A stretch of 49,486 nucleotides of DNA from a virus, in IMG/VR virus record IMGVR_UViG_3300033997_000544, positions 1-49,486 of that record; one strand, written 5' to 3'. Positions within the stretch are counted from its first letter, which is position 1. Each line of letters starts with the position of its first letter. This document shows positions 1 through 49,486 of the stretch, piece by piece. The position numbers were made by a program, and so were the translations under genes. The notes beneath the pieces were generated by a model. It saw only the letters and a program-made list of their open reading frames with translations, searched no databases and had not been told where the DNA came from.

Positions 1-675
1 ATGTGCGGTCGCATCGTCCAGAGGTCAGGGCCGCTCGACTATGTCGAACGAATCTTCCCCAACGTCCACAAGATATTCAGCGACCCAGCCGGGCCGCGCT
101 ACAACATCCCGCCGGGCACGCGGCCGCTGGCAATGCACCGCCTGGCAGAGGATTTCGAACTGGAGCGGCTGCCTTGGGGCTGGCGCCCGCACAATTCCAA
201 ATACCTCATGTCAAATGCCCGGCTGGACAAGATCCTCGCCAACGCGTGGCCGTGGAAACTGCTGACGGCCCATGGCCGTATCCTGGTGCCGGCGGATGGC
301 TGGTATGAATGGCTGGCGCTGACCGATGAGCCCAAGCCGCCGAAACAGCCCTACTACATCCACGCGGCCAACAGCGCGCCGCTCTACTTCGCGGCCCTGA
401 GCAACTGGCGCGCCGGCGCCGAGAAGGACGAGGCCCACGGCTTTGCGATCGTGACAGACGACAGCGCAGGCGGCATGGTCGACGTCCACGACCGCCGACC
501 CGTCGCGCTGCCGGCCGACCTCGCTATCCACTGGATGGACCCGGAATTTCCCGTGGCGCAGGCTGTCGAGCTACTACAGCACGGCCTGCCGGAAACCGCA
601 TTCGCATGGCACCCGGTGCGCCAGCAAGTGGGCAGTTCGAAGTACCAGCTCCCGGACGCAATCGACCCCATTTAA
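1..675 (+). CDS. SRAP-domain protein (YedK/HMCES family)
   Basis: This 224-aa protein is a full-length SRAP (SOS response-associated peptidase) protein. In this family Cys2 forms a covalent DNA-protein crosslink with abasic sites in single-stranded DNA, shielding them. The family hallmarks are present: MCGR at the N terminus with Cys2 exposed after Met removal, the Asn in SNARLDK (about residue 72), Glu in GWYEW (about 104) and His in DVHDRRPV (about 163). It is the first gene of a plus-strand accessory block and is followed by a LexA-type box. Phages often carry SRAP genes, so it may be phage cargo rather than a host gene. Its upstream control region is outside the window. Family assignment is firm; the phage role is inference. 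Confidence 0.93.
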   Translation: MCGRIVQRSGPLDYVERIFPNVHKIFSDPAGPRYNIPPGTRPLAMHRLAEDFELERLPWGWRPHNSKYLMSNARLDKILANAWPWKLLTAHGRILVPADGWYEWLALTDEPKPPKQPYYIHAANSAPLYFAALSNWRAGAEKDEAHGFAIVTDDSAGGMVDVHDRRPVALPADLAIHWMDPEFPVAQAVELLQHGLPETAFAWHPVRQQVGSSKYQLPDAIDPI

Positions 676-683
676 AGCGGATT

Positions 684-705
684 ACACTGTTCATCCAACC
701 AGTGT
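684..705. promoter_or_regulatory. LexA-type SOS box
   Basis: ACACTG (684-689) and CAGTGT (700-705) form a perfect inverted repeat separated by 10 bases. The inner CTG-N10-CAG matches the core of the proteobacterial LexA box (CTGT-N8-ACAG), with one deviation in the inner A. It lies 8 bases before the ATG at 714, in the only non-coding gap between the SRAP gene and the next gene. LexA binding here would make that next gene damage-inducible. Confidence 0.6.
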
Positions 706-713
706 TTTCCGCT

Positions 714-1007
714 ATGCCGTTTAAAGCCCCCCTCACCTATGCCGCGCTGCGCGCTATCCGCGAGCGCCAGCCCGAAAACGCCGATATCCTGGCACTGCTC
801 TGGGAGATCAAGCGTCTGCGCTCGCTGCTCCTGCGGCTCGATCAAGTGTCCTGTGACCTCCGGCGTCCGTCGGGGCTGATGGGCGACATCTACGACGAGC
901 TGATGCGGCAGATCGCGGCCGAGCCGTGCGTCCTGGAGCGCAAGGAATGGACGGCCGAGATCCTCGAAGCGCCGTACAAGCTGCGCAAGGGCATGGCGCC
1001 GCGGTAG
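714..1007 (+). CDS. 97-aa protein behind a LexA-type box
   Basis: I do not recognise the family. A longer open frame runs upstream into the SRAP gene, but ATG 714 is the first start after the SRAP stop and places the LexA-type box directly upstream. The protein is basic, rich in Arg/Leu and predicted mainly helical (residues 10-45 and 60-90), with no membrane segment. There is no clear Shine-Dalgarno. The resident repressor at 35895-36344 lacks a RecA-cleavable peptidase domain, so a small SOS-controlled phage protein such as this could be an antirepressor in the manner of phage 186 Tum. That is an inference from context only. Confidence 0.65.
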   Translation: MPFKAPLTYAALRAIRERQPENADILALLWEIKRLRSLLLRLDQVSCDLRRPSGLMGDIYDELMRQIAAEPCVLERKEWTAEILEAPYKLRKGMAPR

Positions 1008-1029
1008 CACTGGCGTTACAAAGTAGTCC

Positions 1030-1058
1030 TTGCAATGGTCTCAATATGAGACTAACTT
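1030..1058 (+). promoter_or_regulatory. Promoter with palindromic operator, copy 1
   Basis: TTGCAA (1030-1035) and TAACTT (1053-1058) are spaced 17 bases, fitting a sigma-70 promoter. The spacer holds the perfect dyad GTCTCA-N3-TGAGAC (1038-1052). A closely similar element occurs at 1670-1698, and similarity continues into the leader (ATGGCAGCA then ACGCAGCC). An operator sitting across the spacer indicates repression by a dimeric DNA-binding protein. The small HTH protein at 4017-4217, in the same gene block, is the obvious candidate. Confidence 0.7.
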
Positions 1059-1118
1059 GAACGCATGGCAGCACACGCAGCCGGCGGCGCCTCCCGAATG
1101 AGGGGCAAGGACAGAAAA

Positions 1119-1439
1119 ATGAAAATCGCACTGATGCACAGCCACTTTGACGCCGCACACTTGGCCGGCGTCAAGGCCGAAATGGCGACCTTGGGTGCCC
1201 CGATCATCAAAGCGGTCTGGATCGATGCTCACGGCCATTGGGCCGCGCTGGAAGGCGCCCACCGCATCCGCGCCGCCGCCGACCTAGGCCTGCCCCCCGT
1301 GATCCAAAAAATCGAATACAGCGAGGATGTGACGATCGCGGATCTTGGCTGCGACGACGCCGGCGAAGGCTATACCGTCGCCGACATCGCGGATGGATCC
1401 CACCGTAGCACGATCATCACTTTTGAGGCCGAAGAATGA
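1119..1439 (+). CDS. ParB/sulfiredoxin-fold small protein
   Basis: The 106-aa product resembles the N-terminal ParB-like fold: a strand-rich start, VWIDAHGHWAAL, then the helix-forming EGAHRIRAAADLGL (residues 45-58) followed by PPVIQKI. In ParB-family proteins the G-x-HR-x-xA segment is the nucleotide/phosphate-binding helix. No helix-turn-helix or CTP-ParB C-terminal domain is present, so partitioning is unlikely; stand-alone members occur in phages as putative nucleases or switches. ATG 1119 follows AAGGACAG; an in-frame ATG at 1065 starts in the repeated leader. The stop overlaps the next gene by ATGA. Confidence 0.75.
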   Translation: MKIALMHSHFDAAHLAGVKAEMATLGAPIIKAVWIDAHGHWAALEGAHRIRAAADLGLPPVIQKIEYSEDVTIADLGCDDAGEGYTVADIADGSHRSTIITFEAEE

Positions 1440-1666
1440 GCAACAGAGGCCGATTGACGGTCACGCCAGGCGGCCCCTGGCGTCTCTACCAGCACGCGGC
1501 CCTGCCCGGCTGGGAGATGCTGGGGACTGTACAGCGTGGCGACGAAATCGGCGCGCTGGCACGCAACAAGCAGACCGGCGCGCTGGTCATGATGCGGGCC
1601 GGCGCTGCATCAGTGATTGACCAGCGTAAAGCCCTGACGGCGCTCGCCCAAGTCACCGAAAAATAG
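1436..1666 (+). CDS. 76-aa protein of unknown function
   Basis: The start overlaps the ParB-like gene's stop (ATGA), so the two are translationally coupled. The 76-aa sequence is soluble and mixed alpha/beta, with a Gly/Pro/Trp-rich start (TPGGPWRLY) and GALVMMRAGAASVID in the second half. I see no catalytic motif. Size, soluble character and position behind a regulated promoter are compatible with a small phage inhibitor protein, but nothing in the sequence proves this. The stop is directly followed by the second copy of the promoter-operator element. Confidence 0.75.
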   Translation: MSNRGRLTVTPGGPWRLYQHAALPGWEMLGTVQRGDEIGALARNKQTGALVMMRAGAASVIDQRKALTALAQVTEK

Positions 1667-1669
1667 TTC

Positions 1670-1698
1670 TTGCATGAGTCTCATATTGAGACTAAATT
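1670..1698 (+). promoter_or_regulatory. Promoter with palindromic operator, copy 2
   Basis: TTGCAT (1670-1675), a 17-base spacer and TAAATT (1693-1698) form a good sigma-70 promoter. The spacer holds GTCTCA-N3-TGAGAC (1678-1692), the same arms as at 1038-1052, exactly 640 bases downstream of copy 1. The 5' leader beginning ATGGCAGCA (1704) also matches copy 1, so the whole promoter-leader cassette is duplicated. It should drive the genes from 1756 onward under the same repressor as copy 1. Confidence 0.72.
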
Positions 1699-1755
1699 AG
1701 GTCATGGCAGCATACGCAGCCACCCGCACCGCAGGGCATAGTGGTAGGAAAAAAA

Positions 1756-2061
1756 ATGGCAACCGCACAACAAGCGTTCAAGGCCGCATACGGCATCCTG
1801 CGCAAGCACGCAGCCTCGCTGCTGGATGATTCCTTTGATGCGAATCGTTGGGGCACCGATGCAGAAGGCATGAGGCAGCGCAGCGCTCGTCTCGTGGCGG
1901 ACAAGCTGGGCCTCTCTACCATCGCGCCCATGCCGCAACTGCACTATCTCGCTGCGGTGGCCGCTGCTGATGTGGTACTGATTCGCCAGCCCCGCGTGCA
2001 GCGCACCGTCCAGGAGCGGCTGGACTACATCCGCAACACCGAAATCTACATCTACACCTGA
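1756..2061 (+). CDS. 101-aa protein of unknown function
   Basis: ATG 1756 follows the A/G-rich stretch TAGGAAAAAA, a better start than the in-frame GTG at 1741. The product is predicted helical, with segments at about residues 3-20, 38-55 and 60-75 and the C-terminal run RTVQERLDYI. No catalytic or membrane motif is visible. It is the first gene after promoter copy 2, and two bases separate it from the next gene, so it belongs to the same transcript. Confidence 0.75.
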   Translation: MATAQQAFKAAYGILRKHAASLLDDSFDANRWGTDAEGMRQRSARLVADKLGLSTIAPMPQLHYLAAVAAADVVLIRQPRVQRTVQERLDYIRNTEIYIYT

Positions 2062-2063
2062 TC

Positions 2064-2423
2064 ATGCGCAAAGCCAGCAGCATCCATGCTGATATCGCGG
2101 CCTACAAAATCCAGCAGGCCGAGAAATGGCAGCACTCGGATCTGATGGTGGTCCAGGGCCTGGTCAACACTTATGAGGTGCGCCCGCTACTGCAAGCCCT
2201 GGCCGCCGAGATCGGCAGCGACAAGCTGGCGGCAATTGCCGCCAGCGTGGCCGAGATCGAAGACCAGCGCGAGCGCGAAGGCATCCGCTGCCGGCGAAAG
2301 GTTACGGACACACAGCGCTACGCCCTGGCCACTGCATTGCTGGAGAAATACGGCACGGCGCGCGGTGTCGTCAAAGCCGCCTGGGGCCTGACCGACCAAC
2401 AGATCGACGAGGCCGAGGCATGA
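2064..2423 (+). CDS. 119-aa helical protein of unknown function
   Basis: The protein is mostly helical and charged. The C-terminal part (RYALATALLEKYGTARG, then AAWGLTDQQIDEAEA, residues 85-119) could fold as a short helix-turn-helix-like bundle, but I cannot assign a family. The start lies two bases after the previous stop and the end overlaps the next gene by ATGA, which supports an operon. Function unknown. Confidence 0.75.
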   Translation: MRKASSIHADIAAYKIQQAEKWQHSDLMVVQGLVNTYEVRPLLQALAAEIGSDKLAAIAASVAEIEDQREREGIRCRRKVTDTQRYALATALLEKYGTARGVVKAAWGLTDQQIDEAEA

Positions 2424-2983
2424 GCGGCGGGCTTGACTTCTCGGGGCTCACCGACGATCAGATCGTTGAGCTGGCCAGCGCCCTCGCGCACGAGGCTTTG
2501 ATGCGCAATCCCGCTGTCGCGGCTGCATTTCAGCATGCCCTGCTGACCGCACAGGAGCGCGCCGAGGCCGCCGTGCGTGGTGCGCAGATGGGCAAGGCTC
2601 GGCAGCGACAGCAGATCGAAGAGATCCACCGGCGCGCCGCCGAAGAGCAAGGGCGCGAAGAACTACGGCAGCGACGGCATGCGGCCGTGGCCGGCTTTGT
2701 GCGCCGGGCCGCGCAGCTGGTAGGGCGCGATCCTGGCGATGTGACGCTGGTGTGGATGGATCAATACGGCAATGGGCACCGGCTGTATCTCAACGCCGGC
2801 ACTAGTACCGAGGGCTACGGCGCCATGCACTTGGTGGACTACACCCCGCAGAGCGAGGCTATCCGCGTGAGTTGGGCGCTGGACAAGCGCAAAGCCGATC
2901 TGCTGGTGTGGGCGCGCGAGGCGGTAGCCGCGCTGCGCGCGCTCAGCATCGACAGTATCTTCATCAAGGGCATCGAACTATGA
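2420..2983 (+). CDS. 187-aa coiled-coil protein preceding the VWA gene
   Basis: Residues 45-90 are strongly charged (Arg/Gln/Glu) and likely form a coiled coil. The C-terminal half looks globular, with TLVWMDQYGNGHRLY and later SWALDKRKADLLVWAREAV. The gene overlaps both neighbours by ATGA and is directly coupled to the VWA gene, so a physical partnership with that protein is plausible. I do not recognise a family and see no catalytic motif. Confidence 0.75.
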   Translation: MSGGLDFSGLTDDQIVELASALAHEALMRNPAVAAAFQHALLTAQERAEAAVRGAQMGKARQRQQIEEIHRRAAEEQGREELRQRRHAAVAGFVRRAAQLVGRDPGDVTLVWMDQYGNGHRLYLNAGTSTEGYGAMHLVDYTPQSEAIRVSWALDKRKADLLVWAREAVAALRALSIDSIFIKGIEL

Positions 2984-3567
2984 GCAATCTTCCCGCAAAT
3001 CCGTTGCAGGGCATTCTTCAGCGCGCGGCGCAGACTCTGCCGGCGACCACCGGCAAGGTAGCCGTCCAGCAGGAGCGCCTGGACCGCCGTAGCGGCCAGC
3101 TGGTGATCCTGGCCGACATTTCGGCGAGCATGGGTGGCCCGGCTTCGGGCGGCCAGCGAAAGATCGACGTGCTGCGCCAGGCCGTGGCGGGCGCAGCACA
3201 GCAGATGCCGGCACGGCTGTTCGTGTTCAGCAAGGGGGCCAGAGAGATCGACGCTAACGCTATCCCCGAACCAGAGGACAACACGAACCTGGCTGCTGGA
3301 CTGGACGCGGTTCGGCAACTGGACCCCGGCGTTACGCTCGTAATCAGCGACGGCCAGCCCGACAATGCAGCCGCGGCGCTAGAGTCGGCACGACAGTTTC
3401 GCGGCGCAATCGATGTGCTCTATGTCGGCCCCGAGAGCGACACTGCGGCAGTCCAGTTCATGCGGCAGCTCGCCCGCATCGGCGGCGGCGATGTGCGTGT
3501 GCATGATGTAGCCAAGCTGGGCAACGCCCAGCAGCTGCTCAGGCACATTGCGGGGCTACTGCGATGA
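2980..3567 (+). CDS. VWA-domain protein with intact MIDAS
   Basis: The 195-aa protein is almost entirely one von Willebrand A domain. The metal-ion-dependent adhesion site is complete: DISAS (residues 46-50), Thr102 in NTNLAAG, and Asp124 in VISDGQPD. VWA domains bind protein partners through a divalent metal and often act as scaffolds or with MoxR-type ATPases, but no such ATPase lies nearby. There is no signal peptide, so it acts in the cytoplasm. The start overlaps the previous stop (ATGA); a longer in-frame start exists at 2872 but lies inside the previous gene. Family assignment is strong, function unknown. Confidence 0.85.
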   Translation: MSNLPANPLQGILQRAAQTLPATTGKVAVQQERLDRRSGQLVILADISASMGGPASGGQRKIDVLRQAVAGAAQQMPARLFVFSKGAREIDANAIPEPEDNTNLAAGLDAVRQLDPGVTLVISDGQPDNAAAALESARQFRGAIDVLYVGPESDTAAVQFMRQLARIGGGDVRVHDVAKLGNAQQLLRHIAGLLR

Positions 3568-3581
3568 GCTACTGCGATGAG
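3556..3581. repeat. 13-bp tandem duplication at a gene junction
   Basis: CTACTGCGATGAG occurs twice in direct succession (3556-3568 and 3569-3581). The unit contains the ATGA stop/start overlap, so the duplication created two candidate starts. ATG 3564 leads into an unrelated frame, while ATG 3577 opens the 146-aa gene. It moved the next gene from an overlapping to a 9-base-spaced start. Confidence 0.85.
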
Positions 3582-4017
3582 CTATCTACTGTATATCGCA
3601 CTCAACGACCAGACCCGCGAGCGCGTACTTCCCGAGGACTGCGACGCCGTAGAGCAGGCCGGCATCATCGACCGCACGCTGTTGCCTGTGCTGCGCTCCG
3701 GGCAGGGGTGGGCAAACAGTCGCAAGAGCAGGTACACCGTGCGCGGCGAGATCCGCACCAACGCGGCCAGTTTCGAGCTGCTGGACGAGGGGACGCCCAT
3801 CGCCGTGTTGGCTGTCGCCCTCCACTCCAAGACCAGCGCCCGCATGTGGAGCTGGTTGCATGAGCACTCACCGCGACCGCTTCCCGAAAATGGCGATGCA
3901 CCGCGCCCGGCTTGGGCAGCGCTGCGCTACGACGTGCCAGAGGTGGTGCTACCAGACTGGATCGATTGGTGGGCGAAGCACGTTGGCTATGCGCTGCTAC
4001 ACCGAGAGGGCTGGTGA
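3577..4017 (+). CDS. 146-aa protein of unknown function
   Basis: The product is soluble and aromatic-rich at its C terminus (Trp-rich region around PDWIDWWAKHVGYALL, residues 124-139). A central part with ELLDEGTPIAVLAVALHSKTSARMW looks like a beta-sheet core. I cannot name a family. The start follows the 13-bp duplication described at 3556-3581, and the stop overlaps the next start (TGATG), keeping it in the operon. Confidence 0.72.
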   Translation: MSYLLYIALNDQTRERVLPEDCDAVEQAGIIDRTLLPVLRSGQGWANSRKSRYTVRGEIRTNAASFELLDEGTPIAVLAVALHSKTSARMWSWLHEHSPRPLPENGDAPRPAWAALRYDVPEVVLPDWIDWWAKHVGYALLHREGW

Positions 4018-4217
4018 TGGTTGCTACTGATCTGCGCGCTTGGCAGGAGCGCCATGGCTACACATACGCAAGCGCGGCAGACGCCCTGGGCGTATCCCGC
4101 GCCACCTACGCCCGCTATCTCGCGGCGGCTGGCGAGCTGCCCCGTATGCTCGCCCTGGCCTGTGCGGCAGTCGATGCCGGCCTAGATGTGCCTCAGGGCG
4201 ACCGCAGACCATCGTAG
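4017..4217 (+). CDS. Small helix-turn-helix regulator (66 aa)
   Basis: Residues 5-45 form a Cro/XRE-type helix-turn-helix: AWQERHGYTYASAADALGVSRATYARYL, with the turn at ALGVS. Such small phage HTH proteins bind short palindromes as dimers. It is the last gene of the left plus-strand block, whose two promoters carry the same GTCTCA-N3-TGAGAC palindrome, so autorepression is a good guess. The start overlaps the previous stop; the 3' end overlaps the convergent Rz gene by 25 bases. Confidence 0.78.
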   Translation: MVATDLRAWQERHGYTYASAADALGVSRATYARYLAAAGELPRMLALACAAVDAGLDVPQGDRRPS

Positions 4218-4717
4218 CTGCGCTCGCACGTCAGTCCGGCGATGCGGGCACGGTCTGCAACGCCTGCAAGCGCTTCAGCTCGATCGACAGCGCGGCCGAG
4301 CATGTAGGCGAGCAGATCGACGGCAGCGGCTCCTGCCGGGCCTCCGTCGGCAAGGGTGGGATCTCGACCTGCTGCGGCGTGAGCCAGCGCGTTGGCGCGG
4401 GCGCGCATGCGGTCACGCTCACCACGAACACCAGCAGCGTCAGCAGCCGCAGCAGCGGCCAGGGTCTGGGCATCATCACGGGCTTTCTCCACGGCGGCAG
4501 TACGCCGCCTCTCCTCGGTTCGGGCCGCCTCGACTGCGGCCACGGTCGCCCGGGCCTGGGCGTCGTTCTTTTCGGCCTGCTGGCGCTGCAACTCGGCAAT
4601 CTCCGCCCCGTAGCGCCAGCCCTGCACCGTCCAGGCCACGGTGGCTCCCGCGATAGCGGCCGCCGCGTAGCCCCGCCAGCCCGCCAGCAGCCCGGCGGCG
4701 CTCGCCAGGGCGGTCAC
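4193..4717 (-). CDS. Rz-like i-spanin
   Basis: The 174-aa protein has one N-terminal membrane segment (about residues 8-30) followed by a long Ala/Arg/Glu-rich coiled coil (40-120), the standard inner-membrane spanin layout. Spanins fuse the inner and outer membranes in the last step of lysis. Its start overlaps the endolysin stop by ATGA, and an Rz1-type lipoprotein gene is nested inside it in another frame. It resembles the DUF2514-type Rz proteins. The 3' end runs into the convergent HTH gene. Confidence 0.85.
   Translation of the reverse strand: MTALASAAGLLAGWRGYAAAAIAGATVAWTVQGWRYGAEIAELQRQQAEKNDAQARATVAAVEAARTEERRRTAAVEKARDDAQTLAAAAAADAAGVRGERDRMRARANALAHAAAGRDPTLADGGPAGAAAVDLLAYMLGRAVDRAEALAGVADRARIAGLTCERSYDGLRSP
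4231..4476 (-). CDS. Rz1-like o-spanin lipoprotein, nested in Rz
   Basis: This 81-aa ORF lies wholly inside the Rz gene in a different frame. Two Met residues, Arg, then a hydrophobic stretch (LLRLLTLLVFVVSV) end in the lipobox VTAC, with Cys24 as the expected lipidation site. The mature part is Pro-rich (APAPTRWLTPQQ, then PPLP), as in outer-membrane o-spanins. Together with the i-spanin it should span the periplasm. An upstream in-frame start exists but would spoil the signal peptide. Confidence 0.85.
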   Translation of the reverse strand: MMPRPWPLLRLLTLLVFVVSVTACAPAPTRWLTPQQVEIPPLPTEARQEPLPSICSPTCSAALSIELKRLQALQTVPASPD

Positions 4718-5208
4718 GGCTGCACCTCGGCGACGGCCTGCCGGTACAGATCAGGCCAGGTTTGCGGGTGCGGCTTGCCTGGCCGCCAGGTGCGCAAGTA
4801 CAGCGCGAGGGCTGCATCGGCATCGCCCACGGCGGGCAGCTTGCCGGGATCGGTCCACAGCAGCAGCCGCGCGACGCCAGCGGCCAGGATGTCGTCGTAT
4901 TCCAGGGCGCCGTAGATCGCGTCCGGGTCGCACGCCACACTGCGGGCCTTGCACAGCGCGGCCAGGTGGCCCTTGCTCGCCGGGTGCAGGTAGACGCCCC
5001 ACACGCCGCCACGGCTCGCACGCGTGCCCTTTTCGAATTGCCAGAAGCCGCGCGCCGGACCACCGATCTGCCGCCGATGCACGAAACGGCTTTCCTGCAG
5101 GCCGATCGCCAGCAGCATGCAGCGCGCCTGCGGCGTGTCCATGGCGGCCGGCAGCAGGGCCAGCGCCGGGCTGATCGCAGTCGAAGTGATTTCCTTAAGA
5201 TCCATCAT
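4714..5208 (-). CDS. Endolysin, lytic transglycosylase-like
   Basis: The 164-aa product looks like a phage lysozyme of the transglycosylase-like type. GLQESRF (Glu39 probable catalytic acid) and GGPARGFWQFE (49-59) match the E-S and G-x-x-GFWQ motifs of that fold. It would cleave peptidoglycan in the periplasm after holin action. Two adjacent ATGs (5208, 5205) are possible; a longer frame to 5292 has no ribosome site and covers the holin gene. It lies between a holin and Rz, as expected for a lysis cassette. Confidence 0.85.
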   Translation of the reverse strand: MMDLKEITSTAISPALALLPAAMDTPQARCMLLAIGLQESRFVHRRQIGGPARGFWQFEKGTRASRGGVWGVYLHPASKGHLAALCKARSVACDPDAIYGALEYDDILAAGVARLLLWTDPGKLPAVGDADAALALYLRTWRPGKPHPQTWPDLYRQAVAEVQP

Positions 5209-5504
5209 TGCCTCACACTCACAATGCACGCAACATTGCCTTGCGCGCGATAAACGAGGACCGCCAGCAAGAGCGCCACCACGGTCTGCCACACGGTCAC
5301 CTGCTCATGCTGGACAAGCACGTCCAGCGCCTGGCCACCCGTGCCGACGATCAGCATGTAGGCCACCCAGGACATGCCGCGCCGGAACCGCGCGCCGTTG
5401 CGCCGGTAGAGCAGCAGGCGCACGGCCGACGCGATGTTGGCAGCGACAAAAAGAAAGGCCACCAAAATGTGGTGGCCTGATGCGATCACTTCTGTGGGTT
5501 GCAT
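5205..5504 (-). CDS. Three-TM phage holin
   Basis: The 99-aa protein has three hydrophobic segments at about residues 12-33, 44-62 and 70-90, separated by the basic loop LLYRRNGARFRRG. This matches the putative three-TM phage holin family (Phage_holin_3 type). It should form inner-membrane lesions that release or activate the endolysin encoded immediately downstream. A second holin-like gene lies directly upstream, so one of the two may serve as antiholin. Confidence 0.82.
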   Translation of the reverse strand: MQPTEVIASGHHILVAFLFVAANIASAVRLLLYRRNGARFRRGMSWVAYMLIVGTGGQALDVLVQHEQVTVWQTVVALLLAVLVYRAQGNVACIVSVRQ

Positions 5505-5505
5505 G

Positions 5506-5850
5506 TCAGCCCCCTTTCCTGAAGACCGAAAAATCCAGCGCCTTGATCTTCTCGATTGCCGTCAGCGCCGCCGTGACAACGAGTGCCGCCGCGCCGAATG
5601 CAGCAATCGCCGTCTCTTTGATCGGAGTCAGCCCGACGACATCAGGCGCGGCAAGATAGCCGATCACGAATGAGATTGCCCAATAAGCAAACCGCGACAA
5701 CACGCCACCCTCCTTCCGCGACACAACGAAAAGCGACGCTCCGGCGAAGGCCCCGATCAACGCGTTCCCATCGATCCCCGGCAACAGTCCAGCGAGCGTC
5801 ACGCCCGCTGCCGCTGCCGCCACAACACCCGTGCTTGCAGGTTCTGCCAT
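5506..5850 (-). CDS. Second holin-like membrane protein
   Basis: ATG 5850 gives a 114-aa protein with about four hydrophobic segments (8-24, 28-45, 53-70, 80-98) and the conserved-looking LLPGIDGNALIGAFAGA. It resembles another putative phage holin family (Phage_holin_8-like). A longer in-frame start at 5928 lacks support. Position next to a different holin and the endolysin fits a holin/antiholin or two-holin arrangement. Confidence 0.8.
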   Translation of the reverse strand: MAEPASTGVVAAAAAGVTLAGLLPGIDGNALIGAFAGASLFVVSRKEGGVLSRFAYWAISFVIGYLAAPDVVGLTPIKETAIAAFGAAALVVTAALTAIEKIKALDFSVFRKGG

Positions 5851-5882
5851 GTGATTTCCTATTCTGTGATGCTGCGGATTTT

Positions 5883-6215
5883 CTAGGTCGGCTGAACGTC
5901 CGTCAGCCATGCGGGCAACGGCCCCCATCCTGGATAGCTGACATCCTTGTCACCGGCCCTCTCGACAGCACCGAGGACATAGGGCGCTTTCGTGGCCGTG
6001 ACCCAGAGCGGCACGGCGCGGTAGTCCTGCACAGATTTCCAGGCGTCGCCGACGCGACGCGCAACGCGGCCCGCAGGTGCCGGCGGCGGCGCGTCGGTGT
6101 ATGCGCCGTATGGGACGTTGTAGACGCCCTCGTCGAGTTCGAATTCGTGCGCGACAGTCTCATACAGATACAGGCCGTCCCGGTCAGTCTGATAAACGGT
6201 GATGTGCTTGTGCAT
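5883..6215 (-). CDS. Tail-fibre-associated protein (assembly chaperone or accessory)
   Basis: ATG 6215 is preceded by GAGGCAAG and gives 110 aa. The sequence begins MHKHITVYQTDRDGLYLYET and ends in PGWGPLPAWLTDV. Small proteins of this type are commonly encoded right after the tail fibre gene and are annotated as fibre assembly or accessory proteins. I cannot identify a catalytic motif. It lies seven bases after the fibre gene on the same strand. Confidence 0.7.
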   Translation of the reverse strand: MHKHITVYQTDRDGLYLYETVAHEFELDEGVYNVPYGAYTDAPPPAPAGRVARRVGDAWKSVQDYRAVPLWVTATKAPYVLGAVERAGDKDVSYPGWGPLPAWLTDVQPT

Positions 6216-6222
6216 ACTTGCC

Positions 6223-7566
6223 TCAAATGTGAATGCGGGGGTTGAAAGCGACGTTGATGCCGCGCGTCTCGCTCGAAACGCGCGACGCGCGCGCGGTGTC
6301 CATCTGAACTTGCGAAAACGCCTGCGCTGCCGTGCCGCTCGCTGCAAACTGCGTCGCAGTGCCCGGCAGCGCTGCGAATACGCCGTTGATGCCTATCTCC
6401 TGCGGCGCGCCGAGAACCCCTTGCAGCCGCTGACCAGCATCCATCTGCTTCGTGCCCAGGACGCGCGCGCCGCCGTCTGCGTTGGAGCCGGTGTAGCGAA
6501 AGTGCATATCGCGCAGGTCCGGCACGCGGAATTGCGTCGAGTTGACATCCACGAAGTAGTACGCGCCGACGTTTGCTGCCCACGTTGCTTGAGACACTAC
6601 GAGGCCGGCTTCGCGTGCGTACCCCCACAGCGCGGGATATGCTGCCTTCGAGAGCAACCCGCCGGTCGCGTCAATCTCGTTGACCAGCGGCGCAGGCGTG
6701 TGCCCAATGAGCGGGCGGCCGCACAGTGGCGAGCGGTATCCGGTGTAGTACGCCGTCGAAGTCCAAAGCCACATCTCTCCGGCTTCCGCGATCATGATGG
6801 GGCCCATATTCGTAGTCGGCACAGCGACGATGGAGACCATCATCGGATACGACCCGAGGATACGGGAGACAAACTCCGTCGTAGCAAGCCTTTGAGAGTT
6901 GTCTCCAGTCCCGGGCGTCGGCGCTGTGGGCGTGCCGGTCAAACCAGGGGAGTCCAGTGGCGCACCGCCAATGTGGTTCAGCACCTGGACGGGCGTCTTC
7001 GTCGCCAGGGCACCACCGCCAGCCCCTACCAGATAATCGCCCGCGGCCACGGCGCCGACACCCGTGCCGCCACGCGCCACGGCCAAGACCCCCGCATTCG
7101 CCTTGGCCACATCAAGCCCGGTCACAGTCAGCTTCACGTCGCCGGTGCCGTCGAATGCTTGCGCCGCGGCGGTTGCGCCGCCTTCGAGCGAAAAGCTTCG
7201 GCTGGCGCCCAGCTTCGTTGCCGCCCCAGCGGTCAGCGAGGACGCCGTGCCGGCCAGTCTGGCCACAGGCACAATGCCAGAGGTCAGGCTGGCCGCGTTG
7301 AGATTCTGAAGTGCGTAGGAAATCGCGTCGTCGCCGCCGGCAGAGAGCGGCCGGCCGGTCAGAGCAGCGACCGCGGCCAGGCTTCGGAAGAGCCAGCCCA
7401 GCTTTTCATCGGTGAGCTGCTGAACCTTATTGAACTGCTCGACGGTCGGGGGAAGCGATCCGATATAGGCCCAGCCGGTCTTGTATTGGGCGCCGGTGAT
7501 CCCCTCGGTGGAGCCGGACTGCGCCCAGGTGACGGTAAACAGCTCGAAGAAAGTGGTATCTGCCAT
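6223..7566 (-). CDS. Tail fibre protein with collar-type C-terminal region
   Basis: The 447-aa protein begins with a conserved fibre N terminus that would attach to the baseplate, continues through a Gly/Ala/Thr-rich shaft (GLDVAKANAGVLAVARGGTG), and ends in a region similar to phage tail collar domains (AAYPALWGYAREAG, then FRVPDLRDMHFRYTG). It is the likely receptor-binding fibre. No reverse transcriptase or template repeat lies nearby, so there is no sign of diversity generation. The start overlaps the preceding gene's stop (ATGA). Confidence 0.88.
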   Translation of the reverse strand: MADTTFFELFTVTWAQSGSTEGITGAQYKTGWAYIGSLPPTVEQFNKVQQLTDEKLGWLFRSLAAVAALTGRPLSAGGDDAISYALQNLNAASLTSGIVPVARLAGTASSLTAGAATKLGASRSFSLEGGATAAAQAFDGTGDVKLTVTGLDVAKANAGVLAVARGGTGVGAVAAGDYLVGAGGGALATKTPVQVLNHIGGAPLDSPGLTGTPTAPTPGTGDNSQRLATTEFVSRILGSYPMMVSIVAVPTTNMGPIMIAEAGEMWLWTSTAYYTGYRSPLCGRPLIGHTPAPLVNEIDATGGLLSKAAYPALWGYAREAGLVVSQATWAANVGAYYFVDVNSTQFRVPDLRDMHFRYTGSNADGGARVLGTKQMDAGQRLQGVLGAPQEIGINGVFAALPGTATQFAASGTAAQAFSQVQMDTARASRVSSETRGINVAFNPRIHI

Positions 7567-8231
7567 CAGTGAATTCCTCGCGCCAGCACGCCAGCGCCAA
7601 AGCCATAGAAACCCTGCTCGCGGAAGCCGAAGGGCCTTTCCGTTGAGCCAGAGATAATTTGCACGCCGACCCCCGCCGCTTTGGGCACCCACTTGTACGG
7701 ATTGGCCATCAAAGGATCATTCGGCCCCGGGACGCGGCTCACCCAGATCCGGATCTTTGCGTTGCCCGCGTCCTGGACGATCACGCGTGTGACGTCGAAG
7801 ATCGGCTTGAGGGAGGCGGTGATTTCCGGGGTAGTCCCGTGCCCGTTGTTCAGGGCAATCTTCCAGTACAGAAGTTTCCTGTACTCGGCATCCAGCAACC
7901 TGGTGGAGCCGGCCACGGGGCGCTCGTTCGAACGACGGATCCTCGCCTGGCCAAACCCGCTGACGTTCGGTTGGCCGGAGAAGCCAAAGAACTGCACGTA
8001 GACCGCCTCGTCGATAACGCGGGGCAGACCCACGATCTCGCCAATGCCATCGAGCTGGCGCCCCACGGCCGTGTCCAGCCAGCGCTCGTCATACATCGCG
8101 CGCAGCGCACCCCGCAGGCCGGCCGCGGGCTGAAGGATTGCCTTGACGAGCGCTTCGAGACGCCGCTTTCCTTGGAACTGTCCGAGCCAATGCGACCAGG
8201 CGATGCCGGCATGATCCTGCTGTAAGTCCAT
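7566..8231 (-). CDS. Baseplate/tail protein, DUF2612-like
   Basis: The 221-aa protein resembles the DUF2612 family of phage baseplate components, which lie between the J-like wedge protein and the tail fibre. Visible features include ERWLDTAVGRQLDGIGEIVGLPR (residues 49-71), typical of proteins that contact the baseplate edge. By position it is comparable to P2 gpI and would link the fibre to the wedge. Start and stop overlap both neighbours by ATGA. Confidence 0.82.
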   Translation of the reverse strand: MDLQQDHAGIAWSHWLGQFQGKRRLEALVKAILQPAAGLRGALRAMYDERWLDTAVGRQLDGIGEIVGLPRVIDEAVYVQFFGFSGQPNVSGFGQARIRRSNERPVAGSTRLLDAEYRKLLYWKIALNNGHGTTPEITASLKPIFDVTRVIVQDAGNAKIRIWVSRVPGPNDPLMANPYKWVPKAAGVGVQIISGSTERPFGFREQGFYGFGAGVLARGIH

Positions 8232-9682
8232 CAGGTCACCTTGATACGTGATCGGTCGAAGGCCGCCACCTGAGAGTCCAGGATTTCTATGTTGGCGCCT
8301 GCGTAGTCTCCAGGGCCGGGAACGAACGCCGGATCCGTGGAGAAGGCCAGTTGCAGGTCTACGGACGCAATCCCCGCCGTCCTGTAGATCGCGCCGAACA
8401 AGCGCTGCCGGATAACGTCATCCCCGATTGAGAAGCCCTCGCCGGCCGCAGCAAGGTTCGCGGCGATCATCTCGAACCCATCCGGCGGAAACGCCTGTTC
8501 CGAGGGCGGCAGCAGCGTCACTGCGCACGAAATCCAAACGTACACCCGGACAGGCCTGTCGAACTTGATCGGGTGCTTTGCGCCCTCGCTGTCGGTCACG
8601 ACCACCACCGTGGCGCCGTGCGTGTCAATCCCGCCGGCCTTGCCCCGAAAGATGGCCGCGGCGACTTCATCGTCCAGGCCGCCATCCACCACGGCATGTA
8701 CAGAATGCGGAGGCCGGCCGGCAGCGTCGACCGTGTCGCTATCGTTCGAGAACACGCGCAGCGCACGTACGCCCGCTACATTGTCTCGGATGTTGGGCGC
8801 AAGGCTCGGCAGAGTGGCGGCGCCGAGCCGGAACAACCCGGTCGGATACCGCGCACGAAGTGCGGCGTCATTCTCCGCCAGCCTGCCCGCGACGCCGCCC
8901 TGCAGGTTGTCGACGGCGTCCCAGCCTTCCACTGCGGTCACGATACCGTTCAGGTCACCTGGTGCGGCGCCCTCCTCGGACGCGCCGTCGGACAACGCCA
9001 GCGCCGGCGAACCGAGGCGGACGAGCGCGAGCTGACTCGACCAAGTGATCGCGCGCGCGACGCGCCCGTCGGTAGCCGCGCGGATAGTCGCCCCGTCGCT
9101 GGACACCGCTAGGCCACTCGGCTCCAGCGCGGCGACCAAGCCTCCCAGGATTGCCGGCAGGTTAGTGGTGGCCATCGAGGTGTACGAGTAGGGTTGGCCG
9201 TCCACGGTCACCGTGTAGACGGTGTTTGGCGCCGGCGCCGGCTGCAACGTGATATCAGCCGCGGCACCCGCCAAGATGGTGGCGTCGGCGGCCAGCTCCC
9301 ATAGGTTTTGGCTCACGCGATGCCGCACACGGGCACCGGCGCGCACCATCGTGCCCGCCGCGCCGTACAGCACCACATATGCGCGGGACCGCTCGTCCGC
9401 CAAGCGCCGCACCCCGGTAAAGGACACCGACCGGTCCAGCGACGCGCCGGTGGCCGAGCCGGGATACATGGACAGGTACACCCCCTCCATTTGCTCCCAA
9501 AGAGCCGCCTCGCGCTCGGCAAAGGTGTCGATCAGCAAGCCCGTGACACTGTCGGGCCGCGTCTCCACGCTCTGGCTGTAGCCTGCGGCCAGCAGCCGCG
9601 CGCGCAGGTCCTCAACAATCTCCTGCCGGACTTCCGGCAGGCGCATGCGGACGAAGCCGTCCGGCGTGACGCCGTAAGCCAT
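8231..9682 (-). CDS. Baseplate wedge protein, gpJ-like
   Basis: The 483-aa protein has the Baseplate_J layout: an N-terminal region with TGLLIDTFAEREAALWEQ, a central NLQGGVAGRLAENDAALRARY segment, and a C-terminal domain. J-like proteins form the wedge ring around the hub of contractile tails. It follows the gp25-like gene and precedes the DUF2612 gene, the usual order. The ATG at 9682 lies 24 bases after the previous gene. Confidence 0.92.
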   Translation of the reverse strand: MAYGVTPDGFVRMRLPEVRQEIVEDLRARLLAAGYSQSVETRPDSVTGLLIDTFAEREAALWEQMEGVYLSMYPGSATGASLDRSVSFTGVRRLADERSRAYVVLYGAAGTMVRAGARVRHRVSQNLWELAADATILAGAAADITLQPAPAPNTVYTVTVDGQPYSYTSMATTNLPAILGGLVAALEPSGLAVSSDGATIRAATDGRVARAITWSSQLALVRLGSPALALSDGASEEGAAPGDLNGIVTAVEGWDAVDNLQGGVAGRLAENDAALRARYPTGLFRLGAATLPSLAPNIRDNVAGVRALRVFSNDSDTVDAAGRPPHSVHAVVDGGLDDEVAAAIFRGKAGGIDTHGATVVVVTDSEGAKHPIKFDRPVRVYVWISCAVTLLPPSEQAFPPDGFEMIAANLAAAGEGFSIGDDVIRQRLFGAIYRTAGIASVDLQLAFSTDPAFVPGPGDYAGANIEILDSQVAAFDRSRIKVT

Positions 9683-9706
9683 AGAAAAGCCTCAAGATTC
9701 AGAAAT

Positions 9707-10075
9707 TTAGGGCGCCGAGAATTCGGCAGTTCCCGTGGCCAGCCCGTAGGCTGATTCGGCCTCAAACTCGACGCTCAACACGCGCCGCACCCGGTCGATG
9801 GCCAGAGCCAGCCGGCGAACGCGTGACACGCCCGGCACGTCCAAGATGCGCGCGCGGAACACGGCCTCGACCGCCGCGCGGTCGGGGTTCTTCACCAAGA
9901 CCTGATCGAAATACGGCACGCCGAACGACGTATCCAGGAACCACTCGCCGAGGAACGTGAGCAAGGTGACTTTGATCTGTTGGCCTACCCTTGCCGCGCC
10001 ATCGACAAGGACGGCCCGGCCGAGCAGGTCCAGGGCAAGGTCGTGATCGGGAGACAGCAGGAGATCTACGCTCAT
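9707..10075 (-). CDS. Baseplate protein, gp25/gpW-like
   Basis: At 122 aa this matches the small gp25-like baseplate family. The segment GEWFLDTSFGVPYFDQVLVKNPD (residues 43-65) corresponds to the conserved core that anchors the sheath's first ring and contacts the wedge. The start overlaps the spike gene's stop by a single base. Part of the baseplate gene run. Confidence 0.88.
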   Translation of the reverse strand: MSVDLLLSPDHDLALDLLGRAVLVDGAARVGQQIKVTLLTFLGEWFLDTSFGVPYFDQVLVKNPDRAAVEAVFRARILDVPGVSRVRRLALAIDRVRRVLSVEFEAESAYGLATGTAEFSAP

Positions 10076-10773
10076 CAGATGGGCTCCTCCGTCGTGCCGC
10101 CCATCCCATTGGGATGCCTGTGCGTGTCCCCCACATTCTTGCCGTTGTGCGTGAGGGCACCGTTGCGGAAGTTGACGGTACCGTCGATGTTGATCGTGCC
10201 GCTACCGCTCCCGCCAGAGCCGTTCATGCCCTGGGTGTACGTGAGCAGCCCGTTGATGGTCACCTTGCTATCGAAAACCGTCTCATCGGCGATCACGTGC
10301 TTGCGAGGTACCTTGATGGTGAGGGCTCCATCCGGGGCGATCTTCATCGACCCCGGCCCGTACTGGATACTGACGTTCTCGGTGTCCGCTTTGCCGGCGC
10401 CAGGTCGCACAACCGGAGACGCGAAGGCATCCGAGAGGTCGAACTGTCGCGGATCATCCGGCGGGCCATTGTCGCCGGCCAGCCAGTTCTCTAGCGAGCG
10501 CGCCGAAAACGACAGCGTGACTGGATCGCCAGGCTTCAGCGGCACAGAGATCAGCGCCTGCGCGCCATTCACATCGCCCGAGAACCACCGGACGGGCACC
10601 CGTACGATCAACGGCGCCTGCAGCACTTCGCCGTTGGCCAGGCGCTTGGCCAGCGCCGGCCGCGCCGTGACGGTCTCGCCGTCGTAGGACACGACTTCGC
10701 CCGGCAGCGTCGTATAAACGTCCGCCAGCTCCGACGAGATGAGCGTGCGCAACGCGGAAATTGGGTTGTTCAT
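10075..10773 (-). CDS. Baseplate spike, Gp138-like
   Basis: The 232-aa protein has an OB-fold-like N terminus (LPGEVVSYDGETVTARPAL), resembling the Gp138 N-terminal domain, and a C-terminal repetitive beta region with GLLTYTQGMNGSGGSGSGTINIDGTVNF, ending HRHPNGMGG. This is the usual design of the membrane-piercing spike under the tail tube. His residues in the HRHP end could bind iron, as in related tips. The start overlaps the hub gene's stop (ATGA). Confidence 0.86.
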   Translation of the reverse strand: MNNPISALRTLISSELADVYTTLPGEVVSYDGETVTARPALAKRLANGEVLQAPLIVRVPVRWFSGDVNGAQALISVPLKPGDPVTLSFSARSLENWLAGDNGPPDDPRQFDLSDAFASPVVRPGAGKADTENVSIQYGPGSMKIAPDGALTIKVPRKHVIADETVFDSKVTINGLLTYTQGMNGSGGSGSGTINIDGTVNFRNGALTHNGKNVGDTHRHPNGMGGTTEEPI

Positions 10774-11687
10774 TTCTTCACCTTGGTTTTTGGCGGCGCG
10801 TACCTGTCCACCAGCTGCAGCTCGGTCTGCCAGTTGCCGCCCGCGCTGTCGCCCGAATGCTGCAGCCCTTCCACCCGCAGGAATGCCTCAACGCTCTTGC
10901 TCTCCAGCTTCACCAGATCGCCGGGGTTCAGGGTTGGCAATAGCAGCGACTGCACGCGCCAGCCGTCGCGCTGCTGCTGGGCGCTGACTAGATTGACGTT
11001 GTCGCCCGTGGTCTGGTCCTTCACCTTCGCCTTTTCGCGCGCCGCCTCCCGGGTGCGCTCGGGGAAGCCGAGTAGGCCCGTGTCGGCGGCCAGCACGACG
11101 GCCTGGCGGCGCGTCGTCCCACGGCGCTGTACAACCTGCAGCTGCTGGTTCTGGATCGACCATTCAAGGCCGGTGCCCTGCGTGACCTTGTGCAGCGCCG
11201 TTCGAGCCGCGCCATAGAACGAAAAGCCCTGTTGCCAGCGGCGGTCCGCCACATCGTCAGCCATGACGAGCGGAAGGCCCATCTGGCGGGCGATATCCCG
11301 GATGATGGCACTGGCCTGCGCCCCTGGCCCCAGACCAATCGAGATGGCTGTGTCCCGCACTTCGGTGTAGCCGTCCTTGACGATCAACTCGGTCACCACA
11401 TCCGGCTGCTCGAACTTGGTGTAGGCGAACACCACACTCCCTGACGCCATCAACAGCGGCCCGCCCTCCTCCGCATAGCCCGCGTACAGAACACAGCGCA
11501 GGCCCGGCTCCTCCAGAGCGCGGCGGGTAGCCGCGGCCAGGTTGTAGACGCGGATCGTGTGGTCGTTCGGCTCCTCTTCCGTGTCCTTGCGCACGTCGAA
11601 GGTGATGCGAATGGGCTGCACGATCTCCACGCCCTTCTGGTTCGGCTTTCCAACCAGCAGCCTGTAGACCCGGTCAAAGCGCGGCAT
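10770..11687 (-). CDS. Baseplate hub protein
   Basis: ATG 11687 follows GAGGTGCCC and gives 305 aa; the ATG at 11705 is less likely. The protein resembles phage baseplate hub proteins: IRITFDVRKDTEEEPNDHTIRVYNL in the first 55 residues, then a LysM-like or hub domain and TLNPGDLVKLES near the end. The hub sits between the tail tube and the spike encoded next. The start overlaps the upstream gene by 14 bases. Confidence 0.82.
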   Translation of the reverse strand: MPRFDRVYRLLVGKPNQKGVEIVQPIRITFDVRKDTEEEPNDHTIRVYNLAAATRRALEEPGLRCVLYAGYAEEGGPLLMASGSVVFAYTKFEQPDVVTELIVKDGYTEVRDTAISIGLGPGAQASAIIRDIARQMGLPLVMADDVADRRWQQGFSFYGAARTALHKVTQGTGLEWSIQNQQLQVVQRRGTTRRQAVVLAADTGLLGFPERTREAAREKAKVKDQTTGDNVNLVSAQQQRDGWRVQSLLLPTLNPGDLVKLESKSVEAFLRVEGLQHSGDSAGGNWQTELQLVDRYAPPKTKVKK

Positions 11688-12006
11688 TGGGCACCTCGTC
11701 GACACTCACATACATCAGGCCCACCTCGCCACTCGGCAGTGCCGCGCGGCTGATCGTGTTGCGTCTGTCCGGCGCGAGCGCGATCAACTCGCCGGCCGGC
11801 ACCGGGAGGTGACGATATTGCGCCAGTAGCGGCGTGTCAGGAACCAGCGCGATTCCCGCTACCACAACCTCGTTGTATGCGTTCTCGATCGACATGGCCC
11901 AGGCCTCGAACTCGCTGTTCCAGCCCAGTCCCAGGAAATACGTAACGCCGTCCAGTTCGACCTCGGTCAAACTGTCGTTTGCGTCCAGCACCGGGATTTG
12001 AATCAT
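11674..12006 (-). CDS. Baseplate plug-type protein (110 aa)
   Basis: The product is a compact beta-rich protein (MIQIPVLDANDSLTEVELDG, then a region with YFLGLGWNSEFEAWAMSIE). Small proteins of this kind lie between Dit-like and hub genes in related contractile phages and are thought to plug the hub. ATG 12006 overlaps the preceding gene's stop. A much longer open frame upstream in the same frame is a shadow of the Dit-like gene. Confidence 0.75.
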   Translation of the reverse strand: MIQIPVLDANDSLTEVELDGVTYFLGLGWNSEFEAWAMSIENAYNEVVVAGIALVPDTPLLAQYRHLPVPAGELIALAPDRRNTISRAALPSGEVGLMYVSVDEVPNAAL

Positions 12007-12623
12007 TGGCCGCCTCCGAGAATGCCGCTCGCCTTCTTGCCCGCGCCGCTGGTGGCGCTCTTCAGGTCCGAGACCTCGCGCGGCGCCGCCTTGCCGGCGT
12101 TGGTCTTGGTCGCCCCTGCCTTGCCCGTCGCCGAGCCGCTGGTCTTGGCCGGCGGGATATCCGCCTGCCGCAGGGTGACCTTCCGGATCTTCTTGAACTC
12201 GGCGGTGATGGAAAAGCGTTCGCCGCCGTCGGTGGCGCGGCCGATTTCGCAGCGTTCCATGACGAAATCGGTGTACACGTCCAGGCCCGTCGTTACCGTG
12301 ATAGGCAGGCGGTCTGCATGGATCTGCCGCAGCGCGGCCTTCGCGCTGATGAGCTTCGAACGACCAGCTCCGGCACCGCCCCCGGCGGCCCGGCCGGCGA
12401 AGCGGCCGCCGAGAAGCGACACCTCCGCGGCAGTCACCCAGCCGTCCAGCTGCAGCCGCTCGGATTCCTGCACCACATGGTCGGTAACGGGCGGCCCATC
12501 CTCCACCGGATAGCTCGTCGCCTGGCTCTCCAGTGATGTCGACTCGCTCAACAGGGCGTCCAGCGGAACGACGCCGATGCTGCTGCCGCCGTTCCAACCG
12601 AACACCAATGACACAAAGCTCAT
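12003..12623 (-). CDS. Dit-like tail protein
   Basis: The 206-aa protein looks like a Dit-like phage tail protein: the central part SERLQLDGWVTAAE and the VTTGLDVYTDFVMERCEIGR segment (residues 108-127) form the expected beta sandwich, followed by a low-complexity Lys/Ala/Gly-rich tail (160-206). It would form the ring that joins the tube end to the hub. It follows the tape measure gene by nine bases. Confidence 0.8.
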   Translation of the reverse strand: MSFVSLVFGWNGGSSIGVVPLDALLSESTSLESQATSYPVEDGPPVTDHVVQESERLQLDGWVTAAEVSLLGGRFAGRAAGGGAGAGRSKLISAKAALRQIHADRLPITVTTGLDVYTDFVMERCEIGRATDGGERFSITAEFKKIRKVTLRQADIPPAKTSGSATGKAGATKTNAGKAAPREVSDLKSATSGAGKKASGILGGGQ

Positions 12624-12632
12624 GAAATCCCC

Positions 12633-15086
12633 CTAACGCGACGCTTCGACGCCGGTCGGAAACTGAAAGAACTCGGCCATCATGTCCATGCTTCGCTGCC
12701 GCGACGCATCCAACCCACGACGAGCAGCGCCCGCGATCGCATTGGGGTCAGAGCTAGTCGCATTCACCGTGACCTCCGTACGGGCGTCAATGGTCACGGG
12801 TCCTCGGTCTTCCCGCCGCGCACCAACGGCTGTACCGGGTGTGATGAATGGAACTCCGGCCCCTGCGGCGAAGGCCTCCCACTGTGGCTTGTCGCCCAGC
12901 AGCCCCTTCGGGCCACTCAAGGCTGCGCGCTGCTCATCGGTAAGAATCCGGCTAGGCAGGGCTCCCACGATCGTTTCCTTGGCCGCATCCCATTTGTCAG
13001 ATATCCACTTCTTGATGGCATCTCCGATCTCCTTGATCTTGGCCAGCATGCGATCGCCGATCTCGTCGAAATAGGCCCAGATTCCTTCGAACGCATCGCG
13101 CCAGTACTGCATCGCAGCATCCCAGTCCCCTTCGAATGCCGCAATCACCCCCTTCACGATGCCGCTCCAGAAATCCCAGATGGCCTCGATGTACTCCAGG
13201 ACTGGCTCCATAAAGGTACCCTTGGCTGCATCCTTGATGCGCTGCCAGGACTCGGTGAAGAACTTCACGATGCGGTCCCAGTTCGACCAGATGAGCCACA
13301 GCGCCGCGGAAATCACCGCCACGATCCGACCGACGGGCGTCATCGCAAACGCGCGCCACAGCAACGGGACGGCTCGCGTCGCAAGAAACATGATCAGGCT
13401 CCGAATCGGGCTCAGGATCTTCCACAGCCCGTAGGCCACCACCGAGATGGTCCCCCACTTCTTAGCCCACGGCCCCAGCTCCTGGCCAGCGCCGCCCAGG
13501 AAGTCCTTGACCTGCACTAGCACCCCCCTCACGGCGTCGATTTCCTCCCTCCAGGCCTCCACAGGCCCGACGAGATCGCCGAATACTGAATCGCCCCCAC
13601 GGAACCACACGCCGATATCGTCGACCAGCAGGTAGATCGTCGCCAGGATGGTGGCCATGCGCAGCAGCGGCGCAATGCCACGGTTCCAGGCCGCCAGCAT
13701 GCGCGCCGCGCCGGCCGGCCCGCGCCGCAAGGCCATCGCGGAATCCAAGCCAATCGCAGCTCGCGTCGCTGCAACCAGGGAGCGGATCAGGCCTCCCGAC
13801 TGGAAGGTGGCAAGGCGGAGCCAGCCGCGCAGTTTCACCAGCCCCCAGGCCCCGCCACTGATGGCCAGCAGCTTGATGACGGTGGCGATGTTGTCCGCCA
13901 AGAACTCGATCGACTGCGTGACGCCGAGCACCGCGGTACGGCCGAACGTCAGCGTCTTGCCGAAAAACCTCTGAAAGGCGTCATTCCATACGGTCATCGC
14001 GTCGGCGATGGTGACCGGCATGTCCTGCGCCTCCACGCGCATTTTCGCCAGCTGCGACTGCAACGCGGGCAGGAACGTGTCGGTGGTGAGCTTTCCGGCC
14101 CGCACCTGCTCGAGCAGCTTGTCGGTCGTGATTCCAAGGCCGTCGGCCAGCGCCACCTGCAGGCGCGGCGCGGCGCGCATGAGCGTGCTGTATTCCTCCA
14201 TCCCCAGCTTGTTCTGCATGATCGCCTTCGTCACCGAAGAGATCACGGACTCCTGGTCCTGGGCCTTGGTGCTGGACAAGGCCATGCCCAGGGACAGGCC
14301 TTCCGTCACATCGATCGTGTCCTGGGTGGTTTTTCCCAAGTCGGCCATGGTGCGCCGGGTGCGCACGAACAGTTCCGCACTGGACGAATAGGACTTGTAG
14401 GTAAGGCGCGAGACTCGCGCCAGTTCCTGGTCCACCTCGGCGTACTCTTGGGCCGAACTGGTTGCCTGCTTCATGCGGGCTTCCATCTGGCCCCAGGCGT
14501 CGATATCTCCAAAAATCCTCCTGACGATCGAAACGCCGAGGACCGCGCCGATGATTCCCCGCAGCCCGGCGAATGCGCCGGCCTGCTCCTTCACCGCGCG
14601 GGTGCCCTGCCACTGCGAGCGCGTCATGCGCTCCTGAGCCTGCCTCGCATCCTGAATACCCAGGCGGATGCCTTCCCAGGCGCCGATGCCGGCCTCCCGC
14701 ACCACGTGCAAGCCGGACCGCGCCCCGGCCAGCAACGTGCCATATGCGGCTTGCACCTGGCCCAACCGCGTTCGCGTCTCCGCAACGTTCCCCGGAAAGG
14801 CGGCAGCTGCGCCCACCCCTGCTACCCCGACAGTATGGTTGCGCACTGGCGAGGGCAATCCCGGCATCGCGGGCCGGGAGGATGTGGGTACAGGCGTCGC
14901 GCCAGCGCTCCAAGCTCCTGGCTTGAATGCAGCCCCGGTGAGGGCCTGGCGCATTGTCTGGACGGTCTTAGCGCTGGCCCTGCGCATGGCCTCCTGCGCG
15001 CCCTGATAGGCGTCCTCGTACTTCTTTAGGCCGGCCTCGTCCACCTGGTAACGCAACAGGGTGACCAGCTCACGAACCGTAGTCAT
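12633..15086 (-). CDS. Tape measure protein
   Basis: The 817-aa protein is the longest in the window. Its N-terminal 300 residues match the tape-measure N-terminal domain (IMQNKLGMEEYSTLMRAAP, then KLTTDTFLPALQSQL). Membrane-like segments occur in the middle (LLRMATILATIYLLVDD and IVAVISAALWLIWSNW), followed by helical stretches. At the usual 0.15 nm per residue the tail would be about 120 nm long. It starts inside the end of the chaperone extension frame (ATGA overlap), the standard position after the frameshifted chaperone. Confidence 0.93.
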   Translation of the reverse strand: MTTVRELVTLLRYQVDEAGLKKYEDAYQGAQEAMRRASAKTVQTMRQALTGAAFKPGAWSAGATPVPTSSRPAMPGLPSPVRNHTVGVAGVGAAAAFPGNVAETRTRLGQVQAAYGTLLAGARSGLHVVREAGIGAWEGIRLGIQDARQAQERMTRSQWQGTRAVKEQAGAFAGLRGIIGAVLGVSIVRRIFGDIDAWGQMEARMKQATSSAQEYAEVDQELARVSRLTYKSYSSSAELFVRTRRTMADLGKTTQDTIDVTEGLSLGMALSSTKAQDQESVISSVTKAIMQNKLGMEEYSTLMRAAPRLQVALADGLGITTDKLLEQVRAGKLTTDTFLPALQSQLAKMRVEAQDMPVTIADAMTVWNDAFQRFFGKTLTFGRTAVLGVTQSIEFLADNIATVIKLLAISGGAWGLVKLRGWLRLATFQSGGLIRSLVAATRAAIGLDSAMALRRGPAGAARMLAAWNRGIAPLLRMATILATIYLLVDDIGVWFRGGDSVFGDLVGPVEAWREEIDAVRGVLVQVKDFLGGAGQELGPWAKKWGTISVVAYGLWKILSPIRSLIMFLATRAVPLLWRAFAMTPVGRIVAVISAALWLIWSNWDRIVKFFTESWQRIKDAAKGTFMEPVLEYIEAIWDFWSGIVKGVIAAFEGDWDAAMQYWRDAFEGIWAYFDEIGDRMLAKIKEIGDAIKKWISDKWDAAKETIVGALPSRILTDEQRAALSGPKGLLGDKPQWEAFAAGAGVPFITPGTAVGARREDRGPVTIDARTEVTVNATSSDPNAIAGAARRGLDASRQRSMDMMAEFFQFPTGVEASR

Positions 15087-15310
15087 TGGCTATTCCTATT
15101 CGCCTGCGCCTGTGCCGCCTCGCGGGCGTCCATTAGCGCATTCAACTTCATGATGTCCAGGAGGTCTACATGCCCCAGGCGCACGGCTTCAAGGCTGACA
15201 TGACCGGCCAGTATTGGCCGCCAAACGATCAGCTCTCGTTCGAACCCGGGATCAAAGACCCCGACAGATTCGCCAGCTTCTCGCGGGCCGGACCAAAGCG
15301 GCCGGCCCAA
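15083..15310 (-). CDS. Tail chaperone extension (likely -1 frameshift product)
   Basis: This open frame overlaps the 3' end of the tail assembly chaperone gene in the -1 frame and runs to the tape-measure start. Its own first possible start is a TTG without ribosome site, so it is better read as the T part of a GT-type fusion. A slip at 15316-15322 would give a fusion of about 211 aa. Its end, LLDIMKLNALMDAREAAQAQ, is helical and charged like other chaperone extensions. Confidence 0.6.
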   Translation of the reverse strand: MGRPLWSGPREAGESVGVFDPGFERELIVWRPILAGHVSLEAVRLGHVDLLDIMKLNALMDAREAAQAQANRNSQ

Positions 15311-15717
15311 CGCACCAAAGGGCCGGAAAAGTTGTGCGTCAGGACGTGAAACATCAGCTCCAGGATCTCCGAATAGTCCTGGAAGGCCAGGCCGCGGTGT
15401 GCCTCGGTCAGCGTTTGTGGCTCGCGGCCTTCGAGCTCGAAGCTCACGTTCTCCGCAGTCACCAACACGTCAAACCACTTTTTCAGTTCGTCTCCACCGA
15501 GGCGGCCCGACAGCTGGCGCAATGCGTCCATGATTGCCTGCTCGTCGCGCGTCTCGCGCGTCTCGCCCGCCTCGCCAACCACGGCGCCAAACAGTGCGCC
15601 GGCGGACGGGACGATTTCCTTCTGCAGGTCGCCCAGCAGCTTCAGCTGTGTGAGCGCATCGAACTTGGTTACGTGGAACGTCGTGGTACCGATCTGGACA
15701 GACTTCGTGCGGCTCAT
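15229..15717 (-). CDS. Tail assembly chaperone
   Basis: The 162-aa protein is a phage tail assembly chaperone of the kind encoded between the tube and tape measure genes. Visible features are TTFHVTKFDALTQLKLLGDL near the start and a helical middle with the negatively charged TRETRDEQAIMDALRQL. It should coat the tape measure before tube polymerisation. The start overlaps the tube gene's stop by one base; the end overlaps a -1 frame ORF that continues to the tape measure gene. Confidence 0.85.
   Translation of the reverse strand: MSRTKSVQIGTTTFHVTKFDALTQLKLLGDLQKEIVPSAGALFGAVVGEAGETRETRDEQAIMDALRQLSGRLGGDELKKWFDVLVTAENVSFELEGREPQTLTEAHRGLAFQDYSEILELMFHVLTHNFSGPLVRWAGRFGPAREKLANLSGSLIPGSNES
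15316..15322 (-). promoter_or_regulatory. Candidate -1 slippery site CCCTTTG
   Basis: On the minus strand the chaperone frame reads GGC CCT TTG GTG. The heptamer C-CCT-TTG fits the X-XXY-YYZ rule and would allow re-pairing to CCC-TTT in the -1 frame. The -1 frame is open from here to 15083. It is the only heptamer of that form I found in the overlap. No downstream pseudoknot was tested. Confidence 0.45.
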
Positions 15718-16145
15718 CAGGAATTACCCCCCACAACGTTGATGGCCGGCCCGGTCTCGATGACCCATTCCCGGGTCCCCACCTTCGCGGCGTAGCCCGC
15801 ATCGGGCGTCTTGACGATCCACGCCGAGTCGGAGGCGTGGAGCGATTTCCCGCGCAGGTCCGTCACGGCAACAGGCACCGCGCCGTCGCCGTCGGTAGTC
15901 TTGTCAGCCTGGTGCAGCGCCGACAACAGCGCGTTGCTGGTGCTGGTCTGCACCAGCGTCACAGTGATGCGCAAGCGCGAATCGCGCGACATCGAGCGCG
16001 CGACCTCGCCGTCGACGCCGGCGACGGAGGAAATTCCCTCGCCGATCTCGGACACGGTCACGAACGTGTCTTCGGCGAGGCCGCTCAAGGCGATCGCGCC
16101 CATCACGATCTTCACCCGGTTGGGTGCATAGGTTTTCACAGCCAT
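15717..16145 (-). CDS. Tail tube protein, DUF3277-like
   Basis: The 142-aa protein begins with MAVKTYAPNRVKIVMGAIAL and resembles the DUF3277 tail tube family. It has the expected alternation of strands (RLRITVTLVQTSTSNALLSAL, residues 57-77). It should polymerise into the inner tube through which DNA passes. It follows the sheath gene after 15 bases, the usual order for contractile tails. Confidence 0.88.
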   Translation of the reverse strand: MAVKTYAPNRVKIVMGAIALSGLAEDTFVTVSEIGEGISSVAGVDGEVARSMSRDSRLRITVTLVQTSTSNALLSALHQADKTTDGDGAVPVAVTDLRGKSLHASDSAWIVKTPDAGYAAKVGTREWVIETGPAINVVGGNS

Positions 16146-16160
16146 GCTGGATTTCTCCGC

Positions 16161-17519
16161 TTAGAGTTGCTGGTAGGTCAGGTTGCCCTTGATGTCGGCA
16201 ACGTGGATGGCACCGGCCAGGCGGGCGCTGAACTTGAGGTCGCGCAGGATCCGGTTCGCCTTGTCGTTGGTGGAAATATTCATCGACAGCGGCGCCGAGA
16301 TCACGAAGCCCGGAATCATCTTTCCGCTGGCGTCGATTTCGTCGGGCGCCACTAGGCCGCGTGATTGGCCGAGCATCAGCGCCTTGCGCACGCCGGTCAC
16401 CAGGATCTGGATACCGTCGTCCGTGAAAGGAACCTTGCCGTTCGCGTTGATCAACTGGGTGGCGACCTCGATCTTGATCTGCTCGGCCAGCCAGTCGCGC
16501 CCGCGGATCACATCGATCCATTCGCCCGCCGCCACCTTGCCGTTCTGCGTCACGGCGAAGTTGCGCATCTGCTCGAAGGTGTTGGCGTTCTTGGCGTGGG
16601 CGGCCAGGGCCTGCCCCTCGCTGAGGCTGTCATAGCTGATACCCGCCAAGCGCGTGTTGGCCCACGTCTCGCCGCCGGGATAGTAGGTGAAGCGATTGGC
16701 GGTAACGGCAGCTTCCAGCGCCTCGGTGCCGGCCTGGCCATGGAACCAGACGTGGGTCCGGAAATACTGCTTCCGCTGACATTTCGAAGCCAGATCATCG
16801 GTGACAGCCGCATCGATGATCCCGGCCTGGTCGCTCGACACGCCGAACAGGCGGCCGTTGGATTCGACCCATTCGGCCGCGTCCAGGACGTCGGCCTCGG
16901 TGCGGCTCGCCAGCGAGACGCCATACCAGTCGCCGTTTTCCTTCAGGCATGCCGAGAGCGCCGCAGTGGGCGTTTCCGTGCTGGTGGGGATGCTCACCGA
17001 CAGATTTCCCTTGACCGAGACGGCCACAGCGGTGCCAGCGGTGCTGGCGGTGATGGAAACCTCGGCCCCGACCGACGCGGCAGACACGGGAGCGCCGCTC
17101 GTCGTAATCGCGGCTACCAGGCCGGCGGCGATGTCGTCAGGCGTGCTTGCCTCCAGCCCCGTGAACTTGGGCGAGGCCGATTGCACCGCGCCGTCCTGGG
17201 CACGCCAGCGGAGCGTGACCTCGTAGTCCGCGACGCCGGCGCGCGTAACGGTGACACGGGTCGCGTCGACATGGCGACGGCCAACGAAGACGCGCGTCAC
17301 CGTGGGAATCTGCTTGAAGGCATCGCGCACCGCGATGTAAAGCGGGTCGGCTTGGCTGATGCCCAGGTCCAGCAGCTCGGAGGCCTCCGTAACCACCAGG
17401 ATCCGGTTCACCGAAAGAACGTGCGCGCCCAGCACCAGGATGTCGGAGAAATTCTGCTCTTTGATGGCGGTGGTGTTCAGGGAGATCGCCACATTGACGA
17501 TCCGATCGAGGTTTGCCAT
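16161..17519 (-). CDS. Tail sheath protein, DUF3383-like
   Basis: ATG 17519, preceded by GGAG, gives 452 aa. The N terminus MANLDRIVNVAISLNTTAIK and the segment TVTRVFVGRRH match the DUF3383 sheath family. A central more variable part carries exposed beta repeats (ASTAGTAVAVSVKGNLSVSI). A sheath gene shows that the tail is contractile. A hairpin at 17539-17556 lies just upstream, which may adjust expression of this abundant protein. Confidence 0.92.
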   Translation of the reverse strand: MANLDRIVNVAISLNTTAIKEQNFSDILVLGAHVLSVNRILVVTEASELLDLGISQADPLYIAVRDAFKQIPTVTRVFVGRRHVDATRVTVTRAGVADYEVTLRWRAQDGAVQSASPKFTGLEASTPDDIAAGLVAAITTSGAPVSAASVGAEVSITASTAGTAVAVSVKGNLSVSIPTSTETPTAALSACLKENGDWYGVSLASRTEADVLDAAEWVESNGRLFGVSSDQAGIIDAAVTDDLASKCQRKQYFRTHVWFHGQAGTEALEAAVTANRFTYYPGGETWANTRLAGISYDSLSEGQALAAHAKNANTFEQMRNFAVTQNGKVAAGEWIDVIRGRDWLAEQIKIEVATQLINANGKVPFTDDGIQILVTGVRKALMLGQSRGLVAPDEIDASGKMIPGFVISAPLSMNISTNDKANRILRDLKFSARLAGAIHVADIKGNLTYQQL

Positions 17520-17538
17520 ATGTGGCTCCAATGAAAGC

Positions 17539-17556
17539 GGCCTCCGGGCGGAGGCC
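17539..17556 (-). promoter_or_regulatory. Intercistronic hairpin before the sheath gene
   Basis: GGCCTCC (17539-17545) and GGAGGCC (17550-17556) form a 7-bp perfect stem with a 4-base loop in the 66-base gap between the neck gene and the sheath gene. On the minus strand it is followed by GCTTTCATT, not a strong T-run. It could act as an mRNA processing or stabilising element rather than a full terminator. Confidence 0.5.
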
Positions 17557-17585
17557 ATGTAGCGAAAGAATGGGCGACGGCGGCG

Positions 17586-18110
17586 CTACGGCGCGTCGCC
17601 TTCGGTGACGGAAAAGGCCGTCTCGGCCGGCGGCGTCAGCCCGCCGAAGGTGACACCAGCCCCGGCCACCGTGGCAATGAAGCTGGTATCGCCCGCATAA
17701 GATGTGGCGTACCGGATGCCAAGTTCGAGCACCGCCCGCTGCTCGTAGCGGGCGCCATCCCGCAACACGGGAACGTTCTCCAGGCGGCCCAGATGGAACA
17801 CAGCGAGGCCCAGCGCCTCGGCCCGGTCTTCAAAAAGGGGGTGCTGCAGCCGCAGCTGCATGGCGGCCAGGCCGTCGAAAGCGCCGGCGCCGTAGCCCTG
17901 CAATTCAACAATGGCATCCGTGTGATGCGAAACGGCCATCTCGCCGTCGTCACCGACGCTACCCCGCTCTCCTGGGCCGGCTTGCGACCAGCGCACCGCC
18001 ATGGCGATGTATGGTTGGCGCGGGCGGTTGCCGTTCTCGTTGGCGAATATCACGGGCACGCCGGCGGCGGCCGCCTCTATCAGCTCGAAAATCGCGTCCT
18101 CTGGTGCCAT
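17586..18110 (-). CDS. Tail terminator / neck protein
   Basis: The 174-aa protein resembles phage neck or tail-terminator proteins: PRQPYIAMAVRWSQAG (residues 30-45) and GDTSFIATVAGAGVTFGGL near the end. Such proteins cap the tube end and meet the head-closure protein. It precedes the sheath gene as in related contractile phages. About 125 bases without a convincing gene separate it from the upstream gene. Confidence 0.75.
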   Translation of the reverse strand: MAPEDAIFELIEAAAAGVPVIFANENGNRPRQPYIAMAVRWSQAGPGERGSVGDDGEMAVSHHTDAIVELQGYGAGAFDGLAAMQLRLQHPLFEDRAEALGLAVFHLGRLENVPVLRDGARYEQRAVLELGIRYATSYAGDTSFIATVAGAGVTFGGLTPPAETAFSVTEGDAP

Positions 18111-18235
18111 GTCTCGTTCCGTAGAATTCTGCGCCGATGGGACTATCAGCCAACGCTACAGCGTGGCCGACTCGGCGCTGCCCTCTCCGGTGGCCTGGAT
18201 TGCCCGGCCGGACCCGGGAAAGACCCTGCGGACGT

Positions 18236-18649
18236 TTAGCCCCGTCCGCCCCCGTTCCAGGTAGCCGGGGAATCCTGGGCTTGCATCAATTCGTAGTCGG
18301 CCAGCAGCACCGCCAGATAGCGGAAATGCGGAATGACGCCGGATTGCCACGGCGCCACCCCGACCACCAGGTACTCGCCCGCCATCGGCGCGGCGTCCCA
18401 TACCAGCCGGTCGCCGCCGGTCCAATCCTGACCGGCCACCGCCAACGGCGCCGTGGTGTAGATGCGAACGGCGGCGCGCACGCGGCGCCCTTCCGGGTTC
18501 GCCTGCAACTGCTCGTAGTCGGCCGCCTTGGCGGGCTGCACCGACGCGGAGATGTGTTTCTCCGGTCCTGGCTCGCCCTCGATCCAATGGCCGCGCTCGC
18601 GCCGCCCGGGCAGACGAGTCCGGACGACATGGGGTTTTCGGAAGCTCAT
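18236..18649 (-). CDS. Head-tail joining protein (137 aa)
   Basis: ATG 18649 lies five bases after the upstream stop and gives 137 aa; a start at 18700 would overlap that gene. The C-terminal part WQSGVIPHFRYLAVLLADYELM looks helical; the middle is beta-rich (AVRIYTTAPLAVAGQDW). Position between the HK97-gp10-like and terminator genes suggests a head-closure or neck role. The 125 bases between it and the next gene (18111-18235) show nothing I can name. Confidence 0.68.
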   Translation of the reverse strand: MSFRKPHVVRTRLPGRRERGHWIEGEPGPEKHISASVQPAKAADYEQLQANPEGRRVRAAVRIYTTAPLAVAGQDWTGGDRLVWDAAPMAGEYLVVGVAPWQSGVIPHFRYLAVLLADYELMQAQDSPATWNGGGRG

Positions 18650-18653
18650 GGCG

Positions 18654-19106
18654 CTACACCTTCTGGTATCGGACGGCGTTGACCAGCAGTCCGTCATCAA
18701 TCAAGGGCACATCGCTGCCCTTCTTCGCGATGGTCGACGCCGCGTTGGGCTTGGCCCATTTCTTGGAGCTGCGGATGTGCGCCTTCTGATGCTTCTCGGC
18801 GAATGCGCCCAGCTGGTCCAGCGCCTGGTCGGTGGTCAGACTGCCTCCCTCGACAGCGGCGGCCATTCGGTCCATGGCCTGCCCCAGCACCTCGCCGTTC
18901 TTCTCGGCGAAGTCACGCATCGCCGGCCGCGCCGGTATCGTCTCGGTTCCGAACTCGTTCCAAATTGCGATGTCCAGCAGATCGGCCTGTGTGTCAGGGT
19001 CCTTGCCGGCGCCCGCCTGAATACCGAACTTCACGCCACGGCCGTTTAGTGATCGGGCTAGGCGCGCATGCACCCCGAGCCCTCTATCAATCGACTTTAC
19101 AGACAC
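18654..19106 (-). CDS. Tail completion protein, HK97 gp10-like
   Basis: I chose GTG 19106 because GGAG lies eight bases upstream and it lets the gene overlap the previous one by only 20 bases; the ATG at 19229 lies well inside that gene. The 150-aa product holds the characteristic IWNEFGTETIPARPAMRDF (residues 48-66) of HK97 gp10-type neck proteins. It should help join head and tail. Confidence 0.78.
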   Translation of the reverse strand: MSVKSIDRGLGVHARLARSLNGRGVKFGIQAGAGKDPDTQADLLDIAIWNEFGTETIPARPAMRDFAEKNGEVLGQAMDRMAAAVEGGSLTTDQALDQLGAFAEKHQKAHIRSSKKWAKPNAASTIAKKGSDVPLIDDGLLVNAVRYQKV

Positions 19107-19470
19107 GTGGGCGGCTCCTAACAGTTGCGGCGCCGACGCCGCAGAGCCGAGCCAGGATCCGATACTTGGCGTAGAAGCCCGCAGGGTCATCGGCGCCCTC
19201 GACACGGCCGTAAGTCCGCTGCAGATCACCTTCCTTCTCGCTCACCACCCCTGGCCTGGCCAGCACAGCGTCAGCCTCGGCCGCTCGCTGCATTTTGATG
19301 CCATACAGTAGCCAGGCCGCGTACCACAGCTGCGCCTCATCCTGCCTTTTCTCAGACAGGCACGCGGGCCGGTATTGCGCGGCCATGGCCAGCGCCCTGT
19401 CCTTGTCAGGCGCCGGCATGCCGGCCACCGCCGGCGCCAGGAAATCCAGATCGTCGACGGTAGCAGCCAT
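19087..19470 (-). CDS. Head-tail adaptor, DUF4054-like
   Basis: The 127-aa helical protein (ALAMAAQYRPACLSEKRQDE, then AQLWYAAWLLYGIKMQR) resembles the DUF4054 head-tail adaptor family, which forms the ring under the portal. It follows the capsid genes and precedes the gp10-like gene, the expected place for an adaptor. Confidence 0.78.
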   Translation of the reverse strand: MAATVDDLDFLAPAVAGMPAPDKDRALAMAAQYRPACLSEKRQDEAQLWYAAWLLYGIKMQRAAEADAVLARPGVVSEKEGDLQRTYGRVEGADDPAGFYAKYRILARLCGVGAATVRSRPRVCKVD

Positions 19471-19472
19471 GC

Positions 19473-19856
19473 TTACGGCTCCTGCGAGCCGCCAGCGCCC
19501 GACGTGTCCTCGCCGCCCTGGCCCCCGGCGGTGGCCTTCAGAGCTTCGTACAGACCCTGCAGCTCTGGCTTCGACGCTGACGGCGAGTACTGGGCGCCCT
19601 GCTCATCCAGCCAGGCTTTCAGCTCCTTGACCGTGGACGGCTCCTTGTCTTCGGTACCCGCCGCCTGGGCGGCCCCGGCGCCCTCCTTGGGCGCCTGGCC
19701 CCCGTCCGGCGCCTCGCCTTCGACCAGCAGCTTGCGGTCGATCAGATCCTGCACGCCGCGGATCTCCGGGTCGACCCACTCGCCCTTCGTCGGAGCGATC
19801 ACGGTATGGCCGCCGATGTTGATCACGGCCATGGAGGTATTGACGCAATATTTCAT
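19473..19856 (-). CDS. Small head protein with HeH/LEM-like C terminus
   Basis: ATG 19856 overlaps the capsid gene's stop (ATGA). The 127-aa protein has a beta-rich N terminus (MKYCVNTSMAVINIGGHTVI), a low-complexity linker, then a LEM/SAP-like helix-extended-helix segment (TVKELKAWLDEQGAQYS with KPELQGLYEALKA, residues 83-113). HeH domains bind DNA or proteins, and short versions occur at this position in other phages. Its exact place in the head is not known. Confidence 0.72.
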   Translation of the reverse strand: MKYCVNTSMAVINIGGHTVIAPTKGEWVDPEIRGVQDLIDRKLLVEGEAPDGGQAPKEGAGAAQAAGTEDKEPSTVKELKAWLDEQGAQYSPSASKPELQGLYEALKATAGGQGGEDTSGAGGSQEP

Positions 19857-20815
19857 CAGATTTCCCCTTTTGCGAGCGACAGCGGGTAGTACACGACGAC
19901 GCCACCTGCGCGCGCCAGGCACGGCACCACCAGTTCCAGGCCGCGCGCCTGCGCGGCGAGCTGGTTGAACGGCATGGGCAGTTCCATGGCGAGGTTTTCC
20001 TCGCTGTACTCGTAGGCCAGGATCAGATCCTTGCCGCCCGCACCGGCGCCCTTGAACTCGGACGCGGCCATGATCTGCAGGCCCGGGTGCTTGTCTTGGA
20101 AGAACTGACCCACCGTCTTGCCGTTCGTGTCGGGCACGCGCCGGGAGAAAATCCGGCTGCGCTGCTCCGTCGGCATGACGATGCGGGTGGGCTTGTGCAC
20201 GTCCTTGGACTGGTTGGGCACCGCGTCATAGATCATGTCCAGGTCGCCCAGGATCTGATCCGCCGTCGTGTTCGGGTTCAGCCAGTCGCCGTGCAGGCCC
20301 ACCACCAGCGGCACGTTCGGATGATTCACCAGGCCGTACAGGCCGAACTTCGTGTCGCCGATCAGCGCCATCTGGTTCAGCTTGATCTCGACCGCCTTCC
20401 GCGCCGCCATCGACTTGCGCGTCGGCAGGTCGGTCCGGTTGGCCGCGGCCGCGCGCAGTTCCATCACGCTGTACCCGTAGGAATCACCGATGTTCTTGAC
20501 CTGGGCCACCTTCTCCTGCCCCTTGACGTCGGCGCGCGGCAGGTCGTCGGCGTAATTGGCAACGATCTTGGCCATACCGACCTCGTCGTACATGGAGTAC
20601 GTGAATGTCTCGGCCCACTCCGGCACCTCGGTGGAGATCGGGACCAGCTGTAGCCCGACCATGGGCGGCAGCTTCTTGTCGTAGGTCCGCGTCTTGACGT
20701 AGTCCAGCTGGCGCGCGGTGAAGAGGCCTTCGTCCTCGCGCATGCCGGCCAGCGCCACGACGATAGTTTTGACGGCCGGCAGGTCGGCCTCGTCGTAATG
20801 CTCGTGTTTGCTCAT
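19856..20815 (-). CDS. Major capsid protein, DUF2184-like
   Basis: The 319-aa protein matches the DUF2184 capsid family: TARQLDYVKTRTYDKKLPP in the first 55 residues, TYSMYDEVGMAKIVANYADD, then NQMALIGDTKFGLYGLVNHP (residues 146-165) and the end region LAMELPMPFNQLAAQ. It should adopt the HK97 fold. A hairpin with T-run lies 13 bases before its start on the same strand. Gene order (protease/scaffold, decoration, capsid) supports the call. Confidence 0.9.
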   Translation of the reverse strand: MSKHEHYDEADLPAVKTIVVALAGMREDEGLFTARQLDYVKTRTYDKKLPPMVGLQLVPISTEVPEWAETFTYSMYDEVGMAKIVANYADDLPRADVKGQEKVAQVKNIGDSYGYSVMELRAAAANRTDLPTRKSMAARKAVEIKLNQMALIGDTKFGLYGLVNHPNVPLVVGLHGDWLNPNTTADQILGDLDMIYDAVPNQSKDVHKPTRIVMPTEQRSRIFSRRVPDTNGKTVGQFFQDKHPGLQIMAASEFKGAGAGGKDLILAYEYSEENLAMELPMPFNQLAAQARGLELVVPCLARAGGVVVYYPLSLAKGEI

Positions 20816-20828
20816 GGTTTTCCCAATG

Positions 20829-20851
20829 AAAAAGGCCCCTCACGGGGCCTT
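20829..20851 (-). terminator. Hairpin with T-tract before the capsid gene
   Basis: AAGGCCCC (20832-20839) and GGGGCCTT (20844-20851) form an 8-bp perfect stem with a 4-base loop. On the minus strand it is followed by five Ts. It looks like an intrinsic terminator between the decoration and capsid genes of one operon. Late transcripts probably pass it by antitermination, or it is an RNA processing point. Confidence 0.7.
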
Positions 20852-20877
20852 GGGTTGTTCTTGAGTGGTGCGGGGCA

Positions 20878-21336
20878 CTAGGGCGCCACGGGGGTCGTTG
20901 CGAACGGCGCGAGCAGTTCGATCAAGGCGATCTTGCCGCCGGCGGCGTCCACCGCCGGAGAGCGGAAAACCGCGTTCGGCACCGGCGTCGCGCCGCCGTC
21001 CGACACCGCGCCGTCGGTGCCGCACTTCACCGGGCCGTCCTTGGTGACAGTGCCGCCGCTGGCGACCTTCGCCCAGCCGCGGCGCACGCGCAGGACGCTG
21101 ACGGGATCGAACTCGCGGTAGCCGCCATCACGGGGGATGGTGTGCGTGTGCAGGGCCAGGCCGCGGATCCGCGTGCCGGGACCGGCGACGACGCGGTCGT
21201 TCGTGGTGTCGCCGACGATCACGCCAGCGGGGATGTTGCCGGCGGCGGCGCAGGTTTCGACGTCGTCATAGCCCAGGTCCGCCTTCATGCCGGCGTAGGC
21301 GACGTCCATGCGGTCATCGTAAACGGGGGGCATCAT
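20878..21336 (-). CDS. Capsid decoration / cement protein
   Basis: The 152-aa product has the beta-rich character of phage structural cement proteins (DUF2190-like): AAAGNIPAGVIVGDTTNDRV and DGGYREFDPVSVLRVRRGW (residues 71-89). Such proteins stabilise the capsid surface. It lies between the protease/scaffold gene and the capsid gene. The start overlaps the previous gene's stop (ATGA). Confidence 0.78.
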   Translation of the reverse strand: MMPPVYDDRMDVAYAGMKADLGYDDVETCAAAGNIPAGVIVGDTTNDRVVAGPGTRIRGLALHTHTIPRDGGYREFDPVSVLRVRRGWAKVASGGTVTKDGPVKCGTDGAVSDGGATPVPNAVFRSPAVDAAGGKIALIELLAPFATTPVAP

Positions 21337-22415
21337 TCGCCTCCTTTGGTCAGGTTCGAGAGGTATGCCTCGCGGGCCGAACGGGCCGTCGCCGGCTGCT
21401 CGGCACCGTCGGCGCGGTGTTGCGCGTTGGGCAGCTGCTGGCCGCCCATCTGCCGGCGCTGGTCGGCGACAGCGTCCGCGCGGGACTTGTCCTCGCCGAC
21501 GGCGAGGTCGAACGCGGCTTCCACGTACCCGTCCGACTTGCCCGCCAGGTCGAACGAGTCGCCGCGGATGGCCTTGATGACGCCCTCGCGCAGGGCGCGG
21601 TCGGCAGTGTCGGCCTTGAATTCCACCTTGTGCTGCGCCGCCACCGCTTCCAGCTTCACGCGGGCCAGGGCGGCGCCGTGAGCGTCCGCCCGCGCCTTGG
21701 CGACGCCGGCCTCGGCCTTGTCGGCGCGGTCCTTCTCGCTGTCCGCGCGCGCCGCTTCGGCGTCAGCCCGGGCCGCCGCGGTCTTTGCCTCGGCGCGCAG
21801 GCGCTCCAGCTCGTTCGCCACTTCCGGCGCAGCGTCATACGACAGGCCGGAATCGAGGCGGATTTTGACCATGCTCATGTCATGTTCCTCTTCGGTTTTC
21901 GTTACGGCGTCTGCCGCGTCAAGGTTCAGCCGCGCGTTGCCCGCGCGGCCGCGTTTCACCACCGCGAGGTGGTTGTATCGGATGTTTCGCTGGATAGCGT
22001 CATAGGGTTCGCCGGCCGGCGTGACGCCCGGCGTCTCGTCCAGTTCCAGCTCGTAGCCCAGCGACAATTCCTTGTTGCCGGCGTCTACCGGCCCTGTGTC
22101 GAAGATGTGGATATCCCCAAGCATGTTCTCGGGGCCGTCCTGGCGGCCTCCAGACAGCGCCGTGCCGATCATGTGCTGGCGCACATTCTTGGCCGTGACC
22201 TTGCCGGGGTGCCCGTCCGTGATCGGCTTGCCGCGCAGGCTCGCCATGGAATCGGCGTGGAACACTTCTTCCGGCGGCCGGTACTCGCGCCGGGTGCGCC
22301 CAGCGCCGTCGCTGTACACGAAGACTCCTGTGCGAGTCAGCACCGGCGTATCGACGAGATACCCCTCGTCCGTCCGGGTCGCCTTCAGCGGCGCCCGGTC
22401 ATATCGCATTGCCAT
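21333..22415 (-). CDS. Prohead protease-scaffold, DUF2213-like
   Basis: The 360-aa protein has two parts. The N-terminal 170 residues match DUF2213 (RYDRAPLKATRTDEGYL, GKPITDGHPG, NIRYNHLAVVKRGRAGNARL), a family thought to be a capsid protease. The remainder is Ala/Glu/Arg-rich coiled coil (ELERLRAEAKTAAARADAEA, residues about 202-221), typical of scaffold. A protease fused to scaffold is common in this head type. GAGGAA precedes ATG 22415. Confidence 0.83.
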   Translation of the reverse strand: MAMRYDRAPLKATRTDEGYLVDTPVLTRTGVFVYSDGAGRTRREYRPPEEVFHADSMASLRGKPITDGHPGKVTAKNVRQHMIGTALSGGRQDGPENMLGDIHIFDTGPVDAGNKELSLGYELELDETPGVTPAGEPYDAIQRNIRYNHLAVVKRGRAGNARLNLDAADAVTKTEEEHDMSMVKIRLDSGLSYDAAPEVANELERLRAEAKTAAARADAEAARADSEKDRADKAEAGVAKARADAHGAALARVKLEAVAAQHKVEFKADTADRALREGVIKAIRGDSFDLAGKSDGYVEAAFDLAVGEDKSRADAVADQRRQMGGQQLPNAQHRADGAEQPATARSAREAYLSNLTKGGE

Positions 22416-22424
22416 GGTTTTTCC

Positions 22425-23264
22425 TCATTGAACGATCAGCGCGTCCAGATCGTCGAGCGCTGGCAGCTTCGGCTCGGCCCAACAGCGGCAACGGATTGGC
22501 TGGCCCGGATGCCCGTCGGCCGGCGGCATGTCCCACAGGAAAATCTGCCCCTCGCGCGCAACGTGCTTTTCCCGTTCGCGCTCGTCCAAGACCCCGCGCC
22601 AGGTATATTCCTTGATGCCGATGTTGGTCTGCCGGTACTCCGTCAGGTCGCCGTTCAGCTTGCCGATTTGGTCACGGGCGATCAGTTCCGCGCGCTTGCG
22701 CGGTAGATCGTAGGTCTCCCGGATCTGCGCGGTCATGTCCCGAAGCGACGTGCCCTTGCGCACCGCGGCCACCACTCGCCCATGAAGATTGCTCAGGTAC
22801 TGTTCCGGGATGGACTTGATCAGGCCAATGTTCTCGGCTTCCCACGGGCGCAGCACGCGGGCCAAGCCGGGCTCGGCCTTGAACACGTCCACGCCGTAGG
22901 CACGCCGCAGCATCCGGTGGTACTGCTCCTGGTTGTATTTCTCGACACGTCGCGCAACGAGCGCGGCCAGGCCCTGCGCACTGCCGTCGGACACCATCGC
23001 GGCGCCCAGCGCCTCCATGAAGGCCCGGCGCAGCGACTCGAACCAGCCGTCGTCGCCGGCCGGCGTGTTGCGCAGATCATCCTGGCGCAGTACCTGCGGC
23101 AGCACCGGCAAGACATGCGCGGCGACGGCCGCAATGGCCGCCTCCGCAGTGGCCCGAAGTGCCCGGGCGTAGTCCTGCTCAGCGCCCAGCGGATAGCGCC
23201 ATTGCTTAGGTGGACGCGGCGTACGTCTTGGCCGACTGGCCGCCGGCGTCGGGGGTGAGGCCAT
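22425..23264 (-). CDS. Minor head protein, Mu gpF-like
   Basis: The 279-aa protein carries the Mu F-like head morphogenesis motif near its C terminus: LIARDQIGKLNGDLTEYRQ, EYTWRGVLDERE and IRCRCWAEP. It likely sits inside the capsid near the portal. Its 5' end overlaps the portal gene by 59 bases in a different frame; ATG 23264 is the first start, and a slightly shorter version is possible. Confidence 0.88.
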   Translation of the reverse strand: MASPPTPAASRPRRTPRPPKQWRYPLGAEQDYARALRATAEAAIAAVAAHVLPVLPQVLRQDDLRNTPAGDDGWFESLRRAFMEALGAAMVSDGSAQGLAALVARRVEKYNQEQYHRMLRRAYGVDVFKAEPGLARVLRPWEAENIGLIKSIPEQYLSNLHGRVVAAVRKGTSLRDMTAQIRETYDLPRKRAELIARDQIGKLNGDLTEYRQTNIGIKEYTWRGVLDEREREKHVAREGQIFLWDMPPADGHPGQPIRCRCWAEPKLPALDDLDALIVQ

Positions 23265-24489
23265 AAAGCCCTTCCTGTTTCATAAAGCGGACCGCCTGGT
23301 CCTGGCTGAGGCCGTTGTCCACGGCCGCGCTCAGGGCGTCCATTTCGCGGGCTGCCGCCTCGGCGTTGGCCTTGCGAACTTCGGCTTCCTCTTTCGCCGT
23401 GGCCGGCTTGAGCGGCGGCCAGACAATAGACCAGTCCTCGCCCTGCGCAGTACTGGAGCCGTCCAACGACCGTTGCGCCCGGATCAACGACACCATGCGC
23501 TCCAGCGCGGGGTTCAGCTTCACCCCGCGACCCATGGCCACCGTGTTGTAGAACCCCTCGAGGTCGCCGTCGCCGGTGGCGTTCAGGCCGGCGGCTGACC
23601 GCCCGAACAGTAAGCTCGCCGGATAGCCGGCCTCGGCCGACACCTCGATCTGAAATTCCGCCAGGGTGTCCTTGATGCCGCCCATGTCGGAGCTGAGAAC
23701 CTGGTAGTCGTCTTCCGCATCGACTGCTACGCCGTTCATGGCGTTGCGGGCGGCATCCACCATTTCCACCCGCTTTCGGATCGAGGCCTCCATTTCGGCC
23801 TCGATGGCATCGGCCAAGCCCTTCATTTTGTGGACAGCCTGCTGCTTCTTCTCCAGCAAGCGCAACGCCCAATGCAGGCCATCCCCATAGCGACGGATAG
23901 CGTGGAACGCCCTGCTCACCGCCGGCCGCCCGGCCCAGGGGATGCCCTTGCGATTGAGCTTTGCCGGTAGCGGGTCCCCTGGAATCTCGATCAGCCGGCT
24001 TTCGTGAACGAAGAACTCCGCGGAAGGCACGCCTGCGGCCTGCGTGCGCACTCGGTACAGCTCGGGCATTCCGTAGTTGGCCTCGTTCGGGTCCGCATAT
24101 CGCTTTTCGGTGGCCGACACGTCGTCCAACGTGAACACCTTCAGTTCGAGCAGCTGATCCAAGGCATCAAGATTGAGCGGATCTCGCAGCGATCCACCAT
24201 CTCTGGCGATGACCACGATGGCGCCACCGCCCGTCAAGCGCGCCCATCTCCAGGCGTCGGCGAGCGCTGGCAGCGCTTTCAGCCGGTCCAACTCGCCGCC
24301 CACGCGATCATCGCCCTCGATCGCCACGCCGCGCGACACGGCGGTGTCAGGGATCATGTCCACCACGCGGGCCGGCAGGCCGCCTTCGGCGTACATAGCC
24401 AGGTCATCTAGCCCGCCGAGGCCAGCGTTCGAAGTTCCGAGCAGGGCCTGGCCCAGCACCGCGCTCAGGTAGCCGTCTTGGTTCATCAT
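23206..24489 (-). CDS. Portal protein, DUF1073-like
   Basis: The 427-aa protein matches the DUF1073 portal family: [19 protein letters not shown] (residues 38-56), [18 protein letters not shown], and the late helical stretch [20 protein letters not shown]. It forms the dodecameric ring for DNA entry. It follows terminase with an ATGA overlap. Some databases label this family with the name of the anti-CBASS protein Acb1; length, position and the portal motifs show that a portal is meant here. Confidence 0.88.
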
Positions 24490-26069
24490 GTGCTTGCCAG
24501 CGCCCGGAAGCGCCCTAGGTTGCTGCCCGCGGTGGCGAGCATGTCGTTGATTGCGTCGACCATGGGGTCCACCTGGTCGTCGTGGGCGTGCGTGTCATCC
24601 GCCGTGAAAGCCTCGCACTCGGCCACGAAGTCGGCCACGAAAGGGGCTTCCTCTGGAATGCAGACCAGGCCGGCCTCGATGTAGCTCTGCACGTCCATAA
24701 GCCGGGTGAGCTTGTCCCTGTCGCGCTCCACCCCCTTTACGGGAATCTTGCCGTCCGCGCCAATTTCCTGGATCAGGCCGGTGCCGCTCGACTTGTCCTC
24801 GATGAGGAGCTGCCGCAGCGGTGCCGACAGCTTCGGATTGAACGGCTTGTTCTTAGCCCAGAAGTCCACAGCGCGCCGCTTGAGCTCGGGCGCCTGCCAT
24901 TTCCCGCGCAGCAGGTCCAGCAGGTATATCTTGCCGTCGTCGCCCAACCCCCAGCATTCGAAAACGCTGTAGTCGTTCCGCTCGGCGGTCTTCTGCGCGG
25001 TGTCCGCGAACACCTTGCGCGAGACGATCCGCGGCGGCACGACGTAGCGCCCGAACCAGGCCCCCTTGATCAGGTCACCACCCAGCGGCGCCGGGCGCTG
25101 CTGGTACTGCGCCGAAAATACGTATCGGCTGACACGCGCGCCATCCTGGTCCGCTCCGGCGCCGGCCTCCATGGCCAACAAGTCCGCCAGCGGCTCTTTG
25201 TAGGGCCAGTAGCTGAAGCGCCCCTTCTCGTCCCGGACGCTGCTGTCGACCCTGGCCTGCAGCTTGGCCGGCAGGCCTGCCACATAGGCGTCGTCGATCA
25301 GCGCCGGGATGACGACCTGTTCCCAGTCCGGGCCGAGGTTTCCGGCCTCGATGAAGCCAGTCACGTCCTCCTGCGCCAGACGCTGCATGATCACGATGAT
25401 CGGCGTGTCGGGGTTGGCCCGACGGCTTTTCACCGTGGCGATCAGGTCGCGGTTCGCTTTGGCGCGCCGCGGCTTGCTGTAGGCGTCGCCGACCTTGAGC
25501 GGGTCATCGATGATGATCGCGCCCTGCCAGCCCTCGGCCATGTGGCCGGCGCGGAAGCCGGTGATCTGACCTCCCAGGCTGACTGCGTAGACCCCGCCGG
25601 CCTTCTTGCCGTCCACCAGGACGTTCCATCGCTTCTTCGACTTCGCGTCGTCAGCGATGGCCAGCGGCCACAGGTCCTGGAACTCGTCCGACTGGACCAG
25701 CTCGCGCGCCGTCTGCGAGTTCAGCAGCGCCAAATCGTCGGAATAGCTGATGTGCAGGAACCGGGCGCGCGGGTTCAGCGCCAGGCCGCGCGCCATCAGG
25801 TTGATGGCGACCAGCTCGGTCTTCGACGAGCCCGGGGGCACGTTGATGACCAGGTTCTTGATTCGGCCGTCGATGACGGCCTGCACCTTCTCGGCAATCA
25901 GCTCATGGTGCCAGTTGACCCGGAACTTGATCGCCTGGCGGTGCTTGAAAAAGTACCGGCTGAAGAACAGGTGATCCTGCTCGCACATGGCCTTGGCCGT
26001 AGCGCGCAGGACCCCCGGGTCAGTAGTCGCTATGGAGTTTGGCGACGGCGGCGGCGACTTGTGTTTCAT
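24486..26069 (-). CDS. Terminase large subunit
   Basis: ATG 26069 gives 527 aa; the frame runs open to 26228, inside the small subunit gene, without need. Walker A is VPPGSSKTE (residues 77-85), Walker B AIIIDDP (184-190). The RNase H-like nuclease has Asp356 (FADTAQK), EDKSSGTGL and [11 protein letters not shown] near the end. It packages DNA into the head through the portal. The gene overlaps the small subunit by 50 bases. Confidence 0.95.
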
Positions 26070-26493
26070 CGACCACCACCGTTTTCTGTTCGATCGGACC
26101 GCCGCCGACGCCCGTATGCTCCCGCCTGTTCGTGAATGCGCCGCCCACTTCCTTGGCGGCCTGCTCCAAAACGCCAGCCGCGCCGATGACGTTTCCGCGG
26201 CTGATGTGCCGCTCGTAGATCTTGCCAAGCTGCCGCAGGCGATACGCCTGGTCAGCGATGGCGATCTCGGCCACCTCCTCGCGGAAGCGCTTGCGCGTGG
26301 CTTCGAACAGGTCCCGCCATTTTTTGGCCAGGTCCTTCCCCGCTACCTTGGTGGGGTCGTACTGCGCCACCTGCATGCGCGGCACGTCGATGCCGAACTG
26401 GTCGCGCAGCGCCTCCGAAACTTCGGTAGGAGGATCCCAGCAAGCCAGGGCCTGGACGATGAAAGTCTTGTGCGCGTCGGTGAGCTTTGCCAT
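26020..26493 (-). CDS. Terminase small subunit, DUF2280-like
   Basis: The 157-aa protein matches DUF2280 small terminase subunits: [20 protein letters not shown] (residues 6-25) gives an HTH-type DNA-binding start, and [20 protein letters not shown] (70-89) is the oligomerisation helix. It recognises phage DNA for packaging. It is directly before the large subunit, and the 3' end overlaps it. Confidence 0.88.
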
Positions 26494-26514
26494 GTTGTCG
26501 GTCCTGCCTGGTCG

Positions 26515-27159
26515 CTATGCCGCCTTCAGGCAGCAGCCGCACGCCCTGGATATGTCCAGCCGGGGCACAGCCGGTGCAGCGCCGGCGGCCGCGGCCAGCC
26601 GCCGAACATCCGCCGACGGCCCATACCGGGCCACCACTCCCACGAATTCTTCGACGTCGTGCCCAACGATGCGCAGCTTCGGCCGCCCCACCTTATCGAA
26701 CGCCGGCGCGCCGTAGGGATCCGGCGCATGACCGATGTGGTACAGCTCATGTTCCACCAGGGCGCAGAACTCGGCATCGCTGCAGGCGGCGCAGTAGTCT
26801 GCCGCCAGGGTGATCAAGAAGGCCGGCACGCGGCCGAACCACTCGATCATCTGCTGTTCCTGGCGCGCCTTCTGCCAGCCGCCGGCGCGGAACATCACCT
26901 GTTCGGCCTGGCCCAGCACCACGCGCCCTGCTTTCTGGAAGCCGGACGACGCCCAAAGGAACGCTAGGTCGGCGTCAACCAGGTGGGCGTGGTCGGGGTT
27001 GTGGAGCGGCCCGTCCGCGGCGAATATCACTCGTTCGATCCATTCGAGCAGCTCAGGCGCCGGCGCCAACAGGCCGCCGGCAGCCTCCGCGCGTGCCAGC
27101 CACTCGGTGGGCGGTCCGGGCCGCACCTGACCGTCCGATCGCGCCCGCTTTCCCTTCAT
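26515..27159 (-). CDS. Putative phage metallopeptidase
   Basis: The 214-aa protein contains a zinc-protease motif HELYH (residues 137-141) within FCALVEHELYHIGH; a second His follows at 144, and Asp/Glu residues beyond (HDVEEFVG) could complete metal binding. It resembles the putative phage metallopeptidase family encoded beside terminase genes. Its substrate is unknown; host factor or capsid processing are both possible. It lies six bases after the formyltransferase-like gene, so it is co-transcribed with the Com operon. Confidence 0.8.
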   Translation of the reverse strand: MKGKRARSDGQVRPGPPTEWLARAEAAGGLLAPAPELLEWIERVIFAADGPLHNPDHAHLVDADLAFLWASSGFQKAGRVVLGQAEQVMFRAGGWQKARQEQQMIEWFGRVPAFLITLAADYCAACSDAEFCALVEHELYHIGHAPDPYGAPAFDKVGRPKLRIVGHDVEEFVGVVARYGPSADVRRLAAAAGAAPAVPRLDISRACGCCLKAA

Positions 27160-27165
27160 GCTGAA

Positions 27166-27786
27166 TCACCCTGGAAGTTCGGCCAGCTTTGCCGCGCTGA
27201 ATGCAGGTTCCCAAGTGGCCAGGTCTTCATTCTGCGGCCGCCAGGGCAGCGCTTCACCGCGCGCCAGCCGCGCCAGCGCCTCGGAAAAGAGCCGCAGACC
27301 CAACGGGGCAAGATCGCGGCGCCACAGCACCGCCGCCGTGTCCCCCGGCAGGACATGACACCAGCCCTGCACGATGATCGGCCCCGTGTCGGCGCCGTCG
27401 TCCATCCGGTACAAGGTGCCGCCGGTGACGGGCTCGCGCATGTGCAAGGCCCACCGGATAGCGTCGCGCCCGCGGTGACGCGGCAACAGCGACGGGTGAT
27501 AGCCCAGCGCGCCGTGCTTCGCCCGCGCCCGCGCCGCCCCGTCGATGAAGCAATGCGCGTGCGCCGCCAGCAGAACATCGCATCCCGCCGGGACGTCGCG
27601 CGCCACCAGCCGCCCGCGTACCGTGCGCACGGGAACGCCCAACTGCTGCGCGGCGGCGTAGAGCCGGTCGTATTCCTCGCCCACTGCGGGCGGTGCTGCA
27701 GCGGCCACCACCTGGTGGCCCTCCGCGATGCACTGGCGGAGCAGCTCCGCGCCCAGCCACTTTTGGCCCACGATCATCACGCGCAT
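27166..27786 (-). CDS. Formyltransferase-like protein of the Com operon
   Basis: The 206-aa protein has the formyltransferase fold: a Rossmann-like start (MRVMIVGQKWLGAELLRQC), YHPSLLPRHRGRDAIRW (residues 96-112) and DDGADTGPIIVQ (129-140). Canonical members use Asn-x-His plus Asp; here His97 and Asp133 are present but the Asn position is Gly95. It could transfer a one-carbon group from a folate, possibly onto a modified base or an intermediate. It overlaps the ABC-GNAT gene by 10 bases. A role in DNA modification is inferred from context; a sugar- or amino-formylating role is also possible. Confidence 0.8.
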   Translation of the reverse strand: MRVMIVGQKWLGAELLRQCIAEGHQVVAAAAPPAVGEEYDRLYAAAQQLGVPVRTVRGRLVARDVPAGCDVLLAAHAHCFIDGAARARAKHGALGYHPSLLPRHRGRDAIRWALHMREPVTGGTLYRMDDGADTGPIIVQGWCHVLPGDTAAVLWRRDLAPLGLRLFSEALARLARGEALPWRPQNEDLATWEPAFSAAKLAELPG

Positions 27787-28898
27787 GCCGGCTCCCCCAG
27801 GTAGCGGAAGCCCTGCACGGCGCGGAAATGGCCGCCGTAGCCGCTGCCGGCGGTCTGCTGGCCCTTACGCGCCGCGCTTTGGCGCAGCGTAGCCACGCAC
27901 CGCGCCTTGCTTTCCCCATGGAGTGAGCCAGATACCTGCGTCCACCGCCGATCGCGGCGCAGCGCCGCTGCCAGGCCGGGGTGGCTGGTGTGGAACAGCG
28001 TCCGCAGAGGCAAGCCGTACCTGTTCTTGCCCGCCAGCCAGGCCGCGCAGACCGCATTCAGGAAGCGCATGCCCACGCCGGCGCCCTGCCATTCCGGCAT
28101 GACCACCAGGCGGCAGGCGCGAGCTTCGACCAGGCCCGGCCTGGTGCTGACGGCCAGGTGCGCGACAGGCTCGCCGCCGATCCAGGCCACGTAGTTCGAG
28201 GCCGCGATCATCTTGGGCAGCTTCAGATAGTGATGCGGCTCAAAATGCGGCCACCACCGCCAGTCGGTCTGTTCGATGTCCACGTCCAGGCGCGGCCGGC
28301 GTCGAACCGACCCCCGATCAAACTGGCCGGTCGCCGTGTCAAACACCCAGTCCGGCTGCAACCAATCCAGCACGTCGTAGTGGCAGGACAGCAGCACGGC
28401 CTGGCCGCCGGTGCGCCGCCACGCCTTGGCGAATGCACCGGCGCCGACGCGCGCAATCTGCCGATCGACCACAGAGCTGAACTCGTCGACGACCGTCAGC
28501 GCCGGCGCCTCGACGACCAGGCGCGCCAGGTTGGCGCGGAATTGCTCGCCGTTGGACAGGACGCCGTAGGGCCGCAGCCACGCGGGCACGCTGCCCAGGC
28601 CGACCGCCGACAGCGCGGCAGTGACCTCGTCGAAAGCGCCAGTAGGCGCGATCGCGTCGATGATCGGCGTGTCTGCCGGCCAGGCCGGCGCGTACAGCGG
28701 CGCAATCGCGCGGCCGATGCTGGTCTTGCCTGAGCCGGACGGCCCCACCACGACGCCAATGCGCCAGTCCTCGTCGTCGATCGCCAGGTCCACGTCCAGG
28801 TCGAAAGCGGCGCCCGAATCAACGTTGAAGAGGGATTTCACGCGCGCCGCGCGGTAGCTTTCCGCTTCCGGGCAGCGGTGTTGAATGGACACTTTCAT
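27777..28898 (-). CDS. ABC-type ATPase fused to GNAT acyltransferase (possible Mom-type)
   Basis: The 373-aa protein joins two domains. Residues 20-195 form an ABC ATPase: Walker A GPSGSGKTS (52-60), signature-like LSNGEQ (114-119), Walker B ALTVVDE (133-139), H-loop His173 (LLSCHYD). Residues 205-335 are GNAT-like: EPHHYLKLPK (220-229), a beta core WIGGEPVAHLAV, and acyl-CoA motif A VVMPEWQGAGVGMRFL (265-280). There are no membrane segments, so it is not a transporter. In phage Mu the gene controlled by Com is Mom, a GNAT-fold protein that modifies adenine; this would be a Mom-type enzyme with an ATPase partner built in. The function is inference. Confidence 0.78.
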   Translation of the reverse strand: MKVSIQHRCPEAESYRAARVKSLFNVDSGAAFDLDVDLAIDDEDWRIGVVVGPSGSGKTSIGRAIAPLYAPAWPADTPIIDAIAPTGAFDEVTAALSAVGLGSVPAWLRPYGVLSNGEQFRANLARLVVEAPALTVVDEFSSVVDRQIARVGAGAFAKAWRRTGGQAVLLSCHYDVLDWLQPDWVFDTATGQFDRGSVRRRPRLDVDIEQTDWRWWPHFEPHHYLKLPKMIAASNYVAWIGGEPVAHLAVSTRPGLVEARACRLVVMPEWQGAGVGMRFLNAVCAAWLAGKNRYGLPLRTLFHTSHPGLAAALRRDRRWTQVSGSLHGESKARCVATLRQSAARKGQQTAGSGYGGHFRAVQGFRYLGEPACA

Positions 28899-29071
28899 AC
28901 GGCCACCACCTTCAGGCGGTGGCCCTGTGCGCGCAGCTCGTCGAATACGCGCTGCTGGTGACCTTCGTCATCGCACAACACGATCACGCCGAAGCGCGGC
29001 TTGTACTTGAAACCGTTGGCGCCCGGCTGCTTACGCGCCGGCGCCGTGGTGATATGGCCGTTGTCCTCCAT
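28895..29071 (-). CDS. 58-aa protein between Com and the ABC-GNAT gene
   Basis: ATG 29071 has AGAGGAA eight bases upstream and the ORF ends with an ATGA overlap onto the next gene. It overlaps com by 41 bases in another frame. The sequence has a short charged start, then FKYKPRFGVIVLCDDEG (residues 22-38) and HRLKVVAV at the end, a compact alpha/beta pattern. I do not know a function; it may be a partner of the ABC-GNAT protein. Its start codon lies in a predicted RNA hairpin, so it would be the first target of Com control. Confidence 0.72.
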   Translation of the reverse strand: MEDNGHITTAPARKQPGANGFKYKPRFGVIVLCDDEGHQQRVFDELRAQGHRLKVVAV

Positions 29072-29255
29072 GCCTGTGTTCCTCTGGGCTGGATGCTCGA
29101 CGGCATGCTGGTTTGTGGCTCTCGGCGCTCTGGGCGCTCTCGGCCATCGAAAACGCGTTCACGGTCTTGCACCGCGAACATTTGATACTGAGCCGGGCAT
29201 AGCCGGCGGCTTCGGCGAGCTTGCGCCCGCAATTGACACAACGAACGGTTTCCAT
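29031..29255 (-). CDS. com: Com-like zinc-finger translational regulator
   Basis: The 74-aa protein starts METVRCVNCGRKLAEA, and Cys6-x2-Cys9 with Cys26-x2-Cys29 (IKCSRCKTVN) forms the zinc knuckle of the Mu Com family. In Mu, Com binds mom mRNA and opens a stem-loop so that mom is translated. Here com overlaps the next ORF by 41 bases in a different frame, as com and mom overlap in Mu. ATG 29255 gives the family start; GTG 29261 is a possible alternative. The tail after residue 40 is His/Arg-rich and not conserved-looking. Downstream genes are a putative modification set. Confidence 0.85.
   Translation of the reverse strand: METVRCVNCGRKLAEAAGYARLSIKCSRCKTVNAFSMAESAQSAESHKPACRRASSPEEHRHGGQRPYHHGAGA
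29054..29106 (-). promoter_or_regulatory. Predicted mRNA stem-loop over the 58-aa ORF start
   Basis: On the minus-strand mRNA, AUGCCGU (29106-29100) can pair with ACGGCCAU (29061-29054, one bulged C), and UCCAGCC (29093-29087) with GGC-A-UGGA (29074-29067, bulged A). The 12-base apical loop holds the Shine-Dalgarno AGAGGAA, and the AUG at 29071-29069 lies in the inner stem. It lies inside the 3' part of com. The design matches the translation-inhibitory stem-loop opened by Com in phage Mu. The pairing was done by eye, with no energy calculation. Confidence 0.5.
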
Positions 29256-29286
29256 GAGCACTAGTAAATTTGTGTTACCGTTGGCC

Positions 29287-29302
29287 CCGCCTGTACAGGT
29301 GG
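29287..29302. promoter_or_regulatory. Dyad upstream of com
   Basis: CCTGTACAGG (29290-29299) is a perfect 10-bp palindrome, extended to CCGCCTGT/ACAGGTGG with one mismatch. It lies 32 bases upstream of the com start, in the region where a late promoter or operator would be expected. No convincing sigma-70 promoter is visible next to it on the minus strand. Confidence 0.35.
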
Positions 29303-29396
29303 GACGGCCTCGGGTCGCTCACGGGTTTGCTCCGTGGGTCGGCTGTCGGTCGTGCAGTTACAGCTGCTCGGCCGTCGCCGTCTTCTCAAACCAAAA

Positions 29397-29681
29397 ATGT
29401 CGAGGTTCGAGTTGGATGCTTTGAATAAGTGGAAAGCTGGCGCTTCTGGTTTGGTGGGCGTCTGCCTCGGAGGTTCTCTGCAAGGGCAACGCAAGCCGGT
29501 CTCTGACAGCGAATTGCGCGATCCTGTGTTCAGCGCCAGCGTTCACGGCTACAACTTGGAAGCCCACCATCGTGGTGATCCGAAAGCCCTGCGCCTCTTC
29601 TTTGTGCACAAGGGTTTGAACCCTTCGCGCGTGCCCGCGCTGGTGCAGAGGTACTGGCACGCAGCGAGCCCGCACCCCTGA
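29397..29681 (+). CDS. Possible 94-aa plus-strand gene in the com upstream region
   Basis: The 440-base gap between com and the late regulator's terminator holds one plausible ORF on plus, against the direction of its neighbours. Its codons favour G/C at third positions without excess at second positions, which suggests real coding. The protein is mixed and soluble (LDALNKWKAGASGL near the start, PKALRLFFVHKGLNPSRV later). There is no Shine-Dalgarno before ATG 29397 and I recognise no family. A minus-strand ORF covers the same bases but looks less protein-like (Arg-rich). Confidence 0.4.
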   Translation: MSRFELDALNKWKAGASGLVGVCLGGSLQGQRKPVSDSELRDPVFSASVHGYNLEAHHRGDPKALRLFFVHKGLNPSRVPALVQRYWHAASPHP

Positions 29682-29694
29682 TCGGCCAAATAAA

Positions 29695-29722
29695 AAACGC
29701 CCCGGTTTTGGCCGGGGCGTTT
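29695..29722 (-). terminator. Intrinsic terminator after the putative late regulator
   Basis: AAACGCCCCGG (29695-29705) and CCGGGGCGTTT (29712-29722) form an 11-bp stem with a 6-base loop. On the minus strand it is followed by a run of Ts (complement of 29692-29697). It starts three bases past the stop of the gene ending at 29725 and should end the early minus transcript before the late region. Confidence 0.88.
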
Positions 29723-29724
29723 CG

Positions 29725-30354
29725 TCAGGTCGCATTTGCTACGAGCATGGGCGAATTTTGCTCATCCTGTCCCACATTGTCAAGCGCCGTAGAGGCCACG
29801 CCCCACTCGGCCCCCACCACGATGCCGTCGTCACGCATCTGTAGACCCAGCCGGTGCAGCGCCGCTTTGCGCTTGCCCTCGATCAGCACACGATAGGCCG
29901 AACCCAGCCGCCCGATGTTGGACTTCGGCACGTCGAACCGGTCAGAGAGTTCGCGCAGGCGCGGCCGGCCCCGCAGGATGTTGGCCACCAGCAGGTCCAC
30001 CAGCACCCGCTCCTTGCTTTCTTCCTCGGCGCCGGGGTTCAGCCAGCGTGACACCGCCCGTGCGCTGCGCGCGCCCTCCTCGCCGGTCCCGTACTGCGCG
30101 CGCAGGATGTGGAAGCCCACGCTGTCCCCAAGGCCACGCTCAAGCGCCTTGACGATGAACACCGCCTGGGCGTGCCAGTCGTGCGGCGTCAGGCCCGACA
30201 GCGCCTTGCGCTCGTAGGTCGTGTCGAACCGCTCCTGCAGGGCCTCGCAGATGATCTGCGTGGGGTTCTTCGGCTCGATCGGATAGGCCAGCATCAGGTA
30301 GGCCACTGCGATCGCGTGCTCGGGGCACGAAAACGTTCCGGCTTCACGTTGCAT
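29725..30354 (-). CDS. Putative late gene regulator with HTH
   Basis: I do not recognise the family with certainty. The 209-aa protein has an HTH-like segment LRELSDRFDVPKSNIGRLGSAYRVLIEGKRKAALHRLG near residues 132-169 and a helical N-terminal part. It is the last gene of the early minus transcript, lies directly before a strong terminator and upstream of the late genes, where lambdoid phages encode the Q antiterminator. A Q-like function is an inference from position. The start overlaps the RusA gene's end by 11 bases. Confidence 0.72.
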   Translation of the reverse strand: MQREAGTFSCPEHAIAVAYLMLAYPIEPKNPTQIICEALQERFDTTYERKALSGLTPHDWHAQAVFIVKALERGLGDSVGFHILRAQYGTGEEGARSARAVSRWLNPGAEEESKERVLVDLLVANILRGRPRLRELSDRFDVPKSNIGRLGSAYRVLIEGKRKAALHRLGLQMRDDGIVVGAEWGVASTALDNVGQDEQNSPMLVANAT

Positions 30355-30835
30355 GCTTTTTCACTCCTTGGGCGGGTTCCATGTCCAGGACCGTGACCAC
30401 GACGGTCACACGCGGCGTGAGGCCGTAGACCTTGCGCTTGCTGTCCTGCACCACCTGCGTGTCGTCGCGGTACACCACACCGTTGATGCCGTCCTTGACG
30501 GCCTTCTCGACGTTGTCGGAGTCAGGTTTGACGGTGGGCGCGATCTCGCCCGCAGCGGCGCGGCGCTGGCGCACGCCCGACCAGGACGCGGGGATCGGCA
30601 GCACGATGTCCAGGTCCATGCGTATCGGCCCGGTATAGGGTTCCCGGCCGCTCATGGCTTTGGCGGCGGCCAGCTTCACCAGGCTCTCGTAGGCCGCCGT
30701 TTCCTCCGGCGTGTAATGGCGCGTGAAAACACGCGGGGCGCCAGTCCTGGGGTCGCGGCCGATACGCGAGCTGGACTTGGCGCGACCTTTCCCCCGGGGC
30801 GTGCCGGGGACGGTGAAAACGATCTGAACGGGCAT
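30344..30835 (-). CDS. rusA: RusA-like Holliday junction resolvase
   Basis: The 163-aa protein shows the RusA layout: VFTVPGTPRGKGRAK at the N terminus and the metal-binding segment KPDSDNVEKAVKDGINGV followed by YRDDTQVV (residues about 112-138) with the required Asp residues. It resolves branched DNA during replication or packaging. GGGAG precedes the paired ATGs at 30838 and 30835; I took the second for better spacing. A longer open frame upstream overlaps the previous gene and is not needed. Confidence 0.9.
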   Translation of the reverse strand: MPVQIVFTVPGTPRGKGRAKSSSRIGRDPRTGAPRVFTRHYTPEETAAYESLVKLAAAKAMSGREPYTGPIRMDLDIVLPIPASWSGVRQRRAAAGEIAPTVKPDSDNVEKAVKDGINGVVYRDDTQVVQDSKRKVYGLTPRVTVVVTVLDMEPAQGVKKHAT

Positions 30836-31065
30836 CATGCTCCCTCGCCGCGCAGCTCGCGCAGCCATTCGATGCGCGTGGCGGTCTTGCCGCTCGGCGC
30901 CGGTTGGTGGGTTCCGCAAACGCGGCGGTAGGTCGGAGTGACGAAGGTGCCGGGCCGGTCGGCCATGAGCGCGCAGCGTCCCAGGCCCTGGGCCGCCATC
31001 GCGGCGTGGTCGTGGCGCAGCGAGAACAGCTCGCACGCCACGCATTGCACAGTGGCGGCCGTCAT
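30835..31065 (-). CDS. Small Cys-containing protein (76 aa)
   Basis: The product starts MTAATVQCVACELFSLR; Cys8-x2-Cys11, Cys31 and Cys50 (RRVCG) could bind one zinc. The rest is basic. Proteins like this are common in the replication block of phages and are of unknown role. Both ends overlap neighbours (ATGA), showing tight coupling. Confidence 0.78.
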   Translation of the reverse strand: MTAATVQCVACELFSLRHDHAAMAAQGLGRCALMADRPGTFVTPTYRRVCGTHQPAPSGKTATRIEWLRELRGEGA

Positions 31066-32228
31066 ACCCGCACCCCGTAATCTGCCAGCAGCCGGCCGCG
31101 GTCGGCTTCGGTCAGCCCTGCCGCGGCATGCACCCGCGTCTTGAAATCGGGGAATTGCTCCCCCGGCAACTGCTGGATGCCCAGCTTGGCGCCCTGCGCT
31201 TCTATGCCCGAAGCGGTCAACGCCCAGCCGAGCGGGTCTGTGCCCTTGGCCGGGGCGCCCCTTCCGTCAACGCCGCTGGCCGCGGTGCCGGGCTGCAGAA
31301 CCTTGACCAGGAACACGTCGACGAAGCCGGGGTTGACTGGCCCGGAGTCCCCGCTCTTCTCCCGGTCGGCCACGGCCAGGTGGTAGGCCTCGACCAGTTG
31401 CGCCCTCGTCACACCCTGCTTTTCCCAGGCGACCAGCCTCAGGTCGGAACTGACGAACTTGGCTGTCTTGCCCCGGACCTTCTCAAGGCTGTTCAGCAGC
31501 TTGGCGTAGCCAGCGGCGCATTCTTCCTGGGCGGCAAGCCAGATGGCTTCCGACGGCGGCGGCGAGTTGTCCACAGGATCGCCGTCGCGCGCGATAGACG
31601 CCGCCGCTGCTATATCTTTTTTATATCCTTCTCCCTGTCCCTGTCCCTTAAGAGCGTTTTCCGGTGGAATTCCGCCGGAACGCTTACCGCCCTTCCCGTC
31701 CTTTCCGCCGGAACCCGACGATGTTTCCACCGGAAAAAGCTCACTTTCCAGCGGAAATCCGGCGGCAATCCAATCCTCAAGCGACGGAACAACCCAGGGC
31801 TGGAGCTGCTGTAGCTCGCGCTGCTTGTTGGCTTTCCGGACGCGATCCGCCAGCTTGTCGTGCGCGTGCTTGTGCTTGGCCTGCCATGCGTCGCGGGCCT
31901 TTTCGGCAACAACAGGGTGGTACAGGCGGCCGTCGCTGCACTTCACCCAGCCGTACAGCGCGCCCTCGCGGTGCTTTCGCCATTCGGCCACGATGCGCCC
32001 GTAGCCGGCAAGCGCGGCCAGGGCCTTGTCGTCATCGGGCAGGCTTGCCGCCGGCACCTGGTGCCAAGCCGCGCACCACAGCAGGACCGCCGCGCGGAAT
32101 TCTTCGGCCCCGACCTGGATGGACAGGTCGCTGTCGCGCAGACGCGCAACGTCGAGGGGCATGAACGCGAAGTCGCGCAGGTCACACTCGTGCGGCGTCA
32201 TCGGCGCGGGTATTGCCTCTTGATCCAT
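31062..32228 (-). CDS. DUF1376-type replication protein
   Basis: ATG 32228 gives 388 aa. Residues 25-110 match DUF1376 (LRDSDLSIQVGAEEFRAAVL, SDGRLYHPVVAEKA), a domain found at the N terminus of phage replication initiation proteins. The linker (170-200) is low-complexity Gly/Lys/Ser, and the C-terminal part has helical content but no ATPase motif, so host helicase loading would be needed. A much longer open frame upstream is a shadow. It lies in the replication position downstream of the CII-like gene. Confidence 0.8.
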   Translation of the reverse strand: MDQEAIPAPMTPHECDLRDFAFMPLDVARLRDSDLSIQVGAEEFRAAVLLWCAAWHQVPAASLPDDDKALAALAGYGRIVAEWRKHREGALYGWVKCSDGRLYHPVVAEKARDAWQAKHKHAHDKLADRVRKANKQRELQQLQPWVVPSLEDWIAAGFPLESELFPVETSSGSGGKDGKGGKRSGGIPPENALKGQGQGEGYKKDIAAAASIARDGDPVDNSPPPSEAIWLAAQEECAAGYAKLLNSLEKVRGKTAKFVSSDLRLVAWEKQGVTRAQLVEAYHLAVADREKSGDSGPVNPGFVDVFLVKVLQPGTAASGVDGRGAPAKGTDPLGWALTASGIEAQGAKLGIQQLPGEQFPDFKTRVHAAAGLTEADRGRLLADYGVRV

Positions 32229-32803
32229 TACGCCATCTCCTTCCGTTCCAGGTGCTCGTATGCGTCCCACATGCGCAGACTCGCCAGGCGCGCGATATCC
32301 ACCGCGGCAGCGGGGCTGATGGGCTCGGCGCCACGGCACGGCTTTGCCGGCCGCCGCACGCGTATCCGCAATTCGCTGCCGGCGTCGGCCAGCAGCAACA
32401 CGCCAGACGCCGGCGAACCCAGCGAATCCAGCAGGTCGTCCGACCAGATGTTGGCGGGCATCGCGTAGTAGTGCTTCCAGACCTTCGGCGGCCATGTGCG
32501 CAGCTCGAATTCGCGGGCGTAGATATTGCGGCGCCGAATCAGGCGCCCATTCTCGTCGTGTTCTTCCACGCAGCGCGGCGCGCCGACATAGCGCTGGTGC
32601 CACCACTTCGTCTTCGCGGCGTCGGCCTTTAGGTCGGCGCGGCTGATCTTGATCTCCACGTCGATGAGCCGCAGATTCTCCGTGACCGCCAGCAGGTCGC
32701 ATTCGTGGCCCGTCCATATGCAGTTGGGGACCACCACCAGGTACTTCCGGTTGAAGGTCTGGCGCGCCAGCGCGCGGCCGATTGTTTGCTCGGACCAGTT
32801 CAC
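32228..32803 (-). CDS. PD-(D/E)XK nuclease-like protein
   Basis: The GTG at 32803 overlaps the methyltransferase stop (GTGA). The 191-aa protein shows HECDLLAVTENLRLIDVEIKISRADL (residues 33-58), with Asp35 and the VEIK segment fitting a restriction-type PD-(D/E)XK core, and resembles MmcB-like DNA repair nucleases. It sits directly behind a DNA methyltransferase, which would fit a restriction pair, but the methyltransferase target is unknown and repair or replication are equally likely. Confidence 0.72.
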   Translation of the reverse strand: MNWSEQTIGRALARQTFNRKYLVVVPNCIWTGHECDLLAVTENLRLIDVEIKISRADLKADAAKTKWWHQRYVGAPRCVEEHDENGRLIRRRNIYAREFELRTWPPKVWKHYYAMPANIWSDDLLDSLGSPASGVLLLADAGSELRIRVRRPAKPCRGAEPISPAAAVDIARLASLRMWDAYEHLERKEMA

Positions 32804-34704
32804 GCCCCCTCCCCGCCGCGCACGGCCAGCGCCGTGACGATCGGCCGCACCCAGATGGGCGTCGACGAAAGCTGGAACGATTCGCCGGCGCGCGACAGCA
32901 GAATGGCCCGGCCGATTTCCTCGGCCATGGCCTTCGCGGCCTTTCGCGGCACCGCGTTGCCGATGCGCTCGCGGTGGGCGCTGTCAGAAATTCCTTCCAT
33001 CTGGAACACTTCGCCGCGCTCTTCGGCCTCGGCGTAGTCGTCGGGGTCGTAGATGCTCTGTAGGGCCGCCAGCTCCAGCGTGGTGAATGGCCGGTGCCAG
33101 GTGCCGTCCTCTGCCACAATCCGGCAAACCAGCTTGTCAGTGGCCGCCGGCAGCGCTGGAACATTTCCTGGAACATCGCCGCCAGAATGTGTTCCAGCGT
33201 TCCAATCGCCCCCGTGCGCCGCCGCGTCGGCCGGAACATATCGTGGGTCCGCGACGGACCATGAACCGTTGTCGTGGCAGGCCGACGCCGACACGGCGCC
33301 GACATGCTTGTCCCAGGCGGCGACGCCGTAATGCCCGGCAGTCAGGTAGTGGTCGCCGCGGTCGCGGGCTAGGCCGGGCCGCGGGTCGGCCACGGCGAAA
33401 GCCCCATTTGCATAGCCGGCGATCACGGCATGGGAGTGTTCCGCCCAGTCCGCAGTATGGAATTTCCCGTGCAGCTTGCTGGCCTCCGGGCCGCCACGCG
33501 GATCCGCGACGCATTGCCCGGTGCCATGGGCGCCGGTCACGGCGCGCGCCGCGTCGTCGTAGCGCACGATGCGAAACTCGTTGCTGTGCTTGGCAGGGCC
33601 GTGGTGGCGCGGGTCGGCGACGCTGTAGGCGCCCTGCCCCGGCCCTTGCTGGCCGGCAATCGCGCCGGTTGAGGCATCCCAGCGGCGCACGCCGTAGGCC
33701 TGGCCGTCCTTCCACGCGGCCGACGGGTCGAAACGAGGATCCGCGACCGAGAATGCCCCGTTGAGCGGGTGGCTGCGGCCGGCGATCACGCCGGCGCTGT
33801 CCTGCATCGAATGCACGCCCAGGGCACCACGGCGCATTTCCGACACCAGTAGGTAGTCCTGCAGATAGCCGTCCCGGACAGCCAGGCGGTTCAGCGTGCG
33901 CCAGTCGCCGCCAGCTTCGACGAACGCCAAACGTACCCAGGTCTTCCAGCTCAACCGCGGAACGCGGTGCATCGGGCCGGCCCGCAGGTCGCCAGGCAGG
34001 TGCATGCGGCCCAGGATCTCGCCCACGGCGCGCAGCGGGCGCTTGGGCGGTTCATAAATGAACGCCGGCACCTTCTCGGCGTGGCGCGCGACCAAGAGGA
34101 AGCGCTTGCGGCTCTGCGCCAGGCCGCCCAGCTCGCCGCAATCGTGGGCGGTCTCGCGCACCACGTAGCCGTAGTGGCGCAGCAGCTGGACGATCTGGTC
34201 CAGGAAGTGCCGGCCGCGCGTGGCGATGCGCGGCACGTTCTCGAAGAGGATCACCTCGACCGGGTCGTCCTTCCAGGCCTCCAGGCACAGCCAGATTCCG
34301 CGCAGCGTCAATTCGTTGAGCGCCTGGTACTTCGCGGTCAGGCTGCGCGCATGCGACAGCAGGCCCGAGAAGCCTTTGCAGGGCGCCGAGAGGAATAGGA
34401 TGTTCGGTCGGCGGCCGCCAGCAGCTGCGCGCACGTCGGCGGGCAAGGCCTCGACCCAGCCCGGCGGCGGCGGATGCCCGTGGAAAGCCGTGTACTGCGC
34501 CCGGCTGAACATATCGCGCACAGTGCAGGGCACGCCGGTGAAGCGCAGGAAGTCGGCCGCGCCGTCCGGGTCGACGTCGATGCCGCCCAGGCACACCATG
34601 CGGCCGCGCATTCCCGGGATCTCGGGCTGCGCTTCTTGCATGCCCGCGGCGCCGATGCCGGCCCCGGAGAACAGGCCAAAGTGGGTGATTTCGGATTCAA
34701 TCAT
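32800..34704 (-). CDS. C5 cytosine methyltransferase with repeated VADPR modules
   Basis: The 634-aa protein has all main C5 motifs: I (HFGLFSGAGIG, residues 8-18), IV with catalytic Cys109 (SAPCKGFSG), VI ENV (155-157), VIII (AQSRKRF) and the end motif GNAVP. Between VIII and the last motifs, five copies of a roughly 40-residue unit with V-A-D-P-R (at 320, 362, 399, 438, 484) fill the usual target-recognition region. Ordinary C5 enzymes are about 330-450 aa. The enzyme likely protects phage DNA from host restriction. Coupled to the CII-like gene before it (ATGA). Confidence 0.9.
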   Translation of the reverse strand: MIESEITHFGLFSGAGIGAAGMQEAQPEIPGMRGRMVCLGGIDVDPDGAADFLRFTGVPCTVRDMFSRAQYTAFHGHPPPPGWVEALPADVRAAAGGRRPNILFLSAPCKGFSGLLSHARSLTAKYQALNELTLRGIWLCLEAWKDDPVEVILFENVPRIATRGRHFLDQIVQLLRHYGYVVRETAHDCGELGGLAQSRKRFLLVARHAEKVPAFIYEPPKRPLRAVGEILGRMHLPGDLRAGPMHRVPRLSWKTWVRLAFVEAGGDWRTLNRLAVRDGYLQDYLLVSEMRRGALGVHSMQDSAGVIAGRSHPLNGAFSVADPRFDPSAAWKDGQAYGVRRWDASTGAIAGQQGPGQGAYSVADPRHHGPAKHSNEFRIVRYDDAARAVTGAHGTGQCVADPRGGPEASKLHGKFHTADWAEHSHAVIAGYANGAFAVADPRPGLARDRGDHYLTAGHYGVAAWDKHVGAVSASACHDNGSWSVADPRYVPADAAAHGGDWNAGTHSGGDVPGNVPALPAATDKLVCRIVAEDGTWHRPFTTLELAALQSIYDPDDYAEAEERGEVFQMEGISDSAHRERIGNAVPRKAAKAMAEEIGRAILLSRAGESFQLSSTPIWVRPIVTALAVRGGEGA

Positions 34705-35303
34705 GATGGGTCCGCCTCCTTGGGCGGGATCTGCAGGCCCACGGCCTGCATCTGCACTTCGACGGTGGCGCGCACGCCGCGCGCGGCCACTATGGATTCC
34801 GACAGCTCGCGGTGGGCGAGCATCAGCTCGTCCGGCGTCGCATCGCCGTCCAGCAGCGCCGCGGCGGCCGCGCTGGCTTCGGTCTGCTCGCGCATCAGAT
34901 TCGTGACCTGCGCAACATCCACGCCAGCGCGCGCGTCCAGCTCCAGGCTGCGCACGGCCAGGCCGAGCGGCCGCAAGATGTCATCGACACAATGCCGGCG
35001 CCGGTCGTGCGGCAGCGCCGCCAGCACCGACTGCAGGAAATTGGCGGGCAGCAGGTTCGTGTCCTTAGTCTCGTCATCGAGCCAGCGGAACACGCGGTCA
35101 GCGTTGACCTTCATGCGCTCGAACGTGTCGCGCGTCTGCGGCTCAAAACGAATGCCCGTGGCGGCTGGGCCGTCGAGATGGTCGTGCGCCTGCACGACTG
35201 CGTCGACCATGGTCTCGCGCGACCAGCCGCAGGACTTGCGCCAGGCGGCGGTGTGCTCGCGCACGAGCGCGATCAGGGTTTTGGTGTGCGATTCATGTCG
35301 CAT
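34701..35303 (-). CDS. YdaT/CII-like phage regulator
   Basis: The 200-aa protein resembles E. coli Rac-prophage YdaT: a helical start with ALVREHTAAWRKSCGWSRE, then FERMKVNADRVFRWLDDET and NFLQSVLAALPHDRR (residues 87-101). YdaT-type proteins are DNA-binding regulators that act like lambda CII and can be toxic when overexpressed. It lies between the Cro-like gene and the methyltransferase, the CII position. The C-terminal third is helical. Confidence 0.78.
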   Translation of the reverse strand: MRHESHTKTLIALVREHTAAWRKSCGWSRETMVDAVVQAHDHLDGPAATGIRFEPQTRDTFERMKVNADRVFRWLDDETKDTNLLPANFLQSVLAALPHDRRRHCVDDILRPLGLAVRSLELDARAGVDVAQVTNLMREQTEASAAAAALLDGDATPDELMLAHRELSESIVAARGVRATVEVQMQAVGLQIPPKEADPS

Positions 35304-35361
35304 GCGTTAGGTGCTCCTAGCGAATACAGTGCCGCCCATGGGACTTACACAGGAGGCGAGG

Positions 35362-35550
35362 ATGGAGGTTGACGATGCCGCGGCGCAGACGACACGGGCG
35401 CTGCTTCGGCTGGCGAGGGATATAGCGGATGGGGTGCTCGGCAACGCTGCCGAGGAAACTGTGCGCGAGGTGTTCGCGCGGTTGTGCTACGAAGCGGACG
35501 CGCGCGCGGAAGTCGAGCCTCCGCTCTTGATTGCGCCCACGAGGCACTAG
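35362..35550 (+). CDS. Possible 62-aa ORF antisense to the cro-cII gap
   Basis: ATG 35362 has AGGAGG six bases upstream, a strong ribosome site, and the ORF fills the 285-base gap between the Cro-like and CII-like genes on the other strand. The protein is helical and acidic-basic mixed (ALLRLARDIADGVLG, then TVREVFARLCYEAD). No promoter is evident. An ATG at 35338 extends it by eight residues. It might be a small regulator or just a transcript antisense to the cII leader, comparable in place to lambda OOP. Confidence 0.5.
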   Translation: MEVDDAAAQTTRALLRLARDIADGVLGNAAEETVREVFARLCYEADARAEVEPPLLIAPTRH

Positions 35551-35588
35551 GCGGTGGCTGCCGACATGGGCGGTCAGCCCGTGCCGGC

Positions 35589-35822
35589 TCACGCATGGCC
35601 GGCTTCCGTACGCTGATGTGCAGCGTCGACTTCGCTGGGGCGTGACCCAGTAACCTTCTCGTAGAGATCAAGTAAGCGTTCGCCATTACGCCAACGCATA
35701 TCCTTGTGGGCGCCCGACACTACGCCAGCGATGGTGGATTGCTTAACCCCGATGGCAACCGCAATCTGAGACTGCGTCCATCCTTGGGATGCGATCGATT
35801 GAATGACATTTTTCCAGTCCAT
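35589..35822 (-). CDS. Cro-like repressor (77 aa)
   Basis: ATG 35822 is the first start downstream of the promoter at 35829-35857; predicted transcription starts at or near this ATG, so the mRNA would be leaderless. Residues 8-40 hold an HTH: IASQGWTQSQIAVAIGVKQ, then STIAGVVSG. It should bind the ATCGG-N4-CCGAT operators to its 5' side and oppose the repressor at 35895. Upstream ATGs at 35858 and 35864 lie in or before the promoter. Confidence 0.82.
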   Translation of the reverse strand: MDWKNVIQSIASQGWTQSQIAVAIGVKQSTIAGVVSGAHKDMRWRNGERLLDLYEKVTGSRPSEVDAAHQRTEAGHA

Positions 35823-35828
35823 GAAATC

Positions 35829-35857
35829 AGAATATCGGTAAACCGATATTTTGTCCA
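35829..35857 (-). promoter_or_regulatory. Early minus promoter for the Cro-like gene
   Basis: TGGACA (35857-35852), 17 bases, then TATTCT (35834-35829) on the minus strand. Its spacer contains the perfect operator 35834-35847. It mirrors the plus early promoter at 37266-37294 (TTGACA, 17, GATAAT with an operator in the spacer). Transcription would begin about at 35822, the A of the Cro-like start codon. Confidence 0.65.
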
Positions 35858-35894
35858 TAGGCATACCGATGCTGTTTGCTATCAGAATTCCGAT
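35834..35894. promoter_or_regulatory. Three operators between cro-like and cI-like genes
   Basis: The motif ATCGG-N4-CCGAT occurs perfectly at 35834-35847, with one mismatch at 35857-35870 (ATAGG arm) and with one mismatch at 35881-35894 (ATCAG arm). Centres are 23 and 24 bases apart, about two helical turns. The last operator abuts the repressor start codon (35895), so the repressor is likely autoregulated. Two more perfect copies lie at 37253 and 37278. Confidence 0.82.
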
Positions 35895-36344
35895 ATGCTG
35901 ACCTTTGGACAACGCCTTCGCGCCGCTCGGAAAGCGGCGAAGCTCACACAAGCCGCAGCGGCCAAGAAAGCCGGGATGGCGCAGCCGACTCTCTCCGAGC
36001 TGGAGAACGACTCGTACCCATCCTCAACTTTCACACCGCGGCTTGCGCACGCATACGGCGTGTCTGCTCGCTGGCTCGCCGATGGCGATGGTCCTCCAGA
36101 ACTCGGGGTGGCATCGCCCGTTGACGCTGCCGCCGCTCTGTCCTCTCCAGCTGAAGCTTTCTACAGTCGGTACTTGGCGGCGTCCGCCGTCGATCGCGCC
36201 CTTGTAGATGCGCTACTACATCGGCGACACGAAGCGCCATTGGAATGGATGTCACAACCGCTACGCAGCACACTCGACGCTGCTCGCGCCATTGCGGATG
36301 ACCTGGTCCAGGCCGACAAAAGATTGGCCTCGAAATCTGCATAA
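35895..36344 (+). CDS. CI-like phage repressor without peptidase domain
   Basis: The 149-aa protein has an N-terminal XRE HTH (residues 4-58: FGQRLRAARKAAKLTQAAAA, then GMAQPTLSELEND). The C-terminal part is helical, with none of the Ser/Lys motifs of the S24 peptidase, so RecA-stimulated cleavage is unlikely. Earlier in-frame starts (such as 35706) would cross the operators; ATG 35895 directly follows operator 3, suggesting a leaderless mRNA as for lambda cI. It should maintain lysogeny by binding both operator clusters. Confidence 0.85.
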   Translation: MLTFGQRLRAARKAAKLTQAAAAKKAGMAQPTLSELENDSYPSSTFTPRLAHAYGVSARWLADGDGPPELGVASPVDAAAALSSPAEAFYSRYLAASAVDRALVDALLHRRHEAPLEWMSQPLRSTLDAARAIADDLVQADKRLASKSA

Positions 36345-36409
36345 ATCCGCCCCGACATGGCGCCAAACGGGCAATGTTCTCGTGGTACAAGGCTGGGGGA
36401 AAAAATTTC

Positions 36410-36438
36410 TTGAAAATGTATCGGATTGATGCGATTAA
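36410..36438 (+). promoter_or_regulatory. Candidate promoter for the conversion genes
   Basis: TTGAAA (36410-36415), 17 bases, GATTAA (36433-36438). It lies in the 120-base gap between the repressor gene and the next gene, whose ribosome site GGAGGAGGG follows at 36452. The AT-rich stretch stands out. It would express the two following genes in the lysogen. Confidence 0.45.
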
Positions 36439-36464
36439 TTTTAATTTGAACGGAGGAGGGAAAA

Positions 36465-36797
36465 ATGGCACTTGTGGCGTGCCCCGAATGCAAAGCAGCC
36501 GTTAGCGACAAGGCTCTTGTCTGCCCTTCGTGCGCATATCAACTGCGCAGGGCCAAGCGCGGCTTGTTCGGGAAGCTCTTCAAGCTGGCGTTCATCTTGT
36601 TCAACGTCATTATGGCTGTCTGGCTTATCGGAGGAGTAGGCGCGGCGGGCGAACATATCTCATCAGCAACGTCAGCGGCGGGGCGGGCCGGTGCGACCCT
36701 CGGTGCAGGCATGGGCGCCTTCTTCATTCTCACCCTATGGGTGATCGGTGACATCATTCTTGGCGCATTGGTGTTCTTTACCCGACCGAAACCCTAA
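36465..36797 (+). CDS. Zinc-ribbon membrane protein (probable conversion gene)
   Basis: The 110-aa protein begins MALVACPECKAAVSDKALVC; Cys6-x2-Cys9 and Cys20-x2-Cys23 make a zinc ribbon. Two membrane segments follow (about 38-58 and 78-105). A strong site GGAGGAGGG precedes the ATG. It sits behind the repressor on the same strand, in lower-GC DNA than its neighbours, where phages often carry genes expressed in lysogens, such as superinfection exclusion. The role itself is unproven. Confidence 0.8.
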   Translation: MALVACPECKAAVSDKALVCPSCAYQLRRAKRGLFGKLFKLAFILFNVIMAVWLIGGVGAAGEHISSATSAAGRAGATLGAGMGAFFILTLWVIGDIILGALVFFTRPKP

Positions 36798-36817
36798 CCC
36801 GCCTTTTCGAGGAACTC

Positions 36818-37195
36818 ATGGTTCGACTGACATTGGCCGCTACCGCGATATGTATTGCCGGTGGATCAATGGCCGCTCCCGCTACCGACAAAAAGACGGA
36901 AATTCTGACCCGTTGCGCGTCGACGGAATCCATCGTTCAACGCATGAATGAGGACTTCGCCAATGGCGCCAGTTCATTGAACGCGTCCATGAACATCAAG
37001 CGCTATCCGCAGGTATGGATGAACAAGATGCTGTCAGGCATTCTTGAAATGCGCTATGCACCAGGTTTTCAAACTGTCTCGGATGAGGCGTTTGTTGAAA
37101 TGGCTCTTCAATTCTGCGTCGTAGCGTCCGCAGCACAAGCAGGAATTAAGCTCACGCGGCCCGGAGTCGATCCGGTCCCTCCGCCGAAGCCGTAG
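36818..37195 (+). CDS. Secreted small protein (probable conversion gene)
   Basis: The 125-aa protein starts with a signal peptide (MVRLTLAATAICIAGGSMAA, cleavage about residue 20). The mature part has two Cys (Cys33 and Cys104 region) and a Pro-rich end (VDPVPPPKP). It should be periplasmic. I do not recognise a family. It follows the zinc-ribbon membrane protein by 20 bases and the two may act together at the cell envelope. Confidence 0.75.
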   Translation: MVRLTLAATAICIAGGSMAAPATDKKTEILTRCASTESIVQRMNEDFANGASSLNASMNIKRYPQVWMNKMLSGILEMRYAPGFQTVSDEAFVEMALQFCVVASAAQAGIKLTRPGVDPVPPPKP

Positions 37196-37252
37196 CCTCA
37201 CCCCCACCCTTCCCACAAAGCTGCTCACGCAGCTTTCCTTTTCCCCGAAAAT

Positions 37253-37294
37253 ATCGGAATTCCGATTGACAATAAATATCGGCTTACCGATAAT
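37253..37294 (+). promoter_or_regulatory. Early plus promoter with two operators
   Basis: TTGACA (37266-37271), 17 bases, GATAAT (37289-37294) is a near-consensus sigma-70 promoter. Operator ATCGG-AATT-CCGAT (37253-37266) overlaps the -35 and ATCGG-CTTA-CCGAT (37278-37291) fills the spacer and touches the -10. Both match the operators at 35834-35894, so one repressor can silence both early operons. It should drive the genes from 37322 to the integrase. Confidence 0.88.
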
Positions 37295-37321
37295 TCACCA
37301 AGCTCAGACTGGAGACTGACC

Positions 37322-37669
37322 TTGGAAACCTTTGTAGACGACCCGATGCGCGTGGCCTCCCCGGGCTTCCTGCCGCGCGAGTTTGCCCTGCGCGCCCCCG
37401 CGCCAACTGACCACCAGATCCTCGACCGGCTCTACGACCTGTTCTCCGGCGCAGAGCCGCTGGCCTATGGCCAGGACCGCGAATGGTGGGCCGACGTCAT
37501 CACGGACGGCGGCCACCACGCGCTGTGCCTGCTCGTTCTGCCTTCCCTGTCTTCCACGCCGGTGCCCACCGCCGCACGCCGCGCCCAAGACGAGCTGCGC
37601 CAGGCCCTGATCGGCAGCGCCCGCGCGCTGCTCGACAAGGCGTTCAGCGAAGGCCGGGAGCTGAACTGA
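37322..37669 (+). CDS. First early gene, 115-aa protein of unknown function
   Basis: Start is a TTG after CTGGAGACTGACC; the first in-frame ATG comes nine codons later. The product is soluble and helical at its C terminus (DELRQALIGSARALLDKAF). I recognise no family. Being first after the early promoter, it may be expressed at high level right after infection or induction, a usual place for host-takeover proteins. Confidence 0.72.
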   Translation: METFVDDPMRVASPGFLPREFALRAPAPTDHQILDRLYDLFSGAEPLAYGQDREWWADVITDGGHHALCLLVLPSLSSTPVPTAARRAQDELRQALIGSARALLDKAFSEGRELN

Positions 37670-37755
37670 TGGGCTTCCTGATCGTGGGTGCCCTCCCTCT
37701 CTATTTCGAACTCCGCGACGTGATCGCCGCGGGCCGTCGGCGGGCGCGCAAATGA
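37669..37755 (+). CDS. 28-aa membrane peptide
   Basis: ATG 37669 overlaps the previous stop (TGATG) and its own stop overlaps the next start (ATGA). The peptide begins MGFLIVGALPLYFELRDVI and ends in RRRARK, one hydrophobic segment with a basic tail. Coupling at both ends supports translation. Confidence 0.55.
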   Translation: MGFLIVGALPLYFELRDVIAAGRRRARK

Positions 37756-37865
37756 GCGCCGGCTACATCCTGCTGCTCGCCGCCGGTATCTACGCCCTGG
37801 CGCGCTGCATCGATCTGATCGCGGCGCACCTGCGCCGCACCGACCCCTGGAGCCCCACCGCATGA
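37752..37865 (+). CDS. 37-aa membrane peptide
   Basis: ATG 37752 overlaps the previous stop and the TGA overlaps the next start (ATGA). A single hydrophobic segment (YILLLAAGIYALARCIDLIA, residues 5-24) is followed by AHLRRTDPWSPTA. Like its neighbour it may be a small inner-membrane protein. Confidence 0.58.
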   Translation: MSAGYILLLAAGIYALARCIDLIAAHLRRTDPWSPTA

Positions 37866-38359
37866 CGATCCAAGTCTATGGCGTCGACCCCCGCAGCCGG
37901 AGCAAGACGAAGCTGCAGGCGCTCGCCCCCCTTCCCCATGTGTCCCGCCGCGCGCTGGCGCGCGTGCGTGATCGCATCGAACCGCCGAAGGCCTGCCACT
38001 GCTGCGGCGGCCCGGTGCGCCTAATCTCCAACGCCGAAATCTACGGCCGCGAGTACGGCGCCTGGCCGTTCGCCTACCGCTGCAGCACCTGCGGCGCATA
38101 CATCGGACTGCACCCCGACACGGACCTGCCGCTGGGCATCATGGCCGATCGAGCCACGACCAATGCCCGCAGGGCCGCCAAGGGCGAATTCCTGTCCCTG
38201 GTCGGCGTGCGCTTCGCCGGCAAGCACAGCGAGGCCTACGCCTGGCTGGCGCGCGCCCTGGGCATCGCGCCGTCCATTTGCCACTTCGGCATGTTCGACC
38301 AGCAGCGCGCCGAGCGCGCCGGCGACGTCTGCCGCCTGGCCCAGGACGCCTGCTCATGA
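37862..38359 (+). CDS. DUF3268-like zinc-finger protein
   Basis: The 165-aa protein shows the DUF3268 pattern: CHCCGGPVRLISNAEIYGRE (residues 45-64), then CSTCGAYIGLHPDTDLPLG (about 74-92). The two CxxC pairs should bind zinc. The C-terminal half is helical. The family is common in phage early operons; its function is unknown. Confidence 0.82.
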   Translation: MTIQVYGVDPRSRSKTKLQALAPLPHVSRRALARVRDRIEPPKACHCCGGPVRLISNAEIYGREYGAWPFAYRCSTCGAYIGLHPDTDLPLGIMADRATTNARRAAKGEFLSLVGVRFAGKHSEAYAWLARALGIAPSICHFGMFDQQRAERAGDVCRLAQDACS

Positions 38360-38562
38360 CCGCCGCCATCACCTGGGTGCTGCTGGCCTTCCTGCCGGCC
38401 ACCTACAACCGGCCGCCCGTCATGGTCGTCGAGCGCTTCGACAGCGCAGCCGACTGCGAGCGCGTGCGCGCCATCTTCCCGCCCAGTGCCACCGTCTTTT
38501 CGTGCATGCCCAGCCGCCAGATTCGGGCCGGGCAGCCCATTCCCCTGGAGCCCCGCCAATGA
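38356..38562 (+). CDS. 68-aa protein with hydrophobic N terminus
   Basis: The product begins MTAAITWVLLAFLPATYNRP, a membrane segment or weak signal sequence, followed by a Cys-containing globular part (DCERVRAIFPPSATVFSCMP). ATGA overlaps at both ends. Function unknown. Confidence 0.68.
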   Translation: MTAAITWVLLAFLPATYNRPPVMVVERFDSAADCERVRAIFPPSATVFSCMPSRQIRAGQPIPLEPRQ

Positions 38563-38849
38563 AACCCATCCGCAAGCTGATCCGCGCCGACGGCACGGAA
38601 ACCGAGCTGCACGGCCCGCACGCGCTGGCCGACGTGCGCCAGCTGATCGGCGCAGACACGCTCGACACAGTCCGCATGGCCGATCGCCGCCACGTCATGC
38701 TGCTGGACGACGACGGCCACGCCAAAGGCCTGCCCGTCAACGAGGCGGCCACGCGCCGCTATCAAGACGTCTGCATTCCCGGCACCACCTGGCAGATCCG
38801 CGGCGACGTCGTGATCGTGCCGGACTCCGACTATGCGAGGGAAGCATGA
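38559..38849 (+). CDS. DUF3846-like protein (96 aa)
   Basis: The sequence has repeated features of DUF3846-like phage proteins: ELHGPHALADVRQLIGADTL (residues 16-35), HVMLLDDDGHAKGLPVNEAA and IRGDVVIVPD near the end. These small acidic proteins occur in early operons with unknown role. ATGA overlaps connect it to both neighbours. Confidence 0.72.
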   Translation: MKPIRKLIRADGTETELHGPHALADVRQLIGADTLDTVRMADRRHVMLLDDDGHAKGLPVNEAATRRYQDVCIPGTTWQIRGDVVIVPDSDYAREA

Positions 38850-39262
38850 GCGCCCAGCACACGCCTGGCCCGTGGTTTGTAGTCGATACCGGCACCAATG
38901 GCGCTGCTCCCAGCGGGTGCGAAATCTCGATCGACGACCGTGAGGGCGGCAATCCCGAGCGCGACTATTTCCTCGTTAGCGTTGTTCATGGTGACCCTGA
39001 CGAACTGCTGGCGAACGCCCGCCGGATCGTCTCGTGCGTGAATGCGCTGGAAGGACTGCCGCAAGAAGCGCTCGATGCCGGTTGGACCAGCCTTGGCCTG
39101 AGCCAACACGCTGCCCGGCTGGAGACGGCCAACAAGGAACTGCTGGAGGAGCTGGAAGAACTCGTGGCGGAAGCGCGGCGCTGCGACTCGTGGGAGTCGT
39201 TCCCCGACGAGCCATTGGAAAAGGCACGCGCTGCCATCGCCAAGGCCCGAGGTGCCCAATGA
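38846..39262 (+). CDS. 138-aa protein of unknown function
   Basis: The product begins MSAQHTPGPWFVVDTGTN and contains LLANARRIVSCVNALEGLP, a pattern I associate with a common early phage protein of unknown role (PGPW at the start, NA-x-RI-x-SCVNA in the middle). The C-terminal third is a coiled coil (TANKELLEELEELVAEAR). Overlaps with both neighbours show coupling. Confidence 0.75.
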   Translation: MSAQHTPGPWFVVDTGTNGAAPSGCEISIDDREGGNPERDYFLVSVVHGDPDELLANARRIVSCVNALEGLPQEALDAGWTSLGLSQHAARLETANKELLEELEELVAEARRCDSWESFPDEPLEKARAAIAKARGAQ

Positions 39263-39471
39263 TCCGCCGCCTGCGCATCACTTGGCGCCGCGCGCGCCGC
39301 ACTGGCCGCGACCTGAACCTGGCCGCCTACGCCGCAGCCATCGCCGGCGGAACGCTCTATCTCGTCGCCCTCACGGGCGCGCTCGGGCCGACGCTCGACG
39401 CCCGCCAGCCGCCCCAGGCCACCCCCTACCAGTCCGCGCAGGCCTCCGTCGCGGGCCACGCGCCCTACTGA
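39259..39471 (+). CDS. 70-aa single-TM protein
   Basis: The start is basic (MIRRLRITWRRARRTGRD), followed by a membrane segment (residues 21-42, AAYAAAIAGGTLYLVALTGA) and a short polar tail. It should insert with the N terminus in the cytoplasm. Unknown function; coupled to the previous gene by ATGA. Confidence 0.68.
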   Translation: MIRRLRITWRRARRTGRDLNLAAYAAAIAGGTLYLVALTGALGPTLDARQPPQATPYQSAQASVAGHAPY

Positions 39472-39487
39472 ACCAGGAGTTTCCATC

Positions 39488-40288
39488 ATGCAACGAATCA
39501 TCCCCATCCGCGCCTCCAGCCTGGCCGAGCTTTTCGACTGCCCGGCCCGCTGGGAAGCGAAGCACCTGCTGGGCATGCGCATGCCGTCGTCCGGCGCTGC
39601 GCGCCTCGGCACGGCCATCCACGCCGGCACGGCCGCGTTCGACCAGGCCGCGCTGGACGGCAACCCCATCACACCCGACGACGCCGCCGGCGAATTCGTT
39701 CGCGCATTGCACGACACCGACGAGGAAGTCGAATGGGATGAAGCCAACCCGAACGACGCGGAGCGCATCGGCCTCGCCCTGCACACGCGCTACTGCGCGC
39801 AGATCGCCCCACAGCAGGACTACGTCGCCGTCGAGCTGACCTGCGAGCGCATGGAGATTCCGGAGCTGGGGCTGGCGCTGACTGGCACCACCGATCGAGT
39901 GCGGCGCACGGCCTCGGGCGAACTTGGCATCGCGGACTTGAAAAGCGGCGCCCGCGCCGTCGCCGCCGACGGCTCTGTCGCAACCGCCGGCCACGGCGCG
40001 CAGATGGGCGTTTACGAAATCCTGGCGCAGTTTGCCGTGGGCCAGAACATCACCGCCCCCGCCCAGATCATCGGCCTGCAGACCGGCAAGACAGCCGCTT
40101 CCCAGCGCGTGGGCACCGCCGAGATTGCCGGCGCCCGTGACGCCCTCATCGGCACCGACGAATCGCCGGGACTACTCCAGCACGCCTCCCGCGTCATCCA
40201 CAGCGGCAGCTTCTACGGCAACCCGAAATCCGTTCTCTGTTCCAGCAAGTACTGCCCGCGTCATCCCACCTGCAAATTCAAAGGCTGA
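39488..40288 (+). CDS. PD-(D/E)XK exonuclease (RecB/Cas4-like)
   Basis: The 266-aa protein has the RecB-nuclease pattern: a start motif RASSLAELFDCPARWEAKHL (residues 8-27), LGTAIHAGTAAFD, and the catalytic segment TGTTDRVRRTASGELGIADLKSG (with Asp and DLK, about 137-160). C-terminal Cys residues (LCSSKYCPRHPTC) with an upstream Cys could hold an iron-sulphur cluster. It is next to RecT, so together they form a phage recombination pair: the nuclease makes single strands that RecT anneals. Confidence 0.87.
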   Translation: MQRIIPIRASSLAELFDCPARWEAKHLLGMRMPSSGAARLGTAIHAGTAAFDQAALDGNPITPDDAAGEFVRALHDTDEEVEWDEANPNDAERIGLALHTRYCAQIAPQQDYVAVELTCERMEIPELGLALTGTTDRVRRTASGELGIADLKSGARAVAADGSVATAGHGAQMGVYEILAQFAVGQNITAPAQIIGLQTGKTAASQRVGTAEIAGARDALIGTDESPGLLQHASRVIHSGSFYGNPKSVLCSSKYCPRHPTCKFKG

Positions 40289-40290
40289 TC

Positions 40291-41532
40291 ATGTCTCAGA
40301 CCACCACGCTCGACCAAATCCGCCAACCCACGCCGTCCGCGCTGACGGTCAACATGTTCTCGGCCGCCGGCTTCGAGCTGGCCCAGCGAATCGCCAAGGC
40401 GTACCAAACGGCGAACGCCGTACCGGCCGCCTTCCGGGCCACCATCACAAAGCGCGAAAAGCAGGGCAACGACTACTACGACGTCGAAGTGCCCAACCCG
40501 GCGTCTCTCGGCAACTGCATCGTGGCCATCGAAACCGCCCAGGCCGTTGGCATGTCGATCACGGCCGTGATGCAGAACGCGAACGTCATCGAGGGCCGGC
40601 TGTCGTGGAGCGGCAAGTTCGTGATCGCCGCGATCAATGCGTCGCGCCGCTTCTCTCCCCTGCGATTCCGCATCCAGAATCGCGGCCGGATCACGGCCAC
40701 ATACAAGGAAAAGGGCCAATGGAACAAGGAGCAACGCCGCTACGACATGATCGAGAAGTCGGTCGAGGTCGACGACATCGAATGCGTCGCATGGGCATAC
40801 GTCATGGAAGGCGGGCGTCGCACCGACGAGGTGATCGAGGGCACACCCGTCAGCATCAAGATGGCCGTCGAGGAAGGCTGGTACAGCAAGCCTGGCAGCA
40901 AGTGGCAGACGGAAATGAAGCACCTCATGCTCCAGTACCGCGCCGGCTCCTTCTTCGGCAACATTCACGCTCCCGACATCGTCATGGGCATGGGCCGCTC
41001 GACCGAAGAAATCGAGGACATCCTCGAAGCCCGCCAGGCGAACGACGGCACCCTCATTGTGGACGTGGACGTCCTGCGCGCCCAGGCCGCGGAGCAAGCC
41101 GCAAGCAATCGGACCGTGGCCACGCCGAAGCACCCGCACGCCACTGACGTCGAGGCCCGCGACGTCACACAGCCGCAAGGCGAGGCCGAAACCCCGGCGC
41201 AGGGCGCGGCACCGGCCGCGCCTGCTACCGCGAAGGCCGCGCCCGAGGCGACGCCGCAACAGAATCCGCTGCCCGGCGCCGACGAGGAGCTGGGCCTGGA
41301 TCCGTCCAAGGTCGAGCGCCAGATACAGAACGCCAAGGACATCAAGGTGCTGGACCTGGCCTCCGATTCCATCGACGGGATTGCCGACCTGGGCGAACGT
41401 GCCCGCGTCTATCAGATCTACCAGCAGCGGCGCCTGGCCATGTCCGCCGCCGCCCAACGCGCGACGCCCGACGCCGGAAATCAGTCAGCCAGCAGCACAG
41501 CGTCTCGTCGCCCCATGAAGGCACCCGAGTAA
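40291..41532 (+). CDS. RecT-like single-strand annealing protein
   Basis: The first 250 residues match the RecT/Redβ-like family: LAQRIAKAYQTANAVPAAFR (residues 31-50), SLGNCIVAIETAQAVGMS, then GKWNKEQ-like and KMAVEEGWY segments. The remaining 160 residues are low-complexity Ala/Pro/Glu with a terminal helical piece. It should coat single strands and promote annealing. The gene follows the exonuclease by two bases. The tail is longer than the family minimum. Confidence 0.86.
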   Translation: MSQTTTLDQIRQPTPSALTVNMFSAAGFELAQRIAKAYQTANAVPAAFRATITKREKQGNDYYDVEVPNPASLGNCIVAIETAQAVGMSITAVMQNANVIEGRLSWSGKFVIAAINASRRFSPLRFRIQNRGRITATYKEKGQWNKEQRRYDMIEKSVEVDDIECVAWAYVMEGGRRTDEVIEGTPVSIKMAVEEGWYSKPGSKWQTEMKHLMLQYRAGSFFGNIHAPDIVMGMGRSTEEIEDILEARQANDGTLIVDVDVLRAQAAEQAASNRTVATPKHPHATDVEARDVTQPQGEAETPAQGAAPAAPATAKAAPEATPQQNPLPGADEELGLDPSKVERQIQNAKDIKVLDLASDSIDGIADLGERARVYQIYQQRRLAMSAAAQRATPDAGNQSASSTASRRPMKAPE

Positions 41533-41543
41533 CCCTCCCCTTC

Positions 41544-41564
41544 AGCCCGCCAGCGCGGCGGGCT
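41544..41564 (+). other. Hairpin after recT-like gene
   Basis: AGCCCGCC (41544-41551) and GGCGGGCT (41557-41564) form an 8-bp stem with a 5-base loop in the short gap after RecT. No T-run follows, so it is more likely an mRNA stabiliser or partial terminator than a full stop. Confidence 0.4.
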
Positions 41565-41589
41565 TCGCTCCCCCGACAAGGAATACCTC

Positions 41590-42288
41590 ATGAACGCCCG
41601 TGATCACATCGACCCCCGCGAAATGACCGCAACCACCGTTGGCCGCGACCTGCTGTCGGCCTTGGTGACGGAACTGAAGCTGCTGCCCCAGGTCTGGGTC
41701 AAGCTCTCGCAGTCCAAGCAAGACGACATCATCGACCGCTTGCGCGACCGCGTCGACGCCAACATCAAGATGGCCGTGCATCTGATCGCAAGCGAAGGCC
41801 GCACCGTGGTGCAAGGTGACCTGGACCAGGTCACGATCAAGGACGGTGCGAAGGTCGTCATCAAGATCGGCCGCGGCGCTGAATCGCTTCACGACCTCTA
41901 CGACTCGCAAGGCAAGGCCGTCCTGATCGTCGTCGCCGATTCGCAACCCCACACCGGCGGCATGGGCCAGGTGCGCGGCGAAGCCGATCAGCGCGCCATG
42001 AACCTGGGCAAGGAATACACCGACGAGGACGGCGACGGGATGGACGACGACTCCCACATCGTCGACGCCGATTTCCGCGAGCTGCCCGCGCCGCCTGGAC
42101 CGATGGGGCCGACCGAAACGGAACTCGCGAAGGCCCGGAACGACGGCTACGACGCTGCGGCCGGCGGCGAACCCGAATCGGCGTGCCCGGTCATGGATGG
42201 TCAGCTGTGCATCGAATGGATCAAGGGCTGGAAGCAGTGGCACGAAGACCACGGCCAGGCCGAAAGCGACCCGGATGCGGAGGAATAG
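41590..42288 (+). CDS. Phage protein with RMF/CrpP-like C terminus
   Basis: Residues 10-110 form a conserved phage N-terminal domain (GRDLLSALVTELKLLPQVW, DRLRDRVDANIKMAVHLIAS). After an acidic Pro-rich linker, residues 180-220 (ARNDGYDAAAGGEPESACP, then CIEWIKGWKQWHED) resemble the ribosome modulation factor fold: G-Y/A-x-x-G, Cys-Pro, W-x-x-GW. RMF dimerises ribosomes; short phage versions may bind ribosomes or nucleic acid. The ATP-binding neighbour follows after three bases. Confidence 0.72.
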   Translation: MNARDHIDPREMTATTVGRDLLSALVTELKLLPQVWVKLSQSKQDDIIDRLRDRVDANIKMAVHLIASEGRTVVQGDLDQVTIKDGAKVVIKIGRGAESLHDLYDSQGKAVLIVVADSQPHTGGMGQVRGEADQRAMNLGKEYTDEDGDGMDDDSHIVDADFRELPAPPGPMGPTETELAKARNDGYDAAAGGEPESACPVMDGQLCIEWIKGWKQWHEDHGQAESDPDAEE

Positions 42289-42291
42289 GCC

Positions 42292-44073
42292 ATGCAGATC
42301 CGCCGCATCACTATCGAGAATTTTCAAGGCGCGCGCGCCGTCGACCTGGACCTGAGCACGCCGGTGACGCTGATCGCCGGACTGAACGGCCACGGCAAGT
42401 CGAGCGTCGCCGAGGCCGTGCGCCTCGCTACGCTCGGCGCGCCGGAACGCGTCGACTTCAAGAAGGAGTATGGCGACCTGATCACCGAAGGCGAACGGAC
42501 CGGCTCGATAGCGCTGGAGCTGGACGTCGGCGCCGTGGGCATCGTACTGCCCAAGGGCACGCAGTCCGGCGAAGCGCTGGTGCCGCCATCCCCCGCGCTG
42601 CCATACGTACTGGCTCCTAATCGCTTCGCCGCGGCGAAGCCCGACGACCGCCGGACCCTGCTCTACGAGCTGAGCAAGACGAAGGTCCGAGGCGACGACA
42701 TCGAGCGGCGCCTGCTGGCGCGCGGCTGCGACGCCGCGCTGGTCACCCAGATCAAGCCCATCCTCCGCACCGGCTTTCTCGCTGGCGCGGAACACGCCAA
42801 GCAAGAGGCCACGCAGGCAAAAGGCGCGTGGAAGGCCGCAACTGGCGAGCAATGGGGAAGCCAGAAGGCCGAAGGCTGGGCGGCGGAGGTGCCCTCGTTC
42901 GACCAGGCCGCCCTGGCGGGCGAACGCTCGGCGCTGGCAGAGGTCGACGCCAAGCTGGAGCAGTACACCAAGGCGCTGGGCGCTCTCGAACAAAAGGCCA
43001 GGGCGTTCGCCGCGGCGCGAGATCAGAACGAGGCGCGGCATGCGCAAGCCGCAAAGCTGCCCGCGCTGCGCCAGAAACTGGAGTTCGACCTGGCCGAGCA
43101 TGAAAAGGCGGCCGCCCACGTCGAAGCGTTGCAGGCCAAAGCCGGTACTGGCCCGCGCGTGGGATTGGTCCACGATCTGGCGCTCTCCCTTTCCCAGCTC
43201 TGGAAATCCGAGGCGTCCAAGAACGTGGCCTTCGGCATTGGCCTGGACATAAAGGCGGTGCTGGCAACCTATGAGCGCCAGTACGGCAAAATCGGCGCCG
43301 CCGGTGATACGGAAGCCGCCGCGGCGTTGCCCAAGGCTATCGAAGCCCGCGACCTGATGGCGCGAAGCGTCGAGAACGACCGCCGCGATATCGCCGCGGC
43401 GGAAGCGGCGGCGGCCCAGCTGCAGGACGCCGACGCGCCGGAGGCAATCCAGCCCGCCGACGTCGAAGCGGCCCGTGCCAAGGTGACCGCGCTGCGCGCC
43501 GAGCGCAAGGCTATCGACGACCGCGTACAGGCGCTGCTGAATGCCAAACAGGCCGCCACCAGCGCCGCGGAGCGCACGACGAACGCCACCCGCTATCACG
43601 GGGACGTGCTGGCCTGGCTGGCAATCGGCGACGCGCTGTCGCCCGATGGCATCCCGGGCGAGATCCTCGCCGAAGCCCTGGAGCCGTTCAATGCCAAGCT
43701 GGCCGACCTGGCCAGTCTGGCGGGTTGGTGGGTTCCCTCGATCGCCGCCGACATGAGCATTACCTGGGGAGGCCGGCCTTACCGGCTGCTGTCGGAGTCC
43801 GAGCGGTGGCGCGTCGACGCGCTGATCGGCGCCGCGCTGGCAGAGATATCAGACCTGCGCTGCCTGATCCTGGACCGCTTCGACTGCCTGGACCTGGGCG
43901 GCCGCGGCGACGCCCTCGGGCTGGTCGACGCCCTGGCCGCCGACGGCCGCATGGACACCATCCTGGTGCTGGGCACGCTCAAGGCCGCGCCGGCGGCGCC
44001 GTCGGATATGTTCACAGTCGTCTGGATCGACGAGGGCCAAGCCGGCCACGCCAAGCTCCGGGAGGCCGCATGA
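42292..44073 (+). CDS. SMC/SbcC-like ATPase
   Basis: The 593-aa protein has Walker A GLNGHGKSS (residues 30-38), two long coiled-coil arms (about 205-275 and 355-430) around a central hinge-like part, and near the end LSESERWRVDALIGAAL (signature) and CLILDRFDCLD (Walker B, ~515-525). This is the RecF/SMC/SbcC layout. A nuclease partner would be the RecB-like protein upstream. It likely acts in DNA recombination or end processing. Confidence 0.85.
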   Translation: MQIRRITIENFQGARAVDLDLSTPVTLIAGLNGHGKSSVAEAVRLATLGAPERVDFKKEYGDLITEGERTGSIALELDVGAVGIVLPKGTQSGEALVPPSPALPYVLAPNRFAAAKPDDRRTLLYELSKTKVRGDDIERRLLARGCDAALVTQIKPILRTGFLAGAEHAKQEATQAKGAWKAATGEQWGSQKAEGWAAEVPSFDQAALAGERSALAEVDAKLEQYTKALGALEQKARAFAAARDQNEARHAQAAKLPALRQKLEFDLAEHEKAAAHVEALQAKAGTGPRVGLVHDLALSLSQLWKSEASKNVAFGIGLDIKAVLATYERQYGKIGAAGDTEAAAALPKAIEARDLMARSVENDRRDIAAAEAAAAQLQDADAPEAIQPADVEAARAKVTALRAERKAIDDRVQALLNAKQAATSAAERTTNATRYHGDVLAWLAIGDALSPDGIPGEILAEALEPFNAKLADLASLAGWWVPSIAADMSITWGGRPYRLLSESERWRVDALIGAALAEISDLRCLILDRFDCLDLGGRGDALGLVDALAADGRMDTILVLGTLKAAPAAPSDMFTVVWIDEGQAGHAKLREAA

Positions 44074-44435
44074 AAGCCGCCCGCTACCACTCGGAGGAAA
44101 TGCAAATTGCGCGGCGCGACGCCGGCGACCAGCTGCGCAAGCTTGGTGCCCCGGTGAAGGCAACCACGACCGTCCTGCAGATGGCCGAAATGATCGCGGA
44201 GCGCACGGGCTGGCCCGTACCGGCGGCCACGCCGGCGGCCGTCTTGCCCTACCTGGTGCGGTTTCTCGATATCAGCCGCGCCGGCGCAACCCCGCCGCCT
44301 TATCGGCCGGTGGCGCGCCGCCCTATGCGATACGACCTTGCCATGCGCACCGTGGCGGCCCGCGCGGCTGCCGCGCAGCCGCACCTGATCCCGGCGTCCA
44401 GCAACGTCATCACCTGGAGGGAACTGCCCCTATGA
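44070..44435 (+). CDS. 121-aa protein of unknown function
   Basis: The start overlaps the ATPase stop (ATGA). The protein is helical and basic, with EEMQIARRDAGDQLRKLGAP near the start and AVLPYLVRFLDISRAG in the middle. No motif is visible. Its end overlaps the next gene (ATGA). Confidence 0.68.
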   Translation: MKAARYHSEEMQIARRDAGDQLRKLGAPVKATTTVLQMAEMIAERTGWPVPAATPAAVLPYLVRFLDISRAGATPPPYRPVARRPMRYDLAMRTVAARAAAAQPHLIPASSNVITWRELPL

Positions 44436-44749
44436 GCTTCCACCTCAACCTCGCGCGCCTGCGCGATGCCGCCGCGACCAGGGTCCGTGGCGAGGCCCCG
44501 GACAGCTGCCGCGTCCTGCGCGAGGATCTGCGCGCAGTTCTGTACGTGGTCGATCGATTGGACGCCGGCCAGCCTACCGCGGGCGCGGCACCACACCTGC
44601 AGGCGGCCGCGGCGCGCCTCACCAAGCTGGCGCAAGAGACGCGCGCCATTTATGGCCAGGAGACGAGCGCCGGCGGCGAGCCGGCCTACCCCTCCTGGAC
44701 AGACGACGTGTTCGCGCTGGTGGCCGCAAAGGGAGGCGCACATGGCTGA
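44432..44749 (+). CDS. 105-aa helical protein of unknown function
   Basis: The sequence MSFHLNLARLRDAAATRVRG is followed by a helical core (LREDLRAVLYVVDRLD) and an Ala-rich part. I see no active-site pattern. It is coupled to both neighbours by overlaps. Confidence 0.68.
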   Translation: MSFHLNLARLRDAAATRVRGEAPDSCRVLREDLRAVLYVVDRLDAGQPTAGAAPHLQAAAARLTKLAQETRAIYGQETSAGGEPAYPSWTDDVFALVAAKGGAHG

Positions 44750-45683
44750 ACACAGCAAAATCGAATGGACCGACCACACGTTCAACCCGTGGGAGGGCTG
44801 CCAGAAGGTTGGGCCGGGCTGCGACCACTGCTATGCAGAGACGCGCAATGCACGCTTCGCCGGCGGCCAGGCGGTGAACTGGGGGCCGGGCGCGCCGCGC
44901 CGGCGCACCAGCGCGGCGAACTGGCGCAAGCCGCTCGCCTGGAATGCCGCACATGCCGAATTCCAGGCCCAGCACGGGCGACGCCAGCGGGTGTTTTGCG
45001 CCAGCCTGGCCGACGTGTTCGACAACGCCGTGGATCCAACCTGGCGCGAGGATCTTTTCAGCCTCATCGAGGCCACCCCGAACCTGGACTGGCTGCTGCT
45101 CACGAAGCGCATCGGCAACGTCTGGAACATGCTGCCCGTACCGTTCGACTTCGATAGGCTTTACCCGAACGTCTGGATCGGCGCCACCATCGTGAACCAA
45201 GCCGAGGCCGACCGCGATATCCCTAAGCTGCTGGAGGTGCCGGCGCGCGTGCGCTTCCTAAGCATGGAGCCGCTACTTGGGCCGGTCGACCTGGGCGCCG
45301 CCTGCCGGCGCGCTGGGTTGCACCTGGGAGAGGCACTGGACTGGGTAATCGTCGGCGGCGAGAGCGGCCCCGGCGCGCGCCCCATGCATCCGGCCTGGGC
45401 CGCCAGTCTGCGCAACCAATGCCAGGACGCTGGAGTGCCGTTCCTGTTCAAGCAATGGGGCGAGTGGGGCCGCGCGCGGCCGCAGCCGTCGGGGCAGCCT
45501 GGCCGGTATGCACTGGCGCCGCGGGAAGGCTGGTTTGGCGCAAATGCTCCTATGCCGACTGCTGTGGACCAGTATCCCCGGCAGTTCCTGGCCATCGGCT
45601 CCGACATCCTGGAACGCGTAGGCAAGACTGCCGCCGGCCGGCTCCTCGACGGCCGCGAATGGAATGAGGTGCCACATGCTTGA
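44742..45683 (+). CDS. Phage Gp37/Gp68-like (DUF5131) protein
   Basis: The 313-aa protein begins AEHSKIEWTDHTFNPWEGC and has the Cys cluster GCQKVGPGCDHCYAE (residues 19-33), then LDWLLLTKRIGN and FLSMEPLLGPVDL, and VGGESGPGARPMHPAW. This matches the DUF5131 / Gp37-Gp68 family, a radical-SAM-like barrel with an unusual Cys-x6-Cys-x2-Cys cluster. The reaction is unknown. An in-frame longer ORF upstream lies in the previous gene. GGGAGGCGCAC precedes the ATG. Confidence 0.87.
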   Translation: MAEHSKIEWTDHTFNPWEGCQKVGPGCDHCYAETRNARFAGGQAVNWGPGAPRRRTSAANWRKPLAWNAAHAEFQAQHGRRQRVFCASLADVFDNAVDPTWREDLFSLIEATPNLDWLLLTKRIGNVWNMLPVPFDFDRLYPNVWIGATIVNQAEADRDIPKLLEVPARVRFLSMEPLLGPVDLGAACRRAGLHLGEALDWVIVGGESGPGARPMHPAWAASLRNQCQDAGVPFLFKQWGEWGRARPQPSGQPGRYALAPREGWFGANAPMPTAVDQYPRQFLAIGSDILERVGKTAAGRLLDGREWNEVPHA

Positions 45684-45873
45684 GCCGAATCCCAACTGGA
45701 CACCGGTATCGGAAGACGCGCTGCGTCGTGTCTCCGAGGTCTTCGGCCAGAACGGCGCTGCTGCCCGAGCTTTGCGCGCCGGCTATCTCATGGAGCAGGC
45801 CGGCGAGCCTGTCGCGTACTACAACACCAGCAGCGACATACGGGCCGTCAGCTTGCAGGGAGATCTGCTTTGA
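45676..45873 (+). CDS. 65-aa protein of unknown function
   Basis: ATG 45676 has GAGGTG upstream and overlaps the Gp37/Gp68 stop; an ATG at 45664 is also possible. The product is small and soluble (SEDALRRVSEVFGQNG, then EPVAYYNTSSDI). No family is recognised. It ends overlapping the next gene's TTG. Confidence 0.65.
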   Translation: MLEPNPNWTPVSEDALRRVSEVFGQNGAAARALRAGYLMEQAGEPVAYYNTSSDIRAVSLQGDLL

Positions 45874-46544
45874 AAGAGCGCCCCATCATCTTCAATGCGC
45901 ACATGGTGCGGGCCGTGCTGGACGGCACCAAGATACTGACCCGCCGCCAAGTGCGCAGCACCGGGTTGTATGCGATCGATGCCGCCATACACGGGGAAGC
46001 CGTCGCCGCGCGCGAGCTGGCCAACCTTGCAACGCAATGCCCGCACGGTCAGCCTGGCGATCGCCTATGGGTGCGCGAGGCCTGGCGCAGTGCCGCCGAT
46101 CTGGACAAGTACAGCGGCAGTCAGATCGCCGACCTGTGCCTGGACGCCGGCTACAGCGTGCCTTGGGCGCCTATCCAGTATGAGGCCGATGGCGCACGGC
46201 GGGATTGGCAGCACACCGGCATACCGCGCGAGGGTGGCCCTCCCCAGCGGGGCAGGTATCGCCATGCACGGTTCATGCCGCGCTGGGCTAGCCGCCTCAT
46301 TCTGGAAGTCACCGGCGTGCGCGTCGAACGGCTCCAGAACATCAGCGACGAGGACGCGCGCGCCGAGGGATGCGACCCATGGCACGACCTGCGCGGCGTG
46401 CCGAACGTGACCGTAGGCGAGATGGCCCACGGCTACCGGCGCGCGTTCCGGCACCTGTGGGACCTGATCAACGGCGATGGCGCCTGGGACGCCAACCCCT
46501 GGGTCTGGGTCATCGAATTTCGTCGCACCGACGGAGGAACCTGA
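45870..46544 (+). CDS. ASCH-like phage protein
   Basis: Start TTG 45870 overlaps the previous stop (TTGA), preceded by GGGAG. The 224-aa protein shows the pattern of phage ASCH/PUA-type proteins: HMVRAVLDGTKILTRR near the N terminus, QPGDRLWVREAW (residues 61-72), RARFMPRWASRL-type segment and a Trp-rich end (DANPWVWVIEFRR). ASCH domains bind RNA or nucleotides. Together with the Gp37/Gp68 gene it is a frequent pair in phages. Confidence 0.78.
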   Translation: MKERPIIFNAHMVRAVLDGTKILTRRQVRSTGLYAIDAAIHGEAVAARELANLATQCPHGQPGDRLWVREAWRSAADLDKYSGSQIADLCLDAGYSVPWAPIQYEADGARRDWQHTGIPREGGPPQRGRYRHARFMPRWASRLILEVTGVRVERLQNISDEDARAEGCDPWHDLRGVPNVTVGEMAHGYRRAFRHLWDLINGDGAWDANPWVWVIEFRRTDGGT

Positions 46545-46546
46545 AC

Positions 46547-46810
46547 ATGGCCGCCGACATCGACACTTTCCTCTCGGCCCAAGAGGTCGGGGAGTTCTCC
46601 GGCATCAAGCGGGGAAAAACTGTGCGCGGCCGCAAGGTCACGCGCGAACAATTGCAGGTCGAATGGCTGCGACGCACGGGCGTTCCATTCATCGTGAACG
46701 CGCGCGGGCGGCCTATGATCGTCCGCGCCAATCTGGTGGGGGATGCCCAGCGCGGCCGGGCGCAAGACGCGCCGCCCGCCTGGCAACCCAATGCGCTGCA
46801 GTCTGCGTGA
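46547..46810 (+). CDS. DUF4224-like protein, possible excisionase
   Basis: The 87-aa protein starts MAADIDTFLSAQEVGEFSGI and resembles DUF4224: a winged-helix-like segment LSAQEVGEFSGIKRGK, then VEWLRRTGVPFIVNARGRPM. In phages this family often lies directly upstream of the integrase, where it may act as an excisionase. GGAGGAAC precedes ATG 46547. The end lies just before the integrase start. Confidence 0.75.
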   Translation: MAADIDTFLSAQEVGEFSGIKRGKTVRGRKVTREQLQVEWLRRTGVPFIVNARGRPMIVRANLVGDAQRGRAQDAPPAWQPNALQSA

Positions 46811-46814
46811 GGAT

Positions 46815-47891
46815 ATGGGCCGTAAACCGTACAAAAACTTGAGCCTGCCTCCGGGCATGCGCGCGCGCCGCCAGAAGAGCGGCCGAACCTACTACTACTA
46901 CGACGCCGGCGGCCGCCCGCGGCGAGAAATTCCCCTTGGGCCGGACCTGGTGGAGGCTGTTAAGCGCTGGGCGGATCTTGAACGGGAGCGCGCCCCCGCC
47001 TCTGCTCCGGTCGCCACGTTCAGGTACGCCGCCGAGCGCTACGTGCGGGACGTCATCCCGACCAAGGCGGCCCGCACGCAAACAGACAACATGAAGGAGT
47101 TGGCATTCCTGTACGAATATTTCGACGATCCACCCGCGCCGCTGGATCAAATCCGGCCCCAGCACATCAAGCTGTATTTCAGCTGGCGCGCCGACAAGGC
47201 GCGGGCCTGGTACCAGAAGATGGAGCGCGAGATTCCGGTCAACCCTGGGCACGTTCGCGCCAACCGCGAAATCGCCTTGTTCTCGCACATCTACAACTAT
47301 GCGCGAGAGACAGGCCTCACGGACGCCGCGAACCCCTGCGCTGGTGTGCGGAAGAACCGTGAAGACGGGCGAGACGTTTACGTCGAGGACGAGGCTTTCC
47401 AGGCCGTCTGGAACCAGGCCGACCAGCCGACGCGGGACGCGATGGACCTCATGTATCTTTCCGGCCAGCGGCCGGCAGATGTCCTCAAATTCGACGAACG
47501 GGACATTCGAGACGGCCTGCTGCACGTCGGGCAGAACAAGACCAAGAAGAAGCTCCGCATCGCGGTCGAGGGCGAGCTGTCCACGGTGATCGACCGAATC
47601 CGCGCCCGCAAGGCCGGCTACAAGGTCTGCTCCACGGCCCTGGTGGTCAATGAAGACGGCCAGCGGCTGACCTATGACGCCCTGCGCCAGCGCTTCCATA
47701 AGGCACGGGCTGCGGCTGGCCTGGCCACCGACGCCTTCCAGTTCCGAGACCTACGCGCAAAGGCGGGAACCGACACGACCGAGTCCAGCGACATCCGCCG
47801 GGCGCAGTTGCAGCTGGGCCACACCTCGGTGCAAATGACCGAACACTACGTGCGGGCGCGGCGCGGCGACAAGGTCAAGCCCACCCGCTGA
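46815..47891 (+). CDS. int: Tyrosine integrase
   Basis: The 358-aa protein has an arm-binding N terminus (KSGRTYYYYDAGGRPRREI), a core-binding domain, and a catalytic domain with Arg219 (LSGQRPAD), Lys about 245, Arg314 in RDLRAK (the usual His is Arg311), His336 (LGHTS) and Tyr345 (TEHYVR). It inserts the phage into the CAU tRNA gene whose displaced 3' half follows at 48012. Upstream ATGs in the same frame exist (46743, 46791) but overlap the DUF4224 gene. Inverted repeats follow the stop. Confidence 0.93.
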   Translation: MGRKPYKNLSLPPGMRARRQKSGRTYYYYDAGGRPRREIPLGPDLVEAVKRWADLERERAPASAPVATFRYAAERYVRDVIPTKAARTQTDNMKELAFLYEYFDDPPAPLDQIRPQHIKLYFSWRADKARAWYQKMEREIPVNPGHVRANREIALFSHIYNYARETGLTDAANPCAGVRKNREDGRDVYVEDEAFQAVWNQADQPTRDAMDLMYLSGQRPADVLKFDERDIRDGLLHVGQNKTKKKLRIAVEGELSTVIDRIRARKAGYKVCSTALVVNEDGQRLTYDALRQRFHKARAAAGLATDAFQFRDLRAKAGTDTTESSDIRRAQLQLGHTSVQMTEHYVRARRGDKVKPTR

Positions 47892-47893
47892 AC

Positions 47894-47966
47894 TGCTCCG
47901 CAAACGAAAGCCGCAGTAGCACTGGCGCGGGTCTTGAAGGGGTCGATTCTTGCCGTTTGCGGAGCA
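47894..47966. repeat. 13-bp inverted repeat behind the integrase gene
   Basis: TGCTCCGCAAACG (47894-47906) and CGTTTGCGGAGCA (47954-47966) are perfect complements, separated by 47 bases. They begin three bases after the integrase stop. Integrase arm-type sites or a long-loop terminator are both possible; no T-run follows (AAAATC), so I favour binding sites. This 120-base stretch up to the tRNA half contains no gene. Confidence 0.6.
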
Positions 47967-47984
47967 AAATCACCCCATAACCTA

Positions 47985-48007
47985 TTGATTTAGCGGAACT
48001 AAATCAA
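47985..48007. repeat. 9-bp inverted repeat beside the attachment core
   Basis: TTGATTTAG (47985-47993) and CTAAATCAA (47999-48007) are perfect complements with a 5-base spacer, ending five bases before the tRNA-derived segment. Such short dyads next to the crossover region are typical of integrase core-type or excisionase sites. Base composition is AT-rich compared with the surroundings. Confidence 0.55.
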
Positions 48008-48011
48008 GGAA

Positions 48012-48055
48012 TCATAATCCGCAGGTCCCCTGTTCGAATCAGGGATGCGCCACCA
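48012..48055 (+). other. attR: attR: displaced 3' half of a CAU tRNA gene
   Basis: TCATAATCCGC gives anticodon-loop CAU and the 3' half of the anticodon stem. It is followed by a variable loop, a T arm (CCCTG, TTCGAAT, CAGGG), the acceptor 3' strand ATGCGCC, discriminator A and encoded CCA. The 5' half is missing: the D arm is replaced by phage DNA ending AAATCAAGGAA. A tyrosine recombinase that crosses over in the anticodon loop leaves this remnant; the rebuilt tRNA (Met, or Ile2 with the same anticodon) should lie at the left end outside the window. Confidence 0.88.
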
Positions 48056-48064
48056 AGAAATACC

Positions 48065-48092
48065 AAGGCCCGCAAGCAATTGCGGGCCTTTT
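48065..48092 (+). terminator. Intrinsic terminator behind the tRNA half
   Basis: AAGGCCCGCAA (48065-48075), loop GCAA, TTGCGGGCCTT (48080-48090) followed by TT make an 11-bp stem with short T-run. It is placed ten bases after the CCA end, the usual place of a tRNA transcription terminator. It marks the return to host DNA. Confidence 0.82.
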
Positions 48093-48115
48093 GCTTTTGG
48101 CTCGCGATGGGCATT

Positions 48116-48160
48116 GTGGCCCATGTGGCTGTGACCCATCTCGCCGTGACCCATCTGTTG
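48116..48160. repeat. Three 15-bp tandem repeats in host intergenic DNA
   Basis: GTGGCCCATGTGGCT, GTGACCCATCTCGCC and GTGACCCATCTGTTG follow without gap. The shared core is GTGRCCCATST. The rest of the host gap from 48093 to 48269 holds no gene that I can support. Likely a small degenerate microsatellite. Confidence 0.55.
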
Positions 48161-48269
48161 CATCGATGCGCCCGCCTGCTCCAGAGCGGGGTCAACATAT
48201 AGCCTTGCCCGACGCCGGTGCTATGCTTGGCGCCTGCCGCCCCCCTCCTGCTTCCCTCGTGAGGTTCGC

Positions 48270-49244
48270 ATGCGCCGGTCCGCCCCAGGTTTTCGCGCCT
48301 ATCGCGGCGCCAGACTGCCCCTTGCCTTGGTATTGCCTGCGCTGGCGCTGATGCTTGCCGCCCGCCCCAGCCACGCCGTGGAATACGCGCAAGTGAAAAC
48401 CGTGGAAGGGTGCAAGGTCGTCGAAGTGCGCGGATACGCGACCGCCTACCAGCAGATCTCCTGGTCGGGATCATGCCGCAATGGCTTGGCCGAAGGCACG
48501 GGAAAACTGGTTCACACCTGGAAGGACGGGCGCGTCAACACCGCCTGGGAAACGCTGCAGGCCGGCCGGCGGCCGTTCGAAACGTCGGATGTCTACAGCT
48601 ACCTGGAAAACGCCAAGACATACATCCTCTTCAAGCAGCCGGGGCAGCCAGCCGTCAAGATCACCGAGGCTGAATGCCTGGCCGCGCCCGGCTGCTGGAC
48701 CATCGCCAAGGCCCGTGGCCAGACCAACGGCACCAGCGCCCCCAAAGCCGCCAGCGCGCCGCTTTCCGGAGCGGCGGTGGCGGTGTCGTCCGGCACCTCG
48801 GCGATGGGCATCGAGTTCCGCTTCGAAAACCGCCAAGGCAGCCCGATGATCGTCGGCACCGGCGGCCCGTGCGCGACCAGTGACCTGGGCCTGTATCGCG
48901 TGGAAGCGGTGCCGTCATCGTTGATGGCGCGGGAAAAAGGCGGAAGATCCGTATTCCTGGAAACGCCGCGATTCACGGTCATCGGCGAAGCGGCGCCAGG
49001 CGTGCCGATCGACTACATCTGGAACGAATTCACGGCCCGCGACATCCAGGCGATGCTGCGCGCCGCCGCCGCAAACCAGAGCACCCCGGAAGCCAAGAAG
49101 AACTACCAGCAGATGCAATGCGTTGCCCGCAACCATGTCCAGTACGAGCAGGCCATCTACGGCTGGTTCAAGGCCAACTGGAAATCCTGCCCCCAGCGCT
49201 GCCAGGCGGCTTCGGGTTTTTACATGCCGGGCGACATGCGGTAG
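48270..49244 (+). CDS. Host secreted protein with MORN-like start
   Basis: The 324-aa protein has a signal peptide (LPLALVLPALALMLAARPSHA, cleavage about residue 36). The mature part begins with a MORN-like piece (SWSGSCRNGLAEGTGKLVH, residues 65-83), followed by a domain with several Cys (AECLAAPGCWTIA, and QCVARNH with CPQRC near the end). It is probably periplasmic or outer-membrane associated. It lies outside the prophage, beyond the tRNA remnant. Function unknown. Confidence 0.82.
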   Translation: MRRSAPGFRAYRGARLPLALVLPALALMLAARPSHAVEYAQVKTVEGCKVVEVRGYATAYQQISWSGSCRNGLAEGTGKLVHTWKDGRVNTAWETLQAGRRPFETSDVYSYLENAKTYILFKQPGQPAVKITEAECLAAPGCWTIAKARGQTNGTSAPKAASAPLSGAAVAVSSGTSAMGIEFRFENRQGSPMIVGTGGPCATSDLGLYRVEAVPSSLMAREKGGRSVFLETPRFTVIGEAAPGVPIDYIWNEFTARDIQAMLRAAAANQSTPEAKKNYQQMQCVARNHVQYEQAIYGWFKANWKSCPQRCQAASGFYMPGDMR

Positions 49245-49312
49245 CCGGGACAGCGCAGGTCCGTCGCGCCCTGGCCACGTCGCTCATTCACGCGACGCGC
49301 GCCGTGACCGGC

Positions 49313-49486
49313 TCAAGCGCGCGGAGCCGGCGGCGCCGCGTCCGCCAGATAGGCCATCACGGCGGACTTGCCCGCCGAGGACGCCTCGTCCTGGCTGCCA
49401 TAGCGCCGTTCGGAATAATTGGTGCTGCGCACGTTGCCGCTGTCGGGATCGAGCAGCGTGATGATCCATGCGAACTCGCCAGGCAT
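49313..49486 (-). CDS. Small host protein (57 aa)
   Basis: The ORF starts with the last three bases of the window (CAT on plus) and ends TGA at 49313. The sequence MPGEFAWIITLLDPDSGNVR has a polar second half (STNYSERRYGSQDEA, then KSAVMAYLADAA). It reads convergently to the secreted protein gene with 68 bases between stops. I recognise no family; the upstream promoter is outside the window. Confidence 0.6.
   Translation of the reverse strand: MPGEFAWIITLLDPDSGNVRSTNYSERRYGSQDEASSAGKSAVMAYLADAAPPAPRA

Follow-up and report, generated by a model that had tools for sequence, protein, structure and literature searches.

What does a com gene switch on when the gene behind it is not mom, and what kind of chemistry might result? 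This question is raised by four genes on the minus strand of a virus record (IMG/VR IMGVR_UViG_3300033997_000544), whose 49,486 nucleotides were analysed at full length and are referred to below as the window. The original prediction read these genes as a com-led operon that makes a DNA base modification with an ATPase-coupled acyltransferase plus one-carbon transferase. Genes for sheath, baseplate and tape-measure proteins in the window point to a contractile-tailed phage.

Results

The four open reading frames were found where they had been predicted, and the Com, ABC, GNAT and Formyl_trans_N families were all matched. The first gene, com (29031..29255, minus strand), encodes a zinc-ribbon RNA-binding translational activator (CVNC...CSRC; PF10122, E=1.5e-7; phrog_6417, 5e-14), which scores 31.2 bits against a Pfam cut-off of 22.9, carries the CxxC...CxxC ribbon and belongs to the family that Mu Com matches too. 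It is followed on the same strand by orf58 (28895..29071), whose sole family match among Pfam and PHROGs profiles is the unnamed phrog_28816 (1.9e-20), by the gene for an ABC-ATPase/GNAT fusion of 373 amino acids (27777..28898; ABC_tran 4e-7, Acetyltransf_1 1.9e-4), a presumed DNA acyltransferase hereafter called ABC-GNAT, and by FT (27166..27786), which encodes a formyltransferase-like protein of 206 amino acids (PF00551 Formyl_trans_N, 9.5e-19). Consecutive genes overlap by 41, 4 and 10 bases; the outer two values are as predicted, and the middle one replaces a predicted 3. Downstream of FT lie genes for a phage metallopeptidase (26515-27159, minus strand; PhageMetallopep PF18894, 2.8e-40; its PHROGs label 'transposase' is probably wrong), for DUF2280 and then for the terminase large subunit. 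The same phage carries a C5 cytosine methylase-like gene (32800-34704, minus strand; PF00145, 1.2e-11), so that two DNA modifications may coexist in it.

Relatives of ABC-GNAT numbered 525 in the viral-contig scan and 211 in the genome scan, and 160 loci were kept. Searching the neighbourhoods for Com plus ABC-GNAT, as had been proposed, showed that the gene order recurs beyond chance: it is present in 80 viral loci (ABC-GNAT at 63-97% identity, orf58 in 80/80, com in 69/80) and, as com-orf58-ABC-GNAT-FT, in bacterial genomes, the closest bacterial ABC-GNAT copy in the genome scan coming from Achromobacter (95%). An orf58-like domain lies directly upstream of ABC-GNAT in all but 2 of the 160 kept loci. 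Among loci with at least 900 bases downstream, FT adjoins ABC-GNAT in 98 of the 114 close relatives but in 0 of 12 distant ones, and the two genes usually overlap or abut, in viral and prophage loci from several phyla. On a tree made with the quick version of the search, the close relatives, drawn from several phyla, fall together in a single, strongly supported branch within which FT has been lost here and there, and the presence of FT is clustered. In the 16 of 114 close relatives without adjacent FT, the GNAT may use acetyl-CoA, or some of these loci may have decayed. A search for FT in the genomes of FT-less loci gave mostly weaker matches, probably ordinary host formyltransferases, and a few phage-type copies; G008, for example, has one beside its locus. 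Separately, one locus (L215, 5358-5711) holds a decaying copy with com and orf58 retained and ABC-GNAT broken after 117 amino acids. The cassette is placed behind tail genes or close to a contig end in many viral contigs, as well as in Komp_PAO1_1, a Mu-like phage; this placement resembles that of com-mom at the right end of phage Mu. Altogether, the four genes are confirmed as real and conserved in this order.

At the com/orf58 junction, a candidate Com-binding RNA hairpin, AUGC-CGUCGA-GCAU (29093..29106), was found as an exact match 35 nt upstream of the orf58 start. The Com site defined by SELEX is CC(N)2-3GAG in a hexaloop, beside an inhibitory structure in which the mom start codon lies (PMC6483171), and the window hairpin fits this motif, hexaloop included. 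In phage Mu, the GUG start of mom is preceded at ~30 nt by the hairpin AUGC-CUGCGA-GCAU; the two hairpins are read in different com frames, so that coding does not explain their likeness. Of 91 non-redundant com+orf58 loci among the relatives, 44 carry a hairpin NNGC-CNNN(G/A)A-GCNN between the two genes, compared with a mean of 1.0 and a maximum of 4 in dinucleotide shuffles, and the other 47, many of them alphaproteobacterial, have no perfect copy. The stem covaries: in segments picked on no criterion but the loop motif, 84% of cells are paired and 28 cells show two-sided changes, and the covariation score is reached in 0 of 500 shuffles. Furthermore, the 5' arm of the window hairpin can pair alternatively with the orf58 start, CAUGCC (29107-29102) with GGCAUG (29074-29069), in a putative inhibitory structure (29069..29107; fold z=-2.64 and -1.97) that is exclusive with the Com hairpin. 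Across the relatives, this arm-to-start pairing averages 5.49 bp, versus a mean of 4.79 and a maximum of 5.24 in 200 swapped controls. A conserved outer helix masking the ribosome site was seen in single cases only (L042, L002) and is not a general feature. The sequence patterns support a Com-controlled translational switch at this junction, and the predicted Com control of the operon is well borne out by the hairpin, its covariation and its match to the published site.

The same hairpin precedes DNA-modification genes in other phages. It lies 32-35 nt before D12 and N4/N6 methylases in Burkholderia phages Mana and KS5 and Pseudomonas phage Bise, and at the same distance before Mom-like genes in JD024 and PAN70. 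A syntenic sister phage (L219), whose flanks are 84-89% identical to the window, retains com and the hairpin, and there a C5 cytosine methylase (5001-6045) replaces orf58, ABC-GNAT and FT in a natural cassette swap. The occurrence of the hairpin before Mom and methylases elsewhere, together with this swap, argues for a role of the operon in DNA modification, which we regard as strongly supported, though indirectly. This part of the original prediction is upheld by the hairpin, by com beside DNA-modification genes and by the methylase swap; its wording of an ATPase-coupled acyltransferase plus one-carbon transferase is compatible with the domain content, as a putative chemistry. A search of the open literature for N-acyl DNA bases in phages returned nothing relevant.

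ABC-GNAT joins an ABC ATPase with full motifs to a GNAT domain, and Walker A, the LSxGE signature, Walker B DE, the H-loop and the GNAT QxxGxG are invariant in 33 homologues. Its AlphaFold model has a pLDDT of 83, and transporter ATPases were the only matches in a whole-protein fold search. Following an earlier paper, the account in PMC7824862 gives ABC ATPase-GNAT proteins as a predicted DNA acyl-modification system (Aravind group). By its domains, the window protein is a member of this family already predicted to acylate DNA, and is not Mom: it has no PF25680 match and an hhalign probability of 0.2%, although an HY motif occupies a similar GNAT-fold position in both. The gene of Tenacibaculum phage pT24 (tblastn E=2e-44 against the window ABC-GNAT) belongs to the same protein family with the same predicted role; no Com, orf58 or FT was found beside it, and the passages of PMC7824862 that describe ABC-GNAT make no mention of these three. 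The likeness to com-mom of phage Mu thus comprises the Com zinc ribbon, the overlap of com with the effector gene, the hairpin and the DNA-modification output, whereas the effector is Mom (PF25680) in Mu and ABC-GNAT with orf58 and FT in the window, presumably with different chemistry. Where ABC-GNAT matches Porphyromonas phages (BK068090, for example), the genes at the match carry the label 'acr candidate', which looks doubtful.

An HMM of orf58 matches the C-termini of ParB-like proteins (L055, L003, L068, L086, L091 and L085), which directly precede ABC-GNAT in Gordonia, Arthrobacter, Pseudoalteromonas and Rhodococcus phages and in viral contigs. From these matches, orf58 seems to be a partner domain of ABC-GNAT that has become detached, the stand-alone C-terminal domain of a ParB-like partner; this assignment is new here. 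Com-type loci have lost the ParB part, and Com stands upstream in its place. Elsewhere, an ASCH-domain gene (L089, 5078-5446; PF04266) and an ASCH-like ORF recognised by eye (L257, 5198-5632) adjoin ParB/ABC/GNAT genes, and each is possibly a modified-base reader.

Both by sequence and by fold, the best PDB relatives of FT are hydrolase domains of 10-formyl-THF dehydrogenase (FDH). H97, S99 and D133 are invariant in FT, giving the His/Ser/Asp triad of FDH, and the position two residues before the catalytic His is Gly in 106, Ala in 4, Ser in 3, Ile in 2 and Asn in none of 115 copies. The catalytic Asn of amine formyltransferases of the Fmt, GART and ArnA kind is thus absent throughout (0/115). 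FDH likewise lacks that Asn, its I104N variant has <10% hydrolase activity, and a thiol co-substrate is used (PMC4388273); in full-length FDH the thiol is that of the 4'-phosphopantetheine arm (PMC8748788). The FT-related N-terminal domain of HypX has been proposed to pass formyl to CoA, making formyl-CoA (PMC6802093). The closest relative of FT, the hydrolase domain of FDH (ALDH1L1), has thus lost the Asn, kept the triad and transfers formyl to a pantetheine thiol; FDH also has carrier and dehydrogenase domains, whereas the stand-alone FT of the phage operon has neither. Since the Asn is missing from all 115 copies, FT may transfer formyl to a thiol, for instance that of CoA. GNATs work from CoA thioesters. 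Taking this together with the thiol chemistry of the FDH type, we propose FT as the maker of the GNAT's acyl donor; its assignment as an FDH-type enzyme with a thiol acceptor, which may be CoA, is new here. FT homologues (L003, 1805-2452, and Gordonia phage relatives) are labelled 'tRNA-methyltransferase' in some Gordonia phages, which looks doubtful.

A different set of enzymes occupies the place of FT in another clade. In Rhodococcus phage Jace and its relatives (L085, 5074-6185; L227-L247), ABC-GNAT is immediately followed by genes for aspartate decarboxylase (PanD) and for a short class III CoA-transferase-like protein; the CoA-transferase-like gene is present after ABC-GNAT in 12 of 14 non-redundant Jace-type loci, with PanD also in 9. 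These loci share with the window the ABC-GNAT core and, as the tail of ParB, an orf58-like domain, but they have no Com, and the place of FT is taken by enzymes that would supply another acyl-CoA, a hint of a DNA modification with beta-alanyl or a similar group. A CoA-transferase at this position lends independent support to FT as an acyl-donor supplier, and suggests that exchangeable suppliers feed one DNA acyltransferase, the Jace finding being new here. In the SL25-type clade the gene after ABC-GNAT is usually terminase-like (by eye or position), so that the ABC-GNAT core may also function by itself, with acetyl-CoA as a possible donor.

Discussion

We consider it reasonably probable that the window holds a late operon switched by Com, in which FT passes formyl to a thiol or CoA and the GNAT uses it to N-acylate DNA and block restriction. 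Com would be made first, bind the hairpin between com and orf58 and free the orf58 start from the inhibitory fold, upon which orf58, ABC-GNAT and FT would be translated. Given its constant adjacency and its fusion to ParB-like partners, orf58 may serve as the adaptor of ABC-GNAT. FT would move formyl from 10-formyl-THF to a thiol, most probably that of CoA, whether or not bound to the GNAT. The GNAT domain would pass this acyl group on to an amino group of a DNA base, and the ABC domain might spend ATP on gripping, scanning or opening the DNA. The expected product is an N-acyl base, N-formyl or formyl-derived, that resists restriction; in related phages, aspartate decarboxylase and class III CoA-transferase would supply another acyl-CoA. 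More tentatively, and with rather less confidence, we extend this to a modular DNA acylation of phages, in which one ABC-GNAT is served by swappable suppliers of formyl-CoA or, perhaps, in Jace relatives, beta-alanyl-CoA, yielding N-formyl, N-beta-alanyl or similar bases, with Com as the general switch.

The part played by FT admits other readings. FT could do no more than hydrolyse 10-formyl-THF, or its substrate could be a small molecule. DNA might also be modified by a GNAT that uses acetyl-CoA or is Mom-like, FT acting separately by direct formylation of a base or sugar amine or on the folate pool. The canonical CoA motif of the GNAT and the lack of FT beside distant ABC-GNATs and beside 16 of the 114 close ones agree with this, but we hold it unlikely, since FT is confined to one clade and overlaps ABC-GNAT, the amine-formyltransferase Asn is absent from 115/115 FT copies, and in the Jace clade this position is occupied by another acyl-CoA enzyme.

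The target need not be DNA either. Many phage GNATs are described in PMC7824862 as predicted or shown to be protein-directed, and the labels 'tRNA-methyltransferase' and 'acr candidate' on some homologues would suit acylation of a host protein or RNA (restriction enzyme, RNA polymerase or tRNA). With Com preceding DNA methylases or Mom elsewhere, and a DNA methylase in the place of the cassette in the sister phage, such a target appears quite improbable. Still less credible, indeed very improbable, is that FT and ABC-GNAT are independent, unrelated cargo genes (morons) adjacent by chance: some loci do lack FT, but the same gene order, usually with overlapping or abutting genes, recurs across several phyla, in viruses as well as in prophages.

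That the ABC-GNAT family is predicted to acylate DNA was already known; new are the origin of orf58, the type of FT and the Jace suppliers. If the proposed Com-switched acylation is correct, it would be a new type of DNA base modification, with a DNA acyltransferase supplied by a dedicated folate enzyme, and would explain a large unannotated phage gene family (phrog_11143, phrog_9240, phrog_28816). N-formyl, N-beta-alanyl or similar bases, as the modular reading would have them, are not known in DNA. Since cultured phages with related cassettes exist, the question can be put to the test now; Pseudomonas phage Komp_PAO1_1 of laboratory strain PAO1, for one, has an ABC-GNAT 72% identical to that of the window, together with com, orf58 and FT. 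Com would then turn from a curiosity of Mu into a general marker of phage DNA-modification genes, and its hairpin motif could locate unannotated com genes. In several Pseudomonas phages (L222, L225 and L226, ~2001-2165), com genes that overlap a methylase or mom gene lack annotation.

Follow-up and report, generated by a model that had tools for sequence, protein, structure and literature searches.

A predicted Com-responsive translational switch before an ABC-GNAT operon, and covarying hairpins linked to phage com genes

The window, that is, the whole 49,486-nt stretch of virus record IMGVR_UViG_3300033997_000544, carries on its minus strand a com homologue followed by a series of overlapping genes:

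29031 to 29261, minus strand: com, a zinc-ribbon Com homologue of 76 aa when read from GTG; the likelier start is the ATG at 29255
28895 to 29071, minus strand: 58-aa gene with the proposed controlled start, PHROG 28816 (E 1.9e-20), no function known
27777 to 28898, minus strand: ABC-ATPase plus GNAT gene, PF00005 and PF00583 above cut-off
27166 to 27786, minus strand: formyltransferase-like gene, the last of the overlapping genes, PF00551 (E 9.5e-19)

The com product matched Pfam PF10122 (Zn_ribbon_Com) above the cut-off (E 1.2e-7) and PHROG 6417, annotated 'translational regulator' (E 2.6e-14). As in a Mu-type Com switch, this com, with its CCCC zinc ribbon, lies directly upstream of the target start and overlaps the target: the com stop at 29031 lies 38 nt beyond the start codon of the 58-aa gene at 29071. 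A sequence-only reading of this DNA had proposed an RNA switch over that start, inside the com 3' end, and its placement agrees with the gene coordinates (com 29261-29031, next start 29071). The gene that would be controlled is not mom. It is the 58-aa gene of PHROG 28816, which shares an ATGA overlap with the following ABC-GNAT gene of PHROG 11143 (E 2.9e-159), a family without known function. The same reading had called these modification genes, a label that agrees with a published prediction of acyl modification of a DNA base by ABC ATPase-GNAT proteins (excerpts of PMC7824862, citing Iyer et al. 2013); the function remains a predicted one. AlphaFold modelled the 58-aa protein at a mean pLDDT of 78, confidently in its C-terminal half, and one helix was assigned. 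Foldseek returned ABC ATPases as the best matches of the ABC-GNAT model, with low TM-scores in the top rows, and a Mom entry was absent among the 50 PDB matches listed.

We collected 83 ABC-GNAT loci, consisting of the best 80 of 525 relatives in viral contigs and three bacterial contigs. In this sample, tblastn found the 58-aa gene beside ABC-GNAT at 82 loci, and com was found at 72 of the 83. The 58-aa domain forms the C-terminal end of a longer frame in the com-less loci L051 (2254-3001) and L064 (1349-2357), and these longer frames look ParB-like. The Gordonia phage NHagos carries a ParB-like annotation at its 58-aa match. In the phage records JD024, UMP151, Mcat6, Bise and PAN70 (loci L085, L089, L092, L096 and L097), a com CDS is not listed at the match; com is often unannotated in deposited phages.

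Two hairpins in the com 3' end and several strands around the 58-aa start make up the putative control region:

29125 to 29137, minus strand: hairpin A, the upstream operator, GCGC-CCAGA-GCGC
29093 to 29106, minus strand: hairpin B, the proposed Com-binding site, AUGC-CGUCGA-GCAU, in the com 3' end
29087 to 29092 with 29068 to 29074, minus strand: inner, translation-inhibition-like stem, CCAGCC with GGC-A-UGG, 12-nt loop, -6.2 kcal/mol alone
29080 to 29085, minus strand: Shine-Dalgarno sequence AGAGGA in that loop, anti-Shine-Dalgarno duplex -6.0 kcal/mol
29070 to 29074, minus strand: GGCAU across the start codon, able to pair with the hairpin B 5' arm AUGCC (29106-29102)
29054 to 29061, minus strand: 3' strand of an outer stem, ACGGCCAU, a competitor of hairpin B that is not conserved

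The native Com target in phage Mu is GAAUGCCUGCGAGCAUCCC, a hairpin bound by Com experimentally, and excerpts of the same report give the Com motif as CC(N)2-3GAG within the loop of a hairpin that has a closing C-G pair, and the bipartite SELEX motif of Mu Com as NGAGNNCC(N2)GAGNNCCNN (PMC6483171). The hairpin B region equals the native Mu site in 15 of 19 bases, and AUGC-CGUCGA-GCAU presents the CC(N)2-3GAG motif with its C-G closing pair upstream of the start. All four pairs of hairpin B (29106-29103 with 29096-29093) were intact in 11 of 11 close relatives. Around hairpin A, the stretch 29122-29140 fits the whole bipartite SELEX motif. At the usual spacing, the hairpin A copy (29128-29116) has two of four pairs, and a perfect copy lies 9 nt further upstream. 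The region 29116-29146 (minus strand) consists of overlapping 9-nt repeats GCC[G/C]AGAGC, so that a number of Com-type motifs overlap one another ahead of hairpin B; the same repeat motifs occur in the close relatives of the window.

To place these hairpins in a family, we assembled a first set of 97 starts, of which 14 came from phage records (among them Mu, JD024, B3, KS5 and UMP151) and the others from the window and 82 of the 83 loci. Clustering at 85% identity left 74 representatives, of which 65 had com and nine were scored as com-less. A hairpin with a C-N2-GA or C-N3-GA loop is present upstream of nearly all com-bearing starts. With at least three Watson-Crick pairs it was found in 59 of the 65 com representatives (mean 4.25, maximum 11 in 200 shuffled sets), and with at least four pairs in 50 of 65 (mean 1.12, maximum 5 in 200 sets), whereas elsewhere in the same loci only 98 of 8273 windows held one of at least four pairs. 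When all 331 loop motifs were taken with no choice on pairing, 78 had four Watson-Crick pairs, compared with 9.2 (maximum 18) after arms were permuted between loci; the paired motifs of this set comprise 18 arm types. By the strict rule, both hairpins were absent in six of the 65 com representatives (L050, L056, L062, L074, L078 and L090). The hairpin is linked to com: it occurred in 0 of 8 com-less representatives, first scored as 0 of 9, a count corrected because L069 carries a com that tblastn had missed, together with a wobble version of the hairpin. Hairpin B falls in all three com reading frames (33, 17 and 5 cases in the first set, and 29, 13 and 3 in the second, described below), so that the constraint acts on the RNA and the Com amino-acid sequence offers no explanation for it. 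In L013, L019, L020, L028 and L082, hairpin B closes its loop with G-C, while C-G is invariant in SELEX with Mu Com, which suggests, from these sequences, a changed specificity of the Com proteins in that group.

A second, independent set was retrieved by Com alone (the best 80 of 420, 80 of 176 and 80 of 89 matches). It gave 235 new com loci, of which 233 had the motif and 229 were long enough; removal of 47 that resembled the first set and of redundancy left 68. Within 100 nt after the zinc ribbon, a hairpin of at least three pairs was found in 63 of 68 loci (shuffles 5.3, maximum 11), compared with 4 of 68 upstream of com, and one of at least four pairs in 58 of 68 (shuffles 1.35, maximum 6), compared with 1 of 68 upstream of com. 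The next genes of these loci are mostly DNA methylases (33 B3-like, 8 KS5-like, 5 Chuche-like, 2 Bise-like and 1 ARM81-like), accompanied by four mom-like genes, one ABC-GNAT gene and 14 that were initially unassigned. Eleven different genes among these 14 were scanned, ten with Pfam and ten with PHROGs, with L129, L145 and L283 left out. The scans revealed further methylases in L101, L108, L114 (a weak PHROG match) and L131 (PF01555) and a lectin-type family common to L175 and L210; the remaining scanned genes encode a baseplate protein or proteins of no known function. An extra hairpin (for example GCGGAA..TTCCGC) stands between the Com operators and the Shine-Dalgarno sequence in L175 (2100-2192), L210, L217, L146 and L230. 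In these loci the cargo is lectin-type, baseplate or of no known function, and its start is found close to or beyond the com stop. It is possible that com loci with an extra hairpin before lectin-type or baseplate genes form a sub-type.

The two arms of the operators covary. Across 60 tandem operators, double changes were observed at all eight pairs, and the covariation score was 0.551 compared with 0.173 in shuffled alignments (0 of 500 as high). Since these rows were picked for at least three paired bases per hairpin, their 99.6% of paired cells is not independent evidence; the motif counts of the first set and the counts in the 68 independent loci serve as the unselected tests of pairing. 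We further built a covariance model, R1, from 60 of the 61 listed operators (L054 left out), from which the window's group and Mu had been excluded beforehand. R1 matched the window at 29092-29129 with 28.6 bits (E 0.0016 in 282 kb). It matched at the operator in 25 of 36 com sources and in 0 of 10 com-less sources. The 11 com sources that it missed include Mu, which has one hairpin only. L069 was matched at E 0.84, and three off-site matches had E 0.48-0.7. Rfam gave no match in the whole window at the gathering score and none at E<=1 for 28980-29280. Taken together with the Mu precedent, the hairpin counts, the covariation and the link with com make it very probable that the Com made by the phage lands on these hairpins. 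That the Com encoded in the window binds them, and that binding raises translation, we infer from Mu.

The structure proposed by the sequence-only reading was a different one, a two-part stem in which the AUG is paired and a 12-nt loop holds the Shine-Dalgarno sequence. Its pairs do exist on the minus strand: AUGCCGU (29106-29100) can pair with ACGGCCAU (29061-29054), and UCCAGCC (29093-29087) with GGC-A-UGGA (29074-29067). The minimum free energy fold of the 53 nt (-16.5 kcal/mol) has the proposed shape, with AGAGGA in the 12-nt loop and the AUG (29071-29069) in the stem. Compared with dinucleotide shuffles, the fold energy stands out only modestly (the exact 53 nt gave z -2.06; z -1.10, -1.95, -3.40 and -1.51 for four longer contexts), and in the last of these contexts, 29004-29136, a different fold is preferred. 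The two parts of the stem fared differently in the alignment of close relatives, which comprises 11 rows with the window included. The inner stem was intact in ten of them (L005 has one G/A) and otherwise invariant, and it yields no covariation because close relatives hardly vary there. The outer stem, in contrast, kept all seven pairs only in the window and L003 and was broken in the other nine rows. Its pair 29100:29061 is C/A in seven of the 11 rows, L005 and L009 lack 29101:29060, and L004 lacks 29106:29054; one compensated change in L005 (U-A to C-G) stands next to a broken pair. For the outer stem, a probability near 0 was predicted in L005 and, when long contexts were folded, in L009 (0.00) and L006 (0.02). 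We thus rejected the outer stem as a conserved switch. It is at most one of two competing OFF folds in the window, because it uses the hairpin B 5' arm and is not kept in relatives. The reading had looked to covariation in homologues as its test of Com dependence, and the outcome divides in the same way: covariation across the family is massive and supports the link with Com, whereas the outer stem is not maintained. Its broader idea, control by Com through RNA structure, is upheld by the Mu-like hairpin, the family covariation and the lack of the hairpin in com-less loci, but the structure it proposed is not the conserved one.

By energy calculation, the folds available to this RNA compete. 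The outer stem and hairpin B are mutually exclusive because both need the AUGCC 5' arm. In the free window RNA, the two-part stem reaches -15.6 kcal/mol, compared with -8.0 kcal/mol for the Com hairpin plus the inner stem, and hairpin B is predicted at about 0 at equilibrium in the full free RNA. It forms with a probability of 0.80-0.94 only in short transcripts starting at 29112 and ending at 29093-29085; in longer ones, AUGCC pairs instead with GGCAU, which spans the start codon, or with the outer-stem strand ACGGC. The pairing of GGCAU with AUGCC reaches a probability of up to 1.00 in partial transcripts, in competition with the two-part stem. The Mu hairpin is likewise low by prediction, at 0.01-0.19 in most long contexts and 0.43 in one.

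Co-adaptation of start regions with their upstream sequences was assessed by swapping upstream halves between loci; the z-scores are upper estimates, because the loci are related to one another. Native 58-aa start regions were less accessible than the chimeras (z -5.0) and had a more stable fold (z -7.9). The same swap at the ABC start gave z +0.9 for accessibility and z -3.0 for stability, and at five sites inside the ABC gene z -1.0 to 0.0 and z -1.9 to +0.4, respectively. In 56 of the 65 com representatives, pairing of the hairpin 3' arms with the start region was 0.43 in native sequences and 0.23 in chimeras for hairpin A, and 0.33 and 0.25 for hairpin B, and it exceeded 0.4 in 37 of 56 loci. 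Enforcing the hairpins increased start accessibility by 0.096 in native sequences compared with 0.036 in chimeras (z 4.3), at a cost of 6.3 compared with 3.9 kcal/mol (z 7.5; n=41 of 49 strict representatives). The independent loci behaved similarly, with a gain of 0.100 compared with 0.034 (z 5.7) and a cost of 5.4 compared with 3.0 kcal/mol (z 8.9; n=57, since starts were placed in 66 of the 68 loci and 57 of these had a hairpin in -80..-16). With the hairpins formed, native and chimeric starts were equally open (0.518 and 0.506 for n=41; 0.507 and 0.506 for n=57), which in these folding models is the expectation for a mutually exclusive switch. A stem holding the start codon (29087-29092 with 29068-29074) is predicted in the window as in Mu, in addition to this family-wide co-adaptation.

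We consider it quite probable that the window carries a Com-responsive, mutually exclusive translational switch of the Mu com-mom kind before the 58-aa/ABC-GNAT/formyltransferase operon. The Com operators would be the two hairpins, A and B, of the com 3' end. Without Com, the hairpin B 5' arm AUGCC would be captured by GGCAU over the AUG or, alternatively, by ACGGC in the outer stem stacked on CCAGCC:GGC-UGG, and either pairing would hide the AUG. Com, made first, would accumulate and bind the C-N3-GA loop, holding hairpin B closed and withdrawing the arm, so that only the -6.2 kcal/mol stem would remain and ribosomes could start. As the free RNA prefers the two-part stem, Com would have to pay for the formation of hairpin B or bind during RNA synthesis. 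Other family members would use different strands by the same logic, and in many loci the hairpin 3' arm would cover the Shine-Dalgarno sequence.

An alternative is plain translational coupling, in which ribosomes on com traverse the 58-aa start and open the stem, making the Com protein unnecessary. The arrangement of the genes suits it, since most com loci, the window among them, have the controlled start inside com, and the com stop of the window lies downstream of that start. Coupling would leave unexplained the conserved C-N2/3-GA loop, its match to the SELEX and native sites of Mu Com, the covariation of hairpins that passing ribosomes would open and their absence from com-less loci; we regard it as unlikely to be the whole explanation, and it may operate alongside Com. 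Less probable still is the original proposal as it stood, in which the single outer plus inner stem is the structure opened by Com. It describes the lowest-energy fold of the 53 nt, dominant in several contexts, but it contains no Com loop and its outer stem occupies the strand that the Com hairpin needs as its 5' arm, quite apart from the loss of that stem in most relatives.

The hairpins lie inside or just behind the com frame, a position that would also suit feedback on com itself, either by limiting com translation or by stabilising the RNA, with effects on the next gene being secondary. Such feedback alone would not require the observed co-adaptation of starts with upstream sequences, and the effect described for Mu in excerpts of PMC6483171 is on mom; we consider it very improbable as the main function. 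The Com-responsive, mutually exclusive switch thus remains our preferred explanation of the locus.

Compared with Mu com-mom, the window shares a zinc-ribbon Com gene overlapping the target start, an AUGC-(6 nt)-GCAU hairpin in the com 3' end, and a neighbouring stem that pairs the start codon and carries the Shine-Dalgarno sequence in its loop; the inner stem is analogous in position to CCCAC...GUGGG of Mu. It differs in its target, the 58-aa/ABC-GNAT/formyltransferase operon, and in having two operator hairpins. The hairpin and the inhibitory stem of Mu stand side by side and are compatible, whereas in the window the hairpin B arm is shared, so that the folds exclude each other; many relatives of the window, unlike Mu, also share one strand between folds. 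Other com-linked genes, namely the B3/UMP151 methylases, the KS5 methylase and Pseudomonas lectin-like bacteriocins, carry com genes of one family with that of the window and share its operator hairpins, but differ in their downstream genes. CsrA/RsmA and the phage MS2 coat protein also bind hairpin operators at starts, mainly repressing by covering the start. These small proteins likewise read a hairpin loop motif near the start codon, but they are unrelated to Com, and here the bound hairpin is proposed to free the start.

Published accounts disagree as to which form of RNA, hairpin or duplex, Com favours (excerpts of PMC6483171). In Pseudomonas syringae, a com stop mutation left lscB expression unchanged (data not shown; PMC3899960, section 2.6), a result that counts against the generality of a Com switch. 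A 2018 review considered the wider role of Com-like proteins as still to be explored (excerpts of PMC6240691). Within the open-licence literature, we found neither an account of operators of this kind before com-linked genes other than those of Mu nor a report of the mutual-exclusion mechanism for Mu. The Mu logic is known, and the proposed shared-strand switch with a tandem operator is apparently new and general.

Until now, Com has been treated as an oddity of phage Mu. On balance we favour, with somewhat less assurance than for the window itself, the view that com-linked genes share an RNA element family of tandem Com operators, spaced by about 22 nt and with arms that also serve as strands covering the Shine-Dalgarno sequence or the start, so that binding of one zinc-ribbon protein would throw a two-state switch before diverse cargo. 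If so, the cargo of the switch would comprise N6 and N4/N6 methylases, Mom, ABC-GNAT systems and lectin-type proteins, and the element would be a portable expression module that phages attach to late-needed genes. Because the covarying operator can be read from sequence, it predicts which genes are Com-controlled and which bases are important. It also suggests a general way for phages to delay self-modifying or cargo genes.
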